Positions 1 to 64,000 of a stretch of DNA of 64,000 nucleotides are shown here, piece after piece (the first letter of the stretch is position 1; each line of letters starts with the position of its first letter). The position numbers and the translations under genes are program-made. Source of the DNA: Candidatus Sulfotelmatobacter sp. (GTDB lineage Bacteria; Acidobacteriota; Terriglobia; Terriglobales; Acidobacteriaceae); NCBI GenBank assembly GCA_030041475.1, contig JASHNU010000092.1, positions 62,001 through 126,000 of the forward strand. Reading direction: 5' to 3'. The notes beneath the pieces are model-generated. The model ran no database searches and was not told the origin of the DNA. It was given only the letters and a program-made list of their open reading frames with translations.

Positions 1-1
1 C

Positions 2-358
2 GATCCCAATCAGGACGGCAACGACCTGAACGACCGTCTCCCCGGCTACAGCCGCAACGGGTTTACCGGGCCGGACTACGCCACTGCCGATCTTCGCCTT
101 ACCAGACTAGTCCGCATTACCGAACGCTGCCGGCTGCACTTCACGGCGGAGTCATTCAACCTCTTCAATCGCGATAACCAGCGCGTTACCATCACCTCGA
201 ACGGGCTGGTGGCGCCGGCGAGCACGTTTGTGCAGAGCAATGTGACGGCCGGGATCGCACCCTATCCCGGCTGTTACACCCTGCCTAATAACTTCATGAA
301 GCCAAACGCGGCCTTCGCCCCGCGGCAAATCCAGCTGGGGTTAAAGCTCGTTTACTAA
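2..358 (+). CDS. TonB-dependent receptor (Oar-like), C-terminal fragment
   Basis: An open frame enters from the left edge and ends at TAA 356-358, leaving 118 residues. It contains NDRLPGYSRNGF, YATADLRLTR and ESFNLFNRDN, and closes with a beta-strand ending in the aromatic residue Tyr (QLGLKLVY). In acidobacterial Oar-like TonB-dependent receptors the last barrel strands have a DLRLxR strand, an FNLFN turn and a terminal aromatic that the BAM complex recognises. The product would be an outer-membrane beta-barrel; its substrate cannot be told from this fragment. The N-terminal carboxypeptidase-like and plug domains lie outside the window. No partner gene follows, since the next gene is rpsU with its own promoter. 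Confidence 0.75.
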   Translation, partial: DPNQDGNDLNDRLPGYSRNGFTGPDYATADLRLTRLVRITERCRLHFTAESFNLFNRDNQRVTITSNGLVAPASTFVQSNVTAGIAPYPGCYTLPNNFMKPNAAFAPRQIQLGLKLVY

Positions 359-463
359 CGGGGAAGCGCGGTCTCAAAATGAGTCCTAAATCTATGTGCG
401 GATGGGTTAGTCCTGCTTAGGTCACAGGGTCAGGAATTTCCACGCTCTCCCCCTGACTTGCCC

Positions 464-491
464 TTGACTTGGAGTCGAATCCTTGTAATAA
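464..491 (+). promoter_or_regulatory. Possible sigma-70 promoter of rpsU
   Basis: TTGACT at 464-469 and TAATAA at 486-491 are separated by 16 bp, about 40 bp before the rpsU start. The -10 is a weak match, so this is tentative. Confidence 0.35.
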
Positions 492-530
492 CTATTCGGT
501 CCCACAGGACGGGTTTGGGGGTGTGTCAGT

Positions 531-728
531 TTGGCAGAAGTAAGACTTCAAGAGGGTGAGTCCCTCGAGAATGCTCTGCGCCGCTTCAAGCGTAAGGTGC
601 AACAGGAAGACATTATCAAGGAGGTCAAGCGCCACTCCTTCTACCTGAAGCCCGGCGAGAAGAAGCGCGTGAAGGCAGCTTTGGCGCGCAAGCGGGCGCG
701 CAAGAAGACGCGCAAGGAGCAGGACTAA
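531..728 (+). CDS. rpsU: 30S ribosomal protein S21
   Basis: This 65-residue basic protein begins MAEVRLQEGESLENALRRFK, followed by KVQQEDIIKEVKRHSFY and a Lys/Arg-rich tail, the standard S21 pattern and length. S21 binds the 30S platform near the 3' end of 16S rRNA and helps initiation. The start is TTG at 531; no ATG or GTG lies in frame nearby and the conserved N-terminus begins exactly here. A G-rich run at 511-521 can act as ribosome-binding site. The gene is monocistronic, with a possible promoter about 40 bp upstream and a GC hairpin 8 bp after the stop. Confidence 0.95.
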   Translation: MAEVRLQEGESLENALRRFKRKVQQEDIIKEVKRHSFYLKPGEKKRVKAALARKRARKKTRKEQD

Positions 729-736
729 GTGAAACA

Positions 737-762
737 GGAGCCGCCTCATCCGGGGCGGCTCC
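737..762 (+). terminator. Hairpin after rpsU
   Basis: A perfect 9-bp stem (GGAGCCGCC / GGCGGCTCC) with an 8-nt loop begins 8 bp after the rpsU stop. No U-run follows, so it may be a weak terminator or an mRNA 3'-end stabiliser. Confidence 0.5.
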
Positions 763-844
763 GCTCAATCTGGCCCCCACCAAGTTGAGGTGCTTCACGG
801 CAGTCATAATTCATATCCCGGCATAAAAGCACGAGAGTTTTTGC

Positions 845-867
845 CCACGTTCATTCCACGAACGTGG
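845..867 (+). other. Stem-loop in the rpsU/zinc-ribbon intergenic region
   Basis: CCACGTTC and GAACGTGG form a perfect 8-bp stem with a 7-nt loop. It is the only clear structure in the 262-bp gap 729-990 apart from the rpsU hairpin. No tRNA, RNase P, SRP or 6S signature is visible. It could belong to the leader of the zinc-ribbon gene at 991. Confidence 0.35.
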
Positions 868-990
868 AGGGCCGAGTCCAAGGGGCGGTACCGAGGGGGG
901 AGAAGTTCAAAACCCTGTTTTTTCTCCGACCACCGCAGTTCTTTCCCCGCGGGTGGGCGCGCGGAAACGGGCTGAAGGGAGCCATCCTCA

Positions 991-1308
991 ATGGAGTTTC
1001 AGGACAAGGTGCTGAAGTGTATTGACTGCGGGAACGACTTTGTTTTCACCGCCGGGGAGCAGCTGTTCTTTCACGACAAGCAATTCAAGAACGAGCCCAA
1101 GCGCTGCAAGGCCTGCAAGACCAAGCGTGTCGCCGTACTCGGCGCACCACCCGCGCAGGGGCAAACGCACCGTTACACGAAAGTGGAAACCCAGGCCGTT
1201 TGCTCGGGATGCGGAAAGCAGACGACGGTTCCATTTCGTCCCACCCAGGGCCGCCCGGTTTTCTGCCGCGAGTGTTTTCAGTCGCGCCGAACGGCTGCCT
1301 CCGCCTGA
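991..1308 (+). CDS. Double zinc-ribbon protein
   Basis: This 105-residue protein has two treble-clef or zinc-ribbon units. The N-terminal unit has CIDCGNDFVF and CKACKTKR (Cys pairs near residues 10/13 and 36/39). The C-terminal unit has CSGCGK, then PFRPTQGRPVFCRECF. The first resembles the probable zinc-ribbon family next to ribosomal genes, and the second the CxxC-x17-CxxC domain common in Acidobacteria and Chloroflexi. Nucleic-acid binding is likely, but no specific role is known. The ATG follows GAAGGGAGCC, which supplies a good ribosome-binding site. It is probably cytoplasmic and stands alone between rpsU and mtaB. Confidence 0.8.
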   Translation: MEFQDKVLKCIDCGNDFVFTAGEQLFFHDKQFKNEPKRCKACKTKRVAVLGAPPAQGQTHRYTKVETQAVCSGCGKQTTVPFRPTQGRPVFCRECFQSRRTAASA

Positions 1309-1398
1309 TTTCACCCTTACCGCCCGCAAGTCCGGACCGTAAGTCCGGACAGGCTGCGGCGGAAGTGTGCGATACCGTAGTGCGTTAACATATTGCGT

Positions 1399-1404
1399 TA
1401 ATAT
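1399..1404 (+). promoter_or_regulatory. -10 element placed for a leaderless mtaB transcript
   Basis: TAATAT lies 6 nt before the GTG start of mtaB, so transcription would begin at or next to the start codon. The gap 1309-1410 also holds two copies of AAGTCCGGAC at 1327-1350 and the near-repeat GCGTTAAC/GCGTTAAT. Confidence 0.45.
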
Positions 1405-1410
1405 GGAAGC

Positions 1411-2916
1411 GTGCCGGGCTACTATGTAGAAAACTTCGGCTGCCGCGCCACACAGGCGGACGGTGCAGCTCTGGAGCGCCAATTCGAAGAGCTCGGCCTC
1501 GATCGCGCGGCGACTCCTACGCAGGCTGCCATCGTGGTCCTGAACACCTGCACGGTCACAGCCGCGGCCGATCAGGACGCGCGTGCGGCCATCCGCCGCA
1601 TGCAGCGCCAGAATCCCGAAGCTCAGATCGTGGTTACCGGCTGCTACGCGCAGCGCGCTCCGGAAGAAGTTGCCACGCTGCCCGGCGTGGCTTTCGTCAT
1701 CGGCAACTCGCACAAGCACAGGCTAGCCAAGATCGCGCTGGCCAGCGACGCGTCATCAGAGGCGGTGCCTGCTGCGTCGACTGCGGCATTCATTCCCTTG
1801 GCTGGGCTGAGCAAGCAGCCCAGGACCGACGACCAGCGACCGATTTTCGTTTCCGACATTTTCGCGCACACCGAACTGCTCGCCGCACCGGTATTCGACG
1901 CCGCCGGCTTTTCTCAGGAAAGCGAGCGCACACGCCCCAACCTGAAAGTTCAGGACGGATGCGACAATCGCTGTTCTTTCTGTGTGATTCCGTTCGTGCG
2001 CGGGCAAAGCCGGTCTCTCCAATTGGACCGCATCCTTCAGGAAGTCAATGCGCTGGTCGCGTCGGGCTATCGCGAAGTCGTCATCAGCGGCATCAACCTG
2101 GGGCGCTGGGGAAAGGATTTCGTCGGCTACCGGCTCTCGGCGTCCGGTTTCCGGGCGCAAGAGCCTTTCCGGAAGCCGTCTGCCGGAAGCCGGAAGCCGT
2201 CCCTGGAATCCCTGATCCGCGGCATCCTCGCCGAGACTTCTCTCGAGAAGCTTCGCATCTCTTCGGTCGAGCCCATGGATTGGTCTGACGAATTGATCGC
2301 GCTGGTCGCTTCGTCGCCGCGGGTCGCGAAACACGCGCACGTGCCGTTGCAATCCGGCAGCGACGCCGTCCTGCGCCGCATGCACCGCAAGTACCGGCCC
2401 TGGCACTATCGCCAGAAAATCGAGAAGATTCACACGGCCATGCCGGCTGCCGCGATCGGAGCCGACGTCATGGTCGGATTCCCCGGCGAAACCGACGCCG
2501 AATTCGAAGTTACGCACCGCCTGATCGAAGACCTGCCGTTCACCTACCTGCACGTTTTCACCTACTCCGCGCGCCCGGGCACGCCAGCGGCCGCCATGCC
2601 GAATCAGGTCCCGGTGCATGTGGCCCGCGAGCGCAACCGCATTTTGCGCGAGCTGGCAGCGGAGAAAAAGCTCGCCTTCATGCGAAGCTTCATCGGGAGA
2701 GAACTGGAAGCCATCACGCTGCGCGCGGGCGCGGACGTGCCGGACTGCACCGAAGCCTTGACCGATAATTACCTGAAGCTGCGCCTGAAGGGGCGCCACG
2801 AGCCCAATCGCTGGCTTCGCGCTCGTGTCGAAGAGGTTGTAAATGGAGCGTTAGTCGGAAGAGTCGTCGAAACGCATCAGGCGTCTGCCGAGTGTCCTGC
2901 CGTTACAATGGCTTGA
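1411..2916 (+). CDS. mtaB: tRNA t6A37 methylthiotransferase (MtaB type)
   Basis: This 501-residue radical-SAM methylthiotransferase converts t6A37 to ms2t6A37 in tRNAs reading ANN codons. The N-terminal UPF0004 domain has its three cluster cysteines in NFGCRATQ, NTCTVT and TGCYAQ. The radical-SAM CxxxCxxC is DGCDNRCSFC near residue 190, followed by IPFVRGQSRS. The C-terminal 60 residues form a TRAM-like domain. NTCTVT and the SHKH segment favour MtaB over MiaB. Residues about 240-266 (DNA 2129-2207) form an extra segment between NLGRWGKD and LESLIRGIL, rich in CCGGAAGC repeats; it looks like an in-frame repeat insertion. The GTG start has no Shine-Dalgarno sequence but has TAATAT 6 nt upstream. 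The stop overlaps the next start. Confidence 0.9.
   Translation: MPGYYVENFGCRATQADGAALERQFEELGLDRAATPTQAAIVVLNTCTVTAAADQDARAAIRRMQRQNPEAQIVVTGCYAQRAPEEVATLPGVAFVIGNSHKHRLAKIALASDASSEAVPAASTAAFIPLAGLSKQPRTDDQRPIFVSDIFAHTELLAAPVFDAAGFSQESERTRPNLKVQDGCDNRCSFCVIPFVRGQSRSLQLDRILQEVNALVASGYREVVISGINLGRWGKDFVGYRLSASGFRAQEPFRKPSAGSRKPSLESLIRGILAETSLEKLRISSVEPMDWSDELIALVASSPRVAKHAHVPLQSGSDAVLRRMHRKYRPWHYRQKIEKIHTAMPAAAIGADVMVGFPGETDAEFEVTHRLIEDLPFTYLHVFTYSARPGTPAAAMPNQVPVHVARERNRILRELAAEKKLAFMRSFIGRELEAITLRAGADVPDCTEALTDNYLKLRLKGRHEPNRWLRARVEEVVNGALVGRVVETHQASAECPAVTMA
2129..2207 (+). repeat. Repeat-derived in-frame insert inside mtaB
   Basis: CCGGAAGC occurs at 2169-2176, 2183-2190 and 2190-2197, with related CCGGTTTCCGG upstream at about 2144-2155. 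The segment encodes roughly 26 residues (LSASGFRAQEPF and onward) not expected between the two conserved MtaB blocks. The reading frame is preserved. Confidence 0.5.
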
Positions 2917-3668
2917 TGCTGGAAACTGTCACTCGCGACGCGCCGACGCCAACCCAACCAGCGAAGGGCATCCGGCGTTTTACACTGCGCCAGCGCATCA
3001 TCCTGCGCCTGATCATCTGGGTGGGATACTGGTTCATCCGCCTGGTCGGTCCAACCCTGCGCGTGTCGATTTCGCGCGAGGAGGGCGCGCAAGAAACCCT
3101 GGCGCAGCGGCCGCTAATTGCCTCCTTCTGGCATTCCTGCCTCATTCCCGCAACCTACATTTGCCGCGACCTGGGCGTGCGCGTGATGAGCAGCAACAGC
3201 TACGACGGCGAGTACATGGGCCGCATCATTCACAAGTTCGGATTCGTCGCCGTGAAAGGGTCAAGCAGTCGCAATGCCGTGCGCGCCCTGCTCGGCCTGC
3301 GCCGGGCGCTCGACGAGGGATGGACGGTCGCTTTCACGCTCGACGGTCCGCGTGGCCCACGCCACCAAGTCAAACCCGGACCGGTCGCTCTGGCCCGCTC
3401 TTCCGGCGTGCCCATGACGACTTTTTACGCGGCCGTCGACAAGGCCTGGGTGCTCAACACCTGGGACCGCCTGATCATTCCCGCACCGTTCTCCCGCGTG
3501 CTAGTGCGCTTCGGCAAGCTGATCCCCGTGCCGGCGAACGCGACCGACGAGGAGGTCGAGCGTTACACCGCCGAGTTGCAGGCCTCGCTCGATCGCGTGT
3601 GTAAGTTTGCGGAGGAAAATGTGGAGAAAGTGGGGACGGAAGAGTTTCCGATTCAGCGGGCTGGTTAG
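2916..3668 (+). CDS. DUF374-type lysophospholipid / lipid A acyltransferase
   Basis: This 250-residue protein belongs to the LPLAT superfamily, DUF374 branch. A hydrophobic N-terminal segment (IILRLIIWVGYWFIRLVG) is followed by the active-site region SFWHSCLIPA, then SSNSYDGEYMGRIIHKFGF and TLDGPRGPRHQVKPG, which are typical of DUF374. Such enzymes transfer acyl chains at the inner face of the cytoplasmic membrane; homologues act on lipid A or related lipids. The substrate here is not known. The ATG overlaps the mtaB stop in TGATG, so the two are co-transcribed, and TACAAT 6 nt before the ATG may give an additional leaderless transcript. An upstream in-frame GTG at 2892 is less likely. Confidence 0.8.
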   Translation: MLETVTRDAPTPTQPAKGIRRFTLRQRIILRLIIWVGYWFIRLVGPTLRVSISREEGAQETLAQRPLIASFWHSCLIPATYICRDLGVRVMSSNSYDGEYMGRIIHKFGFVAVKGSSSRNAVRALLGLRRALDEGWTVAFTLDGPRGPRHQVKPGPVALARSSGVPMTTFYAAVDKAWVLNTWDRLIIPAPFSRVLVRFGKLIPVPANATDEEVERYTAELQASLDRVCKFAEENVEKVGTEEFPIQRAG

Positions 3669-3695
3669 GAGAGGGTGGCGGGGATTAGCGCTAGC

Positions 3696-3786
3696 GATTT
3701 CAGATTGAAGATTTCAGATTGAAGACTCCGTCTTGCCGCCGCTGACCAATTCTGCAATCCAAAATCTGCAACCTGAAATCAGAAAC
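3696..3786. repeat. AGATTGAAG-type inverted repeat, copy 1
   Basis: The left arm (3696-3725) has tandem GATTTCAGATTGAA units and the right arm (3751-3780) carries the complementary TCTGCAATCC and CTGAAATC. It fills the gap between convergent genes. A second copy with the same arms is at 49499-49596. Confidence 0.75.
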
Positions 3787-4398
3787 CTAATCCATCGTCG
3801 CGCCCAGGGGCTGGTACTTGTACTTCTTTCCATCCCAGAAAATGTCCGATGCCATGTCCTCGCCCTCGCCCTGCTCTTCCATGTAGATTCCGAGCATGAT
3901 GCGCTTTTTCAGCGTCAGTCGTTTCACCGCGACCGTTTTAAAAGGCAGGTTGATCAGCACGAACTTCGCCTTCGGACTCTCGGCGCGCCAGGCGTCGGCG
4001 CCCGCGCCATGAATGATCAGCAGGCACACGCCGCGCCGCTCGGGCGCGTCAGAGGCGAAGGTGGAAGTGATTTTGACATCGCCGAAGCCGAGGAAACTGT
4101 CATATGGATCGGCGACCACGAAGTTGTACTCCGCGCGATCGGCCATGGGATTCTTGCACCGCGCCGCGACCACCAGGTCGTCGATGCCGTCGCCATCGAG
4201 GTCGGCGACGAACTGCGGCGGCCCTGCCACGAGCGAACAGTTATCCCCAAACTGCTTGTGGATGAACTCGTCGGTGACCGGAGGTGACGGCGCCTTGGCG
4301 TGCGCCGGGGGCAGCGAGGGTTGGTTCTTGCTCTGGGCGGCGCCAACGAACAGCAACGCCACGAAAATGGCGGCGATAACAAATCTGTGAGACGACAT
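3787..4398 (-). CDS. Secreted protein with a DxDGDGxDD motif
   Basis: This 203-residue protein has an N-terminal signal peptide (RFVIAAIFVALLFVGAAQS). FVADLDGDGIDDLVVAARC near residue 70 resembles the calcium-binding loop of FG-GAP/VCBS repeats. Only one such unit is present, so a full beta-propeller is not formed. The rest (KITSTFASDAPERRGVCLLI and a C-terminal YKYQPLG) is unfamiliar. It is likely periplasmic or surface-exposed; function unknown. TAGAGT lies 6 nt before the ATG on the minus strand, with AGGA in the gap, so initiation could be leaderless. It stands alone between the repeat at 3696 and the gap upstream of thiL. Confidence 0.65.
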   Translation of the reverse strand: MSSHRFVIAAIFVALLFVGAAQSKNQPSLPPAHAKAPSPPVTDEFIHKQFGDNCSLVAGPPQFVADLDGDGIDDLVVAARCKNPMADRAEYNFVVADPYDSFLGFGDVKITSTFASDAPERRGVCLLIIHGAGADAWRAESPKAKFVLINLPFKTVAVKRLTLKKRIMLGIYMEEQGEGEDMASDIFWDGKKYKYQPLGATMD

Positions 4399-4487
4399 GT
4401 TCCTACTCTAGCCCGGTTGGATGGGCGCCGGGTAGAGACTGAGTAGTGACCAAGGTACGGAGGTAATCAGCCTGATAGTGCCGCAGT

Positions 4488-4543
4488 CCATGGAGGGACA
4501 GCCGCCTCGGCTGTCCGGCGGAGCGAGGCTCCGTGTCGTCATG
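4488..4543 (+). repeat. GGGACAGCCGCC double-hairpin repeat, copy 1
   Basis: Two adjacent hairpins: GGACAGCCG/CGGCTGTCC and GGAGC-GAG-GCTCC. The same arrangement is at 43212-43260 (reverse) and 50495-50538. This copy lies in the 161-bp gap 4399-4559. Confidence 0.75.
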
Positions 4544-4559
4544 GCGTGAAGCTGCCGGG

Positions 4560-5579
4560 CTACGTGCGGAAGTGCTCCCAGCCATGGGGGATTAATTGGT
4601 GGTATACGCCTTCGCTGTCGAGGAGCAGCACGCTGGCGGCAGGCGACCGCGTGATCACGCCAATCTGCGTGACGGGCACGCCGGCAATCCGGGAGGGCAG
4701 CCGTTTACTTGCCGAAACCGTAAACAGCAGTTCATAATCTTCGCCCCCGTGTAGCGCGAGTTCGAGTGCCACCTCGTGCTCGGGCTTGCCGACGCGAGCG
4801 CGTGGAATCAGATCCGCGGCGATATCAGCCCCCACGCCGCTCTCCTCGCAGATGTGACCGAGATCGGTCGAAAGGCCATCGCTTAGATCAATCATGGCCG
4901 TGGCCAAGCCTTTTTCGCGCAGGATGCGTCCGAGTTTGATTCTCGGCTCCGGAGAGAAATGCCGCCGGTACTCCCTTGGATTCAATTTCTTCTTCGGCCG
5001 TGCACGCATCTCCATCAGAGCCGCCGCCGAACTGCCGAGTTCCCCGCTGACATAGACGCGATCCCCCGGTCGCGCTCCCGACCGCAATACCGCTTTGCCC
5101 TTGGGAACGCTGCCCACCACGACGATGTCGGCCAGAATGCCGTTGGGAGATTCCGCCGTGTCTCCTCCCGCCAACGGAGCGCTGTATTTCATTCCTAGCG
5201 CAACCAGGCCTCGGACAAACCGCCGCACCCACGCTTGCGGCAGATCGCGCGGCAGGGCGAGCGACAGGAAGGCTGCGAGCGGTTCGCCGCCCATGGCAGC
5301 GATGTCGCTCAGTCCGCGGGCCAGGCAGCGATTGCCGACCACCTCCGGCGCATGCCATTCCCGCCGGAAGTGTATGCCTTCCAGTGTGAAATCGGTCGTG
5401 ACTAGGATTTCATGCCCCGGCGGCGGGCGCAGCACGGCGCAGTCGTCGCCAATACCCGCGGTGATGCGAGCCCCAATTCCGCCAAGCACGACAGAACCCG
5501 AGCCGGACCTACGCCGACGCGAAGCGAAACCCGCCAGGCGGCGAATCTCAGCAATCAGAGCTTTCTCCGGAAGCGGCAT
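4560..5579 (-). CDS. thiL: Thiamine-monophosphate kinase
   Basis: ThiL phosphorylates thiamine monophosphate to thiamine diphosphate, the last step of cofactor synthesis. The 339-residue protein shows the family blocks in order: ITAGIGDDCAVL near residue 48, TTDFTLEGIHFR, GLSDIAAMGGEP, APLAGGDTAES, MIDLSDGLSTDL and LHGGEDYELLF. The N-terminal 40 residues contain an unusual run of Arg/Ser. The ATG at 5579 gives the normal N-terminus; an upstream in-frame start would add 32 arginine-rich residues and is less likely. A weak GCGGG sequence precedes the ATG. It is monocistronic, with no other thi genes in the window. Confidence 0.93.
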   Translation of the reverse strand: MPLPEKALIAEIRRLAGFASRRRRSGSGSVVLGGIGARITAGIGDDCAVLRPPPGHEILVTTDFTLEGIHFRREWHAPEVVGNRCLARGLSDIAAMGGEPLAAFLSLALPRDLPQAWVRRFVRGLVALGMKYSAPLAGGDTAESPNGILADIVVVGSVPKGKAVLRSGARPGDRVYVSGELGSSAAALMEMRARPKKKLNPREYRRHFSPEPRIKLGRILREKGLATAMIDLSDGLSTDLGHICEESGVGADIAADLIPRARVGKPEHEVALELALHGGEDYELLFTVSASKRLPSRIAGVPVTQIGVITRSPAASVLLLDSEGVYHQLIPHGWEHFRT

Positions 5580-5983
5580 ACCCGCAGACAATATAAGCCA
5601 AGGCGATCGGCGCCGTCCGCGTCCCCGGGCGATCCGACTTCGGCGAAAGAAGTAGCCAATCCCAAGATGGCCCAAGCCACTCCGCCCGCCGCGCGAAGGT
5701 AACCTGTCCTGCTGTACCCCTTGATTACCCTACCTTCGGTAACCGAAGAATGACCTAGCGACTCGTTGACAGGGGGAATCCAGTTTGCTAACGTTAACCA
5801 GTCATTCACACAACCTTTGGCCGAGCTATCCTCTGCGTAACGTTGAAATTGCAGAGATTGCAAGTTTTCAGGCTCTGGTCGCAGTTCCGGTAGGTGTAGG
5901 GCGCGCAAAAGATTCCATACCCAAGATGGGACGCAGCCCGAAAAAAGTCAGGTGGTCCGAACAGGCCTTCTACTCCCCAGGAC
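5580..5983. other. 404-bp intergenic region between divergent thiL and the M23 peptidase gene
   Basis: It holds a short hairpin (CCTTCGGT-A-ACCGAAG, 5733-5748) and a possible plus-strand promoter at 5766-5794. A 73-codon open frame starting at 5785 has no recognisable features and is not called. No known RNA family was recognised. Confidence 0.5.
5766..5794 (+). promoter_or_regulatory. Possible sigma-70 promoter upstream of the M23 peptidase gene
   Basis: TTGACA at 5766-5771 and TAACGT at 5789-5794 with a 17-bp spacer. The -35 is perfect and the -10 weak. It would give a leader of about 180 nt. Confidence 0.4.
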
Positions 5984-6955
5984 TTGGCTTGGAATTCCGG
6001 ACCTGATGATTCACAAGTTCGTTTCGTTCTTGGCGAGGAGCGATTGCAAAAGCGTTTCTACATTCTTTTTGTGGCCCGCGGTGACGACGGGCAGCTGCGC
6101 AAGATCTCAATCCCCGTGCATTACCTGTACGTGTTTGTCGTGGGCGCGGCTATTGGATTCGTCAGCCTGACCGGCATTGCCCGCTCCTACACGCGCATGT
6201 TGCTGAAGGTTTCGAGCTACAACCAGCTCCGGACCGAAAAAGACCAGCTCAAAGACAATTATTCCCGGCTGGAACAGGTGGCCAAAGAGCGCGACGTGCA
6301 GGTGGCCTCCCTGGGCTCGATCGCAGGTGAGGTTTCCGCTCTTTACGGTTTGAAGTCGCAGCCCACGCTGGTGACGGCGAGCGCCGAGCAGATTCAGGCT
6401 GCCGAGGTGAGTTCTTCCCTCGACCAGTTGCATGCGCTGCGAACATCGGCTCTGACCGGCGCGACCATGGTTGGCTTGACCATGGGCCTGACCCGCAACG
6501 CCACGACGGCAGACTGGCTTCGCGCGAACTCGGCTCCGAATTTGTGGCCGGTCGAAGGCCAGGTTACGGGAAGCTTTGGCGAGCGAATTGACCCCTTCAA
6601 CGGAGAAGGCGCATTCCACAGCGGCGTCGACATCAGTACCTCCTATGGCCACCCCATCGTGGCGCCGGCGGACGGAGTAGTCACATTCACTGACTTGCTC
6701 GGCGGCTATGGCAAGGCCATCATGATCGATCACGGCAACGGCATCAGCACCCGTTACGGCCATCTTTCCGGTTTCGCCGTCAGCGCCGGACAAGCCGTGC
6801 ACCGTGGCGATGTGATCGGCTACGTGGGTGAGAGCGGACGATCCACCGGCCCGCACCTCCACTACGAAGTCCGCATCAACGACACTCCCGTGAATCCCTA
6901 CAAGTACCTCCGCATCACCATCGCGCATAACGGCGGGTTCGCCGCCGGCAATTAG
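5984..6955 (+). CDS. M23 (LytM-type) metallopeptidase, membrane-anchored
   Basis: This 323-residue cell-wall endopeptidase has one membrane segment near residues 45-65 (YLYVFVVGAAIGFVSL), a coiled coil at about 75-110 (QLRTEKDQLKDNYSRLEQ), a linker, and a C-terminal LytM domain. Zinc and catalytic residues are visible: GAFHSGVDIS near 211, RYGHLSGF, and HLHYEV near 291. M23 enzymes cut peptide cross-links in peptidoglycan; the coiled coil plus active LytM arrangement resembles MepM-like enzymes. The start is TTG at 5984, chosen because no better codon precedes the conserved QKRFYILFVARGDDG region. Transcription may come from the promoter at 5766. Confidence 0.87.
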   Translation: MAWNSGPDDSQVRFVLGEERLQKRFYILFVARGDDGQLRKISIPVHYLYVFVVGAAIGFVSLTGIARSYTRMLLKVSSYNQLRTEKDQLKDNYSRLEQVAKERDVQVASLGSIAGEVSALYGLKSQPTLVTASAEQIQAAEVSSSLDQLHALRTSALTGATMVGLTMGLTRNATTADWLRANSAPNLWPVEGQVTGSFGERIDPFNGEGAFHSGVDISTSYGHPIVAPADGVVTFTDLLGGYGKAIMIDHGNGISTRYGHLSGFAVSAGQAVHRGDVIGYVGESGRSTGPHLHYEVRINDTPVNPYKYLRITIAHNGGFAAGN

Positions 6956-6985
6956 GTCGCGCGGCCCAATCTGGCCATCCTTCCC

Positions 6986-7402
6986 TTACTTCTCTTCGCC
7001 GTGTAAGGGCTTGAGTTTGGCGATTATTTCCCGGGCCTCATCAGGGTCAACTTGCAGGAGTCTTCCAGCGCCGCGCCAAGTACCAGGGACAACTACCATT
7101 TGAATGTAGACAGTCTCACCCGCCGCAGGCTGGATTAACGTGTGGGCTTCGTGCTTCGCACTCGATCCAAGCTCGTGCTTACCGGGCTCGATTTCGACCG
7201 AGAACCAACGACCGTTCAAGAGGCGATCCACTTCTTTGCCATCAACGTATACAGACGGCCTCAAGGCAGAACCGGCATAGTGGGCCTCGCGGAAGAACAC
7301 TACGGTTGCCTTGTCTTTTGCTGGTGGGGCACTCCCCTCCTGACTCAGTGAAACAGCCGGAAGCAGCCCGGCGAGGACGAAGAAGAAAATTGTGCGCTTC
7401 AT
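6986..7402 (-). CDS. Secreted DUF2846-like protein
   Basis: This 138-residue protein has a signal peptide (TIFFFVLAGLLPAVSLS). The mature part has TVVFFREAHYAGSALRPSVYVDG, EIEPGKHEL and GETVYIQM, matching the beta-rich pattern of DUF2846 lipoproteins (polar ligand, conserved PGxH turn). There is no lipobox Cys, so it is probably a soluble periplasmic protein; function unknown. TAGGAT sits 6 nt upstream of the ATG on the minus strand, suggesting a leaderless transcript. It is tail to tail with the M23 gene, 30 bp apart. Confidence 0.65.
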   Translation of the reverse strand: MKRTIFFFVLAGLLPAVSLSQEGSAPPAKDKATVVFFREAHYAGSALRPSVYVDGKEVDRLLNGRWFSVEIEPGKHELGSSAKHEAHTLIQPAAGETVYIQMVVVPGTWRGAGRLLQVDPDEAREIIAKLKPLHGEEK

Positions 7403-7458
7403 TTGAGTATCCTAGACGCCTCGAAACCCATGCGTCAGCGCTCAGATTACGGTAATCC

Positions 7459-7851
7459 CTACTGCCTTAATCCCATCCAGTTTTCCGAGACCACGAGCGA
7501 GTTGCCCGGATTGAGCGGGTCGTACTTCACCGAGGTGTGCAACCCGAGGCGGCAGGAGTGCAGGTTGATCCAATGGCGCAGGTAGGTCACGTCCTGCGAG
7601 CACTCGTAGGAAACTCCCGCCACGTCGTATTTGTAGATCAGCATCACGGCGGGGCGGCCGCGGGTCTGCGCCTCTAGCTCCTGCACGTCGATCACGGTGC
7701 CGTCGGTGATGCGGCCCGTTCCTTCCAGCCAGGCACGACGCTCGCGCTCCATGTCATCGGCAGTTTTCGGTTTGCGGCGCAAGAGCGCGTACGCGCCGAG
7801 CAGTGCTATGCCGCCCGCCGCTGCCAAACTGTAAAGTCGAAGTGAATCCAT
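7459..7851 (-). CDS. DUF3592-like single-pass membrane protein
   Basis: This 130-residue protein has an N-terminal transmembrane segment (LYSLAAAGGIALLGAYALL) followed by RRK, placing the C-terminus on the cytoplasmic side by the positive-inside rule if the N-terminus is out. Its soluble part has GTVIDVQE, VMLIYKYDVAGVSYECSQDV and VKYDPLNPGNSLV, the DUF3592 pattern in which VxYDPxNPxxS is characteristic. No enzymatic motif is present and the role is unknown. It reads in the same direction as the neighbouring small genes at 6986 and 8006 but the gaps are over 50 bp. Confidence 0.65.
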   Translation of the reverse strand: MDSLRLYSLAAAGGIALLGAYALLRRKPKTADDMERERRAWLEGTGRITDGTVIDVQELEAQTRGRPAVMLIYKYDVAGVSYECSQDVTYLRHWINLHSCRLGLHTSVKYDPLNPGNSLVVSENWMGLRQ

Positions 7852-8005
7852 ACCAGGTGGGTTGGGTGCCTTGAGATTGCAATCTCAGCATAAGCGGAAA
7901 AAAGTACCCGTGGAAGTGGTTTCGAGGTTACCGAGGTGCGGGGTGCTGTGAAAATCTTCGGAGGCTGCTGTGCGAGTCCCCAGAAAAAAAGAGGTGCGGC
8001 GGCGC

Positions 8006-8443
8006 CTACTTCACTTGGCCGCACACGTTCTTGCTGACCATGACCGCAAAGCCGCCTTCGCGGGTCGTGCCGAAGTCATCGTCCCGCGTGGCTTTTTTGG
8101 TGACCACGAAGCGTCCGCTGCGGTCGCGAGTGTAAAACCATTCCGAAGTAGGAAATACCGCTCCATTGGCGCAATTGAAGCGCACCCGGGCGCGCATCTC
8201 AACAAACGGACCGCCCTGCGGAAGCTCGGTGGGATCCTTGAACTCCACCCGGACCAGGGCGACTCGCTGGCTGTTCCTGAGCACACGCACCGAACTGACG
8301 GACACTCGGTCACCGGCTTCGGTTTGACCAATTGTTCGCCAGTCTCCGGCGGCGAGCAATACCAGGCTCACCACCAGTACCGGAGCAAGAATGACAGCAC
8401 AAAGAATGAGAAGGGCTTTTTTCGACGCTATGCTATCCAACAC
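8006..8443 (-). CDS. Membrane-anchored protein of unknown function
   Basis: The predicted protein of 145 residues begins with a transmembrane anchor (ALLILCAVILAPVLVVSLVLLAA) and continues with a beta-rich domain: RVSVSSVRVLRNSQRVALVRVEF, RVRFNCANGAVFPTSEWFYTRD, and a terminal CGQVK. The pattern resembles the surface-adhesin E-like domain seen in small secreted proteins (paired Cys, RxxWxx strand), but the match is weak. The start is uncertain: GTG at 8443 gives a short N-terminus before the anchor, while TTG at 8524 or ATG at 8512 would add a basic extension. None has a clear ribosome-binding site. Confidence 0.5.
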   Translation of the reverse strand: MLDSIASKKALLILCAVILAPVLVVSLVLLAAGDWRTIGQTEAGDRVSVSSVRVLRNSQRVALVRVEFKDPTELPQGGPFVEMRARVRFNCANGAVFPTSEWFYTRDRSGRFVVTKKATRDDDFGTTREGGFAVMVSKNVCGQVK

Positions 8444-8615
8444 GATGTACCGAGCAACACGCACCGGACGCGACTGCCAGAAAGACTTCCGGCCCAAGAT
8501 TAGACAGCACATACTCTGGGGCAAAAACCGAATTCTGTCAATCGGGGCCGCGGCGAGACGGACGCCCTTCTGCTAATGTATGTGGGCGCTTAAACTGCAC
8601 GGCAGTCGGACTGCC

Positions 8616-9152
8616 ATGGAAACGCTTCATTCTGCGATAGTTACATCTCCAGTCGGACCTTTGTTTCTGGCCGCCTCGCCCAAGGGGCTGGTCGCTCTTG
8701 AGTTCGACACCCGGCTCCAGGGCCAGCGGACCATCCGCCCGAACCCGCGTGACTTGCGAGTAGAAAATAAGCACCTGCGTTTCGAGGACTCTGCGGCCCT
8801 GATGCGGCCCTACGCGCTGGAACTGGAAGAATACTTCCGCTGCCAGAGGCGCGAGTTCAGCTTCCCGCTCGACCTGCGCGGAACGGAATTTCAGCTGACC
8901 TGCTGGCGCGCCCTGCTCGCCATTCCCTACGGCGAGACCCGTAGCTATGCCGACGTTGCCCGCCAGGTGGGGAATCCTAAGGCATTTCGTGCCGTTGGCA
9001 TGGCCAATAACCGCAATCCTGTAGCGATTGTCGTGCCCTGCCATCGCGTGATCGGTTCTGACGGATCGCTCGCCGGCTACGGTGGCGGGCTCGACATCAA
9101 GCGCAAACTGCTCGAACTCGAAGGCGCCCTGAGCGGGCCCCTGGCCGCTTAG
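8616..9152 (+). CDS. ogt: Methylated-DNA--protein-cysteine S-methyltransferase
   Basis: This 178-residue suicide repair protein removes alkyl groups from O6-alkylguanine. The catalytic motif PCHRVIG is near residue 141, preceded by AFRAVGMANNRNP (Asn hinge) and GTEFQLTCWRALLAIPYGETRSYADVA, which forms the helix-turn-helix with its DNA-flipping Arg. The N-terminal domain (AIVTSPVGPLFLAAS) is of Ogt type without an Ada domain. ATG 8616 begins at the family N-terminus; an in-frame ATG at 8580 adds 12 residues and cannot be excluded. It stands alone, divergent from the gene at 8006. Confidence 0.93.
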   Translation: METLHSAIVTSPVGPLFLAASPKGLVALEFDTRLQGQRTIRPNPRDLRVENKHLRFEDSAALMRPYALELEEYFRCQRREFSFPLDLRGTEFQLTCWRALLAIPYGETRSYADVARQVGNPKAFRAVGMANNRNPVAIVVPCHRVIGSDGSLAGYGGGLDIKRKLLELEGALSGPLAA

Positions 9153-9291
9153 GGATTCTCGCCTACGACTAATGACTGTCGAATGAAAACCCTCGTCGGA
9201 CGCTGAGGTTGCGTGGCCGGTCAATGAGTGCAATAGTCTGATTTCGCCATCCACTAGAAATCGCTCTGTTTCGCGCCTAAAGTAGGTACGT

Positions 9292-9681
9292 ATGGAGAGA
9301 GTCATTTCCCCGAATGAAGTCAAGGTCGTTGAATGGCTTCTCGACCATGCGTTGATTGACGTAACAGCATATCGACTTAAACCCGCGGCACATTTGCGCG
9401 TTGTCGGAGGCTGCGCTTGCGGATGTACCACGCTTCATTTCAAACCTCTTGAGCAGCTAATGGGAAAGAAGAGGCTTGCCGATGAATTGGCTGTCTATCC
9501 TGATGGCCAGCAAGCGGGACTAATTCTTTGGGGACTCGAAGGCGAGATCGTGATGTTAGAGGTATACGATGCTCAGCCGGGGTCCTCCCACCGCTTTCCA
9601 GACGTGTCTAACTTGTGTACTTGGGAAGAGTTGGGACGCAGAGATTTGGAGCGGGCCAACCGAGAGCAAGGGAAGGCGTGA
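9292..9681 (+). CDS. Hypothetical protein with a CACGCTT cysteine cluster
   Basis: This 129-residue protein is not recognised. It begins with a helical segment (SPNEVKVVEWLLDHALIDVTAY), then a strand with GGCACGCTTLHF (three Cys within five residues near position 41), a basic segment, YPDGQQAGLILWGLEGEIVMLEVYD, and a Trp-containing tail (CTWEEL). It looks like a compact cytoplasmic alpha/beta protein of the immunity or SMI1-like kind, but no assignment is made. Codon use is visibly more AT-rich than in the neighbours (for example ATT, TTA and GAA are frequent), which may mean recent acquisition. A TAAAGT hexamer lies 8 nt before the ATG. Confidence 0.6.
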   Translation: MERVISPNEVKVVEWLLDHALIDVTAYRLKPAAHLRVVGGCACGCTTLHFKPLEQLMGKKRLADELAVYPDGQQAGLILWGLEGEIVMLEVYDAQPGSSHRFPDVSNLCTWEELGRRDLERANREQGKA

Positions 9682-9783
9682 GTCGAATCGGCACATTGTT
9701 GGCGTAACATCCTGATTTCACTCATTGACCCCGCCCTGCATTTAGTCAAGAATCACCAATCGTCAATCGCGTCTACGAAACCA

Positions 9784-11121
9784 TTGAATACAACCGACGA
9801 CCCCACCACCGCAAACCTTTCCGCCCTGCGCAAGGCCAGCCTCTTCTACCTCGTGTTCGTCATGTTCTCCTACACCACCGGGGGCCCCTTCGGCATCGAG
9901 GACATGGTCACAACTTCCGGCCCCGGCATCGCCCTGATCTACATTCTGGTGCTGCCGTTTTTCTGGTCGATTCCCGTGTCGCTCGTGTCGGCCGAGTTGA
10001 CCACCGCCATGCCGGTCGAAGGCGGCTTCTATCGCTGGACGCGCGCCGCCTTCGGCGATTTCTGGGGATTTCTTGCCGGCTGGTGGAATTGGACGGCTTC
10101 CTTCCCTCTCGGCAGCGCCTACGCCGTCCTGTTCGCCGACTACCTGCAATATTATTCCCCGCACATGCCGGCCTGGCAGCACTACTTGATCTCGCTGGCC
10201 CTGGTAGCTGTGCTGACGTGGGTCAATGTCCGCGGCATTCACATGGTTGGGCAGGTCGCGACGGCGCTGGAGCTGATCATCTTCGTGCCGGTGGCGACCA
10301 TGATTGTGCTTGGACTCGCGCACTGGCACTACAACCCGTTTCATCCCTGGATGCCTCCACATCAGGCGACGTTCAAGATTTTCGGAGTTGGGCTGGCGAT
10401 CGGGTTGTGGTCCTATTCAGGATACGAGCAACTCTCGACTCTGGCAGAGGAAGTTGAAGACCCGCAGCGCACGTATCCGACGGCGCTGGCGCTGGTGGTG
10501 CCTCTCTCGATCGCCGCATATTTTCTGCCCATGGTTGCGGGGCTCGCTTCGGCCGGCCATTGGCAAGACTGGCATACAGGGTTTTTCTCCGACGCCGCCC
10601 GTCTGATTGGAGGCTCGTCGCTCGGGACAGCTATGACACTCGCCGCCGCAGTGTGCAACATCGCGTTGCTTAACAGCACGATTCTCAGCACGACGCGCAT
10701 GCCGTTCGCCATGGCCGAAGACGGATATCTGCCGCGCGCCCTCACTCGTCGCCATGCGCGCTACGGAACACCGTGGATCGCAATCGTGGTCTCGGCAGCC
10801 ATTTATTGCATTCTTTCCTTGCACAGCCTGACCCAGTTGGTTTCGGTCTATATCTGGCTGCGGTCGGCGACGACGGTCTTGACGGTGCTCTCGGCATGGA
10901 AGCTGCGCCGCTCGCGGCCGGAACTCAACCGCGCGTTCGTCATTCCGGGCGGGCGTACGGGATTGGCCTACGCGGTTGGCGCTCCGCTCATCATGGCCGT
11001 TGTGGCCCTTCTCGGCAGCGATCGCTTCGGCCTGATCGGCGGCGCCATCGCGCTGGCGCTGGGGCCGGCCGTGTACTTGTTCGTCCGAAGAAACACGGCT
11101 TCGCGCGAAAATCACACTTGA
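9784..11121 (+). CDS. APC-family amino acid / polyamine permease
   Basis: This 445-residue permease has about 12 hydrophobic segments. Family marks include FVMFSYTTGGPFGIEDMV in the first segment, the SVSLVSAELTTAMPVEGGFYRW segment, GFLAGWWNWTASFPLGSAY, and the sixth segment GLWSYSGYEQLSTLAEEVEDPQRTYP. APC transporters move amino acids or amines by proton or solute coupling. A PuuP- or cadaverine-like substrate is suggested only by the FAD amine oxidase gene that ends 14 bp away on the other strand. The start is TTG at 9784, the first start codon in frame, leaving about 25 polar residues before the first segment. Confidence 0.85.
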   Translation: MNTTDDPTTANLSALRKASLFYLVFVMFSYTTGGPFGIEDMVTTSGPGIALIYILVLPFFWSIPVSLVSAELTTAMPVEGGFYRWTRAAFGDFWGFLAGWWNWTASFPLGSAYAVLFADYLQYYSPHMPAWQHYLISLALVAVLTWVNVRGIHMVGQVATALELIIFVPVATMIVLGLAHWHYNPFHPWMPPHQATFKIFGVGLAIGLWSYSGYEQLSTLAEEVEDPQRTYPTALALVVPLSIAAYFLPMVAGLASAGHWQDWHTGFFSDAARLIGGSSLGTAMTLAAAVCNIALLNSTILSTTRMPFAMAEDGYLPRALTRRHARYGTPWIAIVVSAAIYCILSLHSLTQLVSVYIWLRSATTVLTVLSAWKLRRSRPELNRAFVIPGGRTGLAYAVGAPLIMAVVALLGSDRFGLIGGAIALALGPAVYLFVRRNTASRENHT

Positions 11122-11135
11122 CACGGCACAGTAGC

Positions 11136-12491
11136 TTAGCTCACCCAGTCCAGGATCTTGTACCACGCGCCTGCCAGCGGCAGGAACCATGGCATCCCGT
11201 TGTACAGCCCCAAAGGCGCGCCAGGGAACGGAATACCGATGAACGGATTCTCCGGCTTGTCGTTCCCCGCCCCATCTGACGCTCGATCCGCGGCCATCAG
11301 TTCGGCAATCTTCTGACCCTGATACGTGGCCATGGCGACGCCGTGTCCGGCATAGCCGAGGGCGTAATACATGCCGCCGAGCTTCCCTTCGTTGAGCCGG
11401 CCGGCGTGGGGCATCATGTCAAAGGCAAAGTCGAGCGTTCCACCCCAGACGTACTCAACCCGGGCGTCGGCCAGTTGCGGGTAAACCCGAATCATCCCGC
11501 GGCGCAGAAGTTCGGCGCTGCGGCGGATGGTCTGGTCGTTTTCCGGAAAGAATGCGGCGCGGCCACCGAACAACATTCGGCCATCGGGCGTGAGCCGGTA
11601 GTAGTAGAGGTAGTTTTTCGAATCGTAGATCATGCGGTTGCGCGGGCTAAGTTCGTGGGCGAGCTTCGGCGACAGGACTTCGGTGGTGATGATGAACGAT
11701 CCAATCGGAATGATTTTCTTCTGCAGCGCTGGTGTCGCTGGTCCGGTGTATCCGCTCGTGCCGACGAACACTTCGTGCGCCCAGATCTCGCGCCCAGAGC
11801 CCGATCCGCGCGAGGTCTGAATTTTCCATCCCACTTCGCCCTGACACGCATCCCGCTGGATGCTTTGAACCCGGGTGTGCTCGAAAATTTCCGCCCCGGA
11901 CTTCATCGCGGCGCGTGCCAGTCCGGCGACGTAGCGCGCGGGATTGCAGCCGGCGCTGACATCGTCGACCATGCCGCCGTAGTAGATGTTCGAGCCGATC
12001 TCCGCATGCAACTCATGCCGCGGCACTACGCGAAGTTTGTGGTTGAACTCGACCTCGATGACTTCGGCCTGCCGCGTGTAATCATCGAAATGCTTCTGCT
12101 TGCAGGCCACTTCGAGATGGCCGCAGCGCGAGAAATCGCAATCGATCCCTTCTTCCCCCACGATCTGTTCGACGCAGTCGATAGTCGCGAGCGAAGCGGC
12201 ATACATGCGCTGCGTCAACTCGCGCCCGTACATCGAGATCAATTTATTGACGCCCAGCTTCATCCCGGTGAGAACCATGCCTCCGTTGCGGGAACTGGCG
12301 CCCCACCCGATGGTTTCGGATTCGAGCACGGCGACCTTCGCTCCACGTTTCGCCAGCGTCCGCGCGGCCGAGAGGCCGGTGAATCCTGCGCCGATTACGG
12401 CCACGTCGCAAACCTGGGGCAATGGGCACGAGGGATCGATTGCGGGAAATTCCGCGGTGGCCAGCCAGTAATTGCGTTCTTGCAAGGGCAT
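11136..12491 (-). CDS. FAD-dependent amine oxidase (DAO family, PuuB-like)
   Basis: This 451-residue flavoprotein of the D-amino-acid oxidase fold has its dinucleotide-binding loop VIGAGFTGLSAARTL near residue 35 and ETIGWGASSRNGGMV, a close match to PuuB-type gamma-glutamylputrescine oxidases. The C-terminal FAD contact is GGMYYALGYAGHGVAMA. It would oxidise a primary or secondary amine using oxygen or another acceptor in the cytoplasm. The ATG at 12491 starts at MPLQERNYW, the usual N-terminus; another in-frame ATG at 12566 adds 25 residues. It converges on the APC permease gene (14-bp gap), so import and oxidation of an amine is a reasonable hypothesis. Confidence 0.8.
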   Translation of the reverse strand: MPLQERNYWLATAEFPAIDPSCPLPQVCDVAVIGAGFTGLSAARTLAKRGAKVAVLESETIGWGASSRNGGMVLTGMKLGVNKLISMYGRELTQRMYAASLATIDCVEQIVGEEGIDCDFSRCGHLEVACKQKHFDDYTRQAEVIEVEFNHKLRVVPRHELHAEIGSNIYYGGMVDDVSAGCNPARYVAGLARAAMKSGAEIFEHTRVQSIQRDACQGEVGWKIQTSRGSGSGREIWAHEVFVGTSGYTGPATPALQKKIIPIGSFIITTEVLSPKLAHELSPRNRMIYDSKNYLYYYRLTPDGRMLFGGRAAFFPENDQTIRRSAELLRRGMIRVYPQLADARVEYVWGGTLDFAFDMMPHAGRLNEGKLGGMYYALGYAGHGVAMATYQGQKIAELMAADRASDGAGNDKPENPFIGIPFPGAPLGLYNGMPWFLPLAGAWYKILDWVS

Positions 12492-12678
12492 CACTTGTGG
12501 CGAATCCCGCCGCAGCCCAAAGACCGAAATCAGAGGCACACAAGGGATTCCAGAGCGACCGAGCATTGTAACGCGGCGACATCCTACGGTACATGTACGT
12601 GCGGCGCGATCCCACGCCTAATGCGGCCACCTCGGTAATCTTGTCCGGGTTACCGCATCATCACTAGTCTGAAGAGGC

Positions 12679-14703
12679 ATGGGTCTGCGCTGCCTGTTGT
12701 TTTCCTCGGATGAGGGGACATCCGCGTCGATTCGACAGATTCTGGAAGACCTCGGGATTGAGGGAGAATTGTGTCCCGAGGCGGTGACCGCAGTCCAGCA
12801 GGTCGCACAACAGTCCTATCAGTTCGTAATCATCGACTGGGACCATCAGCCCGAGGCCAGTCTTGTCCTGACGGCGGCGCGGGAGCGCAAGGCCAGCGAA
12901 CGCCCTCTCACCCTGGCGATCGTCAGCCATGACCACAACGTGCCCAAAGCGATGCAGGCGGGCGCGAATTCCATTCTGCGCAAGCCGATCGTTCTTAACC
13001 AGGCCAAAGATACTCTGACGACGGCGCGCGATCTGCTGCGCGCGCGTCAGGAGTCAGCCACGGCTGCGGCTGCTGGCGCCACCGCAAAAGCACAGGCGCC
13101 GACTCCGGCTTCCGCGCCGTCCAGCCCGGCAGACGGAAATGAGCGCACTCTGCGGAGCGCAGAGTTTCTGCCATCGTCTGTTCCCTCTCCCGGCGGACAA
13201 TTCGACACCGAAAAATCGGACCTGCAGAAATCCATGGAACAGGCGGCGACGGCCGAAATCGATCCTCTGAAAGAATTGGAACCGATGGCTGCGGCGCTGA
13301 CGCGTCCCAAATCCTCGCCTTCTTCGCCCCCCGCGCCACCAGCAGCGTCTGACGAACCTCGCGGGCTGCAGTGGTATCTGAATCAGCGGGCAGCGGCTGC
13401 ACCGAAAATGGCGCCGCAACCGCCATCCCCAGCCCCGGTCGCTCCGCCTTCGGCTGCGCCGGAATTGTTGGGCTTCGATCAGATGCCGACGCAACCCACA
13501 GAGCGGCGCCAGACTGAAGAAGCGCCCCGAGAGGGGTCGGCTTCAGAACCAGCTACTGATTCTGCCTCGCCTGCGCCAGACACACGCGAAGAGGAGCATG
13601 AAGCGCAGCTCTTCGCCTACATCAGCGGGGAGAAACACGAATCCGAAGACAAACCCCGCCAGTCCTTTCGGCTGGGCAAAGGCACGATCATCGGGGCCCT
13701 ATCACTGGCGGCATGTGCCGTCGCGGCTGCTCCGCAAGCGCCGTGGCATGCGCGGATGCGGGCAATCTTCAAGCAGGAGCAACAAGCCCTCCATGCATGG
13801 CTCAACCCGCCTGTGGTTACGCCTGCCCAGGTTCCCGAGTCTCACGAAAATTTCGGCCGCGCCGGCGACGAGTACAAGCTTCCGGTCGCAGAGAATATTC
13901 CCGACGCCACCACGGACCCGTCGCAGATTCGTGTAACTCCAGTCGTGGACCCCACGGCCAAGAAGACACCCGGCGTCGAAGCGAGCGCAGACCAGCCTGC
14001 ATCACAACCAACTGACGCCGCGGCTTCAAGTCGGGGCGAGTCTGCGCCTGGCTCCGATGTTCAGGTCCCACCGAGTCCGGTTGGTTCGGTCTCGGCAGGC
14101 GGACAGCCGGGCAGCGTCGAAAATGTCCCAGCTGCGAATCCCTCAGCGACTGCTCAGCCAACCGTCGTTCCGCCCCCCGTAGTTCCGCCTCAAACCGTCG
14201 TCCCGCAGCCACCAGTAGTGCAGATGCATCCCGACCAGCCAGTCACCGTTCCGCCTCTTAGTCCATCGGCTCAGCCGGCTCCGCAGAAGCGGCCTCAGGT
14301 CCAGACAGCCTCGAACACAACGACGCCTCCCATTCCTTCCAGCTTGAGGTCGCAAATTGCGACCATGGCGCCCGAGGCGAGCGGGAACAAGCCACCGGAG
14401 GCCGCATTGCCTTCGATTGAACCGGTGAACATCCCGGAAATCGCAGCCCGCGCGCTCCTGACCGATCAACCGGCTCTCGTTTATCCTGCCAGCGCAAAAG
14501 GTCAGCAAGGCACGGTGATTTTGCAAGTCTTGATTGGCCGCGATGGCGCGGTGCAGGACGCCAAGTTCCTGCAGGGATCGTTTGCCTTCGCAAAGGCGGC
14601 GATTGACGCCGCCAAACAGTGGAAGTTCAAGCCATATATGCTGAACGGCCGGCCGGTCTCGATCCAGACCTCGCTGACAATGAGCTTTAAGCCGACTTCC
14701 TAG
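12679..14703 (+). CDS. Receiver-domain / TonB C-terminal fusion protein
   Basis: This 674-residue protein joins three parts. Residues 1-120 form a response-regulator receiver domain: acidic pair D11/E12, phosphoacceptor D53 (FVIIDWD), S83 and K102 (LRKPI) are all present. A long Ala/Pro/Ser linker follows, then one short hydrophobic segment at about 333-352 (GTIIGALSLAACAVAAA) preceded by basic residues. A second Pro/Gln-rich stretch leads to a TonB C-terminal domain at about 587-674 (YPASAKGQQGTVILQVLI, AAKQWKFKPYMLNG). The topology puts the receiver in the cytoplasm and TonB_C in the periplasm, as in ordinary TonB. GAAGAGG before the ATG is the ribosome-binding site. A second receiver N-terminus of similar type starts at 63849. 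Confidence 0.8.
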   Translation: MGLRCLLFSSDEGTSASIRQILEDLGIEGELCPEAVTAVQQVAQQSYQFVIIDWDHQPEASLVLTAARERKASERPLTLAIVSHDHNVPKAMQAGANSILRKPIVLNQAKDTLTTARDLLRARQESATAAAAGATAKAQAPTPASAPSSPADGNERTLRSAEFLPSSVPSPGGQFDTEKSDLQKSMEQAATAEIDPLKELEPMAAALTRPKSSPSSPPAPPAASDEPRGLQWYLNQRAAAAPKMAPQPPSPAPVAPPSAAPELLGFDQMPTQPTERRQTEEAPREGSASEPATDSASPAPDTREEEHEAQLFAYISGEKHESEDKPRQSFRLGKGTIIGALSLAACAVAAAPQAPWHARMRAIFKQEQQALHAWLNPPVVTPAQVPESHENFGRAGDEYKLPVAENIPDATTDPSQIRVTPVVDPTAKKTPGVEASADQPASQPTDAAASSRGESAPGSDVQVPPSPVGSVSAGGQPGSVENVPAANPSATAQPTVVPPPVVPPQTVVPQPPVVQMHPDQPVTVPPLSPSAQPAPQKRPQVQTASNTTTPPIPSSLRSQIATMAPEASGNKPPEAALPSIEPVNIPEIAARALLTDQPALVYPASAKGQQGTVILQVLIGRDGAVQDAKFLQGSFAFAKAAIDAAKQWKFKPYMLNGRPVSIQTSLTMSFKPTS

Positions 14704-14800
14704 TGCGCCTATCGCATTGCTGTGCCGGCCTTTCCTGGCTGCGTAGTTACCTGCGGATCAAATTGAGCAGCCCCCTGCGCGCGCAGCGCATCTATCGGGA

Positions 14801-14806
14801 TATAAT
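14801..14806 (+). promoter_or_regulatory. Perfect -10 hexamer upstream of the S41 homologue
   Basis: TATAAT at 14801-14806, about 50 bp before the ATG at 14858. No good -35 is seen at 16-18 bp. Confidence 0.35.
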
Positions 14807-14857
14807 GGCTGCAGATTTCACCGGAAGTACTTCCTTCCAGAAAACGGCCAGAAACTG

Positions 14858-16066
14858 ATGTCCATGAAAACTAAAGCAGCGGTTCTCGTTTCCTCTTTTG
14901 CCGTACTCCTGTTCGTCGTCGTCGGTTCCATGGGAGGTGTGCATGCCTCTTCCAACGACGGCTCTTACCGCCAACTCCAGGTCTATAGCGAGGTGCTATC
15001 TCGCGTGCAGAGCGAGTACGTGGAGGAGCCCAACATCCCCAAGGTGACCGATGGCGCGCTGCATGGCCTGCTGGAGTCGCTCGACTCGAACTCCAGCTAC
15101 ATGACAGCCGACGCGTACAAGGCGTACAAGGCGCACAAGTCGGAATCGAAAGGCGGGATTGGCGCCGTAATCTCGAAGCGCTTTGGCTATGCGGCGGTCG
15201 TATCGGTCCTGCCGGGTTCGGCGGCGGAGAAGGCTGGAATCGAACCGACCGACATCTTTGAATCCATCGAAGGGCAAAGCACGCGCGACATGTCTCTGCC
15301 TGAGATTCGCAACGTGCTGGCGGGAGCGCCGGGATCGAGCGTGGACGTTTCTGTTGTGCGGGCGCGAAAGGCTGAACCGCAGAAAGTTGTCATTGTGCGC
15401 GAGGTGGAGAGCATCCCGCCCGTTTCCGACAAAATGATGGAAGATGGCGTCGGGTACGTCAGGGCGATCACATTGACGAGGGGCAAAGCGCAGGAGATTG
15501 CGTCCCGCATAAAGACGCTCGAAAAGTCTGGCGCGAAAAAGCTGATTCTCGACTTACGCAATTGTGCCGAAGGTGACGAGGGTGAGGGTGTCGCCACGGC
15601 CAACCTGTTCCTGAATCACGGAACCATCACCTACCTCCAGGGCCAGAAGTACCCGCGCGAGGCATTTAATGCGGATCCGTCGAAGGCGGTCACCACTTTG
15701 CCTCTCGTCGTCCTGGTCAACAAAGGCACAGCAGGGGCGGCCGAAATTGTGTCCGCGGCAGTTCTGGAAAACGCCCGCGGCGATGTAGTCGGCGACAAGA
15801 CTTTCGGTGACGGTTCAGTTCAGAAGACCATAGACTTGGCCGACGGCGGCGCCTTGATTCTTTCCGTGGCCAAGTATTACTCACCCAGCGGAAAGGCCAT
15901 ACAGGACGTGGCGGTTACTCCCAATGTGCTGGTCGCGGACGCTGACGATGGCCTGGGGCCGGACGATGACGAGCAACCATCCGCGACCGAGCCGGAAAAG
16001 CCGAAGCCCACGGTGGACGATCAGCTGAGAAAAGCCGTGGAAGTGCTCAAGAGCCGCAGCAGCTAG
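14858..16066 (+). CDS. S41 C-terminal-processing-peptidase homologue, catalytically dead
   Basis: This 402-residue protein has a signal anchor (AAVLVSSFAVLLFVVVGSMG), an N-terminal helical domain, a PDZ domain at about 96-170 (VVSVLPGSAAEKAGIEPTDI) and the S41 protease domain. Active CtpA/Prc enzymes have a Ser in a TASASEI-type motif and a Lys exactly 25 residues later in TFGKG. Here these read NKGTAGAAEI and TFGDGSVQ, so the Ser position is Gly293 (GGG, 15734-15736) and the Lys position Asp318 (GAC, 15809-15811). Gln322 is kept. The fold is otherwise complete, pointing to a binding or scaffold role in the periplasm. The gene lies just upstream of a PBP1A gene, separated by a terminator-like hairpin. 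Confidence 0.85.
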   Translation: MSMKTKAAVLVSSFAVLLFVVVGSMGGVHASSNDGSYRQLQVYSEVLSRVQSEYVEEPNIPKVTDGALHGLLESLDSNSSYMTADAYKAYKAHKSESKGGIGAVISKRFGYAAVVSVLPGSAAEKAGIEPTDIFESIEGQSTRDMSLPEIRNVLAGAPGSSVDVSVVRARKAEPQKVVIVREVESIPPVSDKMMEDGVGYVRAITLTRGKAQEIASRIKTLEKSGAKKLILDLRNCAEGDEGEGVATANLFLNHGTITYLQGQKYPREAFNADPSKAVTTLPLVVLVNKGTAGAAEIVSAAVLENARGDVVGDKTFGDGSVQKTIDLADGGALILSVAKYYSPSGKAIQDVAVTPNVLVADADDGLGPDDDEQPSATEPEKPKPTVDDQLRKAVEVLKSRSS

Positions 16067-16093
16067 TTGGCGGGGCGGACCTATCCAGACTCT

Positions 16094-16148
16094 TGTCATT
16101 CCGACGAGAGCCAGAGCGAGGCAAGGGCACTGAGGAATCTGCTTCCCG
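16094..16148 (+). repeat. TGTCATTC...GAGGAATCTG repeat (short form)
   Basis: It begins TGTCATTCCGA and ends GAGGAATCTGCTTCCC, with AGAGCGAGGC between, matching the TGTCATTCTGAGCGAAGCGAAGAATC family at 43061-43149. Confidence 0.55.
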
Positions 16149-16188
16149 AATCGCGCGCCTCCATCGAATCGGCGCGCGATTTGCTTTC
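16149..16188 (+). terminator. Strong hairpin after the S41 homologue
   Basis: AATCGCGCGCC (16149-16159) pairs perfectly with GGCGCGCGATT (16171-16181) over an 11-nt loop, followed by TGCTTTCC. It lies between the S41 homologue and the PBP1A gene and is a likely terminator. Confidence 0.6.
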
Positions 16189-16245
16189 CGGGTGCACACC
16201 CACGCAGGCCGTGCAGAGCCAGTGCTATTCTGACCTCGGCCGGTC

Positions 16246-18471
16246 ATGAAGTCGCTCTACGAAAATCTTCCCGAGGTCGAAATCGGCGGACGCAAACTGG
16301 TGGGCCGCGTTCTGTTCGGGCTGCTGGTGCTTGTTTCTGCTCTGGTAGGAGCAACCTCCGGGCTGCTGCTCGTCTATACGACGGAACTTCCCCAGGTTGA
16401 GGCGCTCGAAGACTACCGTCCCAGTTCGATCACCGAAATCTACGACGATCACAACCGTGTGGTCGGCTCCTTCGCCCTGCAACGCCGCGTGGTGGCAGGT
16501 TACGATGACTATCCGCAGGTCTTGCGCGATGCGCTGGTCTCCATCGAAGACAAAGACTTTTACAAGCACTCCGGAATCAACTTTTGGCGTATCGTCGGCG
16601 CCGCTTATCGCGATATCGAGTCGGGCGGCAAAGTGCAGGGCGCCTCGACCCTGACCATGCAACTGGCGCGTAATCTATTTCTGTCGCCCGACCGCTCTTT
16701 TCATCGCAAGATCCAGGAGGCCCTGCTGGCCATCCAGATCGAGCGGCACTTCACCAAACCGCAAATCTTCACGCTCTATGCCAACCAGATTTTCCTCGGC
16801 CACGGCGTTTATGGATTCGAGTCGGCCTCGGAGTTCTACTTCAGCAAGCCGGCCAGAAACCTGACCCTGGTCGAAGCCGCATTGCTTGCCGGATTGCCGA
16901 AGGGCCCCACGCTGTATTCGCCAATCCTTCATCCGGACAAGGCGCAGAGGCGTCGCACTCTGGTTATCAACGCCATGCTCGAAGATGGCAAGATCACCGC
17001 CGCGCAGGCAGCCGCGGCGCGAGAGGCGCCGGTTGTTCTCCACGTCGCGCGCGACCCGAATTCTCTGGCTCCTTATTTTGTCGAGGAGATCCGCCGCTAT
17101 CTCGAGGGTAAGTACGGGACGGATCAGGTTCATGAAGGCGGGCTGAGGGTCTACACCTCGCTCGACGTGGACCTGCAGCGGGCCGCCAATCAAGCCGTGC
17201 TCGATGGACTGGCCGCCTACGAGCGCCGCCATGGCTGGAAGGGGCATCTCGAAAATGTTGTGGCGGAGGGCAACGTTCTCGAGAAATATTCCCATCCCGA
17301 CTGGGATGACGAGCCGGAAGTTGGTGGATACATCCACGGACTCGTCACTTCCGCGGGGCCCGGCATCGCCACGCTGAAATTCGGCCGCTATACCGCGGCG
17401 CTGGGCCAGCCCGACGTGGCCTGGACCCAGCAGAAACTGGCCGACATCTTGAACGCGGGCGACATCTGCTATGTGAAGATCGTCACCTTGGGCGCGAACG
17501 GCGCGGCGCGCGTTACGCTGGAGCAGGATTCCGGCGCGCAGGGAGCTTTGCTTGCCCTGGACAACACCACCGGCGCTATCAAGGCGATGGTGGGCGGGCG
17601 CGATTTCAACGATTCGAAATTCGACCGCGCCACGCAGGCCCTGCGCCAGGTAGGCTCGTCGTTCAAGCCCTATGTTTACACGACCGTGATCGATCAGGGC
17701 GCCAGCCCCGACGACACCGTTCTCGACGAGCCGGTGAGTTTCGAAACGCCCTCGGGTGAGTATTCGCCGCACAATTACGATGAAAAATTCGAAGGCATCA
17801 TCACGCTGCGACGGGCACTGGCGCAGTCGCGCAATATTCCGGCGCTGAAGCTGGCTAATAAAGTCGGCATCAAGACCGTGATCGATTACGCGGAGCGCTT
17901 CGGCATCACTTCGAAGCTTCCGCCATACCTGCCGGTGGCTCTGGGATCGGCCGAGATCACGCTGATGGAGCAGACGTCGGCCTACAGCGTTTTTCCCAAC
18001 GACGGCGTGCGCGTGACGCCGCGCTACATCACCCGCGTGACCGACTATGAAGGGCGTGTGCTGGAGGAGGATTTTCCCGAGGTCAAGGATGTAATCAGCG
18101 AGCGCACCGCCCGCATCATGACTGCGATGTTGCGTGAGGTCGTGCTGCATGGCACGGCCATCGCCGCGGCGAAGTTGCCCTTTCCCGCGGCCGGCAAGAC
18201 TGGAACGACGAACGATTTCACCGATGCATGGTTTATGGGATTTACGCCCACGATGACTTGCGGAGTGTGGGTCGGCTACGACGAAAAGAAATCGCTCGGG
18301 GCGAAGGAAACCGGCGCACACGCCGCGCTGCCCATCTGGATGAACTTCATGACGGTGGCAATGGCCGGAAAAGATGCCGGCGACTTTCAGCCTCCGCCGG
18401 CCACGCCGCATAACGTCGCCCAAAAAGTTGACACGCCGGATGCGGCGCCGGCGACGGAAGAATCACATTAA
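16246..18471 (+). CDS. Class A penicillin-binding protein (PBP1A type)
   Basis: This 741-residue bifunctional peptidoglycan synthase has a signal anchor (FGLLVLVSALVGATSGLLLV). The GT51 glycosyltransferase domain follows, with catalytic Glu in ALVSIEDKDFYKHSGI near residue 99, then QGASTLTMQLARNLFL. The transpeptidase domain has SxxK in VGSSFKPY (Ser near 471), SRN in AQSRNIPAL and KTG in AGKTGTTND near 650. A divergent segment at about 330-420 separates the two domains, as in PBP1A proteins. The C-terminal 40 residues are Pro/Ala-rich. The enzyme polymerises and cross-links glycan strands in the periplasm. The ATG is preceded by CGGCCGG rather than a good Shine-Dalgarno. Confidence 0.93.
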   Translation: MKSLYENLPEVEIGGRKLVGRVLFGLLVLVSALVGATSGLLLVYTTELPQVEALEDYRPSSITEIYDDHNRVVGSFALQRRVVAGYDDYPQVLRDALVSIEDKDFYKHSGINFWRIVGAAYRDIESGGKVQGASTLTMQLARNLFLSPDRSFHRKIQEALLAIQIERHFTKPQIFTLYANQIFLGHGVYGFESASEFYFSKPARNLTLVEAALLAGLPKGPTLYSPILHPDKAQRRRTLVINAMLEDGKITAAQAAAAREAPVVLHVARDPNSLAPYFVEEIRRYLEGKYGTDQVHEGGLRVYTSLDVDLQRAANQAVLDGLAAYERRHGWKGHLENVVAEGNVLEKYSHPDWDDEPEVGGYIHGLVTSAGPGIATLKFGRYTAALGQPDVAWTQQKLADILNAGDICYVKIVTLGANGAARVTLEQDSGAQGALLALDNTTGAIKAMVGGRDFNDSKFDRATQALRQVGSSFKPYVYTTVIDQGASPDDTVLDEPVSFETPSGEYSPHNYDEKFEGIITLRRALAQSRNIPALKLANKVGIKTVIDYAERFGITSKLPPYLPVALGSAEITLMEQTSAYSVFPNDGVRVTPRYITRVTDYEGRVLEEDFPEVKDVISERTARIMTAMLREVVLHGTAIAAAKLPFPAAGKTGTTNDFTDAWFMGFTPTMTCGVWVGYDEKKSLGAKETGAHAALPIWMNFMTVAMAGKDAGDFQPPPATPHNVAQKVDTPDAAPATEESH

Positions 18472-18479
18472 AAAGCGGG

Positions 18480-18518
18480 CCACGGATCGACGGCGGATTT
18501 GCACGGATCAAAATCCTT
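18480..18518 (+). repeat. GCCACGGAT repeat, partial copy
   Basis: GCCACGGATC and GCACGGATC within 30 bp match the arms of the fuller copy at 40320-40391. It lies between the PBP1A stop and the start of the gene at 18530. Confidence 0.5.
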
Positions 18519-18529
18519 TGGGAAAAACA

Positions 18530-19006
18530 ATGAATCGCATTCTCGTTCTGGTATCGACAACTTTCATGCTGGTCCTGCCAAGCTCCATCGCCACATCGGC
18601 GCCAACCTCGGAGGATCCCAGACTCGCCGTCGAACAGGTTCTCCACATGCAGCAGGACGCCTGGAACAACCACGACCTCGGCGCCTTCATGACTGGCTAT
18701 TGGAACTCTCCCGATCTGACGTTCTTCTCGGGCGCGAACGAGCGGCATGGCTGGCAGGAGACCATGGACCGCTACAAGGCTAAGTATCATAGTCGGGGGC
18801 ACGAGATGGGCAAGCTCGAGTTTTCCAACCTGCGCGTCGAAGCACTCGGAACGGACGCGGCTTTCGTTCGCGGCGAATGGCATTTGACCATGTCGAACGG
18901 AAAGACTCCCGATGGGAAAAGTCCGCATGGCCTCTTCACGCTGGTGTTTCGTAAGTTTGCCGACGGTTGGAAGATCGTGCACGATCACACCTCGGCGGAC
19001 GAGTAG
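18530..19006 (+). CDS. Secreted SnoaL/NTF2-like (DUF4440) protein
   Basis: This 158-residue protein has a signal peptide (RILVLVSTTFMLVLPSSIATSA). The mature domain has the DUF4440 order: VEQVLHMQQDAWNNHDLGAFMTGYW, LTFFSGANERHGWQETMDRY, FSNLRVEALGTDAAFVRGEW, and a C-terminal TLVFRKFADGWKIVHDHTS. NTF2-fold proteins of this kind are small-molecule pockets or assembly domains; the ligand is unknown. The ATG at 18530 was chosen because it opens the signal peptide. A second protein of the same fold is encoded at 31289. The gene ends 1 bp from the convergent RNase HI stop. Confidence 0.75.
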   Translation: MNRILVLVSTTFMLVLPSSIATSAPTSEDPRLAVEQVLHMQQDAWNNHDLGAFMTGYWNSPDLTFFSGANERHGWQETMDRYKAKYHSRGHEMGKLEFSNLRVEALGTDAAFVRGEWHLTMSNGKTPDGKSPHGLFTLVFRKFADGWKIVHDHTSADE

Positions 19007-19007
19007 C

Positions 19008-19472
19008 TCATCGCCCCATCCCCCTGTCCATGGCTTCGTTCGCCAGGCGATCGGCTTCCTGATTGTGCTCGCGCAGCGCATGGCTAATGGAAAACCACTC
19101 GAGTTGCGCAATCAACTCCTTGGCCCGCGCGTGCAGGTTGCGCAGCGTCGGGTTTTTCACCTTGTAAATTCCTTTGATCTGGCGAACCAGCAGTTCCGAA
19201 TCGCTGATCACCTTCAGCGCATTCGGCCCGTGCTGCAGCGCGTATTCGAGAGCAGCAATCAATCCCTGATACTCGGCGAAATTATTCGTCTGGTGGCCGA
19301 GATACTCGCTTAACCCGGCGACCTTGCGTCCCGATTCGTCCTTGATCACAACGCCATAACCGGCAGGCCCAGGATTGCCTCGTGCGCCGCCGTCGCTGTG
19401 GGCGATCAAGTAATGCGCGGGCGGATGTTCGCGGGATTCAAAGAGGGATCTGGCGCCCGGATGGGAAGGCAT
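19008..19472 (-). CDS. Ribonuclease HI family protein
   Basis: This 154-residue RNase H cleaves RNA in RNA/DNA hybrids. The DEDD residues are visible: IAHSDGGARGNPGPAGYG, NFAEYQGLIAAL, KVISDSELLVRQI and HNQEADRLANEAM. The short form with GARGNPGPA is the archaeal/Sto type found widely in bacteria. The ATG at 19472 gives a normal N-terminus; a longer frame to 19565 would run through the palindromic repeat at 19488 and is rejected. TACACT lies 6 nt before this ATG with no good ribosome-binding site, so the mRNA may be leaderless. Confidence 0.88.
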   Translation of the reverse strand: MPSHPGARSLFESREHPPAHYLIAHSDGGARGNPGPAGYGVVIKDESGRKVAGLSEYLGHQTNNFAEYQGLIAALEYALQHGPNALKVISDSELLVRQIKGIYKVKNPTLRNLHARAKELIAQLEWFSISHALREHNQEADRLANEAMDRGMGR

Positions 19473-19487
19473 GATGTGAGTGTACTT

Positions 19488-19558
19488 CCTCTGTGAACCC
19501 CCGTGTTCTCTGTGGTTGCGAAACAGGTTAACCACACAGGGCACAGGGGCCACAGAGG
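19488..19558. repeat. CCTCTGTG...CACAGAGG palindromic element
   Basis: Left part CCTCTGTGAACC and CTCTGTGGTT; right part AACCACACAGG and GGCCACAGAGG. It is a 71-bp imperfect palindrome between the RNase HI gene and the phosphoesterase gene. Confidence 0.65.
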
Positions 19559-19561
19559 CGC

Positions 19562-20332
19562 TCAACGCCCGGCCGCGAGACGCGTCGCCAGCCGCGCTGG
19601 AAGTTTGGCGGCGAAGATGCGATCCTGCGCCGATTTCAGATTGTAGGGCGCGCGGTGGAAATGCACGATCTGCGCGTCGGTGTCGAATAGTGCAAAGGCA
19701 GCGCGCCAGTCGCCGTCGCGAGGCTGGCCGACCGAGCCGGGATTGATCAAATACCGGTTCGCAGTCTTGAGTTGCAGGGAAACCGACTCCGTCTTGCCGA
19801 CGGTCTTGTATTCGGGGCGGAATCCGTCGGCGGCCGCGCCGTTGGCAAAGAATCCGCCCTGCAGATGCGTGTGGCCGAAAAAAGTCAGGGGCGATGCCAC
19901 CGTAATCAGCGGGGTCAGCGCGTCGCCAAGCGAGACCACGTACTCATCCTCATCGTTCGGCGAGCCGTGCACGAGTTGGACTCCTGGAAAATCTGGAAGA
20001 GGAACAGGCCCGTGCGGCAACGCCCGCAGCCATTCGAAATTTTCGGGAGTCAACTCGTTTCGCGTCCAGATCGCAGCCGCCGCGGCCATAGGATTGAAGT
20101 CCTCAAGGTCCATGAGGCCGGTGGCCGCTTTATCGTGATTGCCGCGCACGAAAATTGTGCCGAGTTCGCGCGACCGGTCCGTCACCTCGTTGGGGCTGGC
20201 GCCATAGCCGACGATGTCGCCCAGATTGACCGCCACGTCGTAGGCTGGAGCCGCGGCCAAGCAAGCGTCGAGCGCTTCAAGGTTGGCGTGAATGTCGCTC
20301 AGAAGAAGGATGCGCAAGCAAACCCCGGACAA
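19562..20332 (-). CDS. Calcineurin-like metallophosphoesterase
   Basis: This 256-residue phosphoesterase shows all metal motifs: LLSDIHANLEAL near residue 10, VNLGDIVGYG, FVRGNHDKA, HGSPND and FFGHTHLQG. The YfcE/PrpE-like arrangement suggests a cytoplasmic phosphodiesterase or protein phosphatase; the substrate is unknown. The TTG at 20332 is preceded by a perfect TATAAT 7 nt upstream, so transcription may start at the start codon. An internal TTG six codons on, just before RILLLSDIHAN, is the alternative. The C-terminal 25 residues are basic. Confidence 0.85.
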   Translation of the reverse strand: MSGVCLRILLLSDIHANLEALDACLAAAPAYDVAVNLGDIVGYGASPNEVTDRSRELGTIFVRGNHDKAATGLMDLEDFNPMAAAAAIWTRNELTPENFEWLRALPHGPVPLPDFPGVQLVHGSPNDEDEYVVSLGDALTPLITVASPLTFFGHTHLQGGFFANGAAADGFRPEYKTVGKTESVSLQLKTANRYLINPGSVGQPRDGDWRAAFALFDTDAQIVHFHRAPYNLKSAQDRIFAAKLPARLATRLAAGR

Positions 20333-20339
20333 AGTGGCG

Positions 20340-20345
20340 ATTATA
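20340..20345 (-). promoter_or_regulatory. -10 element for a leaderless phosphoesterase transcript
   Basis: A perfect TATAAT on the minus strand, 7 nt before the TTG at 20332. Confidence 0.5.
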
Positions 20346-20405
20346 GACGAAGCCCAGCTATGGTGGAATGTTTCCCGGACGCGTTAGCGGAAACCGGAAA
20401 TCTTC

Positions 20406-21413
20406 TCAACCACGCCGCACGTTCACCACCGGACATCGTGCCCAATGGCCCGGCGCAACTTCGGCCAGCGGCGGAAGAGATCGCGAACATTCGACAATAC
20501 GGAACTCGCACCGTGGTTCAAAAGCACAACCCGGCGGCAACGCCTGCAGCAACGGTACCGTTCCTTCCATCGCTTCGAGCGGGCGAGAGCGGTCGGTCGC
20601 AAGGTCAGGAACCGCGTGGAGCAGGCCCCGCGTGTAAGGGTGCGCGGGGGCTTGAAAAATGTCGCGTTTTGTGCCGAGTTCGACAAGGCTTCCTGCATAC
20701 ATCACGGCGACCCGGTCGGCGACTTGCGAAACCACCGCAAGATCATGCGAAATGAAAAGCATGGCCAGGCCGAACCTCACGCGCAGTTCCGCCAGCAGGT
20801 CGAGGATCTGCCCCTGGATGGTGACATCAAGAGCGGTGGTCGGTTCGTCAGCGATCAGCAGCTGCGGGCGATTCACGATCGCCATCGCGATCATCACACG
20901 CTGGCGCATCCCGCCGGAGAGTTGATGAGGATAATCACGGGCGCGCCGGGAAGCATCGGCGAGGGCAACATCGTTCAGCGCGGCGACAGCGCGTTCCCAC
21001 GCCTCGCGCTTCGAGACCGGCTGATGCGCCAACACGGCTTCGGCGATCTGATCTCCCACGCGCATCACCGGGTTGAGCGCCGTCATGGGCTCCTGAAAAA
21101 TCATAGCGATGCGCGAGCCTCGGAGCCGACGCAGGGAATCGTCCGGAAGTTCAGTGAGATTACGGGGGCTGCCATTTTCCGCAAAGGAGATTTGGCCGGA
21201 GACTTTTGCCAGCGGCGGCAGCAGCCGCATGATCGCGAGCGACGTAACGGACTTTCCCGATCCGGATTCCCCCACTAGTCCCAACACCTCGCCGCAAGCG
21301 ATCGAAAGGCTGAGATCGCGCACAGCAGGAATGAGAGCCGACTCCTCGCCGGTCCCATTCGTCTGCACGGGAAATTTTATGGTCAGGTTGCGAACGTCCA
21401 GGAGTGCAGCCAC
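20406..21413 (-). CDS. Peptide/nickel-type ABC transporter ATP-binding protein (DppD/OppD)
   Basis: This 335-residue ATPase has Walker A GESGSGKSVTS near residue 48, the Q-loop IFQEPMTALNP, signature LSGGMRQRV, Walker B LLIADEPTTALD and H-loop FISHDLAVV. The C-terminal oligopeptide domain has HPYTRGLLHAVP and four Cys-bearing positions (GCAFEPRCEF, VECS, ARCP), typical of DppD/OppD and often an iron-sulfur site. It would power import of short peptides. The usual permeases, binding protein and OppF partner are not adjacent, so this is an orphan subunit in this window. Confidence 0.88.
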   Translation of the reverse strand: MAALLDVRNLTIKFPVQTNGTGEESALIPAVRDLSLSIACGEVLGLVGESGSGKSVTSLAIMRLLPPLAKVSGQISFAENGSPRNLTELPDDSLRRLRGSRIAMIFQEPMTALNPVMRVGDQIAEAVLAHQPVSKREAWERAVAALNDVALADASRRARDYPHQLSGGMRQRVMIAMAIVNRPQLLIADEPTTALDVTIQGQILDLLAELRVRFGLAMLFISHDLAVVSQVADRVAVMYAGSLVELGTKRDIFQAPAHPYTRGLLHAVPDLATDRSRPLEAMEGTVPLLQALPPGCAFEPRCEFRIVECSRSLPPLAEVAPGHWARCPVVNVRRG

Positions 21414-21492
21414 GCCGTTATGGTATCAGCGGCGGCCTGAGCTTGCCCCGAATACCGAAGGCATATACGCAATCTCCGTCATTGCCCCAGTG

Positions 21493-22341
21493 TCATTGCC
21501 CTAGAATCAGGGGCAGCCCGTTCTTGTTGTTGCCAATGACCACCACTTTTGAGTTCGCACTTTTGGCCAGATTCTCAGTCGCCTCGATGCCCTTCCACTC
21601 TAGCAGCGACGGCGTAATGCCCTGGGCCACGATCTGCTGGAAGTCGCGGACGCCTGCAGCCTCGATGCGTTTGCGCTGCGCCTCCTGCGTTTCCTTCTGC
21701 AGGCGGAAGTTCATCGCCAGCGCTTCCTGCTCCGCCTGCTGTTTGGCTTCGATCGAGGCTTTCAGCGTCGCCGGCAGTTGAATGTCGCGCAGCAATACGT
21801 TTTCGACGGTCAGGCCGCGTTTGCTCAGTTCACTGGTGATTTGATCCAGGATCTGCTTCGCAACCATCTCCCGCTCGCCTGTGTACAGCGCGTTGGCGGT
21901 ATGCGACGCCGTGGATTCGCGGATGGCAGAGCGGAGCGTTGGCTCGACCACTACGCTCTCATAGTCCGCACCGATCTTCTGGAACACCTCGGCTGCACGG
22001 TCGGGGTTCAGGTGATAGATGAGTGAAGTGTCGAGCGCCATCATCAGGCCTTCGCTCGAAGGCACGCTCGCCGATTCCTTGATGGTCTGGGTCTGAATCG
22101 ACATTTCGTTGTTGGTCTTGAGCGGGTTAATAAGATGCAGGCCTTCGCCCAAAGTCTCGCCTGTCACTTTTCCGAATAGTGTAAGCACACCCACGTGCCC
22201 CGTGCCCACGCGCGTCACCGAACTGAACAGAAGGATCACGAGCAGGAACGCCACAATTCCCAGGCCGATCAGGCGTAGCAATCCGCCGCCGTGCCCGCCG
22301 CCATCAATCACTTTTCCGCGAGTTGGATCGAAAATCGTCAT
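21493..22341 (-). CDS. SPFH / prohibitin-family membrane protein
   Basis: This 282-residue protein has one N-terminal transmembrane segment (LIGLGIVAFLLVILLFSS) followed by the SPFH domain: VGTGHVGVLTLFGKV, EGLHLINPL, and AIRESTASHTANALYTGEREMVAKQI. A coiled coil (SIEAKQQAEQEALAMNFRLQ) and a short hydrophobic tail follow. Prohibitin/HflC-like proteins form membrane rings that modulate proteases such as FtsH, or organise membrane domains. The ATG at 22341 has GGGAGA 7 nt upstream; an in-frame start at 22464 would be translated from a dispersed repeat (MPQLAQDDN) and is rejected. Confidence 0.85.
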   Translation of the reverse strand: MTIFDPTRGKVIDGGGHGGGLLRLIGLGIVAFLLVILLFSSVTRVGTGHVGVLTLFGKVTGETLGEGLHLINPLKTNNEMSIQTQTIKESASVPSSEGLMMALDTSLIYHLNPDRAAEVFQKIGADYESVVVEPTLRSAIRESTASHTANALYTGEREMVAKQILDQITSELSKRGLTVENVLLRDIQLPATLKASIEAKQQAEQEALAMNFRLQKETQEAQRKRIEAAGVRDFQQIVAQGITPSLLEWKGIEATENLAKSANSKVVVIGNNKNGLPLILGQ

Positions 22342-22438
22342 CGGAGTTCTCCCGGTTCGATTGTAGGGACGTGCGCCAGAGAGGATAAGTGACTTGTAGG
22401 AGTCGGATTTCCGATTCGGGTCGTAGGCCAGGACCCGG

Positions 22439-22578
22439 TTGTCATCTTGAGCAAGTTGAGGCATCGCGCGGCGCCGAAATCCTCAGCGCAGCGAAGGACC
22501 TGGGCGAGCCGCGCCGCATCCCGTAGCCTGCCCTGAGAGAGCGACAGCGATCGAATGGGCGCGTTCGGCTCGCTTCCT
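22439..22578 (+). repeat. Long TTGTCATC...CTGGGCGAGCC repeat, copy 1
   Basis: Shared blocks in order: TTGTCATCTTGAGCAAG, GGACCTGGGCGAGCCGCGC, AGCCTGCCCTGAG and GGCTCGCTTCC. The same blocks recur at 63554-63693, and parts at 39598-39686 and 37338-37362. It lies in the gap between divergent SPFH and sulfur-carrier genes. Confidence 0.75.
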
Positions 22579-22611
22579 TATCAAAACTGCACCCCCAAAC
22601 ACCCTTGAATC

Positions 22612-22641
22612 TTGCCCAACCGCGGTTGCATCTCTTACAGT
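22612..22641 (+). promoter_or_regulatory. Promoter for a leaderless sulfur-carrier transcript
   Basis: TTGCCC (22612-22617) and TACAGT (22636-22641), 18-bp spacer. The -10 ends 6 nt before the ATG at 22648. Confidence 0.5.
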
Positions 22642-22647
22642 AAGTCT

Positions 22648-22926
22648 ATGAGCAAGATTCACATTCCGACGCCACTGCGCCAGTACGTGGGCAAACAAGC
22701 TGCCGTGGAAGTACAGGGAACGACGGTCGGCGAGGCGATGAACTCGCTGATCGCGCAGCATCCTGACCTGCGCAAGCACCTCTACACCGACGATGGCAAA
22801 TTGCGAGCCTTTGTCAACCTTTACGTCAACGACGAAGACATCCGCTACCTGCAGAAAGAGGCGACTGCGATCAAGGATGGTGATAATATCTCGATTGTGC
22901 CTTCCATTGCCGGAGGCGCGGCCTGA
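22648..22926 (+). CDS. MoaD/ThiS-family sulfur carrier (CysO-like)
   Basis: This 92-residue beta-grasp protein begins MSKIHIPTPLRQYVGKQ and ends ISIVPSIAGGAA. ISIVPxIAGG is close to the CysO group of carriers, which deliver sulfur for cysteine synthesis after C-terminal thiocarboxylation by a MoeZ-like enzyme. That enzyme is encoded 168 bp downstream. Unusually, two alanines follow the Gly-Gly, so the carrier would need trimming before activation, as with ubiquitin precursors. No JAMM/Mec-type peptidase or CysM gene is visible here. The ATG has no Shine-Dalgarno and sits 6 nt after TACAGT, suggesting a leaderless mRNA. Confidence 0.82.
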   Translation: MSKIHIPTPLRQYVGKQAAVEVQGTTVGEAMNSLIAQHPDLRKHLYTDDGKLRAFVNLYVNDEDIRYLQKEATAIKDGDNISIVPSIAGGAA

Positions 22927-23094
22927 CTGGGGTTTAACGATATTCAGCTTTGCGAGTCCGATCATATGAGTGTGCTTCCGCGTGTTTGGATCATGAAACC
23001 TGCCGCCATCATGCGCTGTTGTTGCCCTCCCTGTCGGTAGTGTCTTTTTCTCGTTTCGTAAGCCCGGCAATTACAGAATTCAACTGAGGACCTT

Positions 23095-24270
23095 ATGGCC
23101 ACCACCACCGAACTTCCAGTGACGTTGAGCAAAGACGAAATTCTGCGCTACTCTCGCCACCTGATCATGCCGGAAGTCGGCATGGAGGGACAGCAGAAGC
23201 TGAAGGCGGCACGCGTGCTCTGCATCGGCACTGGCGGCCTGGGCTCGCCACTGGCTCTGTACCTGACGGCCGCCGGCGTAGGAACGCTCGGTCTCGTGGA
23301 TTTCGACGTCGTGGATTACACCAACCTGCAGCGGCAGATCATTCACTCCACCGCCGATGTGGGCCGCAAGAAACTCGACTCTGCCGCCGACAAGCTGAAG
23401 GCTATCAATCCATACCTGAATCTGCGCACCTTCGACACAAAACTGACCAGCGCCAACGCGCTCGAATTGTTTCGCGAGTTCGACATCATCGCCGACGGCA
23501 CCGACAATTTCCCCACGCGCTATCTGGTCAACGACGCCTGCGTGCTGACGGGAAAGCCGAACGTCTACGGATCGATTTTCCGCTTCGAAGGCCAGGCCAG
23601 CGTATTTGCGACAGAGGACGGCCCATGCTACCGCTGCCTCTATCCCGAGCCGCCACCGCCGGGTGCAGTTCCGTCTTGCGCCGAGGGTGGAGTTTTGGGG
23701 ATTCTCCCCGGCCTCGTGGGTGTGATGCAGGCCACCGAAGTCATCAAGCTGATTCTCGGCACGGGCGAGCCTCTGATTGGTCGTCTGCTGCTGATTGATG
23801 CGCTGGGCATGAAGTTCCGCGAGCTGAAGCTGCGCAAGAATCCCGACTGCCCGGCTTGCGGCACGCATCCCACGATCACAAAGCTGATAGACTACAACGA
23901 GTTTTGTGGCATTCGGGGTGAAGAAGGAAGAGAGGGAAAGCCCGTGGGCAACGGAGTCCCGGAGATTCAAGTCGAAGAATTCAAGCGCCGGCTCGATGCC
24001 AAGGACGATCTCTTCGTCCTCGACGTGCGTGAGCCGCATGAGTACCAGATCTGCAATCTTGGCGGATATCTGATTCCGCTGAACGATCTGCCCAAGCGCG
24101 TCAATGAACTCGACTCCAGCCGCGAGATTGTCGTGCACTGCAAAATGGGAGGGCGCAGCGCCAAGGCCGTCACCTTCCTGCAGCAGGCGGGATTCAAGAA
24201 AGTTCACAATCTGGCCGGCGGCATCCTGGCATGGTCGGACCGTGTCGATCCCACGGTGCCGAAGTACTGA
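23095..24270 (+). CDS. moeZ: MoeZ/MoeB-type adenylyltransferase with rhodanese domain
   Basis: This 391-residue enzyme activates the C-terminal Gly of a sulfur carrier by adenylation and then transfers sulfur. The ThiF/E1 domain has GTGGLGSPLALYLTAAGVG near 45, DFDVVDYTNLQRQ and CAEGGVLGILPGLVG. The structural zinc pairs are CYRC near 178 and CPAC near 252. The C-terminal rhodanese domain (about 285-391) has the loop VHCKMGGRSAKA with active-site Cys near 349. The short variable linker GEEGREGKPVGNG joins them. The domain fusion is that of MoeZ/MOCS3, the partner of CysO, MoaD and ThiS. The carrier gene lies directly upstream on the same strand. Confidence 0.9.
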   Translation: MATTTELPVTLSKDEILRYSRHLIMPEVGMEGQQKLKAARVLCIGTGGLGSPLALYLTAAGVGTLGLVDFDVVDYTNLQRQIIHSTADVGRKKLDSAADKLKAINPYLNLRTFDTKLTSANALELFREFDIIADGTDNFPTRYLVNDACVLTGKPNVYGSIFRFEGQASVFATEDGPCYRCLYPEPPPPGAVPSCAEGGVLGILPGLVGVMQATEVIKLILGTGEPLIGRLLLIDALGMKFRELKLRKNPDCPACGTHPTITKLIDYNEFCGIRGEEGREGKPVGNGVPEIQVEEFKRRLDAKDDLFVLDVREPHEYQICNLGGYLIPLNDLPKRVNELDSSREIVVHCKMGGRSAKAVTFLQQAGFKKVHNLAGGILAWSDRVDPTVPKY

Positions 24271-24301
24271 GAGGCAGTGGTTAGTTGTTAATCGGTTTCA
24301 A

Positions 24302-24324
24302 AAGGGAGCGCGCAGCGCTCCCTT
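24302..24324. terminator. Bidirectional hairpin between convergent genes
   Basis: AAGGGAGCG and CGCTCCCTT form a 9-bp stem with a 5-nt loop between moeZ and the gene at 24342. The minus-strand side is followed by TTTTGAAA. Confidence 0.6.
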
Positions 24325-24341
24325 GCCTTGTTACCCGCGCT

Positions 24342-25022
24342 TCAATGCTGGGCGGGTGGTGTAGTGCTGGGATTGCTGTCCGTGCCCTCCAACTTCGCGA
24401 TATCCCGCAACAATTGTTTGACGCACAGGTCGGCCACGTCGGCGCTGGCTCCCTTATACTTCGCGCCTTTGCTTTCTTGAGTTGTCGTCCAGATCACGTC
24501 CCCGTCCGGATTTACCAGCCGAATCGAGATGCGCGCCCGATCAACAGTCTCGGTGTTCACGGAGCTGTCGCTCGTGCCCATGTGCCTTGCGACGAACCCT
24601 CCACTGGACGAACCGGAAACTGAGCCATTTCCATTCACGACGGTACCGCTGAGCTCGCCGTGGGATCCGCCGGCTGCGCCACCGACAGAGGTAGACTCAC
24701 CGAAAGCATGGAGCTCCTGCGAACTCTTCTCCAAGGCCACTCCCTTGAGCACCGCGTCCGCTCGTTCTCTGTTCTCGGTGACCTTGAAGCGCTTCGTCGA
24801 AACGAGAGATGAAACGATCATGGATTGGAGTTCTTTCGACACAATGTCTTCGCCAAAGTTATCGACGTAGATGCGTTTTACCTTGAGCAAAGCCATGGGG
24901 TCATCTATATCACCCGCATCCTGCGCGGCCTGGGTGGAAGTGGGCGGAGCGGAGTCCGTGTGCGATTGAGGATCTGGCGTCGCCTGAAACATGAAGCATG
25001 CGAGAAGCAATTCTATGATCAC
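24342..25022 (-). CDS. Secreted CsgG/FlgO-like protein
   Basis: This 226-residue protein starts with a short hydrophobic export signal (IIELLLACFMFQA). The mature part has VKRIYVDNFGEDIVSKELQS, SSLVSTKRFKVTENRERADAVLKG, a Gly/Ser-rich insertion at about 110-145, and ISIRLVNPDGDVIWTTTQES. That series (small-subunit strand, then SKRFKVxExxxxADxxLxG) is the theme of CsgG/FlgO/TolB-N-like periplasmic domains. Function unknown. The start is GTG at 25022 with GGGAGGAG just upstream. It lies 1 bp after the stop of the gene at 25024, so the two are co-transcribed. Confidence 0.65.
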   Translation of the reverse strand: MIIELLLACFMFQATPDPQSHTDSAPPTSTQAAQDAGDIDDPMALLKVKRIYVDNFGEDIVSKELQSMIVSSLVSTKRFKVTENRERADAVLKGVALEKSSQELHAFGESTSVGGAAGGSHGELSGTVVNGNGSVSGSSSGGFVARHMGTSDSSVNTETVDRARISIRLVNPDGDVIWTTTQESKGAKYKGASADVADLCVKQLLRDIAKLEGTDSNPSTTPPAQH

Positions 25023-25023
25023 T

Positions 25024-25494
25024 CTATGCTCCTCCCATGCCGCTCTTTCGCGCCTCGTCGTCCTGATAGTCGACTTTTCTACCTGTCCTTGCTTCTAGGG
25101 TCACGAGCGTAACCCGCACAATTGACTTCCCTAGCTCGAAAACTGCGGCATGTTGCTGGTCCTTCTCGTCCTTCCAGCCGACGGTCAGGAAATGCTTCCT
25201 CTTCTTCGAAAGAAGGAGCCACGGACTCACCGCGATCGCGAGTCCGACCCTGCGGCCCGCTTTCTGCCCGTATTCCAGGTCATTAACCTGGTCGTAGGGT
25301 ATCGCCAAGTTACCGTCCTTATATTCAAAAACGAACTTCTTGTCATCTTTCGCCGAGGACATTCCCTCGGTACCTTCTTTTATCTGGTTCTCGGTTCCTC
25401 CTATGTAAGCCGTCTTGTCGCCTCCCAGCCCGGCAAATGCGACGAAGTCCAGCGCCAACAAGCACACTAATACGGCGGCGATAGAGCGCTTCAT
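25024..25494 (-). CDS. Secreted protein of unknown function
   Basis: This 156-residue protein has a signal peptide (IAAVLVCLLALDFVAFAG). The mature part has TAYIGGTENQIKEGTEGMSS, FEYKDGNLAIPYDQVNDLEYGQKAGRR written as a PH-like or GRAM-like beta pattern, a hydrophobic VGLAIAVSPWLLLSKK, and LTVGWKDEKDQQHAAVFEL. The combination resembles acidobacterial secreted proteins with a PH-like fold; no function is assigned. A clear Shine-Dalgarno (AGGAG) precedes the ATG. It is first in a two-gene operon with the CsgG-like gene. Confidence 0.6.
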   Translation of the reverse strand: MKRSIAAVLVCLLALDFVAFAGLGGDKTAYIGGTENQIKEGTEGMSSAKDDKKFVFEYKDGNLAIPYDQVNDLEYGQKAGRRVGLAIAVSPWLLLSKKRKHFLTVGWKDEKDQQHAAVFELGKSIVRVTLVTLEARTGRKVDYQDDEARKSGMGGA

Positions 25495-25754
25495 CTCCGT
25501 TCTCCTAACTCAAAATTGGGGGAAGCCAACGCAACGAAATATAGCTCCGTCGACAGAGCGGCGCAATACTCAAGGCGGTTCTTTGCTGCATTTGCCGCCG
25601 TGTGATCCCGACCGTAAGGCTGCTCCCTTTTGTTTTCCCATATTCTTCCAATCTCTTCTTGCGGATCCGCTTGACACCACACTTTGCCGGAGGATAATAG
25701 CCTAATTCCAGGCTTCGGCTTCCCCAACTCACATTTCCCGCTTGGAGGTGCGTC

Positions 25755-26594
25755 ATGCGAAGAAGCGCGTGTCTGGCCGTGGCTCTCTTTTGTTCTGTAG
25801 TTTTGGCGCGTCCCGCCGTTTCGCAAAAAGCGAGCTCGGACTCTGCCGACAAACCGCGCGTCTTCATCACCGACAGCCAGTCGTGGGATATGTCTGCCTA
25901 CAGTGGCGGAGGAGCCGGCGGAGGCGGTTCTATGGCGCGCGGCGGCGCGCGCCCGCAGACCGCTGAAATCATCAAGACGTTCGGGGAACGTTGCCCACAG
26001 GTCGTGACCAACAACATTCAGACGAAAGCGGACTACATCGTCATATTGGATCACGAAGGGGGAAAGAGCTTCGTTCGTCACAAGAACAAAGTAGCTGTGT
26101 TTGCCCGCGTGACTGGCGATTCCGTGGTCAGCAAATCCACGCTCTCACTCGGTGGATCGGTGCAGGATGCGTGTGAAGCGATTACGAAGGACTGGGCGGA
26201 ACACGGAGCCTCCATGCGCGCGGCGAGTGCAGCCGCAGCGGCGCCGGTTGCAGCGGCGCCGGTTGCAGCAGCGCCGGTCGCGGCGCAGTCCGCGGCCCCT
26301 CCCCCAATTGGGGCTCCGGCTGCAAAAGATCCGCCGGCTCAATTTCCTGCGGCTCAGCCCGCTCAAACGCCTGCAAGCGGCAAGATTTCAATCGTATCAA
26401 GCCCAGATGGCGCCGACATCGAAATCGATGGCAGCTTCGTCGGCAACACTCCTTCTGACCTACAAGTCGCCGATGGCGATCACATCATCAGGGTAAAGAA
26501 GCCTGGCTTCAAAGACTGGGAGCGGCAAATGAAAATCAGCGCCGGCAGCAACGTGCATTTGAACGCCGAACTCGAAAAGCTACCCTCCCAGTAG
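25755..26594 (+). CDS. Secreted PEGA-domain protein
   Basis: This 279-residue protein has a signal peptide (CLAVALFCSVVLARPAVS). The N-terminal domain has RVFITDSQSWDMSAYSGGG, AEIIKTFGERCPQV and KADYIVILDHEGG, again a CsgG/LptE-like series comparable to the product at 24342. A linker of AAAPV repeats follows (from a 15-bp tandem repeat), then a PEGA domain at about 208-279 (ISIVSSPDGADIEIDGSFVG, PSDLQVADGDHIIRVKKPG). PEGA domains are periplasmic beta-sandwiches found with surface or S-layer proteins. GGAGG 7 nt before the ATG is a good ribosome-binding site. Confidence 0.75.
   Translation: MRRSACLAVALFCSVVLARPAVSQKASSDSADKPRVFITDSQSWDMSAYSGGGAGGGGSMARGGARPQTAEIIKTFGERCPQVVTNNIQTKADYIVILDHEGGKSFVRHKNKVAVFARVTGDSVVSKSTLSLGGSVQDACEAITKDWAEHGASMRAASAAAAAPVAAAPVAAAPVAAQSAAPPPIGAPAAKDPPAQFPAAQPAQTPASGKISIVSSPDGADIEIDGSFVGNTPSDLQVADGDHIIRVKKPGFKDWERQMKISAGSNVHLNAELEKLPSQ
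26235..26279 (+). repeat. 15-bp tandem repeat, three copies, coding
   Basis: GCAGCGGCGCCGGTT occurs at 26235-26249 and 26250-26264 exactly and at 26265-26279 with two changes. It encodes the AAAPV linker of the PEGA protein. Confidence 0.8.
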
Positions 26595-26732
26595 TGCAAT
26601 TACTTTGAAGGAGCACGGCTTTCGCGCCGCAGAAGCCGCATTTGGCGTCAAAACTGCGGTGTAACCCGCGCCGCTTGCATTTCCGGAAAAAATGCGGATA
26701 ATGAGCGTTCCTCTTCCCCCAGAGGAGGCTCC

Positions 26733-29153
26733 GTGTTGTTTCTCTTCCGCGCCCGCCACGCCGCCGCAGTGGTGTCTCCCACCAAAGTTATATCTGCGCT
26801 TGCCGCGCTCATTTCTGCGGCCGTGCTTCTCTACGCTCATGTGGCTTACGCACAGACTGCCGCGCCCAGCCCGAACTCCGATCCCACATATCAGGCCTTG
26901 CGCAATCTGACACTGAGCGGCGAAGCCGTCAGCGTCAGCAACTTCGAGTTGACGCGCGATGCCGGAAAATTCCGCCTCCGCTCCGGCACGGTCTGCTTTA
27001 CTCCGCCAGTCGAAGGCAAAGTGACAGGCGCGGTATTCACCGGCGACGGCAGTTTCTTCCTCGACCCTCCTTCGGACGCCGAGCGCAAGAGCCTCAAGCT
27101 CCTTACCAAAGAAGACGAATTCAACGAGAAATTCGAGCATCTGGTCCTGCGTTTCACCGACTCAACCTATGAAGACATCAAGAAAGCCGGCACTCCCACG
27201 ACGAGCGGTTGCGACACCGGGTTGCTGAAAGACAGTCAGAACACCACCCGCCATAAGCTCAAGAAAAACCTTGAACTGCGCCTGCTGGAGGAAGTGCTCA
27301 GCCCCGAGCCGCGCGATTTCTTCATCGCCTTTATCCACGGCAAGCGTTACAACGACAAGGAGATTTTCGAGATCGATCCCGATTGGGGCTCGAACCAGGT
27401 TAGCTTCCGCACGTACGACGAAATGAAATGGGGCGAGTGGGCTTCGTTCAGCCTTTCGCACGAAGGCAGGAAGCATTCAGCGGATAAACCATACAAGATC
27501 GAGCACCAGCAGCTCGACACAACATTTGAGAAGTCCGGCAGCCTCTCGGGAAAGGCGACCACTACGCTGGTGACGCACCGCGACGGCCTGCGCGTCATCC
27601 CGTTCAGCCTGTTTCGACCTTTGCGCGTGCAGAGCGTAACCGCCGACGGGCAAGCCTTGTCGTTCATTCAGGAAGACAAGAACGACGACGGCGACTTCGC
27701 CGTCATCCTGCCCAGAGCAGTCGCGGCGCGCGACATCTGCAACATTACGACAACCTATGCTGGAAAAGAGGCCGTCAGTAACGAGGGTGGCGGAAATTAC
27801 TTTCCCGTGGCCCGCGATGATTGGTATCCCAACAATCCCGGTGCTCGCCTTGGCGAATACGCAACTTACGACATGACCTTCCGCATTCCCAAAAGCCTGA
27901 AAATGGCGGCCACCGGTACGCTCGTCAGCGAGAGCGACGAAGGCGGGCAGAACGTCAGCGTTTGGAAAAGTGAGGCTCCGCAAACCGTCGCCGGTTTCAG
28001 CTTCGGCAAGTTCAAAGAGGAACAGGCCAAGCTCACCGATCCTGAGTATTTCATCCAGTCCTTCGCCAATCCGGATCCGCCGGATTGGGTGGATCTGCTG
28101 AAGTTAGGCGGCATGCCAGGCATGGAAACGACTTCGCTTAACAAGAAAGCTCTTGCCGAAGCCGAACTCGCGGTGCCGCTCTATACGAGGTTCTTCGGCC
28201 CTCCCCTGTTCAAGCATCTGCAACTCACTCAGCAAACATCCTGCGCTTTTGGCCAGTCGTGGCCGGAGCTGGTTTGGATTCCCATGTGCTATTACTTCGA
28301 TGAGACCGTCCGCCATTCCTTCCGGCTGGATTGGGGAGACCGAGGCTACTGGAAGGTCGTGACGCCGCACGAAATTGCCCACCAGTGGTGGGGCAACACT
28401 GTGGGCTTCAGCGCCGGCCGCGACCAGTGGATGAGCGAAGGCTTTGCCGATATGTCGGCATCGCTTTACCTCACGATGATCGAGAAGGACCCGAAGAAGT
28501 TCATCAAATTCTGGAACGACGAGCGCGAGTTGTTGTTAGAGCGGGATGCCCAGGGCTTTCGCGCCATCGACGCCGGTCCTCTGACCATGGGCTACCGCGC
28601 GAGTAACTCACGAACGGGATTCGACACCACTCGCCGGCTCATTTATCCCAAGGGTGCATACATTCTCCACATGATCCGCTTCATGATGTGGAGTAACCAG
28701 ACTGCCGAAGAGCGTTTCAAGGAGACCATGCAGGATTTCGTCAAGACCTACTCGGGAAGGTCTGCTACTACAGAAGATTTCAAGGCCATGATCGAAAAAC
28801 ACATGACCCGCGAAATGGACATGGAAGGCGACCACAAGATGGACTGGTTCTTCAACGAATACGTCTACGGCACGCAGTTGCCTTCGTATCAGTTCAACGC
28901 CACTTTTGACACAGGCGCCGACGGCAACGTTGTGATGAGTTTTAAGGTCACGCAATCCGGCGTGGACGACAAATTTCGTATGCTGGTTCCGATTTACGTG
29001 GAGATGGCGGACGGGAAAACGGTCTTTCTCGGGCGGGCGCGCATGGCCGGCAATACTTCGGTGGAGCAGAAAGTTACACTGAAGGGATGGAAGACGCCGC
29101 CGCGGCGGGCATTGATCAACTACTACGACGACGTTCTTGCATCGCCCAACTGA
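26733..29153 (+). CDS. M1-family zinc aminopeptidase, secreted
   Basis: This 806-residue exported peptidase has a signal sequence (ISALAALISAAVLLYAHVAYA). The zinc site HEIAHQWWGN near residue 546 and the third ligand in MSEGFADM complete HExxHx18E. A Tyr-bearing segment (TRRLIYPKGAYILHMIR) follows at the usual distance. The GxMEN exopeptidase motif is not obvious, so specificity could differ from classical aminopeptidase N. The N-terminal 400 residues are beta-rich and non-standard. It probably digests peptides in the periplasm. Start: GTG at 26733 after AGAGGAGGCTCC, an excellent ribosome-binding site. Confidence 0.85.
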   Translation: MLFLFRARHAAAVVSPTKVISALAALISAAVLLYAHVAYAQTAAPSPNSDPTYQALRNLTLSGEAVSVSNFELTRDAGKFRLRSGTVCFTPPVEGKVTGAVFTGDGSFFLDPPSDAERKSLKLLTKEDEFNEKFEHLVLRFTDSTYEDIKKAGTPTTSGCDTGLLKDSQNTTRHKLKKNLELRLLEEVLSPEPRDFFIAFIHGKRYNDKEIFEIDPDWGSNQVSFRTYDEMKWGEWASFSLSHEGRKHSADKPYKIEHQQLDTTFEKSGSLSGKATTTLVTHRDGLRVIPFSLFRPLRVQSVTADGQALSFIQEDKNDDGDFAVILPRAVAARDICNITTTYAGKEAVSNEGGGNYFPVARDDWYPNNPGARLGEYATYDMTFRIPKSLKMAATGTLVSESDEGGQNVSVWKSEAPQTVAGFSFGKFKEEQAKLTDPEYFIQSFANPDPPDWVDLLKLGGMPGMETTSLNKKALAEAELAVPLYTRFFGPPLFKHLQLTQQTSCAFGQSWPELVWIPMCYYFDETVRHSFRLDWGDRGYWKVVTPHEIAHQWWGNTVGFSAGRDQWMSEGFADMSASLYLTMIEKDPKKFIKFWNDERELLLERDAQGFRAIDAGPLTMGYRASNSRTGFDTTRRLIYPKGAYILHMIRFMMWSNQTAEERFKETMQDFVKTYSGRSATTEDFKAMIEKHMTREMDMEGDHKMDWFFNEYVYGTQLPSYQFNATFDTGADGNVVMSFKVTQSGVDDKFRMLVPIYVEMADGKTVFLGRARMAGNTSVEQKVTLKGWKTPPRRALINYYDDVLASPN

Positions 29154-29206
29154 GTTACCGAGCCTGAATGGACGAGCCTGGGTTGCGGAGCTAGAGACAA
29201 GCCTCC

Positions 29207-29243
29207 AAGAAAAAATCAGGAGAGCACCGTGTGCTCCCCTGAT
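29207..29243 (-). terminator. Rho-independent terminator of the gene at 29293
   Basis: On the minus strand ATCAGGGGAGCAC and GTGCTCTCCTGAT form a 13-bp stem (one G-U pair) with a 3-nt loop, followed by TTTTTTC. It lies 50 bp after the stop of the minus-strand gene and could also halt the convergent M1 gene. Confidence 0.8.
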
Positions 29244-29292
29244 CTGATCCGAATTCGTTTTTCGAAATTCTCTTTCTAACTGTGCCTCGATT

Positions 29293-29676
29293 CTACTTGC
29301 TGGATCCGCCCATCACTCCATCGGACCCGCCGAGATCGAGCGCATACTTCTTGCCATTGAAACGGACGCCGGCAACCGTGCTGGCGCCGTTCTCGGTAGT
29401 GGTAAACACGACCGAGTCGCCAGCCGCTGGCTTCTCCAAGTCAACTAGCTTGGCCTGTACCTTGGCCACCACATTCTTGCCCTTCAACACGCTCACTTCC
29501 ACGTTCGGGCCGGCGCCGTCCCACTCCAGCTTGTAGTCGCCGGCATTCAGCTTGGTTCCGCTGATGGTGGCCGGATTGCTCAACTGCAGATTGGCCTTCG
29601 TGGCTGCGAATGCACTCGAGGCCAGCAACAGAGCTGCCCCCATGACCAGACTCTTCGAAACTGTCGCGAACTTCAT
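29293..29676 (-). CDS. Small secreted beta-rich protein
   Basis: This 127-residue protein has a textbook signal peptide ending AFA (SLVMGAALLLASSAFA). The mature part has KLNAGDYKLEWDGAGPNVEV, VLKGKNVVAKVQAKLV, SVVFTTTENGASTVAGVRFNGKKYALDLG and a Gly/Ser tail. LNAGDYKLEWDGTGP-type proteins are numerous in acidobacterial genomes; none has an established function that I can name. GGAGC upstream of the ATG is the ribosome-binding site, and a strong terminator follows the gene, so it is probably an abundant single-gene transcript. Confidence 0.65.
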   Translation of the reverse strand: MKFATVSKSLVMGAALLLASSAFAATKANLQLSNPATISGTKLNAGDYKLEWDGAGPNVEVSVLKGKNVVAKVQAKLVDLEKPAAGDSVVFTTTENGASTVAGVRFNGKKYALDLGGSDGVMGGSSK

Positions 29677-30260
29677 AGCTGCTCCTTTTTCTTTCCCGAA
29701 TTTGCGTCGGGAAGCGGTTGGGGCGGCCCGGCTCGCGACAACGCCAGAAAACTCTTGTGTTTTCCCGCGAATCGCCTACAATGCTGCCGCTGGGGTTGAG
29801 CAGACAGGCCCCGAGCCTGTCTGCCACGATGGGGGTTTTCTCACCTGGGCCGCCAAACCGAGTGTGAGAGAATCCCCAAACCCCGCAAGATATCTCGTAA
29901 ACGGGATCTCGTAATCAAGACGTTCAGATCACCTCTCACTGAGCGTCCCATCGCTGCATTTATCTACGCAGGTGCCTTTCAGAAAGTTCCCGGCAGTGCG
30001 GTATGTGTTTACATTTTCTTGGACGTACTTCTCCGCGTTCCGGTAGCAAGAAATTCGTGCCCAGCGCGTTCTACGAAAGAAATACGGATATGTGAAACAA
30101 CGAAGATGTGTTTTGTAAGAAGACTTTACAAAACACACCGGCAGCATAGAGTCCATGGACCCGAATGTGAGGGATTGGCGACAGTAGCGTGCTATTCAGC
30201 GATAGGTGGGTATCCACATCTCGCTTCTTTGACAAGACGTGGGTTCTTGACGAACCAGTT
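29677..30260. other. 584-bp region without a confident gene
   Basis: It holds a 10-bp stem (GCAGACAGGC/GCCTGTCTGC, 29800-29824) and a 12-bp perfect palindrome at 30107-30137. The DNA at 29990-30160 is notably AT-rich. On the minus strand a 75-codon frame (29929-30156) ends YRTAGNFLKGTCVDKCSDG, which looks protein-like and may be the remnant of a small secreted Cys protein; it is not called as a gene. Confidence 0.4.
30107..30137. other. 12-bp perfect palindrome with 7-nt loop
   Basis: TGTGTTTTGTAA (30107-30118) and TTACAAAACACA (30126-30137). It is AT-rich and in non-coding DNA; it could be an operator, a terminator stem or a repeat relic. Confidence 0.6.
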
Positions 30261-31130
30261 CTAGTCCGCGTCGCCGTGTTGCCGCGACACTGACCAGATC
30301 GCCGCTTGATCCTTCTCGAACGGATAGACGTGCACCATCCAGTTGAAGACGATGGGAATGAATCTTCCGCCGGCCGCGTCGCATGCTTCTTGCGTAGCAA
30401 TCGATCCCTTCAGACCAAACAGCGCATTCGGGCCCAGCATCTTCTCCATTCTCTCCTTGATGGGCATGTCCGCCGGAGGCCGGCAGAAGTTCACGTGCTC
30501 GTGCCATTGCGCCACGCTCAGCGGGATGCGCTCGTCCAGTTTATCTTCGGTCAGTCGCTTCGGCGCCGTGTACATCACGCCAATCAGTTTGTAGTCGTCG
30601 CCGTGCTTCTCGTAAAGGAGCGAGGTTGGATGCTCCGGGTTGAAATGCCAGAACGCCTCTCGGCCGTAGCGGTAATTGGTGAAGTGATACATCTTCTGCG
30701 GAACGTTGGGCAGGAAGATTTCGAAACCGTCGGCCAATGCCGCATGATAATCCATGTACTTCTCTGACGCCTGGAGCGCTTCTTCAACGACTTTCTGCGC
30801 CCGCTCCGCATCGCCCGGCTTCGCTGGCCGCAACGCCGTCATCTTCATGTGTGGGCCCATATCCATATGGCCTTCCATGGAGTGCATCGCGTGAGCGCTG
30901 GCGTCAGTGTCAGCGTCCTTGTCGTTGTCCATCGCCATGCCCTTCATGTTCGACTTGTCGTGCCCCGACATGTCCATACCCGGCGTGGGTTGCTGTGCTG
31001 AAGACGGTGCCGAAGGTGACGCGGAAGCAGGTGCGGACGACGGCGCGCTGTCGGCTGGAGCGTTCTGCGCCGGTCCCCATGCAATGCTTCCGAGCACAAT
31101 AACGGCGAAGATTACGAAACGAGAATGCAT
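30261..31130 (-). CDS. Secreted Met/His-rich protein, possible metal binding
   Basis: This 289-residue protein has a signal peptide (FVIFAVIVLGSIAWGPAQ), an Ala/Pro/Ser linker, and a Met/His/Asp stretch at about 50-95 with GMDMSGHDKSNMKGMAMDN and HMDMGPHMKM, like those of periplasmic copper-handling proteins. The conserved C-terminal domain has LPNVPQKMYHFTNYRYG, PTSLLYEKHGDDYKLIGVMY, WHEHVNFCRPP and GRFIPIVFNWMVHVYPFE. Copper or other soft-metal binding is inferred from composition only. The ATG at 31130 has a GGGGG run 7 nt upstream; a longer frame to 31196 lacks support. It is likely periplasmic and monocistronic. Confidence 0.65.
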   Translation of the reverse strand: MHSRFVIFAVIVLGSIAWGPAQNAPADSAPSSAPASASPSAPSSAQQPTPGMDMSGHDKSNMKGMAMDNDKDADTDASAHAMHSMEGHMDMGPHMKMTALRPAKPGDAERAQKVVEEALQASEKYMDYHAALADGFEIFLPNVPQKMYHFTNYRYGREAFWHFNPEHPTSLLYEKHGDDYKLIGVMYTAPKRLTEDKLDERIPLSVAQWHEHVNFCRPPADMPIKERMEKMLGPNALFGLKGSIATQEACDAAGGRFIPIVFNWMVHVYPFEKDQAAIWSVSRQHGDAD

Positions 31131-31288
31131 TTGGAATCCCCCACTTTCATCTGATACTAACCCGTATGCCGGAGCAATGTCTCGGTTACCTGCCATTACG
31201 GCGGTAATCGAAAATTATTTCTTACGCGCGCGGTTGCTAAAAACAAGAAAATTTCCCGCCCTATTGCTCAACCGGAGCGTCTGACGAC

Positions 31289-31753
31289 CTACTGCAGTGG
31301 CGCCGACACATGTTCGTGGACAATCAACCACTTGCCGTCTTCGTTCTCGAAAACCACCGTCCAGCGGAAATTTCCCATCTCTATTTTCCCCGCCGTCGTC
31401 GTCATCTGTTCGGCGACCGTTGCCGTGGCCCACACCAGGTCGCCATGCGGATGAATCACGGCATCGTCGTTCACGGTGAATCTTGCGCTCTTGTAGCCGG
31501 CCACCACGCCCTTGACACCTTTCTCATATTCGTCCCAGCTGCCGTATTTCAGGGGTGCAATGTCGAAAAACGTGTGTGGCCCCGTCGCGTAGAACTTGGC
31601 TACGTTTGCCGTATCCAGAGTTGCCCAGCCGTCCCATATCTTCTGCAGGTAGGCCTTGTCTGGAGCAGGAACGGCAGATTTTTTCGACTGTGCCGTCACA
31701 ACGACCGCTGCAATCATCAGACACAGGAAAACAGTGGACACTCGTTTGAGCAT
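31289..31753 (-). CDS. Secreted SnoaL/NTF2-like (DUF4440) protein
   Basis: This 154-residue protein has a signal peptide (VSTVFLCLMIAAVVVTAQS). The NTF2-like domain contains KAYLQKIWDGWATLDTANVAKFY, HTFFDIAPLKYGSWDEYEKG, ARFTVNDDAVIHPHGDLVWATATV and a closing WTVVFENEDGKWLIVHEHVS. It shares its fold and its WKIVHEH-type ending with the protein at 18530. Ligand and role are unknown. The ATG at 31753 is preceded by GGGAGGA, a strong ribosome-binding site, which rules out the longer frame starting at 31804. Confidence 0.75.
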   Translation of the reverse strand: MLKRVSTVFLCLMIAAVVVTAQSKKSAVPAPDKAYLQKIWDGWATLDTANVAKFYATGPHTFFDIAPLKYGSWDEYEKGVKGVVAGYKSARFTVNDDAVIHPHGDLVWATATVAEQMTTTAGKIEMGNFRWTVVFENEDGKWLIVHEHVSAPLQ

Positions 31754-31921
31754 TCGATTTTCCTCCCGGGAATTTTGGGCGGAATTCTCGCACACCAGGC
31801 ACAAAACGCCAAAACCTCTAGATCCGTCTTATGGATCCACGGCGTTTCAGAGCGACGGCGCGGCTCAGATTCGTTGAAGTTGTGGCACACTTCGATCTGG
31901 CAAGCCACAACCGGGAACTGG

Positions 31922-31927
31922 TAGTAT
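31922..31927 (+). promoter_or_regulatory. -10 element for a leaderless ruvB transcript
   Basis: TAGTAT, 7 nt before the GTG start of ruvB, which lacks a Shine-Dalgarno sequence. Confidence 0.45.
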
Positions 31928-31934
31928 CGCGCCA

Positions 31935-32984
31935 GTGGCTACCGCGAAGAACTCCAACCTGAACTGTAACCGCGAGCGCCTGGTGTCGGGCGCGCCAGTC
32001 GAGGACGATTCTTCCTTTGAGTTGAAGCTGCGGCCGCAACGGCTGGGCGAGTTCATCGGCCAGAACAAGGTGAAAGAGAATCTGGCCGTGGCCATCGAGG
32101 CAGCGCGTTCCCGGGGCGAAGCTCTGGACCATGTGCTGCTCTACGGTCCTCCCGGGCTGGGCAAGACCACGCTCGCCAACATTATCGCCAACGAACTGGG
32201 CGTGCATTTTCAGCCGACCGCCGCGCCCCTGCTGCAGATCAAGGGCGACCTAACGGCGATCATTACCAACCTGCAGGAAAAACAGGTTCTGTTCGTCGAC
32301 GAAATTCACCGTCTTCAACCGGTCCTGGAAGAATTGCTCTACTCCGCCCTCGAAGATTACAAGCTCGACATCATCATCGGGCAGGGGCCGGCGGCGCGCA
32401 CCCACACGCTCGCGGTGAAGCCGTTCACGTTTGTCGGCGCAACCACGCGCGCTGGTCTGATTTCCTCGCCGTTGCGGGCACGTTTCGGCATTGTGCTGCG
32501 CCTGGAGTTTTACACTCCCGATGATCTGCAGATCATCGTCGATCGTTCTGCGCAAATCCTCGGCGTTGCCATCGACGACGACGGCGCGCGGGAAATTGCG
32601 GGTCGCTCCCGCGGCACGCCGCGAATTGCAAATCGCCTTCTACGCCGCGTGCGCGACTACGCACAAGTGCGCGGAGCCGGCAAAATCGATGCGCCCACGG
32701 CGAAGGCTGCCCTCGAAATGCTGGAAGTCGATCAGTATGGTTTCGACGAGGTTGACCGGCGTCTGCTGCTGACGATTATCGAAAAATACCAAGGCGGACC
32801 GGTCGGCGTGAACACTTTGGCCGCCGTGCTGGCCGAGGAGCCTGACGCCATTGAAGAGATCTACGAACCCTTCCTCATGCAAATCGGATTCCTGAACCGC
32901 ACTCCGCGCGGCCGGGTCGCCACGCAATTAGCCTACGAGCATTTCAAGATCACGCCCAACCGCCGGCAAGCGTCGCTGTTCTAG
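31935..32984 (+). CDS. ruvB: Holliday junction branch-migration ATPase RuvB
   Basis: This 349-residue AAA+ motor drives branch migration with RuvA at Holliday junctions. Walker A is [14 protein letters not shown] near residue 70, Walker [10 protein letters not shown] near 121, sensor 1 FVGATTRAG, and the arginine-rich sensor 2 segment [17 protein letters not shown]. The C-terminal winged helix includes [13 protein letters not shown] and RTPRGRVAT. Length is normal. The GTG start matches the family N-terminus, has no ribosome-binding site, and lies 7 nt after TAGTAT. ruvA and ruvC are not adjacent. Confidence 0.95.
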
Positions 32985-33115
32985 CGCACGTTGCTCCAGC
33001 GCATCTTGTTCGGCAATCCGGATAACATCTTTTTCCTGTTTTGTCAGGCCCCGCAGTGGTGTATCTTGCTCAATTCCTATTTTTGCCTAACGGCGAGGAT
33101 TGGGCGAGGGCGGGC

Positions 33116-35698
33116 GTGCGGTCGCAAAAGGGCCTCCGGTTTCAACAATTTCGACTTACACGTCTGTTTGCACCGTTGGCGCTGTGCGTTTCAGCGATCA
33201 CCTTGCCGGCTCGCGCCCAGAATAAAGTACAAACGTCATCTCCGGGCATCCCAGTGGGAGAGTCGCAGCTCGGACCTCCGGCCCTCACCATCCCGCGCCT
33301 TCAGCGCGCACCCTCCCTCGAAGAGTTCCTGAGCATGGAACCGGAAGGCGAAACGGCCTTGCAAATGGCCAAAGTGACCGGTTTCACCCAACGCGCCCCA
33401 CACGACGGCGAAGCCGTTTCCGAGCCCACCGACGCCTACCTTGGCTATGACCAGAAAAATCTCTACGTCATCTTCGTCTGCTTTGACAATCCGAGTCAGG
33501 TGCGCGCCCGTATGTCGCCCCGCGAAGACATCTACGACGACGATCAGGTCGAGATCATCCTCGACACCTTTCACGATCGCCGCCGCGCCTACGCCTTTCA
33601 GACCACGCCGCTCGGTGTCCAATGGGATGCCATCTGGACCGAGGCGGCGCGCGCCGAAGTGAACGGCAACTTCGACACATCCTTTGACACGGTCTGGAGC
33701 TCGCGCGGCAAAGTCACCGACCGCGGCTTCGTCGTCTGGATCGCAATTCCTTTCAAGAGCCTGCGCTTCCCTCCGACGAAACAGCAGGTGTGGGGCATCA
33801 TTCTCTACCGTGGAATCCAGCGCAAGAATGAAGACTCCTTCTGGCCTTACATTTCCCGCAAGGTACAGGGCCGCCTGGGCCAGGCTGCGACACTATACGG
33901 CTTGGAAGGAATTTCCCCCGGCCGCGACATCGAATTGATCCCTTACGGCTTGCTGCGCAGCTACCGCGCCCTCGACACCCTAGACCCGACCAATCCCTAC
34001 TTTCGGAATGCCACCGTGCAAGGCCAGCCCGGCATGGACGCCAAGTTTGTCCTGCACGATCATTTCGTCCTCGATCTTACCGCGAACCCGGACTTCAGCC
34101 AGGTCGAATCGGAAGACCCTCAGATCACGGTGAATCAGCGCTGGGCCGTCTATTTTCCCGAGAAGCGCCCGTTTTTTCTGGAGAACGAAGATTTTTTCCG
34201 TACGCCCATGGACCTGTTCTTCACGCGGAACCTCGGCGATCCGTCTGCCGGAATCCGTCTAACCGGCAAAGACGGCCCTTACTCGATCGGCCTCATGACG
34301 TCGGATGATCGCAGCCCCGGCCTGTCCGTGCCCAACTCCAGCCCGATCTCCGGTGTTCGTTCCTACTTCACCATCGCGCGCGCCAGCCGGGACATTTTCC
34401 GAGAGTCCAGCGTGGGAGCGCTCTACACCGATTGGGAATGCCCCTCTACGCATGAGTTCAATCGCATTGGCGGCGGCGACCTTCGCCTGAAATTCAGCCA
34501 AAACTGGACTTTGGAAGGCCAGGCGGTCGACAGCTCCAGCAGCGTCCTCGGCAATCCTCTCAGCCCCATCTACTCAGCGAACAATTGCGAAACCTATCTC
34601 ACGCCTTTCAGTTCGGGCAGCGTCGGCAACGGCAACTACTACGCCGGCCCGGCAGAAAAACTCTACCTGGTGCGCGACGGTCTGCACTTCAACTACGAGG
34701 GCACCTACAACGACATCACGCGGGGATTTCTGACTGTTCCCGGCTTCATCAATCGCGTTGACATTCGCGAGGCCATCCAGGAAGCCCGATACCGCTTTCG
34801 TCCGAAGAAAGGATGGATCCTGAGTTGGGGCCCGTCGCTGGTCGCGCGTTACGACTTCGATCACACCGGCTTGCGCCTCGACACCGACTACTTTCCCTAC
34901 CTGGCGATTCAGGGACGAGGCCAGACGTTCATCTTCCTCCGGCCCTACGAGGAGAATCGTCAGCGCCTGCGCCCTCAGGATTTCTGTTTCCTCGGCTACT
35001 CGTTATTTTGTTCATCGCCGAACCCGGGGAATGCCGACTATCACCAGCGCACTTCCGGCGCCACCATGCGGACTCAATATCTCAAGTTCGCAACCGTCTT
35101 GGCTGGTTATTACTGGGGCGATGGTGGGAATTTTGTCGCCATCCCTGATGTGCCGCCAGCTCCATCTACGCCTTACAACATGCCTTTTCTGGCGCGGCAG
35201 GACAGCGCCCAGGTCTCGTTGATCTTTCGCCCCATCAATCCTCTCAAGATTGAGAACACTTATCTCTTCGATCGCTTGCGCGCCACTAATGCCGCCTACC
35301 TTTTCCAGCAGCCTCAATATCCCGGTTTAGGCCACGGCATCTTCAATGACCACATCATCCGCAGCAAATGGAACTGGCAATTCACCCCGCAACTTTCTGC
35401 TCGCGTCATCCTGCAGTACAACGGCCTGCTGGCCGGTACGCCCAGCGCTGCTACTCCTTATACGTCGTCGCCCTACACCTATCTGACCACGGCAAAAGAA
35501 TTCAACGCCGATTTTCTGATTACTTACCTCCTGCACCCCGGCACAGCAATTTACATCGGCTACAACAGCGACCTGCAAAACCTGAACCGCAACCTCGCCC
35601 TGGATTCCTTCACCGGCCTCATCGCGAACACTCCCAGCGGCTTGATGAACGACAGCCGCCAGTTTTTTGTCAAAGTCTCTTACCAGTTCAAGTTCTGA
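33116..35698 (+). CDS. CBM9-like / DUF5916 outer-membrane protein
   Basis: This 860-residue protein has a signal peptide (LFAPLALCVSAITLPARA). An N-terminal CBM9-like sandwich follows (about 60-260), with TDAYLGYDQKNLYVIFVCFD, DDDQVEIILDTFHDRRRAYAF and FVVWIAIPFKSLRF. The rest is the DUF5916 barrel: NPDFSQVESEDPQITVNQRW, FPEKRPFFLENEDFF, and alternating strands to the terminal KVSYQFKF. An aromatic C-terminal residue fits BAM-inserted barrels. Function of DUF5916 proteins is unknown; uptake or display of glycans is a guess from the CBM9-like domain. GTG at 33116 has GAGGG upstream and a normal signal peptide; a TTG at 33041 would add 25 residues. Confidence 0.8.
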   Translation: MRSQKGLRFQQFRLTRLFAPLALCVSAITLPARAQNKVQTSSPGIPVGESQLGPPALTIPRLQRAPSLEEFLSMEPEGETALQMAKVTGFTQRAPHDGEAVSEPTDAYLGYDQKNLYVIFVCFDNPSQVRARMSPREDIYDDDQVEIILDTFHDRRRAYAFQTTPLGVQWDAIWTEAARAEVNGNFDTSFDTVWSSRGKVTDRGFVVWIAIPFKSLRFPPTKQQVWGIILYRGIQRKNEDSFWPYISRKVQGRLGQAATLYGLEGISPGRDIELIPYGLLRSYRALDTLDPTNPYFRNATVQGQPGMDAKFVLHDHFVLDLTANPDFSQVESEDPQITVNQRWAVYFPEKRPFFLENEDFFRTPMDLFFTRNLGDPSAGIRLTGKDGPYSIGLMTSDDRSPGLSVPNSSPISGVRSYFTIARASRDIFRESSVGALYTDWECPSTHEFNRIGGGDLRLKFSQNWTLEGQAVDSSSSVLGNPLSPIYSANNCETYLTPFSSGSVGNGNYYAGPAEKLYLVRDGLHFNYEGTYNDITRGFLTVPGFINRVDIREAIQEARYRFRPKKGWILSWGPSLVARYDFDHTGLRLDTDYFPYLAIQGRGQTFIFLRPYEENRQRLRPQDFCFLGYSLFCSSPNPGNADYHQRTSGATMRTQYLKFATVLAGYYWGDGGNFVAIPDVPPAPSTPYNMPFLARQDSAQVSLIFRPINPLKIENTYLFDRLRATNAAYLFQQPQYPGLGHGIFNDHIIRSKWNWQFTPQLSARVILQYNGLLAGTPSAATPYTSSPYTYLTTAKEFNADFLITYLLHPGTAIYIGYNSDLQNLNRNLALDSFTGLIANTPSGLMNDSRQFFVKVSYQFKF

Positions 35699-35772
35699 GG
35701 AGATCGACGGCCAACTTCCCGCTAACGGTGCTGTTCAACGCCCGTCATAATCACTGAGAGGAAACGCCGGCG

Positions 35773-36810
35773 ATGCTTAAGAAATGTGTACGACTCTTAG
35801 CCAGTGCTGGCCTCTCCGTGTTCACGATGAGTTATTCATTTGGTCAGAGCGCGCCTCCCCGCGAGCACTTCGATCACGCCACGGTTCTCTACGACTGGGT
35901 CACGAACTCTCGCGGCCAGAAACTTCGCACATTCGTGACCCGGCCGAACAACACCACCGCCAAAGTGCCCGTTATCTTTTTCGTCGGATGGCTCAGCTGT
36001 GACACGATGGAGTCTTCCAATCCAGCTCCCGATGATGGCTTTGGCATTTTTCTCCGACGCCTCATCGATGAGTCCGGTTATGCCACGGTCCGCATGGATA
36101 AGCCCGGAGTAGGGGAAAGCGAGGGCACCTGCGCCCAAGCCGATTTCAAAGACGAGATCGAAGGCTGGCGGGCCGCCTTCGATTCCATGTCGAAATACGA
36201 TTTCATCGATCAAGACCGCATCTTCGTCCTCGGCATGAGCAATGGCGGGGGCTTCTCGCCGTTAGCCGCCGTTTCGCATCGAATCCTCGGCTTTATCTCC
36301 TGCGGATCCTGGGGCCGCACCTGGTACGAACACATGCTCGAACTCGAACGCCGCAGGCTCGTGGAAGACAAAGACAAGAAATCTCCCGCCGAGGTCAATG
36401 CCGCGGTCAAGAGTTTTGCCGAGTTCTACGACCTGTACCTGATGAAAGGCATGACGCCGGGGCAGGTCATCGCCCAGCACCCCGAATGGAAAGATCTCTG
36501 GTACGACGCGCCCGACGGACAATACGGCCGCCCGGCCGCCTTCTACCAGCAGATCGAGGCGCTGAACCTCGGTGAAGTATGGCAGAACGTCAGTGCCCCG
36601 GTGCTCGTTATTCGAGGCTCTGCTGACACCATCATGAGCCGCGCAGATAGCGAAACGATCGCGCAGATCGTCAACCAGGCCCACCCTGGACACGCCCGTT
36701 ATCTCGAAATCGACGGCATGGCGCACGGCTTCACCGTCAACGGCAAGTTCCACGACCCAATCGTCCCTATAATTCTCAACTGGATGCGGGAACAACAATC
36801 TGGGAAGTAG
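35773..36810 (+). CDS. Secreted alpha/beta hydrolase
   Basis: This 345-residue protein has a signal peptide (LLASAGLSVFTMSYSFGQS). Catalytic triad candidates are visible: nucleophile in LGMSNGGGFSP near residue 157, Asp in IRGSADTIMS near 283, and His in IDGMAHGFTV near 317. MDKPGVGESEG marks the oxyanion-side loop. The order resembles serine aminopeptidase/dienelactone hydrolase-like families; substrate unknown. AGAGGAAA before the ATG is a good ribosome-binding site. The gene follows the DUF5916 gene by 74 bp in the same direction, so the two could be co-expressed. Confidence 0.8.
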   Translation: MLKKCVRLLASAGLSVFTMSYSFGQSAPPREHFDHATVLYDWVTNSRGQKLRTFVTRPNNTTAKVPVIFFVGWLSCDTMESSNPAPDDGFGIFLRRLIDESGYATVRMDKPGVGESEGTCAQADFKDEIEGWRAAFDSMSKYDFIDQDRIFVLGMSNGGGFSPLAAVSHRILGFISCGSWGRTWYEHMLELERRRLVEDKDKKSPAEVNAAVKSFAEFYDLYLMKGMTPGQVIAQHPEWKDLWYDAPDGQYGRPAAFYQQIEALNLGEVWQNVSAPVLVIRGSADTIMSRADSETIAQIVNQAHPGHARYLEIDGMAHGFTVNGKFHDPIVPIILNWMREQQSGK

Positions 36811-36979
36811 TTAGGTGTCGTCGCGCGGAAGCCGTTTTCTGCAATTGACGCCTGCTGGCGAATCCTTTGCGAATCCGGTAGAATCAAATACTCGGAATTG
36901 AGCCTGGAACCCGCCGGATAACCCTGGGGTGAACCAAGCCTCGTTTACCGTTTACCAAGATTCGAGAGGCAAATTTACG

Positions 36980-37201
36980 ATGAAAGCAGCCATTCATCCC
37001 GCATACAACGAAGTCCGCGTGCACTGCGCCTGCGGCAACACCTTTATGACTCGCTCCACTCACAAAGGCGACATCTCGGTGGAAATCTGCTCCAACTGCC
37101 ATCCATTCTTCACCGGCAAACAGAAGCTGGTCGACACCGCCGGTCGCGTCGAGCGCTTCCGTCGCAAATACGCCAAAGCTGCCGAAACTGCCAAGAAGTA
37201 A
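36980..37201 (+). CDS. rpmE: 50S ribosomal protein L31
   Basis: This 73-residue L31 begins [20 protein letters not shown] and has the paired zinc ligands CACG and CSNC, making it the zinc-containing type. [21 protein letters not shown] is the family signature. L31 bridges the two ribosomal subunits. The ATG at 36980 matches the normal N-terminus and has GAGAGG 10 nt upstream; an upstream GTG at 36929 would add 17 residues with no family match. A strong terminator follows at 37241. Confidence 0.95.
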
Positions 37202-37240
37202 CCGTACCGCCGCGGATCGGCAGAGCGAACCAGGAACCCA

Positions 37241-37264
37241 GCCCCCGTTTCGGCGGGGGCTTTT
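37241..37264 (+). terminator. Rho-independent terminator of rpmE
   Basis: GCCCCCG (37241-37247) and CGGGGGC (37254-37260), 6-nt loop, followed by TTTTG. Confidence 0.85.
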
Positions 37265-37280
37265 GCTTGCACTCGATAGG

Positions 37281-37286
37281 TAAAAT
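37281..37286 (+). promoter_or_regulatory. -10 element for a leaderless dusB transcript
   Basis: TAAAAT (one mismatch to consensus), 6 nt before the GTG at 37293. Confidence 0.5.
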
Positions 37287-37292
37287 AGCCAC

Positions 37293-38405
37293 GTGAGGAA
37301 ATTCTGGGACAACTCGGAAGCAGGTGGCGTGGGCACTCCCTTCGACAAACTCGGGGCAGGCTCTGCCCGCGAACAGCCTCCGCTTAAGCCTGTCCCGGCT
37401 CGTCTGTCGATTGGAAGCGTAGAAATCGCGCCTGCCACGGTTCTCGCGCCCATGGCCGGCGTCACCGACACCGTTTTCCGCCGTTTCATCCGCAACCTCG
37501 GCGGATGCGGCCTGATCATGACCGAGTTCACCTCGGCCGACGGTGTCCTGCGTGCGAAAGACAAAAAGGCCCAGCGCTACCTGCACTTCTACGAAGACGA
37601 GCATCCGATCTCGGCCCAGCTTTTCGGCAGCAATCCGCAAGTGATGGCCGAGGCCGCGCGCATGGTTGAGGGCCTGGGCTTCGATCTGGTCGATCTTAAC
37701 CTCGGCTGCCCCGCGAAAAAGGTGGTGAAATGCAACGGCGGCTCCGGTCTGCTGCGCGACCTGCCCGCCATTGGCAAAATCTTCGACTCGGTCCGCGCAG
37801 CTGTGAAAATTCCCTTCACGGTCAAGTTCCGCGCGGGATGGAACGATGAAGAAATCGTTTGCGTCGAACTGGCCAAGATGGCCGAAAGCTGCGGCCTGTG
37901 CGCGGTGGCCCTACACGCTCGCACTCGTGAGCAGGGCTATAGCGGCAACGCGCGCTGGGAGTGGATCGCCGCCGTCAAAGACGCGGTGAAAATTCCCGTC
38001 ATCGGCAACGGCGACATTCGCACGCCCGAAGATGCCTGCGCCATGATCACGCAGACCGGCTGCGACGCCGTCATGATCGGCCGCACAGCGCCCTCGAACC
38101 CATGGATCTTCCGGCAGATCCAACAGTACTGTTCCCGCGCTGATCACTTGTTTCAGGAACCTTCCGAAGCCGATCGCTACCGGATGATCCGCACCTACTT
38201 CCAGATGCTCATCGAGGAAGAACTCCCCGACGCTGTCGGCAAAATGAAGCAGTTCGCGTCGTGGTTCACGCATGGAGTTCCGGGCGGGGCGGGATTGCGC
38301 AAGGCGATCTACGAGTCGAAGGCAGCGCCGGAAGTCCTGACGCGCGTCGAGGACTTCTTTGAGACAAAACTCGCAGCCACAAGTGTCGCGGCTGGCGAGG
38401 TTTGA
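37293..38405 (+). CDS. dusB: tRNA-dihydrouridine synthase (DusB type)
   Basis: This 370-residue flavoenzyme reduces uridine to dihydrouridine in tRNA D-loops. Core motifs: APMAGVTDTVFRRF near residue 54, the catalytic Cys in LNLGCPAKKVVKCNGGS near 139, KFRAGWNDE, LHARTREQGYSG and GNGDIRTPED. The N-terminal 45 residues are not family-like; DNA 37338-37362 within them matches the dispersed long repeat in reverse orientation and encodes PFDKLGAG. No start codon lies between the repeat and APMAG, and TAAAAT precedes the GTG at 37293, so the repeat-derived segment is probably translated. Confidence 0.9.
   Translation: MRKFWDNSEAGGVGTPFDKLGAGSAREQPPLKPVPARLSIGSVEIAPATVLAPMAGVTDTVFRRFIRNLGGCGLIMTEFTSADGVLRAKDKKAQRYLHFYEDEHPISAQLFGSNPQVMAEAARMVEGLGFDLVDLNLGCPAKKVVKCNGGSGLLRDLPAIGKIFDSVRAAVKIPFTVKFRAGWNDEEIVCVELAKMAESCGLCAVALHARTREQGYSGNARWEWIAAVKDAVKIPVIGNGDIRTPEDACAMITQTGCDAVMIGRTAPSNPWIFRQIQQYCSRADHLFQEPSEADRYRMIRTYFQMLIEEELPDAVGKMKQFASWFTHGVPGGAGLRKAIYESKAAPEVLTRVEDFFETKLAATSVAAGEV
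37338..37362 (-). repeat. Fragment of the long repeat inside the dusB 5' end
   Basis: Read on the minus strand, AGCCTGCCCCGAGTTTG matches AGCCTGCCCTGAG in the copies at 22439 and 63554. It is in frame with dusB. Confidence 0.6.
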
Positions 38406-38500
38406 CCAGCCATCAGATTTTCTAGGCCATTTAGATTGGAACAATTCCTCATCAAAAGGTGTCCCTACCTCCAGGGTGTTGCGCAGACGGGGACGATTCA

Positions 38501-39337
38501 TTGTTCAAATTGATCGGAAAAATGTTCTTCGGCATCATCTTTGGCGGATTCATCGTCCTTGAGGTTCTGTTGTGGGGTCTTCTGCTGGCCGGAGCATCTG
38601 CACTCTTCGTTTCCACGCCGCATAGTCGTTTCGTGGAGGATATTTTACTTGCCTTGTTTGTCGCCGGACTGGCTGCGATTGGCGCTGCCAGTTATTTTGT
38701 CTTTCGCCGCATGACGCGGGCGGAATACGTTGCCTCGGAATCGGAAAGATGGCTTGCTCAGCGGCGGAAGGTGGACGATCGCTGGATCAAGCGCCGCAGG
38801 GTTCTCACGCGGTGGGCGGTATGGGTTCCAACGATCGCTGTGATTCTTATATGCGCCGTTTTTGATTACGCATGGGCTTTCGGATCGCATCTGTTCCATC
38901 CTGGGTATGGGAGACTATCGGGATTCGAGATCACGGTTCCGCTCACGTGGACCATTGCCCTCAGTTGGCCGCCACCCGCGGGAGTCGGTGGGCGGACTAT
39001 CCTGCTGGCGCAACGATACAGAGGCCTGCTGCGAGCGGGGAGCGGGCTCTTCGTGGGACGGCAACCATTTTCTACCTCGAGTATGGATTTCCGCACCATC
39101 CCGGCCGGGGAGCCGACGGCTGCGAATGCTGCCACCAAGATCATCTCGGTGCGAACGTTGCCTCTCGGTAAAACCACGATTGACTGCAGGGAGGAAGTCC
39201 CACCTCACCGGATGACCTCAGGACGGTATATTCGTTGTTCTACTCGAGCCGGCGACTTCTTTGCAGCTTTCAGCGGAAGCGACGAGGACGTTGCCGCGTT
39301 TTATCGTGCACTTGCCTCGGTAAGTTCCACCCAATAA
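38501..39337 (+). CDS. Membrane protein of unknown function
   Basis: This 278-residue protein has three hydrophobic segments: FFGIIFGGFIVLEVLLWGLL, ILLALFVAGLAAIGAASYFV and AVWVPTIAVILICAVFDYAW. A basic stretch (QRRKVDDRWIKRRRVL) separates the second and third. The C-terminal half is soluble, with FEITVPLTWTIALSWP and SSMDFRTIPAGEPT, resembling acidobacterial envelope proteins that carry an uncharacterised periplasmic beta domain. Function unknown. TTG at 38501 has GGGGA 7 nt upstream; a GTG at 38459 would add 14 residues and has weaker support. Confidence 0.55.
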   Translation: MFKLIGKMFFGIIFGGFIVLEVLLWGLLLAGASALFVSTPHSRFVEDILLALFVAGLAAIGAASYFVFRRMTRAEYVASESERWLAQRRKVDDRWIKRRRVLTRWAVWVPTIAVILICAVFDYAWAFGSHLFHPGYGRLSGFEITVPLTWTIALSWPPPAGVGGRTILLAQRYRGLLRAGSGLFVGRQPFSTSSMDFRTIPAGEPTAANAATKIISVRTLPLGKTTIDCREEVPPHRMTSGRYIRCSTRAGDFFAAFSGSDEDVAAFYRALASVSSTQ

Positions 39338-39350
39338 TTTTCGCGCGCGA

Positions 39351-40289
39351 TTACACTTCCCGCGCCACCATCTTCCCCTGCCCATCCTTCTCCACGTATG
39401 CCCACGGCGTCTTCGGGTCGTGCGTGAACACCGTGAGCCATTTCTCCGGAATCGACTGGGCGTAGTACTGCTTCCGGCTCTCGATGGTGTCCAGCGGATA
39501 CAGATCGAAAGCCATGCCCCAGGCGAGATCAATGTGCGCGGTCGTGGGGATCAGATCGGAAATATAACAGGCTGTATGCGGATGCGTGCCAAACGCGCGT
39601 TTTGTGTCCTCGCGCTCTGCGCTCGAATGTCGCGTGGCACGCCCAGGTCCCGCGTCGCCAACTGCGGGCTTCTCGGGATGACAACCTTTTATCACCACCG
39701 CCTGCATGTGCGCCGTGTGCCCGCGAAACTCCTTCACGGAAATGCCGGGCACAATTTCCTCGCCGCCCCTGAGCAGCGTCATCTGCCCGCTCGCCACCAT
39801 CGGATCGTAGTTTTCCGGAATGTAGCTGATCGCGTCGCGCTCGCTGGGCCTCCGCGCGTAATGCCATTCGTCCTCAGGGGCGTAATACTTCGCCCGCGGA
39901 AATGTCGGCACAATTTTGCCGCTTCTGTCACGAACGGTATTCCATCCGCAGTGATCGAAATGCAGGTGCGTGTTGATGACGATGTCGATGTCTTCGGGAG
40001 CGATGCCCGCGGCCGAGAGATTTTCCAGTAACTTCGCCGGCTGGCCATAAAACTTGCGCATCCGCTCCGAGAGCTTATTGCCCATCCCGGTCTCAACCAG
40101 CACGGTCTGCTTGCCGGTGCGAATCAAGAGAGAGTTGAGACCCGCGGTAACGTAGTTGCGCTCATCGGCCTGCACCTTGCGCGACCACATGATCTTTGGG
40201 ATCACACCGAAAAACGCGCCGCCGTCGAGCGGGTACGTTCCGTCAGAAAAAACGCTGAGTTCGAAATCGCCAAGCGTGAGCCGATGCAT
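39351..40289 (-). CDS. MBL-fold metallo-hydrolase with repeat-derived insert
   Basis: This 312-residue protein has the metallo-beta-lactamase fold: NTHLHFDHCGW (HxHxDH) near 105, the third metal site in FRGHTAHMQAVV, and DLIPTTAHI. It resembles the lactonase/PNGM-type branch; substrate unknown. Between VVIKG and HTACYI (residues about 201-231) is a segment read from DNA 39598-39686 that matches the long dispersed repeat in reverse orientation. Homologues normally go almost directly from GHTxxxxVV to the next strand. The frame is intact, so the enzyme may tolerate the loop or may be impaired. An upstream in-frame start at 40343 overlaps another repeat and is rejected. Confidence 0.8.
   Translation of the reverse strand: MHRLTLGDFELSVFSDGTYPLDGGAFFGVIPKIMWSRKVQADERNYVTAGLNSLLIRTGKQTVLVETGMGNKLSERMRKFYGQPAKLLENLSAAGIAPEDIDIVINTHLHFDHCGWNTVRDRSGKIVPTFPRAKYYAPEDEWHYARRPSERDAISYIPENYDPMVASGQMTLLRGGEEIVPGISVKEFRGHTAHMQAVVIKGCHPEKPAVGDAGPGRATRHSSAEREDTKRAFGTHPHTACYISDLIPTTAHIDLAWGMAFDLYPLDTIESRKQYYAQSIPEKWLTVFTHDPKTPWAYVEKDGQGKMVAREV
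39598..39686 (-). repeat. Long-repeat copy inserted in the MBL-fold coding sequence
   Basis: On the minus strand it starts GTTGTCATCCCGAGAAG and contains GGGACCTGGGCGTGCC, matching TTGTCATC and GGACCTGGGCGAGCC at 22439-22578 and 63554-63693. It adds about 30 codons in frame. Confidence 0.65.
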
Positions 40290-40319
40290 GAGAATTAGTG
40301 TGCCACAAGAAAACGCTGG

Positions 40320-40391
40320 CCACGGATTTACACGGATTGCCACGGATAGATCCGAGAAGGTCTCTCCGTGAAGATCCGTGGAGTCCGTGGC
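40320..40391. repeat. GCCACGGATTTACACGGATT palindromic element
   Basis: Arms GCCACGGA (40320-40327) and TCCGTGGC (40384-40391), with repeated CACGGAT units inside. It lies between the MBL gene and clpB. A partial copy is at 18480. Confidence 0.7.
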
Positions 40392-40399
40392 GATTTTGT

Positions 40400-43042
<2,643 letters not shown>

Positions 43043-43060
43043 AGGGTTCCTTACGCATTC

Positions 43061-43149
43061 TCTGTCATTCTGAGCGAAGCGAAGAATCTATGCAATTTGC
43101 CTGCTGCAGCGAAATGCATGGATCCTTCGCTTGGCGCAGGATGACAGAG
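43061..43149. repeat. TCTGTCATTCTGAGCGAAGCG palindromic element
   Basis: It begins TCTGTCATTCTGAGCGAAG and ends CTTGGCGCAGGATGACAGA, an 89-bp imperfect palindrome just upstream of clpB. A short relative is at 16094. Confidence 0.75.
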
Positions 43150-43173
43150 CAGTTCTTGTTTTACAAAACAATC

Positions 43174-43200
43174 GGGAGGCGGTCACCTCGGCCGCCTCCC
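43174..43200 (-). terminator. Likely terminator of hsp20
   Basis: GGGAGGCGG and CCGCCTCCC form a 9-bp stem with a 9-nt loop; on the minus strand GATTGTTTTG follows. Confidence 0.6.
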
Positions 43201-43211
43201 GAAGAATCTTA

Positions 43212-43260
43212 GTCGAGCTTCGCTCGACCGGACAGCCCAGGGCGGCTGTCCCTCCATGAC
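43212..43260 (-). repeat. GGGACAGCCGCC double-hairpin repeat, copy 2
   Basis: On the minus strand it reads GTCATGGAGGGACAGCC, a first hairpin, then GTCGAGC-GAA-GCTCGAC. The second hairpin differs from copy 1 by paired changes. Confidence 0.75.
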
Positions 43261-43268
43261 ATTGTTGC

Positions 43269-43772
43269 TTACGCGGCTTTGCTGGGGCCCTTTGCTTCGA
43301 TGTGCTTTTCCGAGCCCGGCTTTTCCGATCCGACGCTGACTTTGATCTGCTTCGGCTTCGCTTCTGCCTTCTTGGGCAGCGTGATCTTCAGCACGCCCTT
43401 GTCGTAGTTCGCCGAGACGTGCTCGGTTTCCACGGTCGTGGGCAGAGTGAAGGTGCGTGTGAAGCTGCCGTACTGGCGCTCCACGCGGCGATAATTCTCC
43501 TCTTTCTCTTCCTTTTCGATCTTGCGCTCGCCGTGCACGGTGAGGGTGTTGTTTTCCACGCGGACGTCGATGTCCTTTTCCTCAATTCCGGGCACTTCGA
43601 TCTTCAACGTGACCTTGTGCTCGTCCTCGTAGACGTCAACGGCGGGGGCAAAGCTCGAGGTGGTCAACGACTCGTCCCGGCCCTCATTGAAGGACTCGCG
43701 GAACAGACGGTTCATGCGGTCCTGCAAAGTGGCAAACTCCCGGAACGGCTCCCAACGAGTTAATACGGTCAT
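43269..43772 (-). CDS. Small heat-shock protein (Hsp20/alpha-crystallin)
   Basis: This 167-residue holdase has an N-terminal WEPFREFATLQDRMNRLF region, the alpha-crystallin domain (PAVDVYEDEHKVTLKIEVPG, VENNTLTVHGERK, YGSFTRTFTLP, YDKGVLKITLPKK) and a charged tail. It prevents aggregation of unfolded proteins before ClpB/DnaK rescue. The ATG at 43772 has AAGGAGG at ideal spacing; the longer frame to 43859 is rejected. A strong sigma-70 promoter lies at 43889-43917. No CIRCE or other heat-shock operator was found, leaving the heat control unexplained. Confidence 0.95.
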   Translation of the reverse strand: MTVLTRWEPFREFATLQDRMNRLFRESFNEGRDESLTTSSFAPAVDVYEDEHKVTLKIEVPGIEEKDIDVRVENNTLTVHGERKIEKEEKEENYRRVERQYGSFTRTFTLPTTVETEHVSANYDKGVLKITLPKKAEAKPKQIKVSVGSEKPGSEKHIEAKGPSKAA

Positions 43773-43888
43773 GGCTACTTCCTCCTTCAGAAATGTGTGT
43801 GTTGTGACTTCTTTGATTTCGAGACCGGCCTTGGCCTCATTGGCCTTTGGCTGTGTCACTTGATTAGACGCGCAATTAGCGTAAAAGA

Positions 43889-43917
43889 AGCATAAAAGTT
43901 GAGTGCATTACTGTCAA
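43889..43917 (-). promoter_or_regulatory. Sigma-70 promoter of hsp20
   Basis: On the minus strand TTGACA (43917-43912) and TATGCT (43894-43889) are separated by 17 bp, about 115 bp before the hsp20 ATG. The region is AT-rich. Confidence 0.7.
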
Positions 43918-43937
43918 GTAAATAATCATGCTTATTT

Positions 43938-45149
43938 TCATATGCTTACATGTCCTATGGCGCACTTCAGATACGCCGTTTCAGGCACGTCCAGTAAGAT
44001 CGGATGATCCTTCGCCTGCCCACGCAGTTCGATCAGCCGCAGCTTGCGGTGGGCGTCCAGAGCGGCCGAGCCCAGCATCTCAAGGAAGTCCACCTGGCTG
44101 ACGTGGTAGGAACAGGAACAGCTCACCAGGATGCCGCCCGGACGGAGCATCTTCAGGGCGCGCAGATTGAGCTCCTTGTAGCCGCGCAGAGCAGAACCCA
44201 GGTCGCGCTTCGTCTTAGCAAAGGCTGGGGGGTCGAGAACGATTGTGTCATAGCGCCGGTTCGAGGCCGCGTAGTCCTTCAGCAGATCGAAGGCGTTGGC
44301 CTCGATCCAGTCGATCTCTTTTCTCTGTAACCCCGGTTCGATCAGCGACCGATTGAGCGCCGCATTCTGTTCCGCCACTTCCAGCGCCGGACGCGAGCTG
44401 TCAACCCCAGTCACTTGCGTACATTGCGCCGCCAAATGGAGCGCAAATCCTCCCTGATAGCAGAAGACGTCGAGCGCCTCGCCGCGCGCGTATTGGGCTG
44501 CCGCAGCGTAGTTCTCTCGCTGATCGAGGAAGCCCCCCGTTTTCTGGCCTTGCAGCACGTCGTGGTGGAACTGAACGCCATTCATGCTGAAGATGGTTGA
44601 CGCTTTCTCTCCCTGCAGCAGTCGCGAGGCGCGCGGCGCGAGAGTCTCCAACTCACGCACTCGCGGGTCGACGCGCTCGGCGATGGATGCCGGATGCAGG
44701 CCCGCGCTGAGCTCAGTGATGACAGTTGCGCGCACGAACTCGGCATCCATCGCTTGCGTCAGGATCTGCAGCGAAAGAATGTCGTTGTAACGGTCGACAA
44801 TCAAGCCCGGGAGGAAGTCAGCTTCGCTGAAAATAACGCGATAGGCATCGGTGTCGCGGACGATGTTCTTCCTGTAGTCGATGGCGGCGGCGATTCGCTG
44901 CCGCAGCAGGGCGGGGAAATCCGTTACTTCTTCGCGCGCCAGCATGCGGATCGCGATCTGTGACGAACTGGAGTACAGTGCCGTCCCCAGCGGCTTGCCA
45001 CGCTGGTCGGCGACGGTAACGAGCGATCCCGGAGCAACGCCGTCGGCCGAAAGAATGTCGGAGCGATAGACCCAAACGTGACCTTCCTTCAGACGCATCG
45101 CGCCGCGCTCGGAAATCTTCACTCTTGGCCGCGACTGGCTTGGAGGCAT
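43938..45149 (-). CDS. RlmI-like class I rRNA (cytosine-C5) methyltransferase
   Basis: This 403-residue protein has an N-terminal PUA-like domain (RLKEGHVWVYRSDI, LGTALYSSSSQIAIRML), the EADFLPGLIVDRYN linker, and a SAM-dependent methyltransferase domain with FLDQRENYAAAAQYA, LDVFCYQGGFALHLA and motif IV VLDPPAFAKTK. SCSCSYHVS is the catalytic-end motif of the RlmI group, which makes m5C1962 in 23S rRNA. The E. coli specificity is not proven for this protein. TAAGAT lies 6 nt before the ATG and no Shine-Dalgarno is visible, so leaderless expression is likely. Confidence 0.85.
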   Translation of the reverse strand: MPPSQSRPRVKISERGAMRLKEGHVWVYRSDILSADGVAPGSLVTVADQRGKPLGTALYSSSSQIAIRMLAREEVTDFPALLRQRIAAAIDYRKNIVRDTDAYRVIFSEADFLPGLIVDRYNDILSLQILTQAMDAEFVRATVITELSAGLHPASIAERVDPRVRELETLAPRASRLLQGEKASTIFSMNGVQFHHDVLQGQKTGGFLDQRENYAAAAQYARGEALDVFCYQGGFALHLAAQCTQVTGVDSSRPALEVAEQNAALNRSLIEPGLQRKEIDWIEANAFDLLKDYAASNRRYDTIVLDPPAFAKTKRDLGSALRGYKELNLRALKMLRPGGILVSCSCSYHVSQVDFLEMLGSAALDAHRKLRLIELRGQAKDHPILLDVPETAYLKCAIGHVSI

Positions 45150-45155
45150 GAAAGT

Positions 45156-45161
45156 ATCTTA
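45156..45161 (-). promoter_or_regulatory. -10 element for a leaderless RlmI-like transcript
   Basis: TAAGAT on the minus strand, 6 nt before the ATG at 45149. Confidence 0.4.
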
Positions 45162-45191
45162 GAACGGATGGTCCGGGGGTTGCGTGCGCGA

Positions 45192-46322
45192 TTAGCTGGC
45201 CGCTTGCTCGGTGGGACTAACGGCGGGAGTCTCGTGCTTGGCGGCCGTGCGCGTTGCCATTTCATGCCGGGCCAGGTCAAGGTCGGCTTGCAGAGAGTCG
45301 AGGATCACCATGGGGAGTTCGGCACCGAAGCCATCGAGTTCTTCCTCGCTCCAGCCGCCGTTGAGGCGCGTCGCGCTGGTGATGTCTTCAGGAAATGCCT
45401 GGCGATAGTCGCCTTCGCGGGTGAGAATGTCACCGATCAGCCGTCCTGTGTGCACGTCGTAGACGCGGCGGCTGGATTGTCCGCCGTTGTTAGTCAGCAC
45501 GAGGAAGACTTCACCCGCATCGGCAAATTCGGGCCGGTAATACCACGCCTGTGGAGCATCGATCTTGGGATGATGGCGCTTCGGACGGTGAACCGTTGGC
45601 TTCTGCTCAGCCAGTTCTTCGGCGGGATTGAAATACAGAACGCGCTGGCATGAGTCGCAAATCACGATTTGCTGGCCGGACCGCACCTCGTTGTAGGTCT
45701 GCGCTCGCAGCATGACCTGACACGCGACACATTTGTGATCGCGAACTTCAGAAATTCCGCTCCCGCGGAATTTCGACACGCGCTCGTACTGGCGGAGTAG
45801 ATCCTCGTTGATGTTGGCGCGTAGCTGATCGCGTTTGCCGCGCCATTCGGCGAGCTGCTTTTGATCTTCCGCGGTGCGCTGTTTCGCCTGCTCTTTCTCT
45901 TTCTCAATCTCGGCAGTTTCCGCTTTCAACTCGGCCTGCGCCGCCTTCACTTCCTTGTCGCGCGCATCGGCGTTCACCATCAGTTCGAGGATCTTGTCCT
46001 CGGTGGCCGCAATCTCTTTTTCCGCAAACTGGATTTCATGGAGCAGAGCTTTGTACTGCTCGTTGGTCTTCACTTCGAGGGACTGATCGCGATATTTGGA
46101 AATCTTGCCCCGCAGCTCAGAAATCGTGCTTTCGTGCTTGCGTTTGGCGGCGTCATCTGCCTTTATAGCGGCCAGGGCTCTTTCGAGTTGAGCTTTGGTG
46201 CCGGCCAGTTTCTGCTCGATGGCGGCTACGCGTTTCGGAAGTTCGGCGATTTCGTCCTGCAGCAGGCGGATTTCCTTGTCCGCTTCTTGCAGCCGCAGCA
46301 GGTTTTCAATGTCAGGAAGCAT
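45192..46322 (-). CDS. Coiled-coil C4 zinc-ribbon protein (CdsZ/DUF164-like) with extra domain
   Basis: This 376-residue protein begins with a long antiparallel coiled coil (LLRLQEADKEIRLLQDEI to about 185). A zinc ribbon follows with CVACQVML and CDSCQRVLYF. This is the CdsZ/DUF164 plan, proposed to bind nucleic acid or ribosomes. After the ribbon, where family members normally stop, about 130 residues continue: KPKRHHPKID-like basic linker, AWYYRPEFADAGEVFLVLTN, RRVYDVHTGRLIGDILTREG and a helical end. The added domain is not recognised. The gene is 42 bp from the RlmI-like gene on the same strand. Confidence 0.75.
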   Translation of the reverse strand: MLPDIENLLRLQEADKEIRLLQDEIAELPKRVAAIEQKLAGTKAQLERALAAIKADDAAKRKHESTISELRGKISKYRDQSLEVKTNEQYKALLHEIQFAEKEIAATEDKILELMVNADARDKEVKAAQAELKAETAEIEKEKEQAKQRTAEDQKQLAEWRGKRDQLRANINEDLLRQYERVSKFRGSGISEVRDHKCVACQVMLRAQTYNEVRSGQQIVICDSCQRVLYFNPAEELAEQKPTVHRPKRHHPKIDAPQAWYYRPEFADAGEVFLVLTNNGGQSSRRVYDVHTGRLIGDILTREGDYRQAFPEDITSATRLNGGWSEEELDGFGAELPMVILDSLQADLDLARHEMATRTAAKHETPAVSPTEQAAS

Positions 46323-46511
46323 CCGGGATTTGGATCTGATTTGATTCTAGCATGCAGCGGCGCGCGCCCCCGGCTGTCTTCCCCATTCTCTGCTCGTCTA
46401 GCCCAACGCACCTGCGCAGTTCGAACCAGGCTGTGCGAGCGGCATCGCGCCCGGTGTACACTCGTTGGTTTGCATTGCAAATCCGCTGTTTCATCTTCCT
46501 GAGGGCACTCC

Positions 46512-48746
46512 GTGAAACGAACTTCTGCAGCTACCAGTCTGGCCATTGTGGCTTTCATCCTGCTGGGCTTCGCGCTGGGTACCAGTTTCGCGCAAACCGC
46601 GCCCACCAAGCCTCTTACCATCGAGGCGATCTACCAGCCCGGTGGTTTGGCCGGTCACGGCCCCGAAAACATGGAGTGGAGCCCGGACGGCACGCGGCTC
46701 TCGTTCCTGCAGCCCGACGAAAGCGGAAAAAATCAGTTGTGGTCCGTAGATGCCACAACGGGCGAGAAAAAGCTCCTGGTCAGCGCCGAGAAACTCGCAT
46801 CGCTGGCGCCCGACTCCAACCGCGCTGTAAACGAGCGGGAACGCGAGCGCCGCAACCGCTATCACGTGGCCGCCTATTTGTGGGCCCCGGATTCAAAGCA
46901 CCTTATCTTCGATTCGCAAGGGCAGCTGTGGCTCTACGACCTCGCGACCCAGACCGCGGTCCAGTTCACCTCCGCTCCCGACGCGTGCATCGATCCGAAG
47001 TTCTCTCCCGATGGCAGTCACGTGGCCTATGTGCGCAAGCACAATCTGTATGTTCGTCCCGCGAGCGGCAAGGATGAGAAGCAGCTCACCAAAGAAAAGG
47101 GCGACAATTTCTTAAACGGCGATGTCGACTGGGTCTACGCCGAGGAACTCGCCGTGCGCAGCAACTATTTCTGGTCGCCAGACAGCCGCGAGATCGTCTT
47201 CCTGCACATGGACGAAACGAATGTCCCGACCTATCCCATCACTGACTGGATGCCGCTCCACCCCACCGTCGACAACCAGAAATATCCCAAAGTTGGCGAT
47301 CCCAATCCGGTGGTCAAACTCGGCGTGGTCGAGGCTGACAAGGACAAGGTGCGGTGGATTTCCCTTACCACCGACGAAGACATTTACATTCCGCGTTTCG
47401 GCTGGCTCCGCGACGGCGTCATCTGGGCCGACGTGCTGAACCGCGCACAGGACAAGATGGATCTCTATTTCGTCGACGCGAAAACAGGCAAGTCGCGAAT
47501 CGTGCTCACGGAAAAAACGCCCGATGCCTGGATTGACTTCGAACACGTCGAAGTTCGCTTCCTCAGCTCGAGCTCCAGATTCCTTTGGCCAAGCTGGCGC
47601 GATGGCGATATGCATCTCTACCTCTACAGCTACGAGCAGCAAAATCCTCTCGCGGCAGATGCGAAGCTGGAGCGGCAACTCGAGCAAGGCGACTACGAAG
47701 TGCTTGGAATCGAAGGCATAGACGAGGGAGCGGGCGCGGTATTTTTCGCCGCCAACAAGGATGATCCGCGCGAGCGACGCATTTTCTCCGTGCAATTCGA
47801 CGGTTCGGGATTCAAGGCGCTCACGCCAGAAGAAGGGATGCACTCGGCAAACTTTAGCGACGATGGAAAGCACTACATGTCGACGCATTCTGGACCCCAT
47901 GTTTCTCCCAGTTCATACCTGTGCGCAGTGGGGGGCTCTTGCAGTGAGGTGTGGCGTGCGAAGGATGAAATCGCCGAATATGGCTTGCGCGCTCCGCAAT
48001 ATCTAGAGTTCAATGCGGACGACGGCACGAAACTCTACGGGCGACTGTTGCTTCCGCCTGACGCACCATCAGCAGGGAAGACTCCGCTGATCATTCACAT
48101 CTACGGCGGCCCCGGCTCGCAGATGGTACTGAAGAACGTCCCCGACCCATTCGACGAGATTCTCGCGCGCAAGGGATTTGCTGTCTTTGCCGTCGACAAT
48201 CGCGGCACGCCGGGACGCGATCGCAAGTTTCACACGGCGATCCGCCATGAATTCGGTGCAATCGAACTGAAAGATCAGCTCACAGTGCTCGATCAGCTCC
48301 TCGCCCAATTCCCGCAACTCGACAAGGACCGTGTCGCCATCTGGGGATGGTCGAATGGCGGCTCCATGACGCTCTATGCCATGACGCACTCTGACCGCTT
48401 TCGCGCCGGCGTAGCCGTCGCGCCAGTAACCAACCAGGCCAACTACGACTCCATTTACACCGAGCGCTACATGGGCCTGCTCAAGGAAAACAAGGAGGGA
48501 TACGAACAATCCGATGTGACCAAGTCCGCCGGCAACCTGCACGGCGCGCTGCTGCTGGCGCATGGCATGAGCGACGACAACGTGCACTTCCAGAACAGCG
48601 TTCAGATGATCAACGCTCTTATCAATGCCGGCAAGCAGTTCCGGCTCATGATCTATCCCAACAAGACGCACAGCATCTCAGGGCAAGATGCGCGCGTGCA
48701 CATTTACACCATGATCCTGGAGCACTTCGAGCGCGAACTGAAATAG
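46512..48746 (+). CDS. Dipeptidyl peptidase IV (S9 family), secreted
   Basis: This 744-residue exopeptidase removes N-terminal X-Pro or X-Ala dipeptides. A signal peptide (SLAIVAFILLGFALGTSFA) precedes an eight-bladed propeller with WSPDGTRL-type blades. DWVYAEELAVRS carries the Glu pair that binds the substrate N-terminus, as in true DPP4. The C-terminal hydrolase domain has nucleophile GWSNGGSM near 613, Asp in HGMSDDNVHF near 687 and His in NKTHSIS near 719. Start: GTG at 46512 after GAGGG. Likely periplasmic; it complements the M1 peptidase at 26733 in peptide use. Confidence 0.9.
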   Translation: MKRTSAATSLAIVAFILLGFALGTSFAQTAPTKPLTIEAIYQPGGLAGHGPENMEWSPDGTRLSFLQPDESGKNQLWSVDATTGEKKLLVSAEKLASLAPDSNRAVNERERERRNRYHVAAYLWAPDSKHLIFDSQGQLWLYDLATQTAVQFTSAPDACIDPKFSPDGSHVAYVRKHNLYVRPASGKDEKQLTKEKGDNFLNGDVDWVYAEELAVRSNYFWSPDSREIVFLHMDETNVPTYPITDWMPLHPTVDNQKYPKVGDPNPVVKLGVVEADKDKVRWISLTTDEDIYIPRFGWLRDGVIWADVLNRAQDKMDLYFVDAKTGKSRIVLTEKTPDAWIDFEHVEVRFLSSSSRFLWPSWRDGDMHLYLYSYEQQNPLAADAKLERQLEQGDYEVLGIEGIDEGAGAVFFAANKDDPRERRIFSVQFDGSGFKALTPEEGMHSANFSDDGKHYMSTHSGPHVSPSSYLCAVGGSCSEVWRAKDEIAEYGLRAPQYLEFNADDGTKLYGRLLLPPDAPSAGKTPLIIHIYGGPGSQMVLKNVPDPFDEILARKGFAVFAVDNRGTPGRDRKFHTAIRHEFGAIELKDQLTVLDQLLAQFPQLDKDRVAIWGWSNGGSMTLYAMTHSDRFRAGVAVAPVTNQANYDSIYTERYMGLLKENKEGYEQSDVTKSAGNLHGALLLAHGMSDDNVHFQNSVQMINALINAGKQFRLMIYPNKTHSISGQDARVHIYTMILEHFERELK

Positions 48747-48749
48747 AGG

Positions 48750-49049
48750 TTACTTGTGCTTGTCCGCCTTCTTGCTTTCTTTCGCCGGAGCCTCGGCCTT
48801 GGGCTTGTCTTCTTTCTTGGCTTCCTTCGATTCTTTCGCGCCGCTATCCGACGGCGACGCCGCATGCGATTTCTTGGCGTAGTCGGTCACGTACCAGCCT
48901 GACCCTTTAAACTGCACCGCTGGAGCGGAAATGGTCTGCTCGACGCGACCGCCGCATTCCGGGCATTTCTTCACCGGCTTGTCAGAGAATTTCTGGATTT
49001 TTTCGAAGCGGTGGCCGCACTTGGTGCATTCGTATTCGTAAAGTGGCAT
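48750..49049 (-). CDS. FmdB-type zinc-ribbon protein
   Basis: This 99-residue protein starts MPLYEYECTKCGHRFEKIQK and has a second pair in CPECGGRVEQ, the FmdB/CxxC_CxxC_SSSS regulatory zinc ribbon. It continues with a Lys/Glu/Ala-rich low-complexity tail after VQFKGSGWYVTDYA. FmdB homologues are linked to amide or formamide metabolism in a few bacteria, but most have no known role. The ATG at 49049 is the conserved start; a longer frame to 49220 lacks support. It converges on the DPP4 gene with a 3-bp gap. Confidence 0.85.
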   Translation of the reverse strand: MPLYEYECTKCGHRFEKIQKFSDKPVKKCPECGGRVEQTISAPAVQFKGSGWYVTDYAKKSHAASPSDSGAKESKEAKKEDKPKAEAPAKESKKADKHK

Positions 49050-49081
49050 GAGTGAGACGGTCGCTGAGGAACAACTCAGGT

Positions 49082-49432
49082 TCAGTCTGATTTTAGCAGA
49101 CGCTCCGATGTCAGCAGCCGCTTTGGGGCAGTGTTGCGCCACGCGGCCTGAATTGCTTTGCTCAGAATCTCCTTCTTGGCGGCTTTCAGATAAACGCTGG
49201 TCGCGCCATTTCGTCCCCATGCACCTTTTACCGGCACAAAGACGTCAGGATAATCCCTGGAGAAATAATGCTGCGCTTCCGGCGAAAGCTTGACCATGCC
49301 GCGCGACTTGTCCGGATAACCGAGCGTGGCAAATATCTTCCCGCAGACTCGGAAGTCAGGATGGCTCATGTGTGCACGCTCCTCAGTCTCGGGCAAAGAA
49401 AGCGCAATGCGGCGAAAGTCCTTAGCGGTCAT
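49082..49432 (-). CDS. MmcQ/YjbR family protein
   Basis: This 116-residue protein has the CyaY-like MmcQ/YjbR fold: DFRRIALSLPETEERAHMSHPDFRV, KIFATLGYPDKSRGMVKLSP, HYFSRDYPDVFVPVKGAWG and TSVYLKAAKKEILSKAIQAAW. Members are small DNA-binding-like proteins of unsettled function. GGAGGGA lies 7 nt before the ATG. The gene is 32 bp upstream of the FmdB-like gene on the same strand, so they may be co-transcribed. Confidence 0.85.
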   Translation of the reverse strand: MTAKDFRRIALSLPETEERAHMSHPDFRVCGKIFATLGYPDKSRGMVKLSPEAQHYFSRDYPDVFVPVKGAWGRNGATSVYLKAAKKEILSKAIQAAWRNTAPKRLLTSERLLKSD

Positions 49433-49498
49433 GGCATCGTCCCTCCTGATGGGCTTTGATAGGGAAGCTCTCGGCTCGGCAAAAGGTTACTCTAGCCC

Positions 49499-49596
49499 GA
49501 TTTCTGATTGCAGATTTCAGATTGCAGAGCGGGCGTGGCACCGCCGTCGAAGCCGTTGTTCTCAATCCGAAATCTTCAATCTGAAATCTGCAATCG
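49499..49596. repeat. AGATTGAAG-type inverted repeat, copy 2
   Basis: Left arm 49499-49529 (GATTTCTGATTGCAGATTTC and on), right arm 49561-49595 (AATCTTCAATCTGAAATC and CTGCAATC). Same layout as 3696-3786. It abuts the rsmI start region. Confidence 0.8.
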
Positions 49597-49619
49597 CTGG
49601 CGGTGGTAGACTTCCGCCG

Positions 49620-50489
49620 ATGAACGACACGAAATCGACCGGCCCGGCCCTGTATCTCGTCGCCACGCCGATCGGAAATCTCGAGGACATCACACTGCGC
49701 GCCCTGCGCGTGCTGAAGGAAGTCGACGTCATCGCCTGCGAGGATACCCGCCAGACGCAGAAACTGCTCAATCATTACGCGATCGCGACCCGAACCACGA
49801 GTTATCACGAACACAACGAGATCACGCGCTCCGCCGAACTGGTGAAGCAGATGCAGGAGGGCGCCAGCGTGGCATTGGTGACCGACGCGGGCATGCCGGG
49901 AATCTCCGACCCGGGATATCGGCTTATCGCGCTCGCCATCCGCCATCGCGTGCCGGTCGTGCCTGTGCCCGGCGCATCGGCGTTTCTGGCGGCTCTGGTG
50001 GCGAGCGGCTTGCCCACCGATTCCTTCCGCTTCAGCGGATTTCTGCCGGCCAAGCGCGGCGAGCGTCGAGCCGCGCTCGAAGCGATCCGGGATTCTCCCC
50101 GCACGCAAGTCTTCTATGAGGCTCCGCACCGGATTGTCGAAGCTATGGCCGACGTGGTCGAAGTGCTCGGCCCATCGCGCCACGTCGTCATCGCGCGCGA
50201 AGTCACCAAACTCCACGAGGAATTCCTCCGCGGGCGCGCCGTCGAAGTGCTGGAGAATCTGAAAGCCCGCGACAGCGTCAAGGGCGAAATTACGCTGCTG
50301 ATCGGGAAAGCCGAAGCCGGCGATGCTCGTATAGGGGCGGACGCATTCGTCCGGCCCAGCGTGCGGGAGCGCGTCGAGCAACTTATGGCCGAAGAAAAGA
50401 TCGACGAAAAGGCTGCCCTGAAGCGCGTCGCAAAGGAGCGCGGAATATCAAAGAGCGAGGCATATCGCGAGATGCAGCGGGAAAAGTGA
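49620..50489 (+). CDS. rsmI: 16S rRNA (cytidine-1402-2'-O)-methyltransferase
   Basis: This 289-residue tetrapyrrole-methylase-fold enzyme modifies C1402 in the 16S decoding centre. Blocks: LYLVATPIGNLEDITLRAL, VIACEDTRQTQKLLNHY, ALVTDAGMPGISDPGYRL, VPVPGASAFLAALVASGL, FYEAPHRIVEA and REVTKLHEEFLRG. A C-terminal helical extension (about 240-289) with KGISKSEAYR-like sequence is also normal. The ATG at 49620 begins the conserved region; TAGACT lies 7 nt upstream and no Shine-Dalgarno is seen. The longer frame to 49326 would translate the repeat at 49499 and is rejected. Confidence 0.94.
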   Translation: MNDTKSTGPALYLVATPIGNLEDITLRALRVLKEVDVIACEDTRQTQKLLNHYAIATRTTSYHEHNEITRSAELVKQMQEGASVALVTDAGMPGISDPGYRLIALAIRHRVPVVPVPGASAFLAALVASGLPTDSFRFSGFLPAKRGERRAALEAIRDSPRTQVFYEAPHRIVEAMADVVEVLGPSRHVVIAREVTKLHEEFLRGRAVEVLENLKARDSVKGEITLLIGKAEAGDARIGADAFVRPSVRERVEQLMAEEKIDEKAALKRVAKERGISKSEAYREMQREK

Positions 50490-50494
50490 TTTGT

Positions 50495-50538
50495 GCAGGG
50501 ACAACCGCCCCGGCTGTCCGATCGAGCGAAGCTCGACT
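50495..50538 (+). repeat. GGGACAGCCGCC double-hairpin repeat, copy 3
   Basis: GCAGGGACAACCGCCCCGG then CTGTCC, and a second hairpin TCGAGC-GAA-GCTCGA, directly after the rsmI stop. Confidence 0.7.
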
Positions 50539-50552
50539 CCCAGTAGGCTTCC

Positions 50553-51011
50553 CTACTTCCCCGCCAGCTCTTTCTTCACCGCCTCACTCACTATCTTTCC
50601 ATCCACGCGCATGCCCGCGGCCGAGAATTTCGCCATCGCGTTTTTCATCACCGTACCCATGTCTTTCATCGTGGGCGATCCCATCTCGGCGATGACGGCC
50701 TTCACTCCCGCCACAATATCGGCTTCGCTGGCGGCCTTCGGCAGATAGGTTTCGATCAGCTTGATTTCGGCCGACTCCTTGTCGGCCATTTCCTGGCGTC
50801 CGCCCTTGGTGAATTGCTCGACCGACTCTTTGCGCTGCTTGATCAGCGTGCCCAGAACGGCCTGCGCTTCTTTGTCGTCGAGCGGGCTCATCTTCTCGAC
50901 GGCCTTCAGTTGCAGTGCGCTCTTGATCATGCGCAGGCAGGAAAGCCGCGCTTCGTCCTTCGCCTTCATGGCGGAAACGATGTCTTTCTGGATCTGTTCG
51001 ACTAGGCTCAT
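50553..51011 (-). CDS. YqeY/GatB-tail domain protein
   Basis: This 152-residue protein matches the YqeY family: QIQKDIVSAMKAKDEARLSCLRMIKSALQ, VLGTLIKQRKESVEQFTKGGR and SPTMKDMGTVMKNAMAKFSA. It shares the helical tail of GatB, which binds tRNA in the amidotransferase complex. Its own role is unproven. A perfect TATAAT on the minus strand ends 6 nt before the ATG and no ribosome-binding site is present, the best single case of a leaderless gene here. Confidence 0.9.
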   Translation of the reverse strand: MSLVEQIQKDIVSAMKAKDEARLSCLRMIKSALQLKAVEKMSPLDDKEAQAVLGTLIKQRKESVEQFTKGGRQEMADKESAEIKLIETYLPKAASEADIVAGVKAVIAEMGSPTMKDMGTVMKNAMAKFSAAGMRVDGKIVSEAVKKELAGK

Positions 51012-51017
51012 GCGAGG

Positions 51018-51023
51018 ATTATA
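51018..51023 (-). promoter_or_regulatory. -10 element for a leaderless YqeY-family transcript
   Basis: Perfect TATAAT on the minus strand, 6 nt before the ATG at 51011. Confidence 0.6.
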
Positions 51024-51109
51024 GACGCTCGCCGCGATAGGGCAGCCCCGTCAAATCCCGCTGCGATTCCGGTAAACTAGAGTGCTGTCATTGTTCATAA
51101 GGGACTCCA

Positions 51110-52303
51110 ATGCTGCGCAAAAATCGTCTGTTTACTCCCGGCCCCACGCCGCTGCTGCCAGCGGCGCAAACGGCCATGGCGTCGTTTACGGCGCACCACC
51201 GCACCGCCGATTTCAAGGCGCTCTTTCAGCGCGTGCTCGGCGACATGAAAGAGTTCGTCGGCACCAAGAATGATGTTCTGGTACTGGCCTGCTCCGGCAC
51301 CGGCGTGATGGAGGCCGCGGTTTCAAATCTTACTTCGCCGGGTGACAGAGTGCTCGTCCTGACGGCCGGAAAGTTCGGCGAGCGCTGGACCGGGCTTGCC
51401 AAGGCTTTTGGCTGCAATGTGGACGTGCTGACTGCTCCGTACGGTGAAACTTTCTCGCTGAACGACATTCAGACGCGGATTACTTCTGACGTGCGTGCCG
51501 TGTTCGTGCAAGCCACGGAAAGCTCCACGGGCGCGCGGCACGACATTGAAGGCATCGCCAAAATCGTGCGCGAACGCGGAGACGAGACGCTGCTCGTTGT
51601 CGACGCGATCACCGGCCTGGGCACAACGCATCTCAACGTGGATGGCTGGGGCGTTGATGTGATCATCGGCGGCTCACAAAAGGCGTTGATGATACCGCCA
51701 GGCCTCGCTTATTGCGCAGTAAGCGAGCGCGCGTGGAAGCGGATGGACACAACGACTACTCCGCGCTTCTATTTTGATCTGCGGAAAGAAAGAAAGGCGG
51801 CCAGCAAAGGGGAGGCAGCCTACACGCCGGCCACGTCGCTATTCGCCGCCATGGGTGCGGCACTGGAATTCATTCGGGGTATGGGCAACGGGGATCTGGC
51901 AAAAGGTCGCGAGGTATTGGTCAACAATGCCGAACTGTGTGCCGAGATGACGCGCGCTGGTGCAAAGGCCCTGGGGTTGAAGCTGTTTGCATCTTCACCC
52001 GCGGCCGCGCTGACCGCGATCAGCGCTCCCGACGGTCTCGACTCTGGAAAAATCATCAAGGAATTCCGCGAGTCGTTCGACGCCGTCGTGGCCAACGGGC
52101 AGGGCGAGATGAAGGGCAAAATCTTCCGCATCGCCCACATCGGCTATTACGACTATCTCGACACCATCGGTATTCTCGCTGCGCTCGAGCACGTTCTGGC
52201 GCGGTTAGCCGAAAGTCGCATCGAGTACGGCGCCGCGGTGCGGGCTGCCCAGGAGGTTTACGCCCGCACCCATTCCCTCAAACGTCAGTTGGTCGGTGCC
52301 TGA
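51110..52303 (+). CDS. Class V aminotransferase (alanine-glyoxylate / serine-pyruvate type)
   Basis: This 397-residue PLP enzyme begins with the class V signature LFTPGPTPLLP, has ACSGTGVMEAAVSNL in the phosphate-binding region, VVDAITGLGTTHLNVDGWGVD (PLP ring Asp) and the Schiff-base Lys in IIGGSQKALMIPPG near 195. Family members use serine, alanine, glyoxylate or phosphohydroxypyruvate. The serA gene 630 bp downstream suggests it may serve as the phosphoserine aminotransferase, as seen when SerC is absent; that is inference. AAGGGAC before the ATG is the ribosome-binding site. Confidence 0.85.
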   Translation: MLRKNRLFTPGPTPLLPAAQTAMASFTAHHRTADFKALFQRVLGDMKEFVGTKNDVLVLACSGTGVMEAAVSNLTSPGDRVLVLTAGKFGERWTGLAKAFGCNVDVLTAPYGETFSLNDIQTRITSDVRAVFVQATESSTGARHDIEGIAKIVRERGDETLLVVDAITGLGTTHLNVDGWGVDVIIGGSQKALMIPPGLAYCAVSERAWKRMDTTTTPRFYFDLRKERKAASKGEAAYTPATSLFAAMGAALEFIRGMGNGDLAKGREVLVNNAELCAEMTRAGAKALGLKLFASSPAAALTAISAPDGLDSGKIIKEFRESFDAVVANGQGEMKGKIFRIAHIGYYDYLDTIGILAALEHVLARLAESRIEYGAAVRAAQEVYARTHSLKRQLVGA

Positions 52304-52340
52304 AAAATTCACGACCAGTGGAACCACCCGAACACCGATG

Positions 52341-52739
52341 CTAGTTGATGGTGAAATCCATCGGGCCGGAAGTCTCGGCTGTCGTTCCGCCGCCTCCGTA
52401 GGGGCCTGTGCCCGCGGTCGCCGGATTCGTCACCGTGATTTGCACGGTAGCGGCACTCATGATGAGCGACGCCGGAATCGCGAGAGTCAGCTGGCTGGCG
52501 CTCACATACGTCGTTGCAGTTTGCGCAGTGCCGTTCCAGTTCACGACCGCTTTTGTGCCGAAGTTGGTTCCATTGACGGTCAGCATGAAGGCTGCGCCAC
52601 CGGCCGTTGCGCTGTCAGGATTCAGTTGGGTGATGGTGGGAACAGTTCCCGCGGTCGCCGGGGCCGGTGTCGAGCTGTAGCCGCAAGCCAGCGTGAGAGC
52701 GATGAGCGTGGTCAGTAAAACGATCTTGACGGAGTTCAT
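52341..52739 (-). CDS. IPT/TIG-domain lipoprotein
   Basis: This 132-residue protein has a lipoprotein signal ending LTLACGYSS, with Cys near 19 as the lipidation site. The mature part is one IPT/TIG immunoglobulin-like domain: [37 protein letters not shown] and [21 protein letters not shown]. Such domains occur in acidobacterial surface proteins for adhesion or structure. GAGGAAAAAC precedes the ATG. It lies between the aminotransferase and serA genes on the opposite strand, and shares its upstream region with serA. Confidence 0.75.
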
Positions 52740-52840
52740 AGTGTTTTTCCTCGGGGCATTGGCCCAATGAGAGAAGCTTAGGCGGGAAGGATTTCGCTGG
52801 TGTCAGGAGCGCGTCATTTCATTGTCAACATCGCGTGCCC

Positions 52841-52884
52841 ATGTCATGCGCGTGTCGCATTTCTGTCACACAATTGTCACCGGC
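52841..52884 (+). promoter_or_regulatory. Four 11-bp TGTCA direct repeats (Pho-box-like)
   Basis: TGTC(A/G) begins at 52842, 52853, 52864 and 52875, a strict 11-bp period; the second copy is TGTCG. The best pair is CTGTCACACAA TTGTCACCGGC. PhoB binds 11-bp CTGTCAT-type direct repeats, so this resembles two adjacent Pho boxes oriented toward serA. Two more TGTCA lie at 52801 and 52823, 22 bp apart. Confidence 0.5.
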
Positions 52885-52936
52885 TCTCGACGAATGCGTC
52901 TCGATTCGAAAAGAACGTTACTAAAGGAACTCAACC

Positions 52937-54538
52937 GTGAAGATTGTCGTGGCTGAGAAGATTTCGGCGTCCGCACTGGCTCAACTGCAGGAGCCCGGCT
53001 GGAACGTCGTGAGCGCGGATCAACTGCAGGGGAAGCTGGCAGAGCATCTTGAAACGGCCGACGCGCTCATCGTTCGCTCCGCGGTGCAAGCCGACGCTGC
53101 GCTTCTGGAGCACGCGAAAAAGCTGCGGGTGATCGGCCGCGCCGGGGTTGGTGTGGACAACATTGATCTCGAAGCGGCCACACGCAAAGGCATCGCGGTG
53201 ATGAATACTCCCGGCGCGAACGCCGTCGCCGTCGCGGAGCAGACGCTCGGAATGATGCTGGCCATGGCGCGGCATCTCTGCCGTGCCGATGCGCTCATGC
53301 ACGTGGGCAAGTGGGAGAAAAAATCGCTGCAGGGCACTGAACTGCGCGGCAAGACCCTGGGCATCATCGGCCTGGGACGAATCGGAATGGAAGTCGCGCG
53401 CCGGGCGCAGGCTTTCGGTATGGCGTTGCTGGCGCACGACCCGTTTGTGTCGGTGGCCGTCGCGAAGGAACGCGAAATCCGCCTGGCGGCGCTCGACGAA
53501 CTCTATGGCGCCGCAGACTACATCACGCTGCACGTCGGGTTGACGCCGCAGACGAACGGAATGATCAACGCTGCGTCCATCGCAAGAATGAAGAAGGGTG
53601 TGCGCCTGGTGAACTGCGCCCGCGGTGAACTGGTCAACGAGACCGACCTGGCAGCGGCGCTAAAGCAGGGCCAAGTCGCGGCCGCGGCGATCGATGTCTT
53701 TTCCCAAGAACCTCCAAAGAACTCTCCGCTCTTGGTGCTCGAAAATGTCGTGCTCACGCCGCACGTGGGCGGATCAACCGTCGAGGCCCAGGAGGCAGTG
53801 GGCGTGCAGATTGCCCAGCAGGTGAAAGAGTATCTGAAGCACGGAGTGATTCAGAACGCGGTCAACGTCCCGTCGGTATCGGCCGAAGAGTACGCCGAAA
53901 TGCAGCCCTACATCGTGCTAGCCGAGCGCATGGGCGGCTTTCTCGCGCAGATCTCGGAGGACCGGATCGAAGAAATTTCGATCCGCTACAGCGGCCACAT
54001 CGCCGGATGGAAGACAGAACTGATCCGCAACGGAGCGATCAAAGGCATCCTGAACCAGGCGCTCGAGGAAAAAGCAAATCTGGTCAATGCCGCCACAATC
54101 GCCGATTCGCGCGGCCTGCGTGTCGTGGAGTCGCACAAAGCGAAAGCTTCGACCGGAGGGACCGGAAGTGTTCTCTCGATTTTTCTCAAGAGTTCAGCGG
54201 AAGAGCATCTGGTCAAGGGAGCGGTTCTGCACGGCACCGCTCCTCGCCTGCTGCACGTGGATGGCATTGACGTGGAGGCACCGCTCGAGCGCGACCTGAT
54301 TTACCTGCGCAACCGCGACGTCCCCGGTGTGATCGGCCGCGTGGGGACGATTCTCGGTGAGGAATCGATCAACATCGCCAATTTCTCCCTCGGGCGGCGC
54401 AGCAGCGGCACAGATTCAGACGAGCCACGGGAAGCAATCGCGGTCGTCCATGTAGACGGTGTTGTTCCGGAGGATATTCTCGCCAAGCTGAGAAAAATTC
54501 CCGCGGTCCAGCAGGCCAAGTCGGTGCGACTGTTCTAG
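52937..54538 (+). CDS. serA: D-3-phosphoglycerate dehydrogenase
   Basis: This 533-residue NAD enzyme makes 3-phosphohydroxypyruvate, the first committed step to serine. The nucleotide-binding motif is GIIGLGRIGMEVARRA near 144; the catalytic triad lies in NCARGELVNE, the intervening Glu, and TPHVGGSTVEAQ. A type-I (ASB) intervening domain at about 320-450 and a C-terminal ACT domain at about 455-533 (DVPGVIGRVGTILGEESINI) allow serine feedback. GTG start with AAAGGA 9 nt upstream. A Pho-box-like array lies 53 bp before the start. The probable partner aminotransferase is encoded upstream. Confidence 0.95.
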   Translation: MKIVVAEKISASALAQLQEPGWNVVSADQLQGKLAEHLETADALIVRSAVQADAALLEHAKKLRVIGRAGVGVDNIDLEAATRKGIAVMNTPGANAVAVAEQTLGMMLAMARHLCRADALMHVGKWEKKSLQGTELRGKTLGIIGLGRIGMEVARRAQAFGMALLAHDPFVSVAVAKEREIRLAALDELYGAADYITLHVGLTPQTNGMINAASIARMKKGVRLVNCARGELVNETDLAAALKQGQVAAAAIDVFSQEPPKNSPLLVLENVVLTPHVGGSTVEAQEAVGVQIAQQVKEYLKHGVIQNAVNVPSVSAEEYAEMQPYIVLAERMGGFLAQISEDRIEEISIRYSGHIAGWKTELIRNGAIKGILNQALEEKANLVNAATIADSRGLRVVESHKAKASTGGTGSVLSIFLKSSAEEHLVKGAVLHGTAPRLLHVDGIDVEAPLERDLIYLRNRDVPGVIGRVGTILGEESINIANFSLGRRSSGTDSDEPREAIAVVHVDGVVPEDILAKLRKIPAVQQAKSVRLF

Positions 54539-54546
54539 AAAACGAT

Positions 54547-55674
54547 TTACCCTTCCGGCTCGTTTCTCCGCAGCCGCCGGCTCTCCGCCAGCAATGTCAT
54601 GGAGTGCATTAGATTCTGCAGGGTGACGATACCGACCAGGCGCTGGTCGTCGACGACCGGAATGATGCTGGAACTGCGCGCGGTGAGTTTGCGAAACGCC
54701 GACCCCAGCGAGTCCTGCCGCACCGACACTTCAAAAATTTTGTTCATGACGGCCTGCACGTAGCCATTGCCCTCCGCCCGCAATGCGTCCAGGATGCGCT
54801 GCCGCGAAATTACTCCCACCATGTCGCTGCCTCGAACCACGGGAAAGTCATCTTGCAGGGAGTGAACCGCCTTTTCCAGCGCGTCTTCAAGCGTGTCAGC
54901 CGGCGAAAGCGTGGCAAAATCCGTCAGCATCACCTCTTCCAGCCGCACATTGTCGAGCACCGACTGGAAAATAATTGCGCGCTCTTCCAGTTGCGCCGCG
55001 GAAAAAATAATCACGCCGACCATGGTGAGCCAGCTATCGCTGAACAGGCCCGCCACCATCAGCACCATGGAGATTGCGTTGCTGATGGAGACGGCGCGCC
55101 GCGCGGCCGCGGAAGGATCCATGGTTCGGATGAATAACGCCCGCAAGATTCGTCCTCCGTCGAGCGGGTAGGCAGGGATCAGATTCAGACCCGCCAAATA
55201 AAGGTTCGCCCACACCAGGCTGCGCGGCAGATTCGCCGCCTGGAGGAACGGCCACTTCCAAAGCTCGATTCCGCGTCCTGTGGCCGTTATCCCCACAACC
55301 GCCACCGAAGCCAGCACCAAACTCACCAGCGGGCCAACCAGGGCAAGACGTATTTCCCGCTTCCACACGGGCGTGTCGGGCCGCGGCTTTTCCACGCGCG
55401 ATTCGTCGAAGAGAGTGACTCCCGTGAGCGGTAGCAGAATCACGGCTTTCGGAATCATCCCGAAACGCCGCGCCACGAGAATGTGCCCCGCCTCATGCGC
55501 CGCAACACAGGCCAGAATAATGCCCACCATCCCCACGTCGCTCCCCGCGTTGGCGCTGCCCTGATGCGCGGCATATTCGGTCCAGAAGACGAACAGTGGC
55601 AGAATCAGGAATGTGATGTGAAGACGGACGTCAATACCAAAGAAACGCCCCAGAGGAATCGACCAGCTTCGCAT
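54547..55674 (-). CDS. Site-2-type intramembrane metalloprotease with CBS pair
   Basis: This 375-residue membrane protein has HEAGH (zinc, catalytic Glu) in the segment ILACVAAHEAGHILVARRF near 60, and the third ligand in LIPAYPLDGGRILRAL near 167. About six hydrophobic segments are followed by two CBS domains at about 240-370 (DNVRLEEVMLTDFATLSPA, LVGIVTLQNLMHSM). The rip3/SpoIVFB-like class cleaves membrane-bound regulators; CBS domains may sense nucleotides. The substrate is unknown. AAGGAGC before the ATG is a good ribosome-binding site. It is tail to tail with serA, 8 bp apart. Confidence 0.9.
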   Translation of the reverse strand: MRSWSIPLGRFFGIDVRLHITFLILPLFVFWTEYAAHQGSANAGSDVGMVGIILACVAAHEAGHILVARRFGMIPKAVILLPLTGVTLFDESRVEKPRPDTPVWKREIRLALVGPLVSLVLASVAVVGITATGRGIELWKWPFLQAANLPRSLVWANLYLAGLNLIPAYPLDGGRILRALFIRTMDPSAAARRAVSISNAISMVLMVAGLFSDSWLTMVGVIIFSAAQLEERAIIFQSVLDNVRLEEVMLTDFATLSPADTLEDALEKAVHSLQDDFPVVRGSDMVGVISRQRILDALRAEGNGYVQAVMNKIFEVSVRQDSLGSAFRKLTARSSSIIPVVDDQRLVGIVTLQNLMHSMTLLAESRRLRRNEPEG

Positions 55675-55741
55675 AATGGCTTTGCTCCTTTTATTCTACA
55701 TGTATGGAGAACCACGTCAGCCGAATCGAAGGTGCCATGCC

Positions 55742-56353
55742 ATGCGGGTAATCGCCGGCAAATACCGCAGCCGGACCTTGCGCTCGGCGCGAGGCCTTGA
55801 CATTCGTCCCACCTCGGACCGTCTGCGCGAAACTCTCTTCAACGTGCTGACCGCGGGAAATCCCGCAGCCCTCGACGGCACAGTCTGGCTGGATTTGTTC
55901 GCGGGCACGGGCGCGGTTGGAATTGAGGCCTTGAGTCGCGGCGCCAAGGAAGTCTATTTCGTGGAATCTTCGGTCACGGCCGCGAATGTAATCCGCAACA
56001 ATCTGGAAAGCCTGGGTATCGCCGACGGGTTCCACCTGCTGCACGAGGAACTGCCGCGCGCCTTCTGGCGCATGGAACGCCGGCATGTGGCCGCCGACGT
56101 GGTGTTCGTCGATCCGCCATACCGCCTGAGCAATGCCTATGCGAATACTCTGCGGGCTCTGGCGGAATCGTCGCTGGTCTGGGCGATGTCGGTGGTCGTG
56201 GCCGAGCACGAAAAGAAGTTTGACCCCGGCGCGGAGTTCGGTGCACTCCGCCGTTTTCGAAAATTGGAACAGGGAAGTGCGGCGCTCAGCTTCTACCGTA
56301 TGGGCACCGCGTCCGATCCCCAGGTCTGGCCGATTCCCGGGGCAACTACATGA
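55742..56353 (+). CDS. rsmD: 16S rRNA (guanine-966-N2)-methyltransferase RsmD
   Basis: This 203-residue enzyme methylates G966 in helix 31 of 16S rRNA. It starts MRVIAGKYRSRTLRSARG (the RsmD signature), then RPTSDRLRETLFNVL, LDLFAGTGAVGIEALSRGA (SAM site) and the catalytic FVDPPYRLSN near 122. Length is normal. The ATG at 55742 matches the conserved start; an upstream frame to 55676 adds a hydrophobic stretch with no family match. Its last 8 bp overlap the convergent gene at 56346. No coaD follows, unlike many genomes. Confidence 0.92.
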   Translation: MRVIAGKYRSRTLRSARGLDIRPTSDRLRETLFNVLTAGNPAALDGTVWLDLFAGTGAVGIEALSRGAKEVYFVESSVTAANVIRNNLESLGIADGFHLLHEELPRAFWRMERRHVAADVVFVDPPYRLSNAYANTLRALAESSLVWAMSVVVAEHEKKFDPGAEFGALRRFRKLEQGSAALSFYRMGTASDPQVWPIPGATT

Positions 56354-56906
56354 TCAGGTCTTCCCCGGATTCGTTGAGCCGGAGGATCGGATGCTGCATC
56401 TCCTCGAGATCGTTCTTCACCATGTTCAGCCCGTAGACGCAGCCCTCAAAATTCTGAGAGAGATTCGCAAACAACGGAGCCACCTTGGCGTATTCGAAGT
56501 GTTCAAACTTGCTGACGATGTAGTAGCTTTCTTTGCCGGCCTTGATCCACTCCACAAAACTTTCCAGGCGGTGACGGCGCAGGCGGAAATGGTTGATGCT
56601 CTCGGGAAACATTCCGGCAAAAAACAGAGTGTAGTCGCCGATGTGTTTGCGCACCTGGCGCTCGCGATCAAAACTCGGCGCCGGCCCGTAGACCGGATCG
56701 GATTCCAGCAGCATCTCGCCGACGTCTGACAGCGGACGATTTGACGCATCGTGAATCTTGAAGAGCTGTTCGGCCTCGCAGAACTCCGAGAGCAGATGCG
56801 AAACGTAGGCAATTACCCGCGGATCGCGAATGCCGATTGCTTCAGCGTAGTGCCGCCCCACCAGATCGTGAAACAGTTGCTGCAGCGGATGCCCTTCCGG
56901 AATCAC
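56346..56906 (-). CDS. Conserved hypothetical helical protein
   Basis: This 186-residue soluble protein is mostly helical and not recognised. Prominent segments are PLQQLFHDLVGRHYAEAIGIRD, VSHLLSEFCEAEQLFKIHDAS, GEMLLESDPVYGPAPSFDRER, KHIGDYTLFFAGMFPESINH and SYYIVSKFEHFEYAKVAPLF. Conserved-looking His, Asp and Glu in helices could bind a metal, but no motif is diagnostic. GTG start with GGGGGTG upstream. Its stop overlaps the 3' end of rsmD by 8 bp on the opposite strand. Confidence 0.6.
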   Translation of the reverse strand: MIPEGHPLQQLFHDLVGRHYAEAIGIRDPRVIAYVSHLLSEFCEAEQLFKIHDASNRPLSDVGEMLLESDPVYGPAPSFDRERQVRKHIGDYTLFFAGMFPESINHFRLRRHRLESFVEWIKAGKESYYIVSKFEHFEYAKVAPLFANLSQNFEGCVYGLNMVKNDLEEMQHPILRLNESGEDLIM

Positions 56907-57179
56907 TGGTTTTCACCCCCTGAACTCCGCGCCAGACACGGAGTTTCAGCCGCATGCCGTCTAGATAACTCAGTTCACTCCGAAACGCAAGTGACTTTTG
57001 TTTATCGGCGCGATTCGTTTTCCTAATTAGTTAGAACCCAGCTAGTAACCGATGAGTTGTGACTAAATGCGTTGGAAACAGCGCCGGGTATTTTGCTGGC
57101 AGTCAGAGTTGTCGGCTGCTAATTGCGCGCCGTTTATGCAGTTTTGTGCAGTTACAATGGCCACATCGGAGGACGTGAC

Positions 57180-57566
57180 ATGCAGCGGCAGAATATTTCA
57201 AGCGGCACACCCTGGGAACCCGTCGTCGGTTATTCGCGTGCGGTAAGGATGGGATCGTATGTGCACGTCTCCGGCACAACTGCAACCGGGCCGGATGGAA
57301 ACATCGTCGGTGTGGGAGACGCGTATGCGCAAGCGGTGCAGACGCTGAAAAACATTGAGAGTGCGCTGCAGAAAGCCGGGGCGACCTTGAAGGACGTTGT
57401 CCGCACACGCATGTACGTCACGAACATTGGCGAATGGGAAAAAATCGGCAAGGCGCACGGAGAATTCTTCCGCGACATTCGCCCCGCAACGTCCATGGTG
57501 CAGGTCAGTGCGCTGATTTCGCCCGACATGCTGGTTGAGATCGAGGCCGACGCTGTGCTCCCATGA
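57180..57566 (+). CDS. RidA-family (YjgF/UK114) protein
   Basis: This 128-residue protein has the RidA plan: [66 protein letters not shown] and [23 protein letters not shown]. The Arg in RTRMYV and Glu in VEIEAD match the active site that hydrolyses reactive enamine/imine intermediates. It belongs to a divergent subgroup lacking the canonical IGPYSQA start, so the substrate may differ. GGAGG 8 nt before the ATG is an ideal ribosome-binding site. Confidence 0.87.
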
Positions 57567-57587
57567 GCGCCGCGCGATTCCACTCTC

Positions 57588-58070
57588 TCAAGCCAGGGGC
57601 TTTGACATTTCCACGAAATGGCACGGCACTTTCGGCTTGAGCTCGGGCGGGAAGGGAACAGTGGTCCCCGTTTCAACGTATCCGCGCCGATGATAAAACT
57701 CCGGTAGCTCACAGCGCACGTTCACGATCCGCAGATCCATGAACCGGCAGCCGGCCCGGGCGCAAAATTCTTCGGCCGCGTCCATTAACTTCGAACCGAG
57801 GCCCGCCTTCTGCCGTTGCGGATCCACCGCCAGCAGCCCCAGGTACGCCCGTTCACCTCTCAGTTCGACATAAACGCAGCCGACAAGAGCGCCTTGGTCA
57901 TCGGCGACGTCATCGGCGATCAGGAACTTCCCTTTCTCGAGCAGTGCCCGCACCGACGTTTCATCAATGCGGTCACGATCAATCAAAAAAGACTCGGCCC
58001 GCTTGAACGCCGCGTTGATGACGCTCGTGATTCCGCCCGCATCCCGAATCTCGGCAAGGCGCAACTGCAC
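57588..58070 (-). CDS. GNAT-family N-acetyltransferase
   Basis: This 160-residue protein has the GNAT core: VQLRLAEIRDAGGITSVINAAF, GCVYVELRGERAYLGLLAVDPQ and the acetyl-CoA loop RQKAGLGSKLMDAAEEFCAR (QxxGxG/A). ELPEFYHRRGYVETG is the usual C-terminal strand-helix. The substrate is unknown. GTG at 58070 is chosen because GGAGG lies 4 nt upstream; a TTG at 58115 adds 15 residues and has no separate site. It converges on the RidA gene with a 21-bp gap. Confidence 0.82.
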   Translation of the reverse strand: MQLRLAEIRDAGGITSVINAAFKRAESFLIDRDRIDETSVRALLEKGKFLIADDVADDQGALVGCVYVELRGERAYLGLLAVDPQRQKAGLGSKLMDAAEEFCARAGCRFMDLRIVNVRCELPEFYHRRGYVETGTTVPFPPELKPKVPCHFVEMSKPLA

Positions 58071-58271
58071 TGGTCCTCCGATAGGCAACCTGATTTCGCG
58101 GGCATTGTCGCGCAACCTTCGTTAAGCACCCGTGGGATCCGACTCTTCTTGTCGAGTCCACGGTCACCGGTTACCACGTTAAGGGTATAGAATCCTTGCC
58201 GCCAAATCATCCGCTGAAATTTTGCAGCTTTCGACCGAGACAATCCCGGTCACTGTACGAGGGGGGACAAA

Positions 58272-59609
58272 GTGAAGAGAGGAAGAATATTGAAGATGAT
58301 CCGCTGCTTAGCGTCTTTGACATCAGTGATCATCGTCGTGGTCGGTGCCTTCGCGCAAACAGCCGCTCCATCGCGCTCGCCGCAAGTCACGGTCATCCGC
58401 GCGGGCACGCTGATCGATGGCCGCTCCGCAGCCCCGGCGCATGATCAGGTGATCGTCATCCGCGGCAATCGCATCGAAAGCGTCTCCGCTGCGGCCAGCG
58501 CGAAGATCCCCACTGGCGCGACGGTCATCGATCTCTCTCAGGCCACCGTTCTGCCCGGGCGTATCGATTCTCACACGCACATTTTCCTGCAGGGAGAAGA
58601 TCCCGCGCAGGGTGGATACGACGCCAACATCCTGAACGCGCCGCTGGCGCTGCGTGCGGCGCGGGCCACGGTCGCAGTGCGGCGGGCGCTCGAGCAGGGC
58701 TTCACGACGCTGCGCGACGTTGAAACCGAGGGTGCCGGCTACGGCGATGTCGGCATCAAGCAGGCGATTGAAGGCGGCTATATTCCCGGACCGCGCCTTT
58801 TCGTCGCCACCCGCGCCATTTCAACCACCGGCGGCTACATGTTGGAAGGCTACGCTCCCGAGCTCGACATGCCAAAAGGCGCGCAGATCGTCGACGGGCC
58901 AGTCGAAGCCCGCAAAGCCGCCCGCGAACAACTCGACCACGGCGCCGACTGGATCAAGGTCTATATGACCCACCGCTCATGGGTGGGTAAGAACGGCGAG
59001 CTGGTCTCGCAGCCGACTCTCACCGTCGAAGAACTGCGCGCCGTCGTCGACGAAACCCACGGCTGGGGCAAGAAAGTCGCATGCCACGCCTACGGCGGAA
59101 TCGGCCTGCACCGCGCCCTCGACGGCGGCTGCGATTCCATCGAGCACGGACTCGATCTCGACGATGCCGCCATCGCGCAGATGCTCAAGCAGGGCACATG
59201 GCTTGTGCCGACGCTCAGTGTCTACTACAAGGACTGGGCGCCGGCCGATACGCCCGCCGGCCAGCGCGACCACCTCCGCGCCGCGGTGCACGAGCCCTCA
59301 TTCAAGAAGGCGCTGCAAGCCGGGGTGAAAATCGTCTTCGGCACTGACATGGGCGGCATCCCGTGGACCGAGCCCATCGCGCAGGAATTCTCCCGCATGG
59401 TGGAGTTCGGCATGGCACCGATGGATGCCATCCAGAGTGCCACCTCGCGCGCCGCCGCCATGCTCGACATGCAGGGCCAAATCGGCGTCGTCGCGCCGGG
59501 CGCATTTGCCGACATCATCGCGGTCAGCGGCGATCCTCTGCGCGACATCAAAGCGCTGGAGAACGTTCAATTTGTCATGAAGGATGGGCAAGTCTTCCGG
59601 TCGAAATAG
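58272..59609 (+). CDS. Secreted amidohydrolase (Xaa-Pro dipeptidase-like)
   Basis: This 445-residue protein has a signal peptide (CLASLTSVIIVVVGAFA) and a TIM-barrel amidohydrolase fold with flanking beta domain (VIRAGTLIDGR). Metal ligands: DSHTHIF near 101, the Lys in WIKVYMT, CHAYG, EHGLDL and GTDMGG. The family includes imidazolonepropionase-like and prolidase-type enzymes acting in the periplasm. GTG start after GGGGGG. A paralogue is encoded at 60421 with a CBS gene between them. Confidence 0.85.
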   Translation: MKRGRILKMIRCLASLTSVIIVVVGAFAQTAAPSRSPQVTVIRAGTLIDGRSAAPAHDQVIVIRGNRIESVSAAASAKIPTGATVIDLSQATVLPGRIDSHTHIFLQGEDPAQGGYDANILNAPLALRAARATVAVRRALEQGFTTLRDVETEGAGYGDVGIKQAIEGGYIPGPRLFVATRAISTTGGYMLEGYAPELDMPKGAQIVDGPVEARKAAREQLDHGADWIKVYMTHRSWVGKNGELVSQPTLTVEELRAVVDETHGWGKKVACHAYGGIGLHRALDGGCDSIEHGLDLDDAAIAQMLKQGTWLVPTLSVYYKDWAPADTPAGQRDHLRAAVHEPSFKKALQAGVKIVFGTDMGGIPWTEPIAQEFSRMVEFGMAPMDAIQSATSRAAAMLDMQGQIGVVAPGAFADIIAVSGDPLRDIKALENVQFVMKDGQVFRSK

Positions 59610-59678
59610 GGTGGGCAGCATAGCCGAGGACTGTCTGACCCAAAAGGGACCGCCGAGCCTCTTTTTTCGTAAATTTCC

Positions 59679-59706
59679 TTGACAAGCGCTTCGCCACGAG
59701 CATAAT
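59679..59706 (+). promoter_or_regulatory. Sigma-70 promoter of the CBS gene
   Basis: TTGACA (59679-59684) and CATAAT (59701-59706), 16-bp spacer. The leader is about 60 nt and contains the hairpin at 59733. Confidence 0.65.
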
Positions 59707-59732
59707 GCGTCAATCCACTTTCGTTTGGGGGA

Positions 59733-59760
59733 TTTCGGCCGTGCGGCCTTTGGGCCGAAA
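59733..59760 (+). promoter_or_regulatory. Leader hairpin next to the CBS ribosome-binding site
   Basis: TTTCGGCC and GGCCGAAA form an 8-bp stem with a 12-nt loop that ends directly before AAGGGG, the ribosome-binding site. It may tune translation or slow decay. Confidence 0.45.
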
Positions 59761-59771
59761 AAGGGGTGCTT

Positions 59772-60209
59772 ATGAGCCTGCTCGAACTCTGCGACCGGGA
59801 AATTGCGGCGGTAGGACTGGAGGCCAGCGTAGCCGACGCCATTCACAAAATGCTCGACCATCACGTGGGAGCCGTGGCCGTGGTCGACAGCGACTTCCGC
59901 GTCGCCGGCATCTTCACCGAGCGCGACGTGTTGCGCAAGTGGGCGCTCAGCCGCCTTGATCCTCAAACCACGTCGGTGCGCGATCTTATGACCACGCCCG
60001 TCGAGATGGCGACGCGCAGTACCGGAGCCGGCGAAGCCCTCACTACCATGCTCGAACGGCACTTCCGCCATCTGCCCGTGGCCGATGACGATGGCAAACT
60101 GCTTGGCATCCTTTCCATCCGCAACCTGCTTGAGTGGCGTGTCGGCGACCTGAGCCGCGAACTCGAGTCGCTCGAGCAGTACGTTTCCAATGACGGGCCC
60201 GGGGGCTAG
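59772..60209 (+). CDS. CBS-domain pair protein
   Basis: This 145-residue protein consists of two CBS domains: EASVADAIHKMLDHHVGAVAVVD, FRVAGIFTERDVLRKWA and RDLMTTPVEMATRS, ALTTMLERHFRHLPVADDDGK, LGILSIRNLLEW. Stand-alone CBS pairs bind adenine nucleotides and modulate partners. The partner is unknown; it sits between two amidohydrolase genes but has its own promoter. ATG 59772 has AAGGGG upstream. The text VADDDGKLLGILS carries the usual nucleotide-contacting Asp. Confidence 0.87.
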   Translation: MSLLELCDREIAAVGLEASVADAIHKMLDHHVGAVAVVDSDFRVAGIFTERDVLRKWALSRLDPQTTSVRDLMTTPVEMATRSTGAGEALTTMLERHFRHLPVADDDGKLLGILSIRNLLEWRVGDLSRELESLEQYVSNDGPGG

Positions 60210-60420
60210 AATACCCTGCCTTAGAGCGCGCTCCAGCTTTTAAAGCCAACTCGCGCGAGATGGGTGCGCCTCGTCCGCTCCTTTCTGTAGTATCTGCAGC
60301 ACAAGGTTGTTTCTGCGCTCGGCTGTCTGCCGATCGTCTTGAAGACGTTAAGGAAGTAGCATGCTCAGTTGTCGGCTGTTATATCGGTGCACCGTGTTCG
60401 AGAGAGAGGAAAGAGTCATC

Positions 60421-61710
60421 GTGAAAAAAATAGCGCTTTCTGTGGTTGCTGCCGTTCTGTTCCTTCTGACCCAAGTCGTCGGCCAAACTCCGCGACAGGT
60501 CGTGGTACATGCAGGTCATCTGCTGAATGTGAAAACCGGAAAGATTCTGTCCGACCAGCTGGTAATCATCGAAGACGGAAAGATTGTGAGCACCGGCGCC
60601 GTTGCTGAAGTAAAGGCGCCCGCTGGCGCGTTACGCATCGAGTTGCCCAACGCAACTGTGCTTCCCGGTCTGATCGATGCCCACACACACATCACTTTTG
60701 ATCCCAAATTCGGCTACGACCGTCTCGCGATTTCCGTGCCGCGCGAGGCTCTCATCGGCGCCAAGAACGCACGGACAACGCTGCTTGCCGGCTTTACCAC
60801 CATTCGCAACGTGCACGCGGGCGGCTTCACTGACGTAGCCCTGCGCGACGCCATCAATGCCGGCGACGTCCCCGGCCCGCGCATGCTGGTCAGCGGTCCA
60901 GCGCTCGGCATCACCGGCGGGCACTGCGACAACAACATGCTGCCTTTCGAATATCACTCCACCGCCGACGGCGTGGCCGATGGCATCGCCGCGGTCCAGC
61001 ACAAGGTGCGTGAGAACATCAAGTACGGCGTGGATCTGATCAAAGTCTGCGCTACCGGCGGCGTGCTCTCCCTTGGCGACAACCCGCAGGCATCGCAATA
61101 CACGCTCGAGGAAATGAAGGCCATCGTCGCCGACGCCCACCGCCTCGGCCGCAAAGTCGCGGCGCATGCGCATGGAGCCGAGGGAATCCGCTGGGCTGCC
61201 GAGGCCGGCGTCGACTCCATCGAGCACGGCTCCTACATTGACGACGCCGGCATCGCCGCCATGAAAGAGCACGGCACCTATCTTGTTCCCACGCTCTACC
61301 TGGGCGACTGGATGATGGAGAATGCCGAGCAGTTACACATGCCTCCGCAGCTCCTGGTCAAGGCGAAGGACGTGATTCCCGCCGCGCGCAAGAACATCGC
61401 GCATGCCTTCGCCAGCGGGGTGAAGGTTGCTTTTGGAACCGATGCCGCCGTGTATCCGCATGGTCTGAACGCTCACGAATTCGCGGTGATGGTAAAGCTC
61501 GGGTTGACGCCGCTGCAGGCCATCCAAGCCGCGACGCTGAACGCCGCCGACCTGCTGGGATGGTCCGGCAAGGTGGGAACGCTGGAACCGGGGGCGTGGG
61601 CGGACATCGTCGCCGTGGATGGCGATCCGATCAAAGATGTCACTACCCTCGAACACGTGAAATTTGTGATGAAGGGCGGCGAGGTAGTGAAGAACGACTA
61701 CGCAAAATGA
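60421..61710 (+). CDS. Secreted amidohydrolase (Xaa-Pro dipeptidase-like), paralogue
   Basis: This 429-residue protein has a signal peptide ([19 protein letters not shown]). Metal-site motifs: IDAHTHITF near 83, [25 protein letters not shown] and [11 protein letters not shown]. The order and the beta-domain start [14 protein letters not shown] match the product at 58272, but the two differ through most of their length. Prolidase-like or imidazolone-like hydrolysis in the periplasm is expected. GTG at 60421 follows GAGAGAGGAAAG; a longer frame to 60361 is unsupported. Confidence 0.85.
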
Positions 61711-61751
61711 TGCGCGGCCGCTCGCAAAAAACGGACGCCGCAGAAAATCGA

Positions 61752-61774
61752 AAGGCCGGCTCCAAGCCGGCCTT
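61752..61774. terminator. Bidirectional terminator between the amidohydrolase and HU genes
   Basis: AAGGCCGGCT and AGCCGGCCTT form a 10-bp stem with a 3-nt loop, centred in the 86-bp gap between convergent genes. Confidence 0.75.
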
Positions 61775-61796
61775 CGATTCTGATCTCGTCGGCAAA

Positions 61797-62090
61797 CTAC
61801 TTTTTCGGTGCGATTGCGTCCTTGGCAGCTTTGGCGAGATAGAACTTCGCCGTCGTCTTGGCCTTGATCTGGATTGGTTCGCCGGTCTGCGGATTGCGCC
61901 CCATGCGCGCCTTGCGATGCACTTTCTTCAGACGGCCCAGCCCGGGCACCACAAAGATGCCATTTTTCCTCGTCTCTTTGATCGCGGTGTCGGTCAGGTG
62001 CTCCAGGAACGCCGCGGCCTGCTTGTTGCTCAGTTCATTTTTTTCCGCCAGAAGGCGGACCAGTTGCGTTTTAGTCAATCCAGCAGCCAT
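61797..62090 (-). CDS. HU-family nucleoid protein
   Basis: This 97-residue histone-like protein has the HU/IHF plan: LTKTQLVRLLAEKNELSNKQ, FLEHLTDTAIKETRKNG, VVPGLGRLKKVHRKARMGRN and PQTGEPIQIKAKTTAKFYLA. The beta-arm carries GRNPQTGE, which intercalates into DNA. The Lys-rich end (KAAKDAIAPKK) is short. GAGGAGG before the ATG indicates strong translation. The gene is convergent with the amidohydrolase gene and ends at a shared terminator. Confidence 0.93.
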   Translation of the reverse strand: MAAGLTKTQLVRLLAEKNELSNKQAAAFLEHLTDTAIKETRKNGIFVVPGLGRLKKVHRKARMGRNPQTGEPIQIKAKTTAKFYLAKAAKDAIAPKK

Positions 62091-62312
62091 GGAAAACCCT
62101 CCTCGTAAGAATCGATTTAATACCAGCGGCGTTATCTTAGTCCCTGTACGCCTGTGGAAAACACCTTATTTTACGAGGGTTTTGTAATCCGGGCACGCGG
62201 GGAGGCCCATTTTTACAGGGCGTTTCAGACGCGCCTGTGCCGAAATGGGCCAAGCATGCCTTTCCAATGCCAGTGGCAAAGTTCTGCCATAATGGTTTCA
62301 GGGGAGCCTCTC

Positions 62313-62969
62313 TTGAGTTGCGCTATCTGCGAAATCCGCAACGAGAAACGCTTTTGCCCGGCCCTGCATGGCCGCATCTGTCCGCAGTGCTGCGGCGAGC
62401 AACGCGAGATCACGCTCGATTGTCCCAGCGATTGCCCCTACCTTCTGCAAGCGCGAGAGCACGAAAAGCCGCGCTCAGCAGGCGATATCGACCCAGCGGC
62501 GTTGTTTCTGAAGGTCGAAGTCCCCAACCAATTCATGTACGAGAAAGAGCACCTGCTCATGGGCCTGACCTACGCGTTGGCCAAGGCCGCCCGGGCCAAC
62601 CGCAGTCTGAACGATCAGGATCTGATCGCCGCGCTTACGATCCTGACTACCAGCTACCAGACCCGCGTTGACTCCGGCCTGCACTATGAGCAGTCGTTCA
62701 CCAGCGACGCCCGGCGCCGCGCCGCCGCCGAAATCGAAACCATGCTCAAGGAGTACCGCGAGGCGGAACAGAAACACATGGGCTACTCCACTCTGCGCGA
62801 ATCCGACGTGCTGAAAGCCCTCGTTTTTCTCGTCCGGCTAGCCCTCGGCCGCACCTCGGGCCGTCCGAAATCGCGCGCCTTTGTCGAATTCCTGTTCGCG
62901 CAATTCCCCGAGAAAGAATCCGCCGTCGTCACGGCGCAGGACGCAGGCAGCCGCATCATCCTGCCGTAG
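62313..62969 (+). CDS. Cys-rich N-terminus plus helical domain, hypothetical
   Basis: This protein of about 218 residues starts with nine or more Cys in 45 residues: SCAICEIRNEKRFCPALHGR, ICPQCCGEQREI and DCPSDCPYL. The rest is helical: LLMGLTYALAKAARANRSLND, LIAALTILTTSYQTRVDSG and LKALVFLVRLALGRTSGRPKSR. Zinc or cluster binding at the N-terminus is likely; the function is not known to me. The TTG at 62313 has GGGGAG 6 nt upstream and is preferred. An ATG at 62292 has no ribosome-binding site. Confidence 0.6.
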   Translation: MSCAICEIRNEKRFCPALHGRICPQCCGEQREITLDCPSDCPYLLQAREHEKPRSAGDIDPAALFLKVEVPNQFMYEKEHLLMGLTYALAKAARANRSLNDQDLIAALTILTTSYQTRVDSGLHYEQSFTSDARRRAAAEIETMLKEYREAEQKHMGYSTLRESDVLKALVFLVRLALGRTSGRPKSRAFVEFLFAQFPEKESAVVTAQDAGSRIILP

Positions 62970-63011
62970 CCTGGCGGGCTTGAAAGGGCGCGGCTTCAGT
63001 TGCGCCGGCCC

Positions 63012-63497
63012 CTAGCTTCTCACCTTGCGCACGACCTGCCCCTCCGGCAGCGCCGCAAGCATCTCTCGCACCGTTTTCTTCAGGACGGGATGCCGTACCC
63101 CAGGCGCTATCTCCGCCAACGGCTCAAGCACAAAGCGCCGCTTCTGCATCGCGGGATGCGGAATCGTCAACTCCGCCGAATCCACAACCGCGTCCCCGAA
63201 CAGCAGAATATCGATATCAATCTTCCGCGGCCCCTTCGGCCGAGTGCGCACTCGGCCCATCCCCTGCTCGATCCGCAGAATCGACTCCATCAACTGCTGG
63301 GGAGTCAGCTCTGTTTCAAGAGCTACTGCGCAATTCAGAAACCAGGCCTGATTGGTGAGCTCTACGGGCTCGGTCTCGTAAAACGAAGAAACCCTAACGA
63401 CGCGTCCCGCCGTCTCCAGGCGCCTGATCGCATCCCGCAAACGCTCCTCCCGCTCCCCAACATTGGATCCCAACGAAAGAAAAACCAGCTCCGCCAT
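63012..63497 (-). CDS. folK: 2-amino-4-hydroxy-6-hydroxymethyldihydropteridine pyrophosphokinase
   Basis: This 161-residue enzyme pyrophosphorylates hydroxymethyl-dihydropterin in folate synthesis. Motifs: FLSLGSNVGEREERL near residue 8, SSFYETEPVELTNQAWFLN, RTRPKGPRKIDIDILLFGD (metal Asp pair) and IPHPAMQKRRFVLEPLAEIAP. Length matches stand-alone HPPK. The ATG at 63497 is the conserved start; a longer frame to 63569 runs into the repeat at 63554 and is rejected. No folP or folB is adjacent. Confidence 0.94.
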   Translation of the reverse strand: MAELVFLSLGSNVGEREERLRDAIRRLETAGRVVRVSSFYETEPVELTNQAWFLNCAVALETELTPQQLMESILRIEQGMGRVRTRPKGPRKIDIDILLFGDAVVDSAELTIPHPAMQKRRFVLEPLAEIAPGVRHPVLKKTVREMLAALPEGQVVRKVRS

Positions 63498-63553
63498 TAG
63501 GTTCCGCCGTCCCAGTTGTACGCCATGAACCTGGGCGACACAATTCCCTTCCC

Positions 63554-63693
63554 TTGTCATCCTGAGCAAGCGTTCTTGGCGCGGCGAAGAGCCTGCCCTG
63601 AGCGAAGCCGAAGGGATCTGGGCGAGCCGCGCGATGGCAGCGCGCAGCTTTTATTAAGAAAAGCTGCAACAAGCACACGGCTGGCTCGCTTCC
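63554..63693 (+). repeat. Long TTGTCATC...CTGGGCGAGCC repeat, copy 2
   Basis: TTGTCATCCTGAGCAAGCG, AGCCTGCCCTGAGCGAAG, GGATCTGGGCGAGCCGCGC and GGCTCGCTTCC. Same blocks as 22439-22578 in a slightly different order, with an added CAGCTTTT/AAAAGCTG hairpin. Confidence 0.75.
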
Positions 63694-63835
63694 TGGTACT
63701 GCAGGGCTATCAAGACAACACGCCGCTTTTTCCCGGCCAAACCATCGCCGCCTCACTCGCCCCAAAGGGTCGCGTCCACAAGGCCAGCATCGCGACCGTT
63801 ACCTTTGTTACTTTTGTGACTATCGCCCTCGCCGC

Positions 63836-63841
63836 TAGAAT
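63836..63841 (+). promoter_or_regulatory. -10 element for a leaderless receiver-protein transcript
   Basis: TAGAAT, 7 nt before the ATG at 63849. Confidence 0.5.
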
Positions 63842-63848
63842 CGCCTGT

Positions 63849-64000
63849 ATGACGTTGGATTCCCTGATCCTGAGCCAGGACCCGGAATTGGTGCGTGTGA
63901 TCCGGCCCACGCTCGAGAAGCTCTCGATTGACGTGGAAATCTGTCACGAGGCGCGCGCCGCTGCCGACATATTGATCTCGGAAAAATTCGACGCCGTGAT
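63849..64000 (+). CDS. Receiver-domain protein, N-terminal fragment
   Basis: The first 50 codons of a gene cut by the window edge. MTLDSLILSQDPELVRVIRP, TLEKLSIDVEICHEA and an ISEKFDAV strand match the start of a response-regulator receiver domain; the phosphoacceptor Asp would come just after the cut. The pattern is close to that of the receiver/TonB protein at 12679 (LLFSSDEGTSASIRQILEDL, ELCPEA). What follows the receiver is unknown. ATG with TAGAAT 7 nt upstream, no Shine-Dalgarno. Confidence 0.6.
   Translation, partial: MTLDSLILSQDPELVRVIRPTLEKLSIDVEICHEARAAADILISEKFDAV

Follow-up and report, generated by a model that had tools for sequence, protein, structure and literature searches.

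A pseudo-receiver joined to a TonB C-terminal domain, a candidate trans-envelope adaptor in a soil acidobacterium

The attachment of a signalling domain to a TonB C-terminal domain (TonB_C) by way of a single membrane segment has been described for the Agl-Glt gliding machinery of Myxococcus xanthus. As given in the available text of PMC3169522, GltG is a protein of 640 amino acids with an FHA domain at residues 26-90, a predicted transmembrane (TM) segment, and a TonB_C domain at residues 570-637, and the available part of PMC5349195 presents GltG and GltJ as modular proteins of the TolA/TonB-like kind, each having one TM helix together with TonBC motifs. Both sources, to the extent available, report that GltG interacted with the motor protein AglR in a two-hybrid test. 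For TonB itself, the accessible portion of PMC10907165 describes a D-box just after the TM helix, where hydrophobic and hydrophilic residues alternate between flanking prolines, as the site that binds ExbD. Receiver domains that depart from the canonical active site are likewise known. In the available text of PMC12632262, a pseudo-receiver is defined as a recognisable receiver that lacks at least one of five active-site residues; the Asp is retained in about 65% of them, and the mechanisms by which they are activated and inactivated are said to "remain a mystery". For instance, in FrzS (PMC1974792, in the part available) Ser10 replaces the residue equivalent to CheY Asp13, Mg2+ is not bound, and function is kept without phosphorylation.

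The gene described here lies in the window, by which is meant the whole stretch of 64,000 nucleotides that was analysed, from a soil acidobacterium represented by a 4.63-Mb draft genome that is 99.6% complete. A single open frame with an ATG start (12679..14703, plus strand) encodes a protein of 674 amino acids, in which a receiver fold at residues 1-125 (12679..13053) is followed by an Ala/Pro linker, a hydrophobic membrane segment at residues 332-350 (13672..13728), a second linker, and a TonB_C domain at residues 599-671 (14473..14691). The TonB_C match in Pfam lies above its cut-off (3.5e-16), and the Response_reg match at residues 15-108 (1.3e-4, 22.6 bits) falls under the 30.2-bit cut-off. 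When 33 aligned members of the family were scanned singly at E values up to 0.1, TonB_C was found in all 33 and Response_reg in 31. An AlphaFold model computed from an alignment of 33 family members predicts a canonical (beta-alpha)5 receiver fold within residues 1-138, with strands at 4-8, 28-32, 49-53, 77-82 and 98-101 and pLDDT values, averaged in ten-residue blocks, mostly of 89-95 (one block at 77, the final two at 83 and 70). Helices are modelled at 334-350 and 356-375 and a TonB-like domain at 587-670; the linkers are largely below a pLDDT of 50, and the pTM of the whole is 0.40. Structure searches, which for the receiver part covered in effect residues 1-135, matched solved receivers (Foldseek best 1.8e-7; VIA best Z 18.2, rmsd 1.8, 132 residues aligned), and the C-terminal 90 residues matched the solved TonB structures 6i97 and 6fip (2e-4). 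Thus, the layout of receiver, TM segment and TonB_C in the original prediction, which was made from the DNA alone, is supported by Pfam, the model, structure matches and hydropathy, and residues D53, S83 and K102 are as it gave them. At the start of the window, the stretch at 2-355, which had been taken for a receptor tail (2-358), encodes the end of a beta-barrel protein of the outer membrane (OMP_b-brl_4, 4.2e-8).

The same layout recurs in other genomes of the window's family. Among 60 such genomes (59 genera), 38 hold this type of receiver at E <= 1e-20, and receiver and TonB_C share one frame in 30 of 34 distinct receiver-bearing ORFs from 17 of the 60 genomes (the exceptions are L012, L018, L021 and L047), a proportion that is no unbiased share because the loci had been selected by resemblance to the window protein. 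Many further receiver matches, with frames of 230-430 amino acids, are presumed to be mostly receiver-PilZ proteins, a fusion of the same receiver type that Pfam confirms for three proteins encoded in the window's genome. Scanning of named genomes yielded 37 acidobacterial loci from metagenome genomes, many of them labelled Candidatus Sulfotelmatobacter; these are biased toward two short peptides because the query was made from five family members and excluded the window protein, and eight of them (L059, L063, L065, L066, L067, L071, L073 and L085) are contigs already in the same-family set. The closest relative, L077, shows 85% identity to the window protein over its length. Of 149 genomes from across the phylum, 42 gave a receiver match at 1e-8 and four, all from the window's family, gave one at 1e-20 or better, and in 121 genomes of the class the end-to-end matches among those listed (up to ten candidates scored per genome) came from G000 and G006 only. 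This distribution points to a lineage-specific family, not a chance fusion. Production of two separate proteins by internal initiation looks unlikely, as all 54 members read retain the fusion in one frame; at three loci (L012/L073 on one contig, L021/L054 on one contig, and L091) the frame is broken. The proteins fall into four groups: clade A1, which includes the window protein (about 610-710 amino acids), its sister clade A2 (about 430-560 amino acids), group B, whose members start like MSYQALLFC, and group C, the tandem partner of B. A search with six peptides found no relatives on viral contigs. The titles and abstracts of the literature searched, outside which most subscription papers lie, mention no receiver-TonB or PilZ-TonB protein.

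The original prediction regarded the receiver as complete, with D11/E12 as the Mg2+-binding acidic pair. The best-supported register instead places the pair (DD1/DD2) on S9 and S10 (12703..12708). In the model, counted back from D53, strand 1 ends at residue 8 and helix 1 starts at residue 12; alignment to seven OmpR-type regulators of neighbouring operons gives the same register under three MAFFT settings and with hhalign; and so do the starting residues of the structural alignments, on what we take to be the numbering of the solved receivers. In contrast, two of five HMMER alignments printed, both to CheY variants, place D11 on the second acidic position by a shift of one residue, a register that would save DD2 only. 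Family conservation was read from a receiver alignment in which identical receivers were merged and fragments of up to 110 amino acids dropped (69 rows reduced to 60), and which includes one receiver-PilZ protein and a few proteins with TonB_C in another frame or off the contig. Neither position 9 nor position 10 carries D or E in any of the 59 readable relatives (one row is gapped at positions 9-12), and D11 is frequent (44/59). D53, at the phosphoacceptor position (12835..12837), is invariant (60/60), the conserved lysine K102 (12982..12984) is K in 53 and R in five of the 60, and P103 is found in 59. At position 83, where the window protein has S, the family has S in 14/60 and T in none, and the canonical Ser/Thr switch is thus unconserved. 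Seven receiver-PilZ copies printed from the window's genome, read by eye, also have no D or E at positions 9-10.

In the best-supported register, the predicted domain is thus a pseudo-receiver by the definition in the available text of PMC12632262, and, given the proportion of pseudo-receivers that keep the Asp according to that text, the retention of D53 is not odd in itself. A phosphorylation-competent receiver as the default is rejected on the register checks and the count of zero acidic residues in 59, with some room left by the CheY-variant alignments; the invariance of D53 and the frequent D11 could mean a residual or unusual phospho-chemistry.

The window gene is flanked by genes for a FAD oxidoreductase and an S41 peptidase. 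The latter, a CtpA-like protein with a PDZ domain (14858..16066, plus strand), is the conserved next gene, and a bifunctional penicillin-binding protein of PBP1A type (16246..18471, plus strand) is the conserved second gene. Of the 21 clade-A1 loci for which downstream sequence is available, 20 (all but L088) have ctpA as the following gene in the same orientation; in L093, it is separated from the TonB_C gene by two predicted ORFs. All 18 loci that extend as far as the second gene contain pbp1A, which in one of them, L080, lies on the opposite strand. Excluded from these counts are L084 and L095, for want of downstream sequence, and L091, which has a broken frame and yielded no receiver call. 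L073, where the frame between head and tail is broken and the available flank holds neither ctpA nor pbp1A, was counted in neither clade. Flanking genes were called by a simple script, and small ORFs may be spurious. The ctpA/pbp1A gene order may be inherited without functional meaning; other groups of receiver-TonB_C proteins adjoin uvrB or pyruvate dehydrogenase genes.

The arrangement in clade A2 bears on the regulatory scheme of the original prediction, in which phosphorylation of the receiver by a histidine kinase would control an energy-transducing TonB. No kinase lies beside the window gene. Of the 13 A2 loci, 11 have a histidine kinase as the next gene, in two of them (L060 and L064) after a predicted opposite-strand ORF of 110 and 254 amino acids, respectively; in L068 and L069 an alpha-amylase takes its place. 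An OmpR-type regulator comes after the kinase in seven loci, and a SpoIIE-type phosphatase and a sigma factor follow in two annotated ones (L045, on the same contig as L065, and L061). Further downstream, ctpA is found in L061, L065 and L069, and likewise, by similarity, for the G051 gene. The A2 kinase has no full-length match in the window's genome; in G000, G006 and G051, it has none at E <= 1e-20, the best matches there covering the C-terminal half only (34-35%). The synteny of the two clades and this search indicate that linkage to a kinase is a property of the sister clade, not of the window gene. Kinase control of an energised TonB thus draws on the A2 operons and on the conservation of D53 and K102, and is opposed by the loss of acidic residues at the Mg2+ positions, by the unconserved switch residue and by the kinase search.

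The second half of that scheme, coupling to a motor, concerns the membrane segment. In classical TonB proteins coupled to ExbBD, this segment carries a motif of the S-x3-H type, of which S-x3-H/Q/N is the local form. No such motif is present in the segment of the window protein or, by a narrow window, in any of 54 family members; one wider window rule finds it in three (L068, L050 and L053), always within the polar stretch that precedes the TM segment, against 2.2 expected by shuffling. Under the wider window, 11 of 21 TonB_C paralogues without a signalling head in the window's genome carry the motif, against 1.4 expected, two of them adjoining ExbD matches; many of these 21 resemble short exported proteins, and among the 11, L112 is without a hydrophobic window and L115 has its motif in the flank. 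The motif is found in none of the GAF-, PilZ- and kinase-like-headed TonB_C paralogues of this genome, nor in its second receiver copy. A narrower count, made with windows of unequal length and with L008 and L111 outside the "classical" group, gave nine of 12 head-less and none of four signal-headed proteins. Since ten of the 21 head-less paralogues also do without the motif, its absence argues against coupling to ExbB and does not prove the lack of it. A search for linked ExbD returned four matches in the genome, on contigs C93, C57 (two) and C50, and none on C64, the contig of the window gene. An energised TonB is therefore unsupported: the motif stands at chance in the family, it is enriched in the head-less paralogues, and ExbD is encoded elsewhere. 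Of the two roles that the original prediction allowed for the TonB part, that of linking to the outer membrane is favoured by this analysis and that of energy transduction is poorly supported, and the motif and ExbD results, added to those for the receiver and the kinase, leave kinase control of an energy-transducing TonB improbable.

Coupling to a motor other than ExbBD, of the TolQR or AglQRS kind, would make the protein a force transducer, as proposed for GltG in Myxococcus gliding. The layout of a cytosolic signalling domain, a single TM segment and TonB_C is shared with GltG, as far as the available texts of PMC3169522 and PMC5349195 describe it, but the head is a receiver and not an FHA domain, and no motor gene was recognised in the gene maps, in which a minority of flanking ORFs was annotated singly; we regard this proposal, too, as rather unlikely.

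The orientation of the protein rests on hydropathy and charge. The segment at 332-350 has a mean Kyte-Doolittle value of 1.65, and the best window of each of the 54 members ranges from 1.38 to 2.73. All 13 clade-A2 proteins are more positive in the flank before the TM segment than in the one after it (N-in), whereas 13 of 20 clade-A1 proteins, that of the window among them, show the opposite bias, which, judged from sequence, speaks against N-in by the positive-inside rule. As the flank charges of the two clades conflict, the N-in/C-out topology is one that we infer. If the hydrophobic stretch did not span the membrane, or were inserted inversely, the TonB_C-like domain would stay in the cytoplasm, which would suit the moderate hydrophobicity of the window segment and the A1 charges; such an arrangement is very improbable in view of the hydrophobic window of at least 1.38 in all 54 members, the uniform charges of A2, and the periplasmic location of TonB_C in known cases (PMC5349195, in the part available). 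Two stretches outside the domains are conserved in 20 clade-A1 proteins. One is an island at about residues 155-201 (13141..13281), E...R.GEFL...PG.QFDTE...ELEP, in the presumed cytoplasmic linker. The other, C-terminal of the TM segment at residues 391-428 (13849..13962; NFGRAGDEYKLPVAENIPDATTDPSQIRVTPVVDPTAK), contains a strand-like IRVxPV motif and is the best conserved outside both domains, with a mean identity of 0.91 in block 406-420. A sequence of the form [IV]x[VI]xP occurs 60-100 residues past the start of the TM window in 20/20 A1 and 9/13 A2 proteins, and in few of groups B and C. This motif resembles the TonB D-box without fitting its pattern as given in the available text of PMC10907165, lying about 65 residues past the TM segment and having Pro where the D-box is hydrophobic.

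The window's genome has 29 TonB_C matches, and these include GAF-TM-TonB_C (contig C51), PilZ-TM-TonB_C (C38) and kinase-like-TM-TonB_C (C3) proteins, the last with a TonB_C score just under the cut-off; the presence of these three in one genome indicates that the pairing of a TonB_C tail with a signalling head is a recurrent arrangement. In relatives, AAA-, PilZ-GAF- and PilZ-headed forms occur as well. In a TonB_C tree of 37 hand-chosen rows (L107, L110, L120, L122, L124 and the second TonB_C of two proteins were omitted), 15 of 34 inner branches are open and the signal-headed rows require two label changes and are not resolved as a single clade, with the kinase-like-headed row apart on a long branch; the tree is too poorly resolved to tell a single origin of the signal-headed forms. 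The window TonB_C is placed with that of an ExbD-linked TonB in a group of 25 rows with modest support (85/81). This grouping, weakly supported as it is, would agree with an outside-in sensor, in which TonB_C senses the occupancy of a Ton-box receptor or the state of the cell wall and the pseudo-receiver relays it to a linked kinase or regulator, as in A2, or to c-di-GMP proteins. The kinase operon of A2 and the fusion of the same receiver family to PilZ domains lend it some weight, but the window gene is without a kinase at its side, and we consider a sensor of this kind unlikely, if less so than either scheme of motor coupling.

The reading that we favour, with moderate confidence, is that the window protein is a single-pass trans-envelope adaptor, with a docking head that acts independently of phosphorylation and a TonB_C tail, and not a transport motor powered by ExbBD. 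It builds on what is seen in the sequence and the model, namely a receiver fold that has D53 and K102 and is without both Mg2+-holding residues, a hydrophobic segment, Ala/Pro linkers, TonB_C, and a place next to the S41 peptidase and PBP1A genes. Most of the case is carried by the acidic-pair result; the argument from the TM motif was softened by the wider-window count. In the N-in/C-out orientation, the pseudo-receiver would serve as the docking head, its binding face used without phosphoryl switching by analogy with FrzS, the linker would cross the periplasm, and the tail would clamp a putative outer-membrane partner (by a Ton-box peptide) or peptidoglycan. The protein would thereby couple a cytoplasmic partner to the condition of the outer envelope, or inform it of that condition, most likely in cell-wall maintenance involving CtpA and PBP1A. 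Control of an energised TonB by a histidine kinase, as first predicted, finds little support for this protein.

A broader and more speculative suggestion, which we think possible without holding it probable, is that in Acidobacteria a variety of cytoplasmic heads (pseudo-receiver, GAF, PilZ, kinase-like and AAA) share TonB_C as a general-purpose tail across the envelope, forming conduits from cytosol to outer envelope that need no ExbBD motor, and that the pseudo-receiver branch governs cell-wall synthesis through CtpA/PBP1A while its sister clade is wired to a dedicated histidine kinase. If so, interchangeable heads on TonB_C tails throughout a lineage would widen the roles of TonB-like proteins from the powering of uptake to signalling or anchoring. 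Only a small number of proteins are known that might on their own relay signals between cytoplasm and outer membrane. The family also offers many natural variants with an invariant Asp, together with a kinase-linked sister clade, as a system for testing how pseudo-receivers are controlled.

Each of the known systems matches the window family in part. FrzS, in the available text of PMC1974792, is alike in its receiver fold, in the Ser at the second acidic position and in the unconserved switch Thr, but is without the phosphoacceptor Asp that is invariant here, and in the window family the receiver is tied to TM-TonB_C. The acidobacterial receiver-PilZ proteins share the receiver family and the absence of D/E at positions 9-10, yet end in one or more PilZ domains instead of TM-TonB_C. 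Classical TonB coupled to ExbBD has the single TM segment, the Pro-rich linker and TonB_C in common with the window protein, which differs in having about 330 residues ahead of a TM segment without S-x3-H/Q/N and in being encoded on a contig without an ExbD match. The nearest precedent for the layout, on the available texts, is GltG, where a signalling head, a single hydrophobic segment and TonB_C are combined in the same way; in the window family, the head is a pseudo-receiver fold with no FHA domain, and the neighbours are ctpA/pbp1A or a kinase operon.

In two loci of clade A2, the sister group of the receiver-TonB_C clade represented in the window, the genes 3' of the receiver-TonB_C gene encode a histidine kinase, an OmpR-type regulator, a SpoIIE-type phosphatase and a sigma-70-family factor (L045:7801-11903 and L061:9505-13577, in locus coordinates). 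The place of the kinase is taken by an alpha-amylase in two other A2 loci (L068:6060-7736 and L069:9295-11118), and in the first of these the alpha-amylase is followed by a glycosyltransferase and by a protein with mechanosensitive-channel-type transmembrane helices. Among the ctpA/pbp1A loci, ctpA and pbp1A are separated by one or more predicted ORFs on the opposite strand in L079, L085 and L087.

Two different types of receiver-TonB_C gene, from groups C and B, lie in tandem in L041, L042, L043, L046 and L052, adjoining uvrB or pyruvate dehydrogenase genes, with the neighbours named by sequence reading rather than by Pfam. The genome of the window also carries a second receiver-TonB_C gene, of group B (C101:2-355 and C57:2-1627); this gene seems to be split by a contig break, with its head and tail at the ends of different contigs.

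The window opens with the C-terminal part of a beta-barrel protein of the outer membrane (2..355; OMP_b-brl_4, 4.2e-8). At the other end, a second protein from the receiver family of the study protein, this one with a PilZ domain, begins at 63849..64000 and runs past the edge; the full 243-aa protein (L125:850-1578) has its PilZ domain at 1.6e-17, and its receiver likewise lacks D/E at positions 9-10.

TonB_C tails are also found behind other heads. In the window's genome, a single 448-aa frame (L123:2425-3771, contig C3) joins a protein-kinase-like domain, one transmembrane segment and a weak TonB_C match. This protein may be a pseudokinase, because HGR replaces the usual catalytic-loop motif, HRD. 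In other genomes of the same family, the heads are an AAA-ATPase (L033:13-2205), PilZ-GAF (L034:280-2109) and PilZ (L036:610-1959), the AAA-headed form resembling GspA/ExeA joined to a GspB-like tail.
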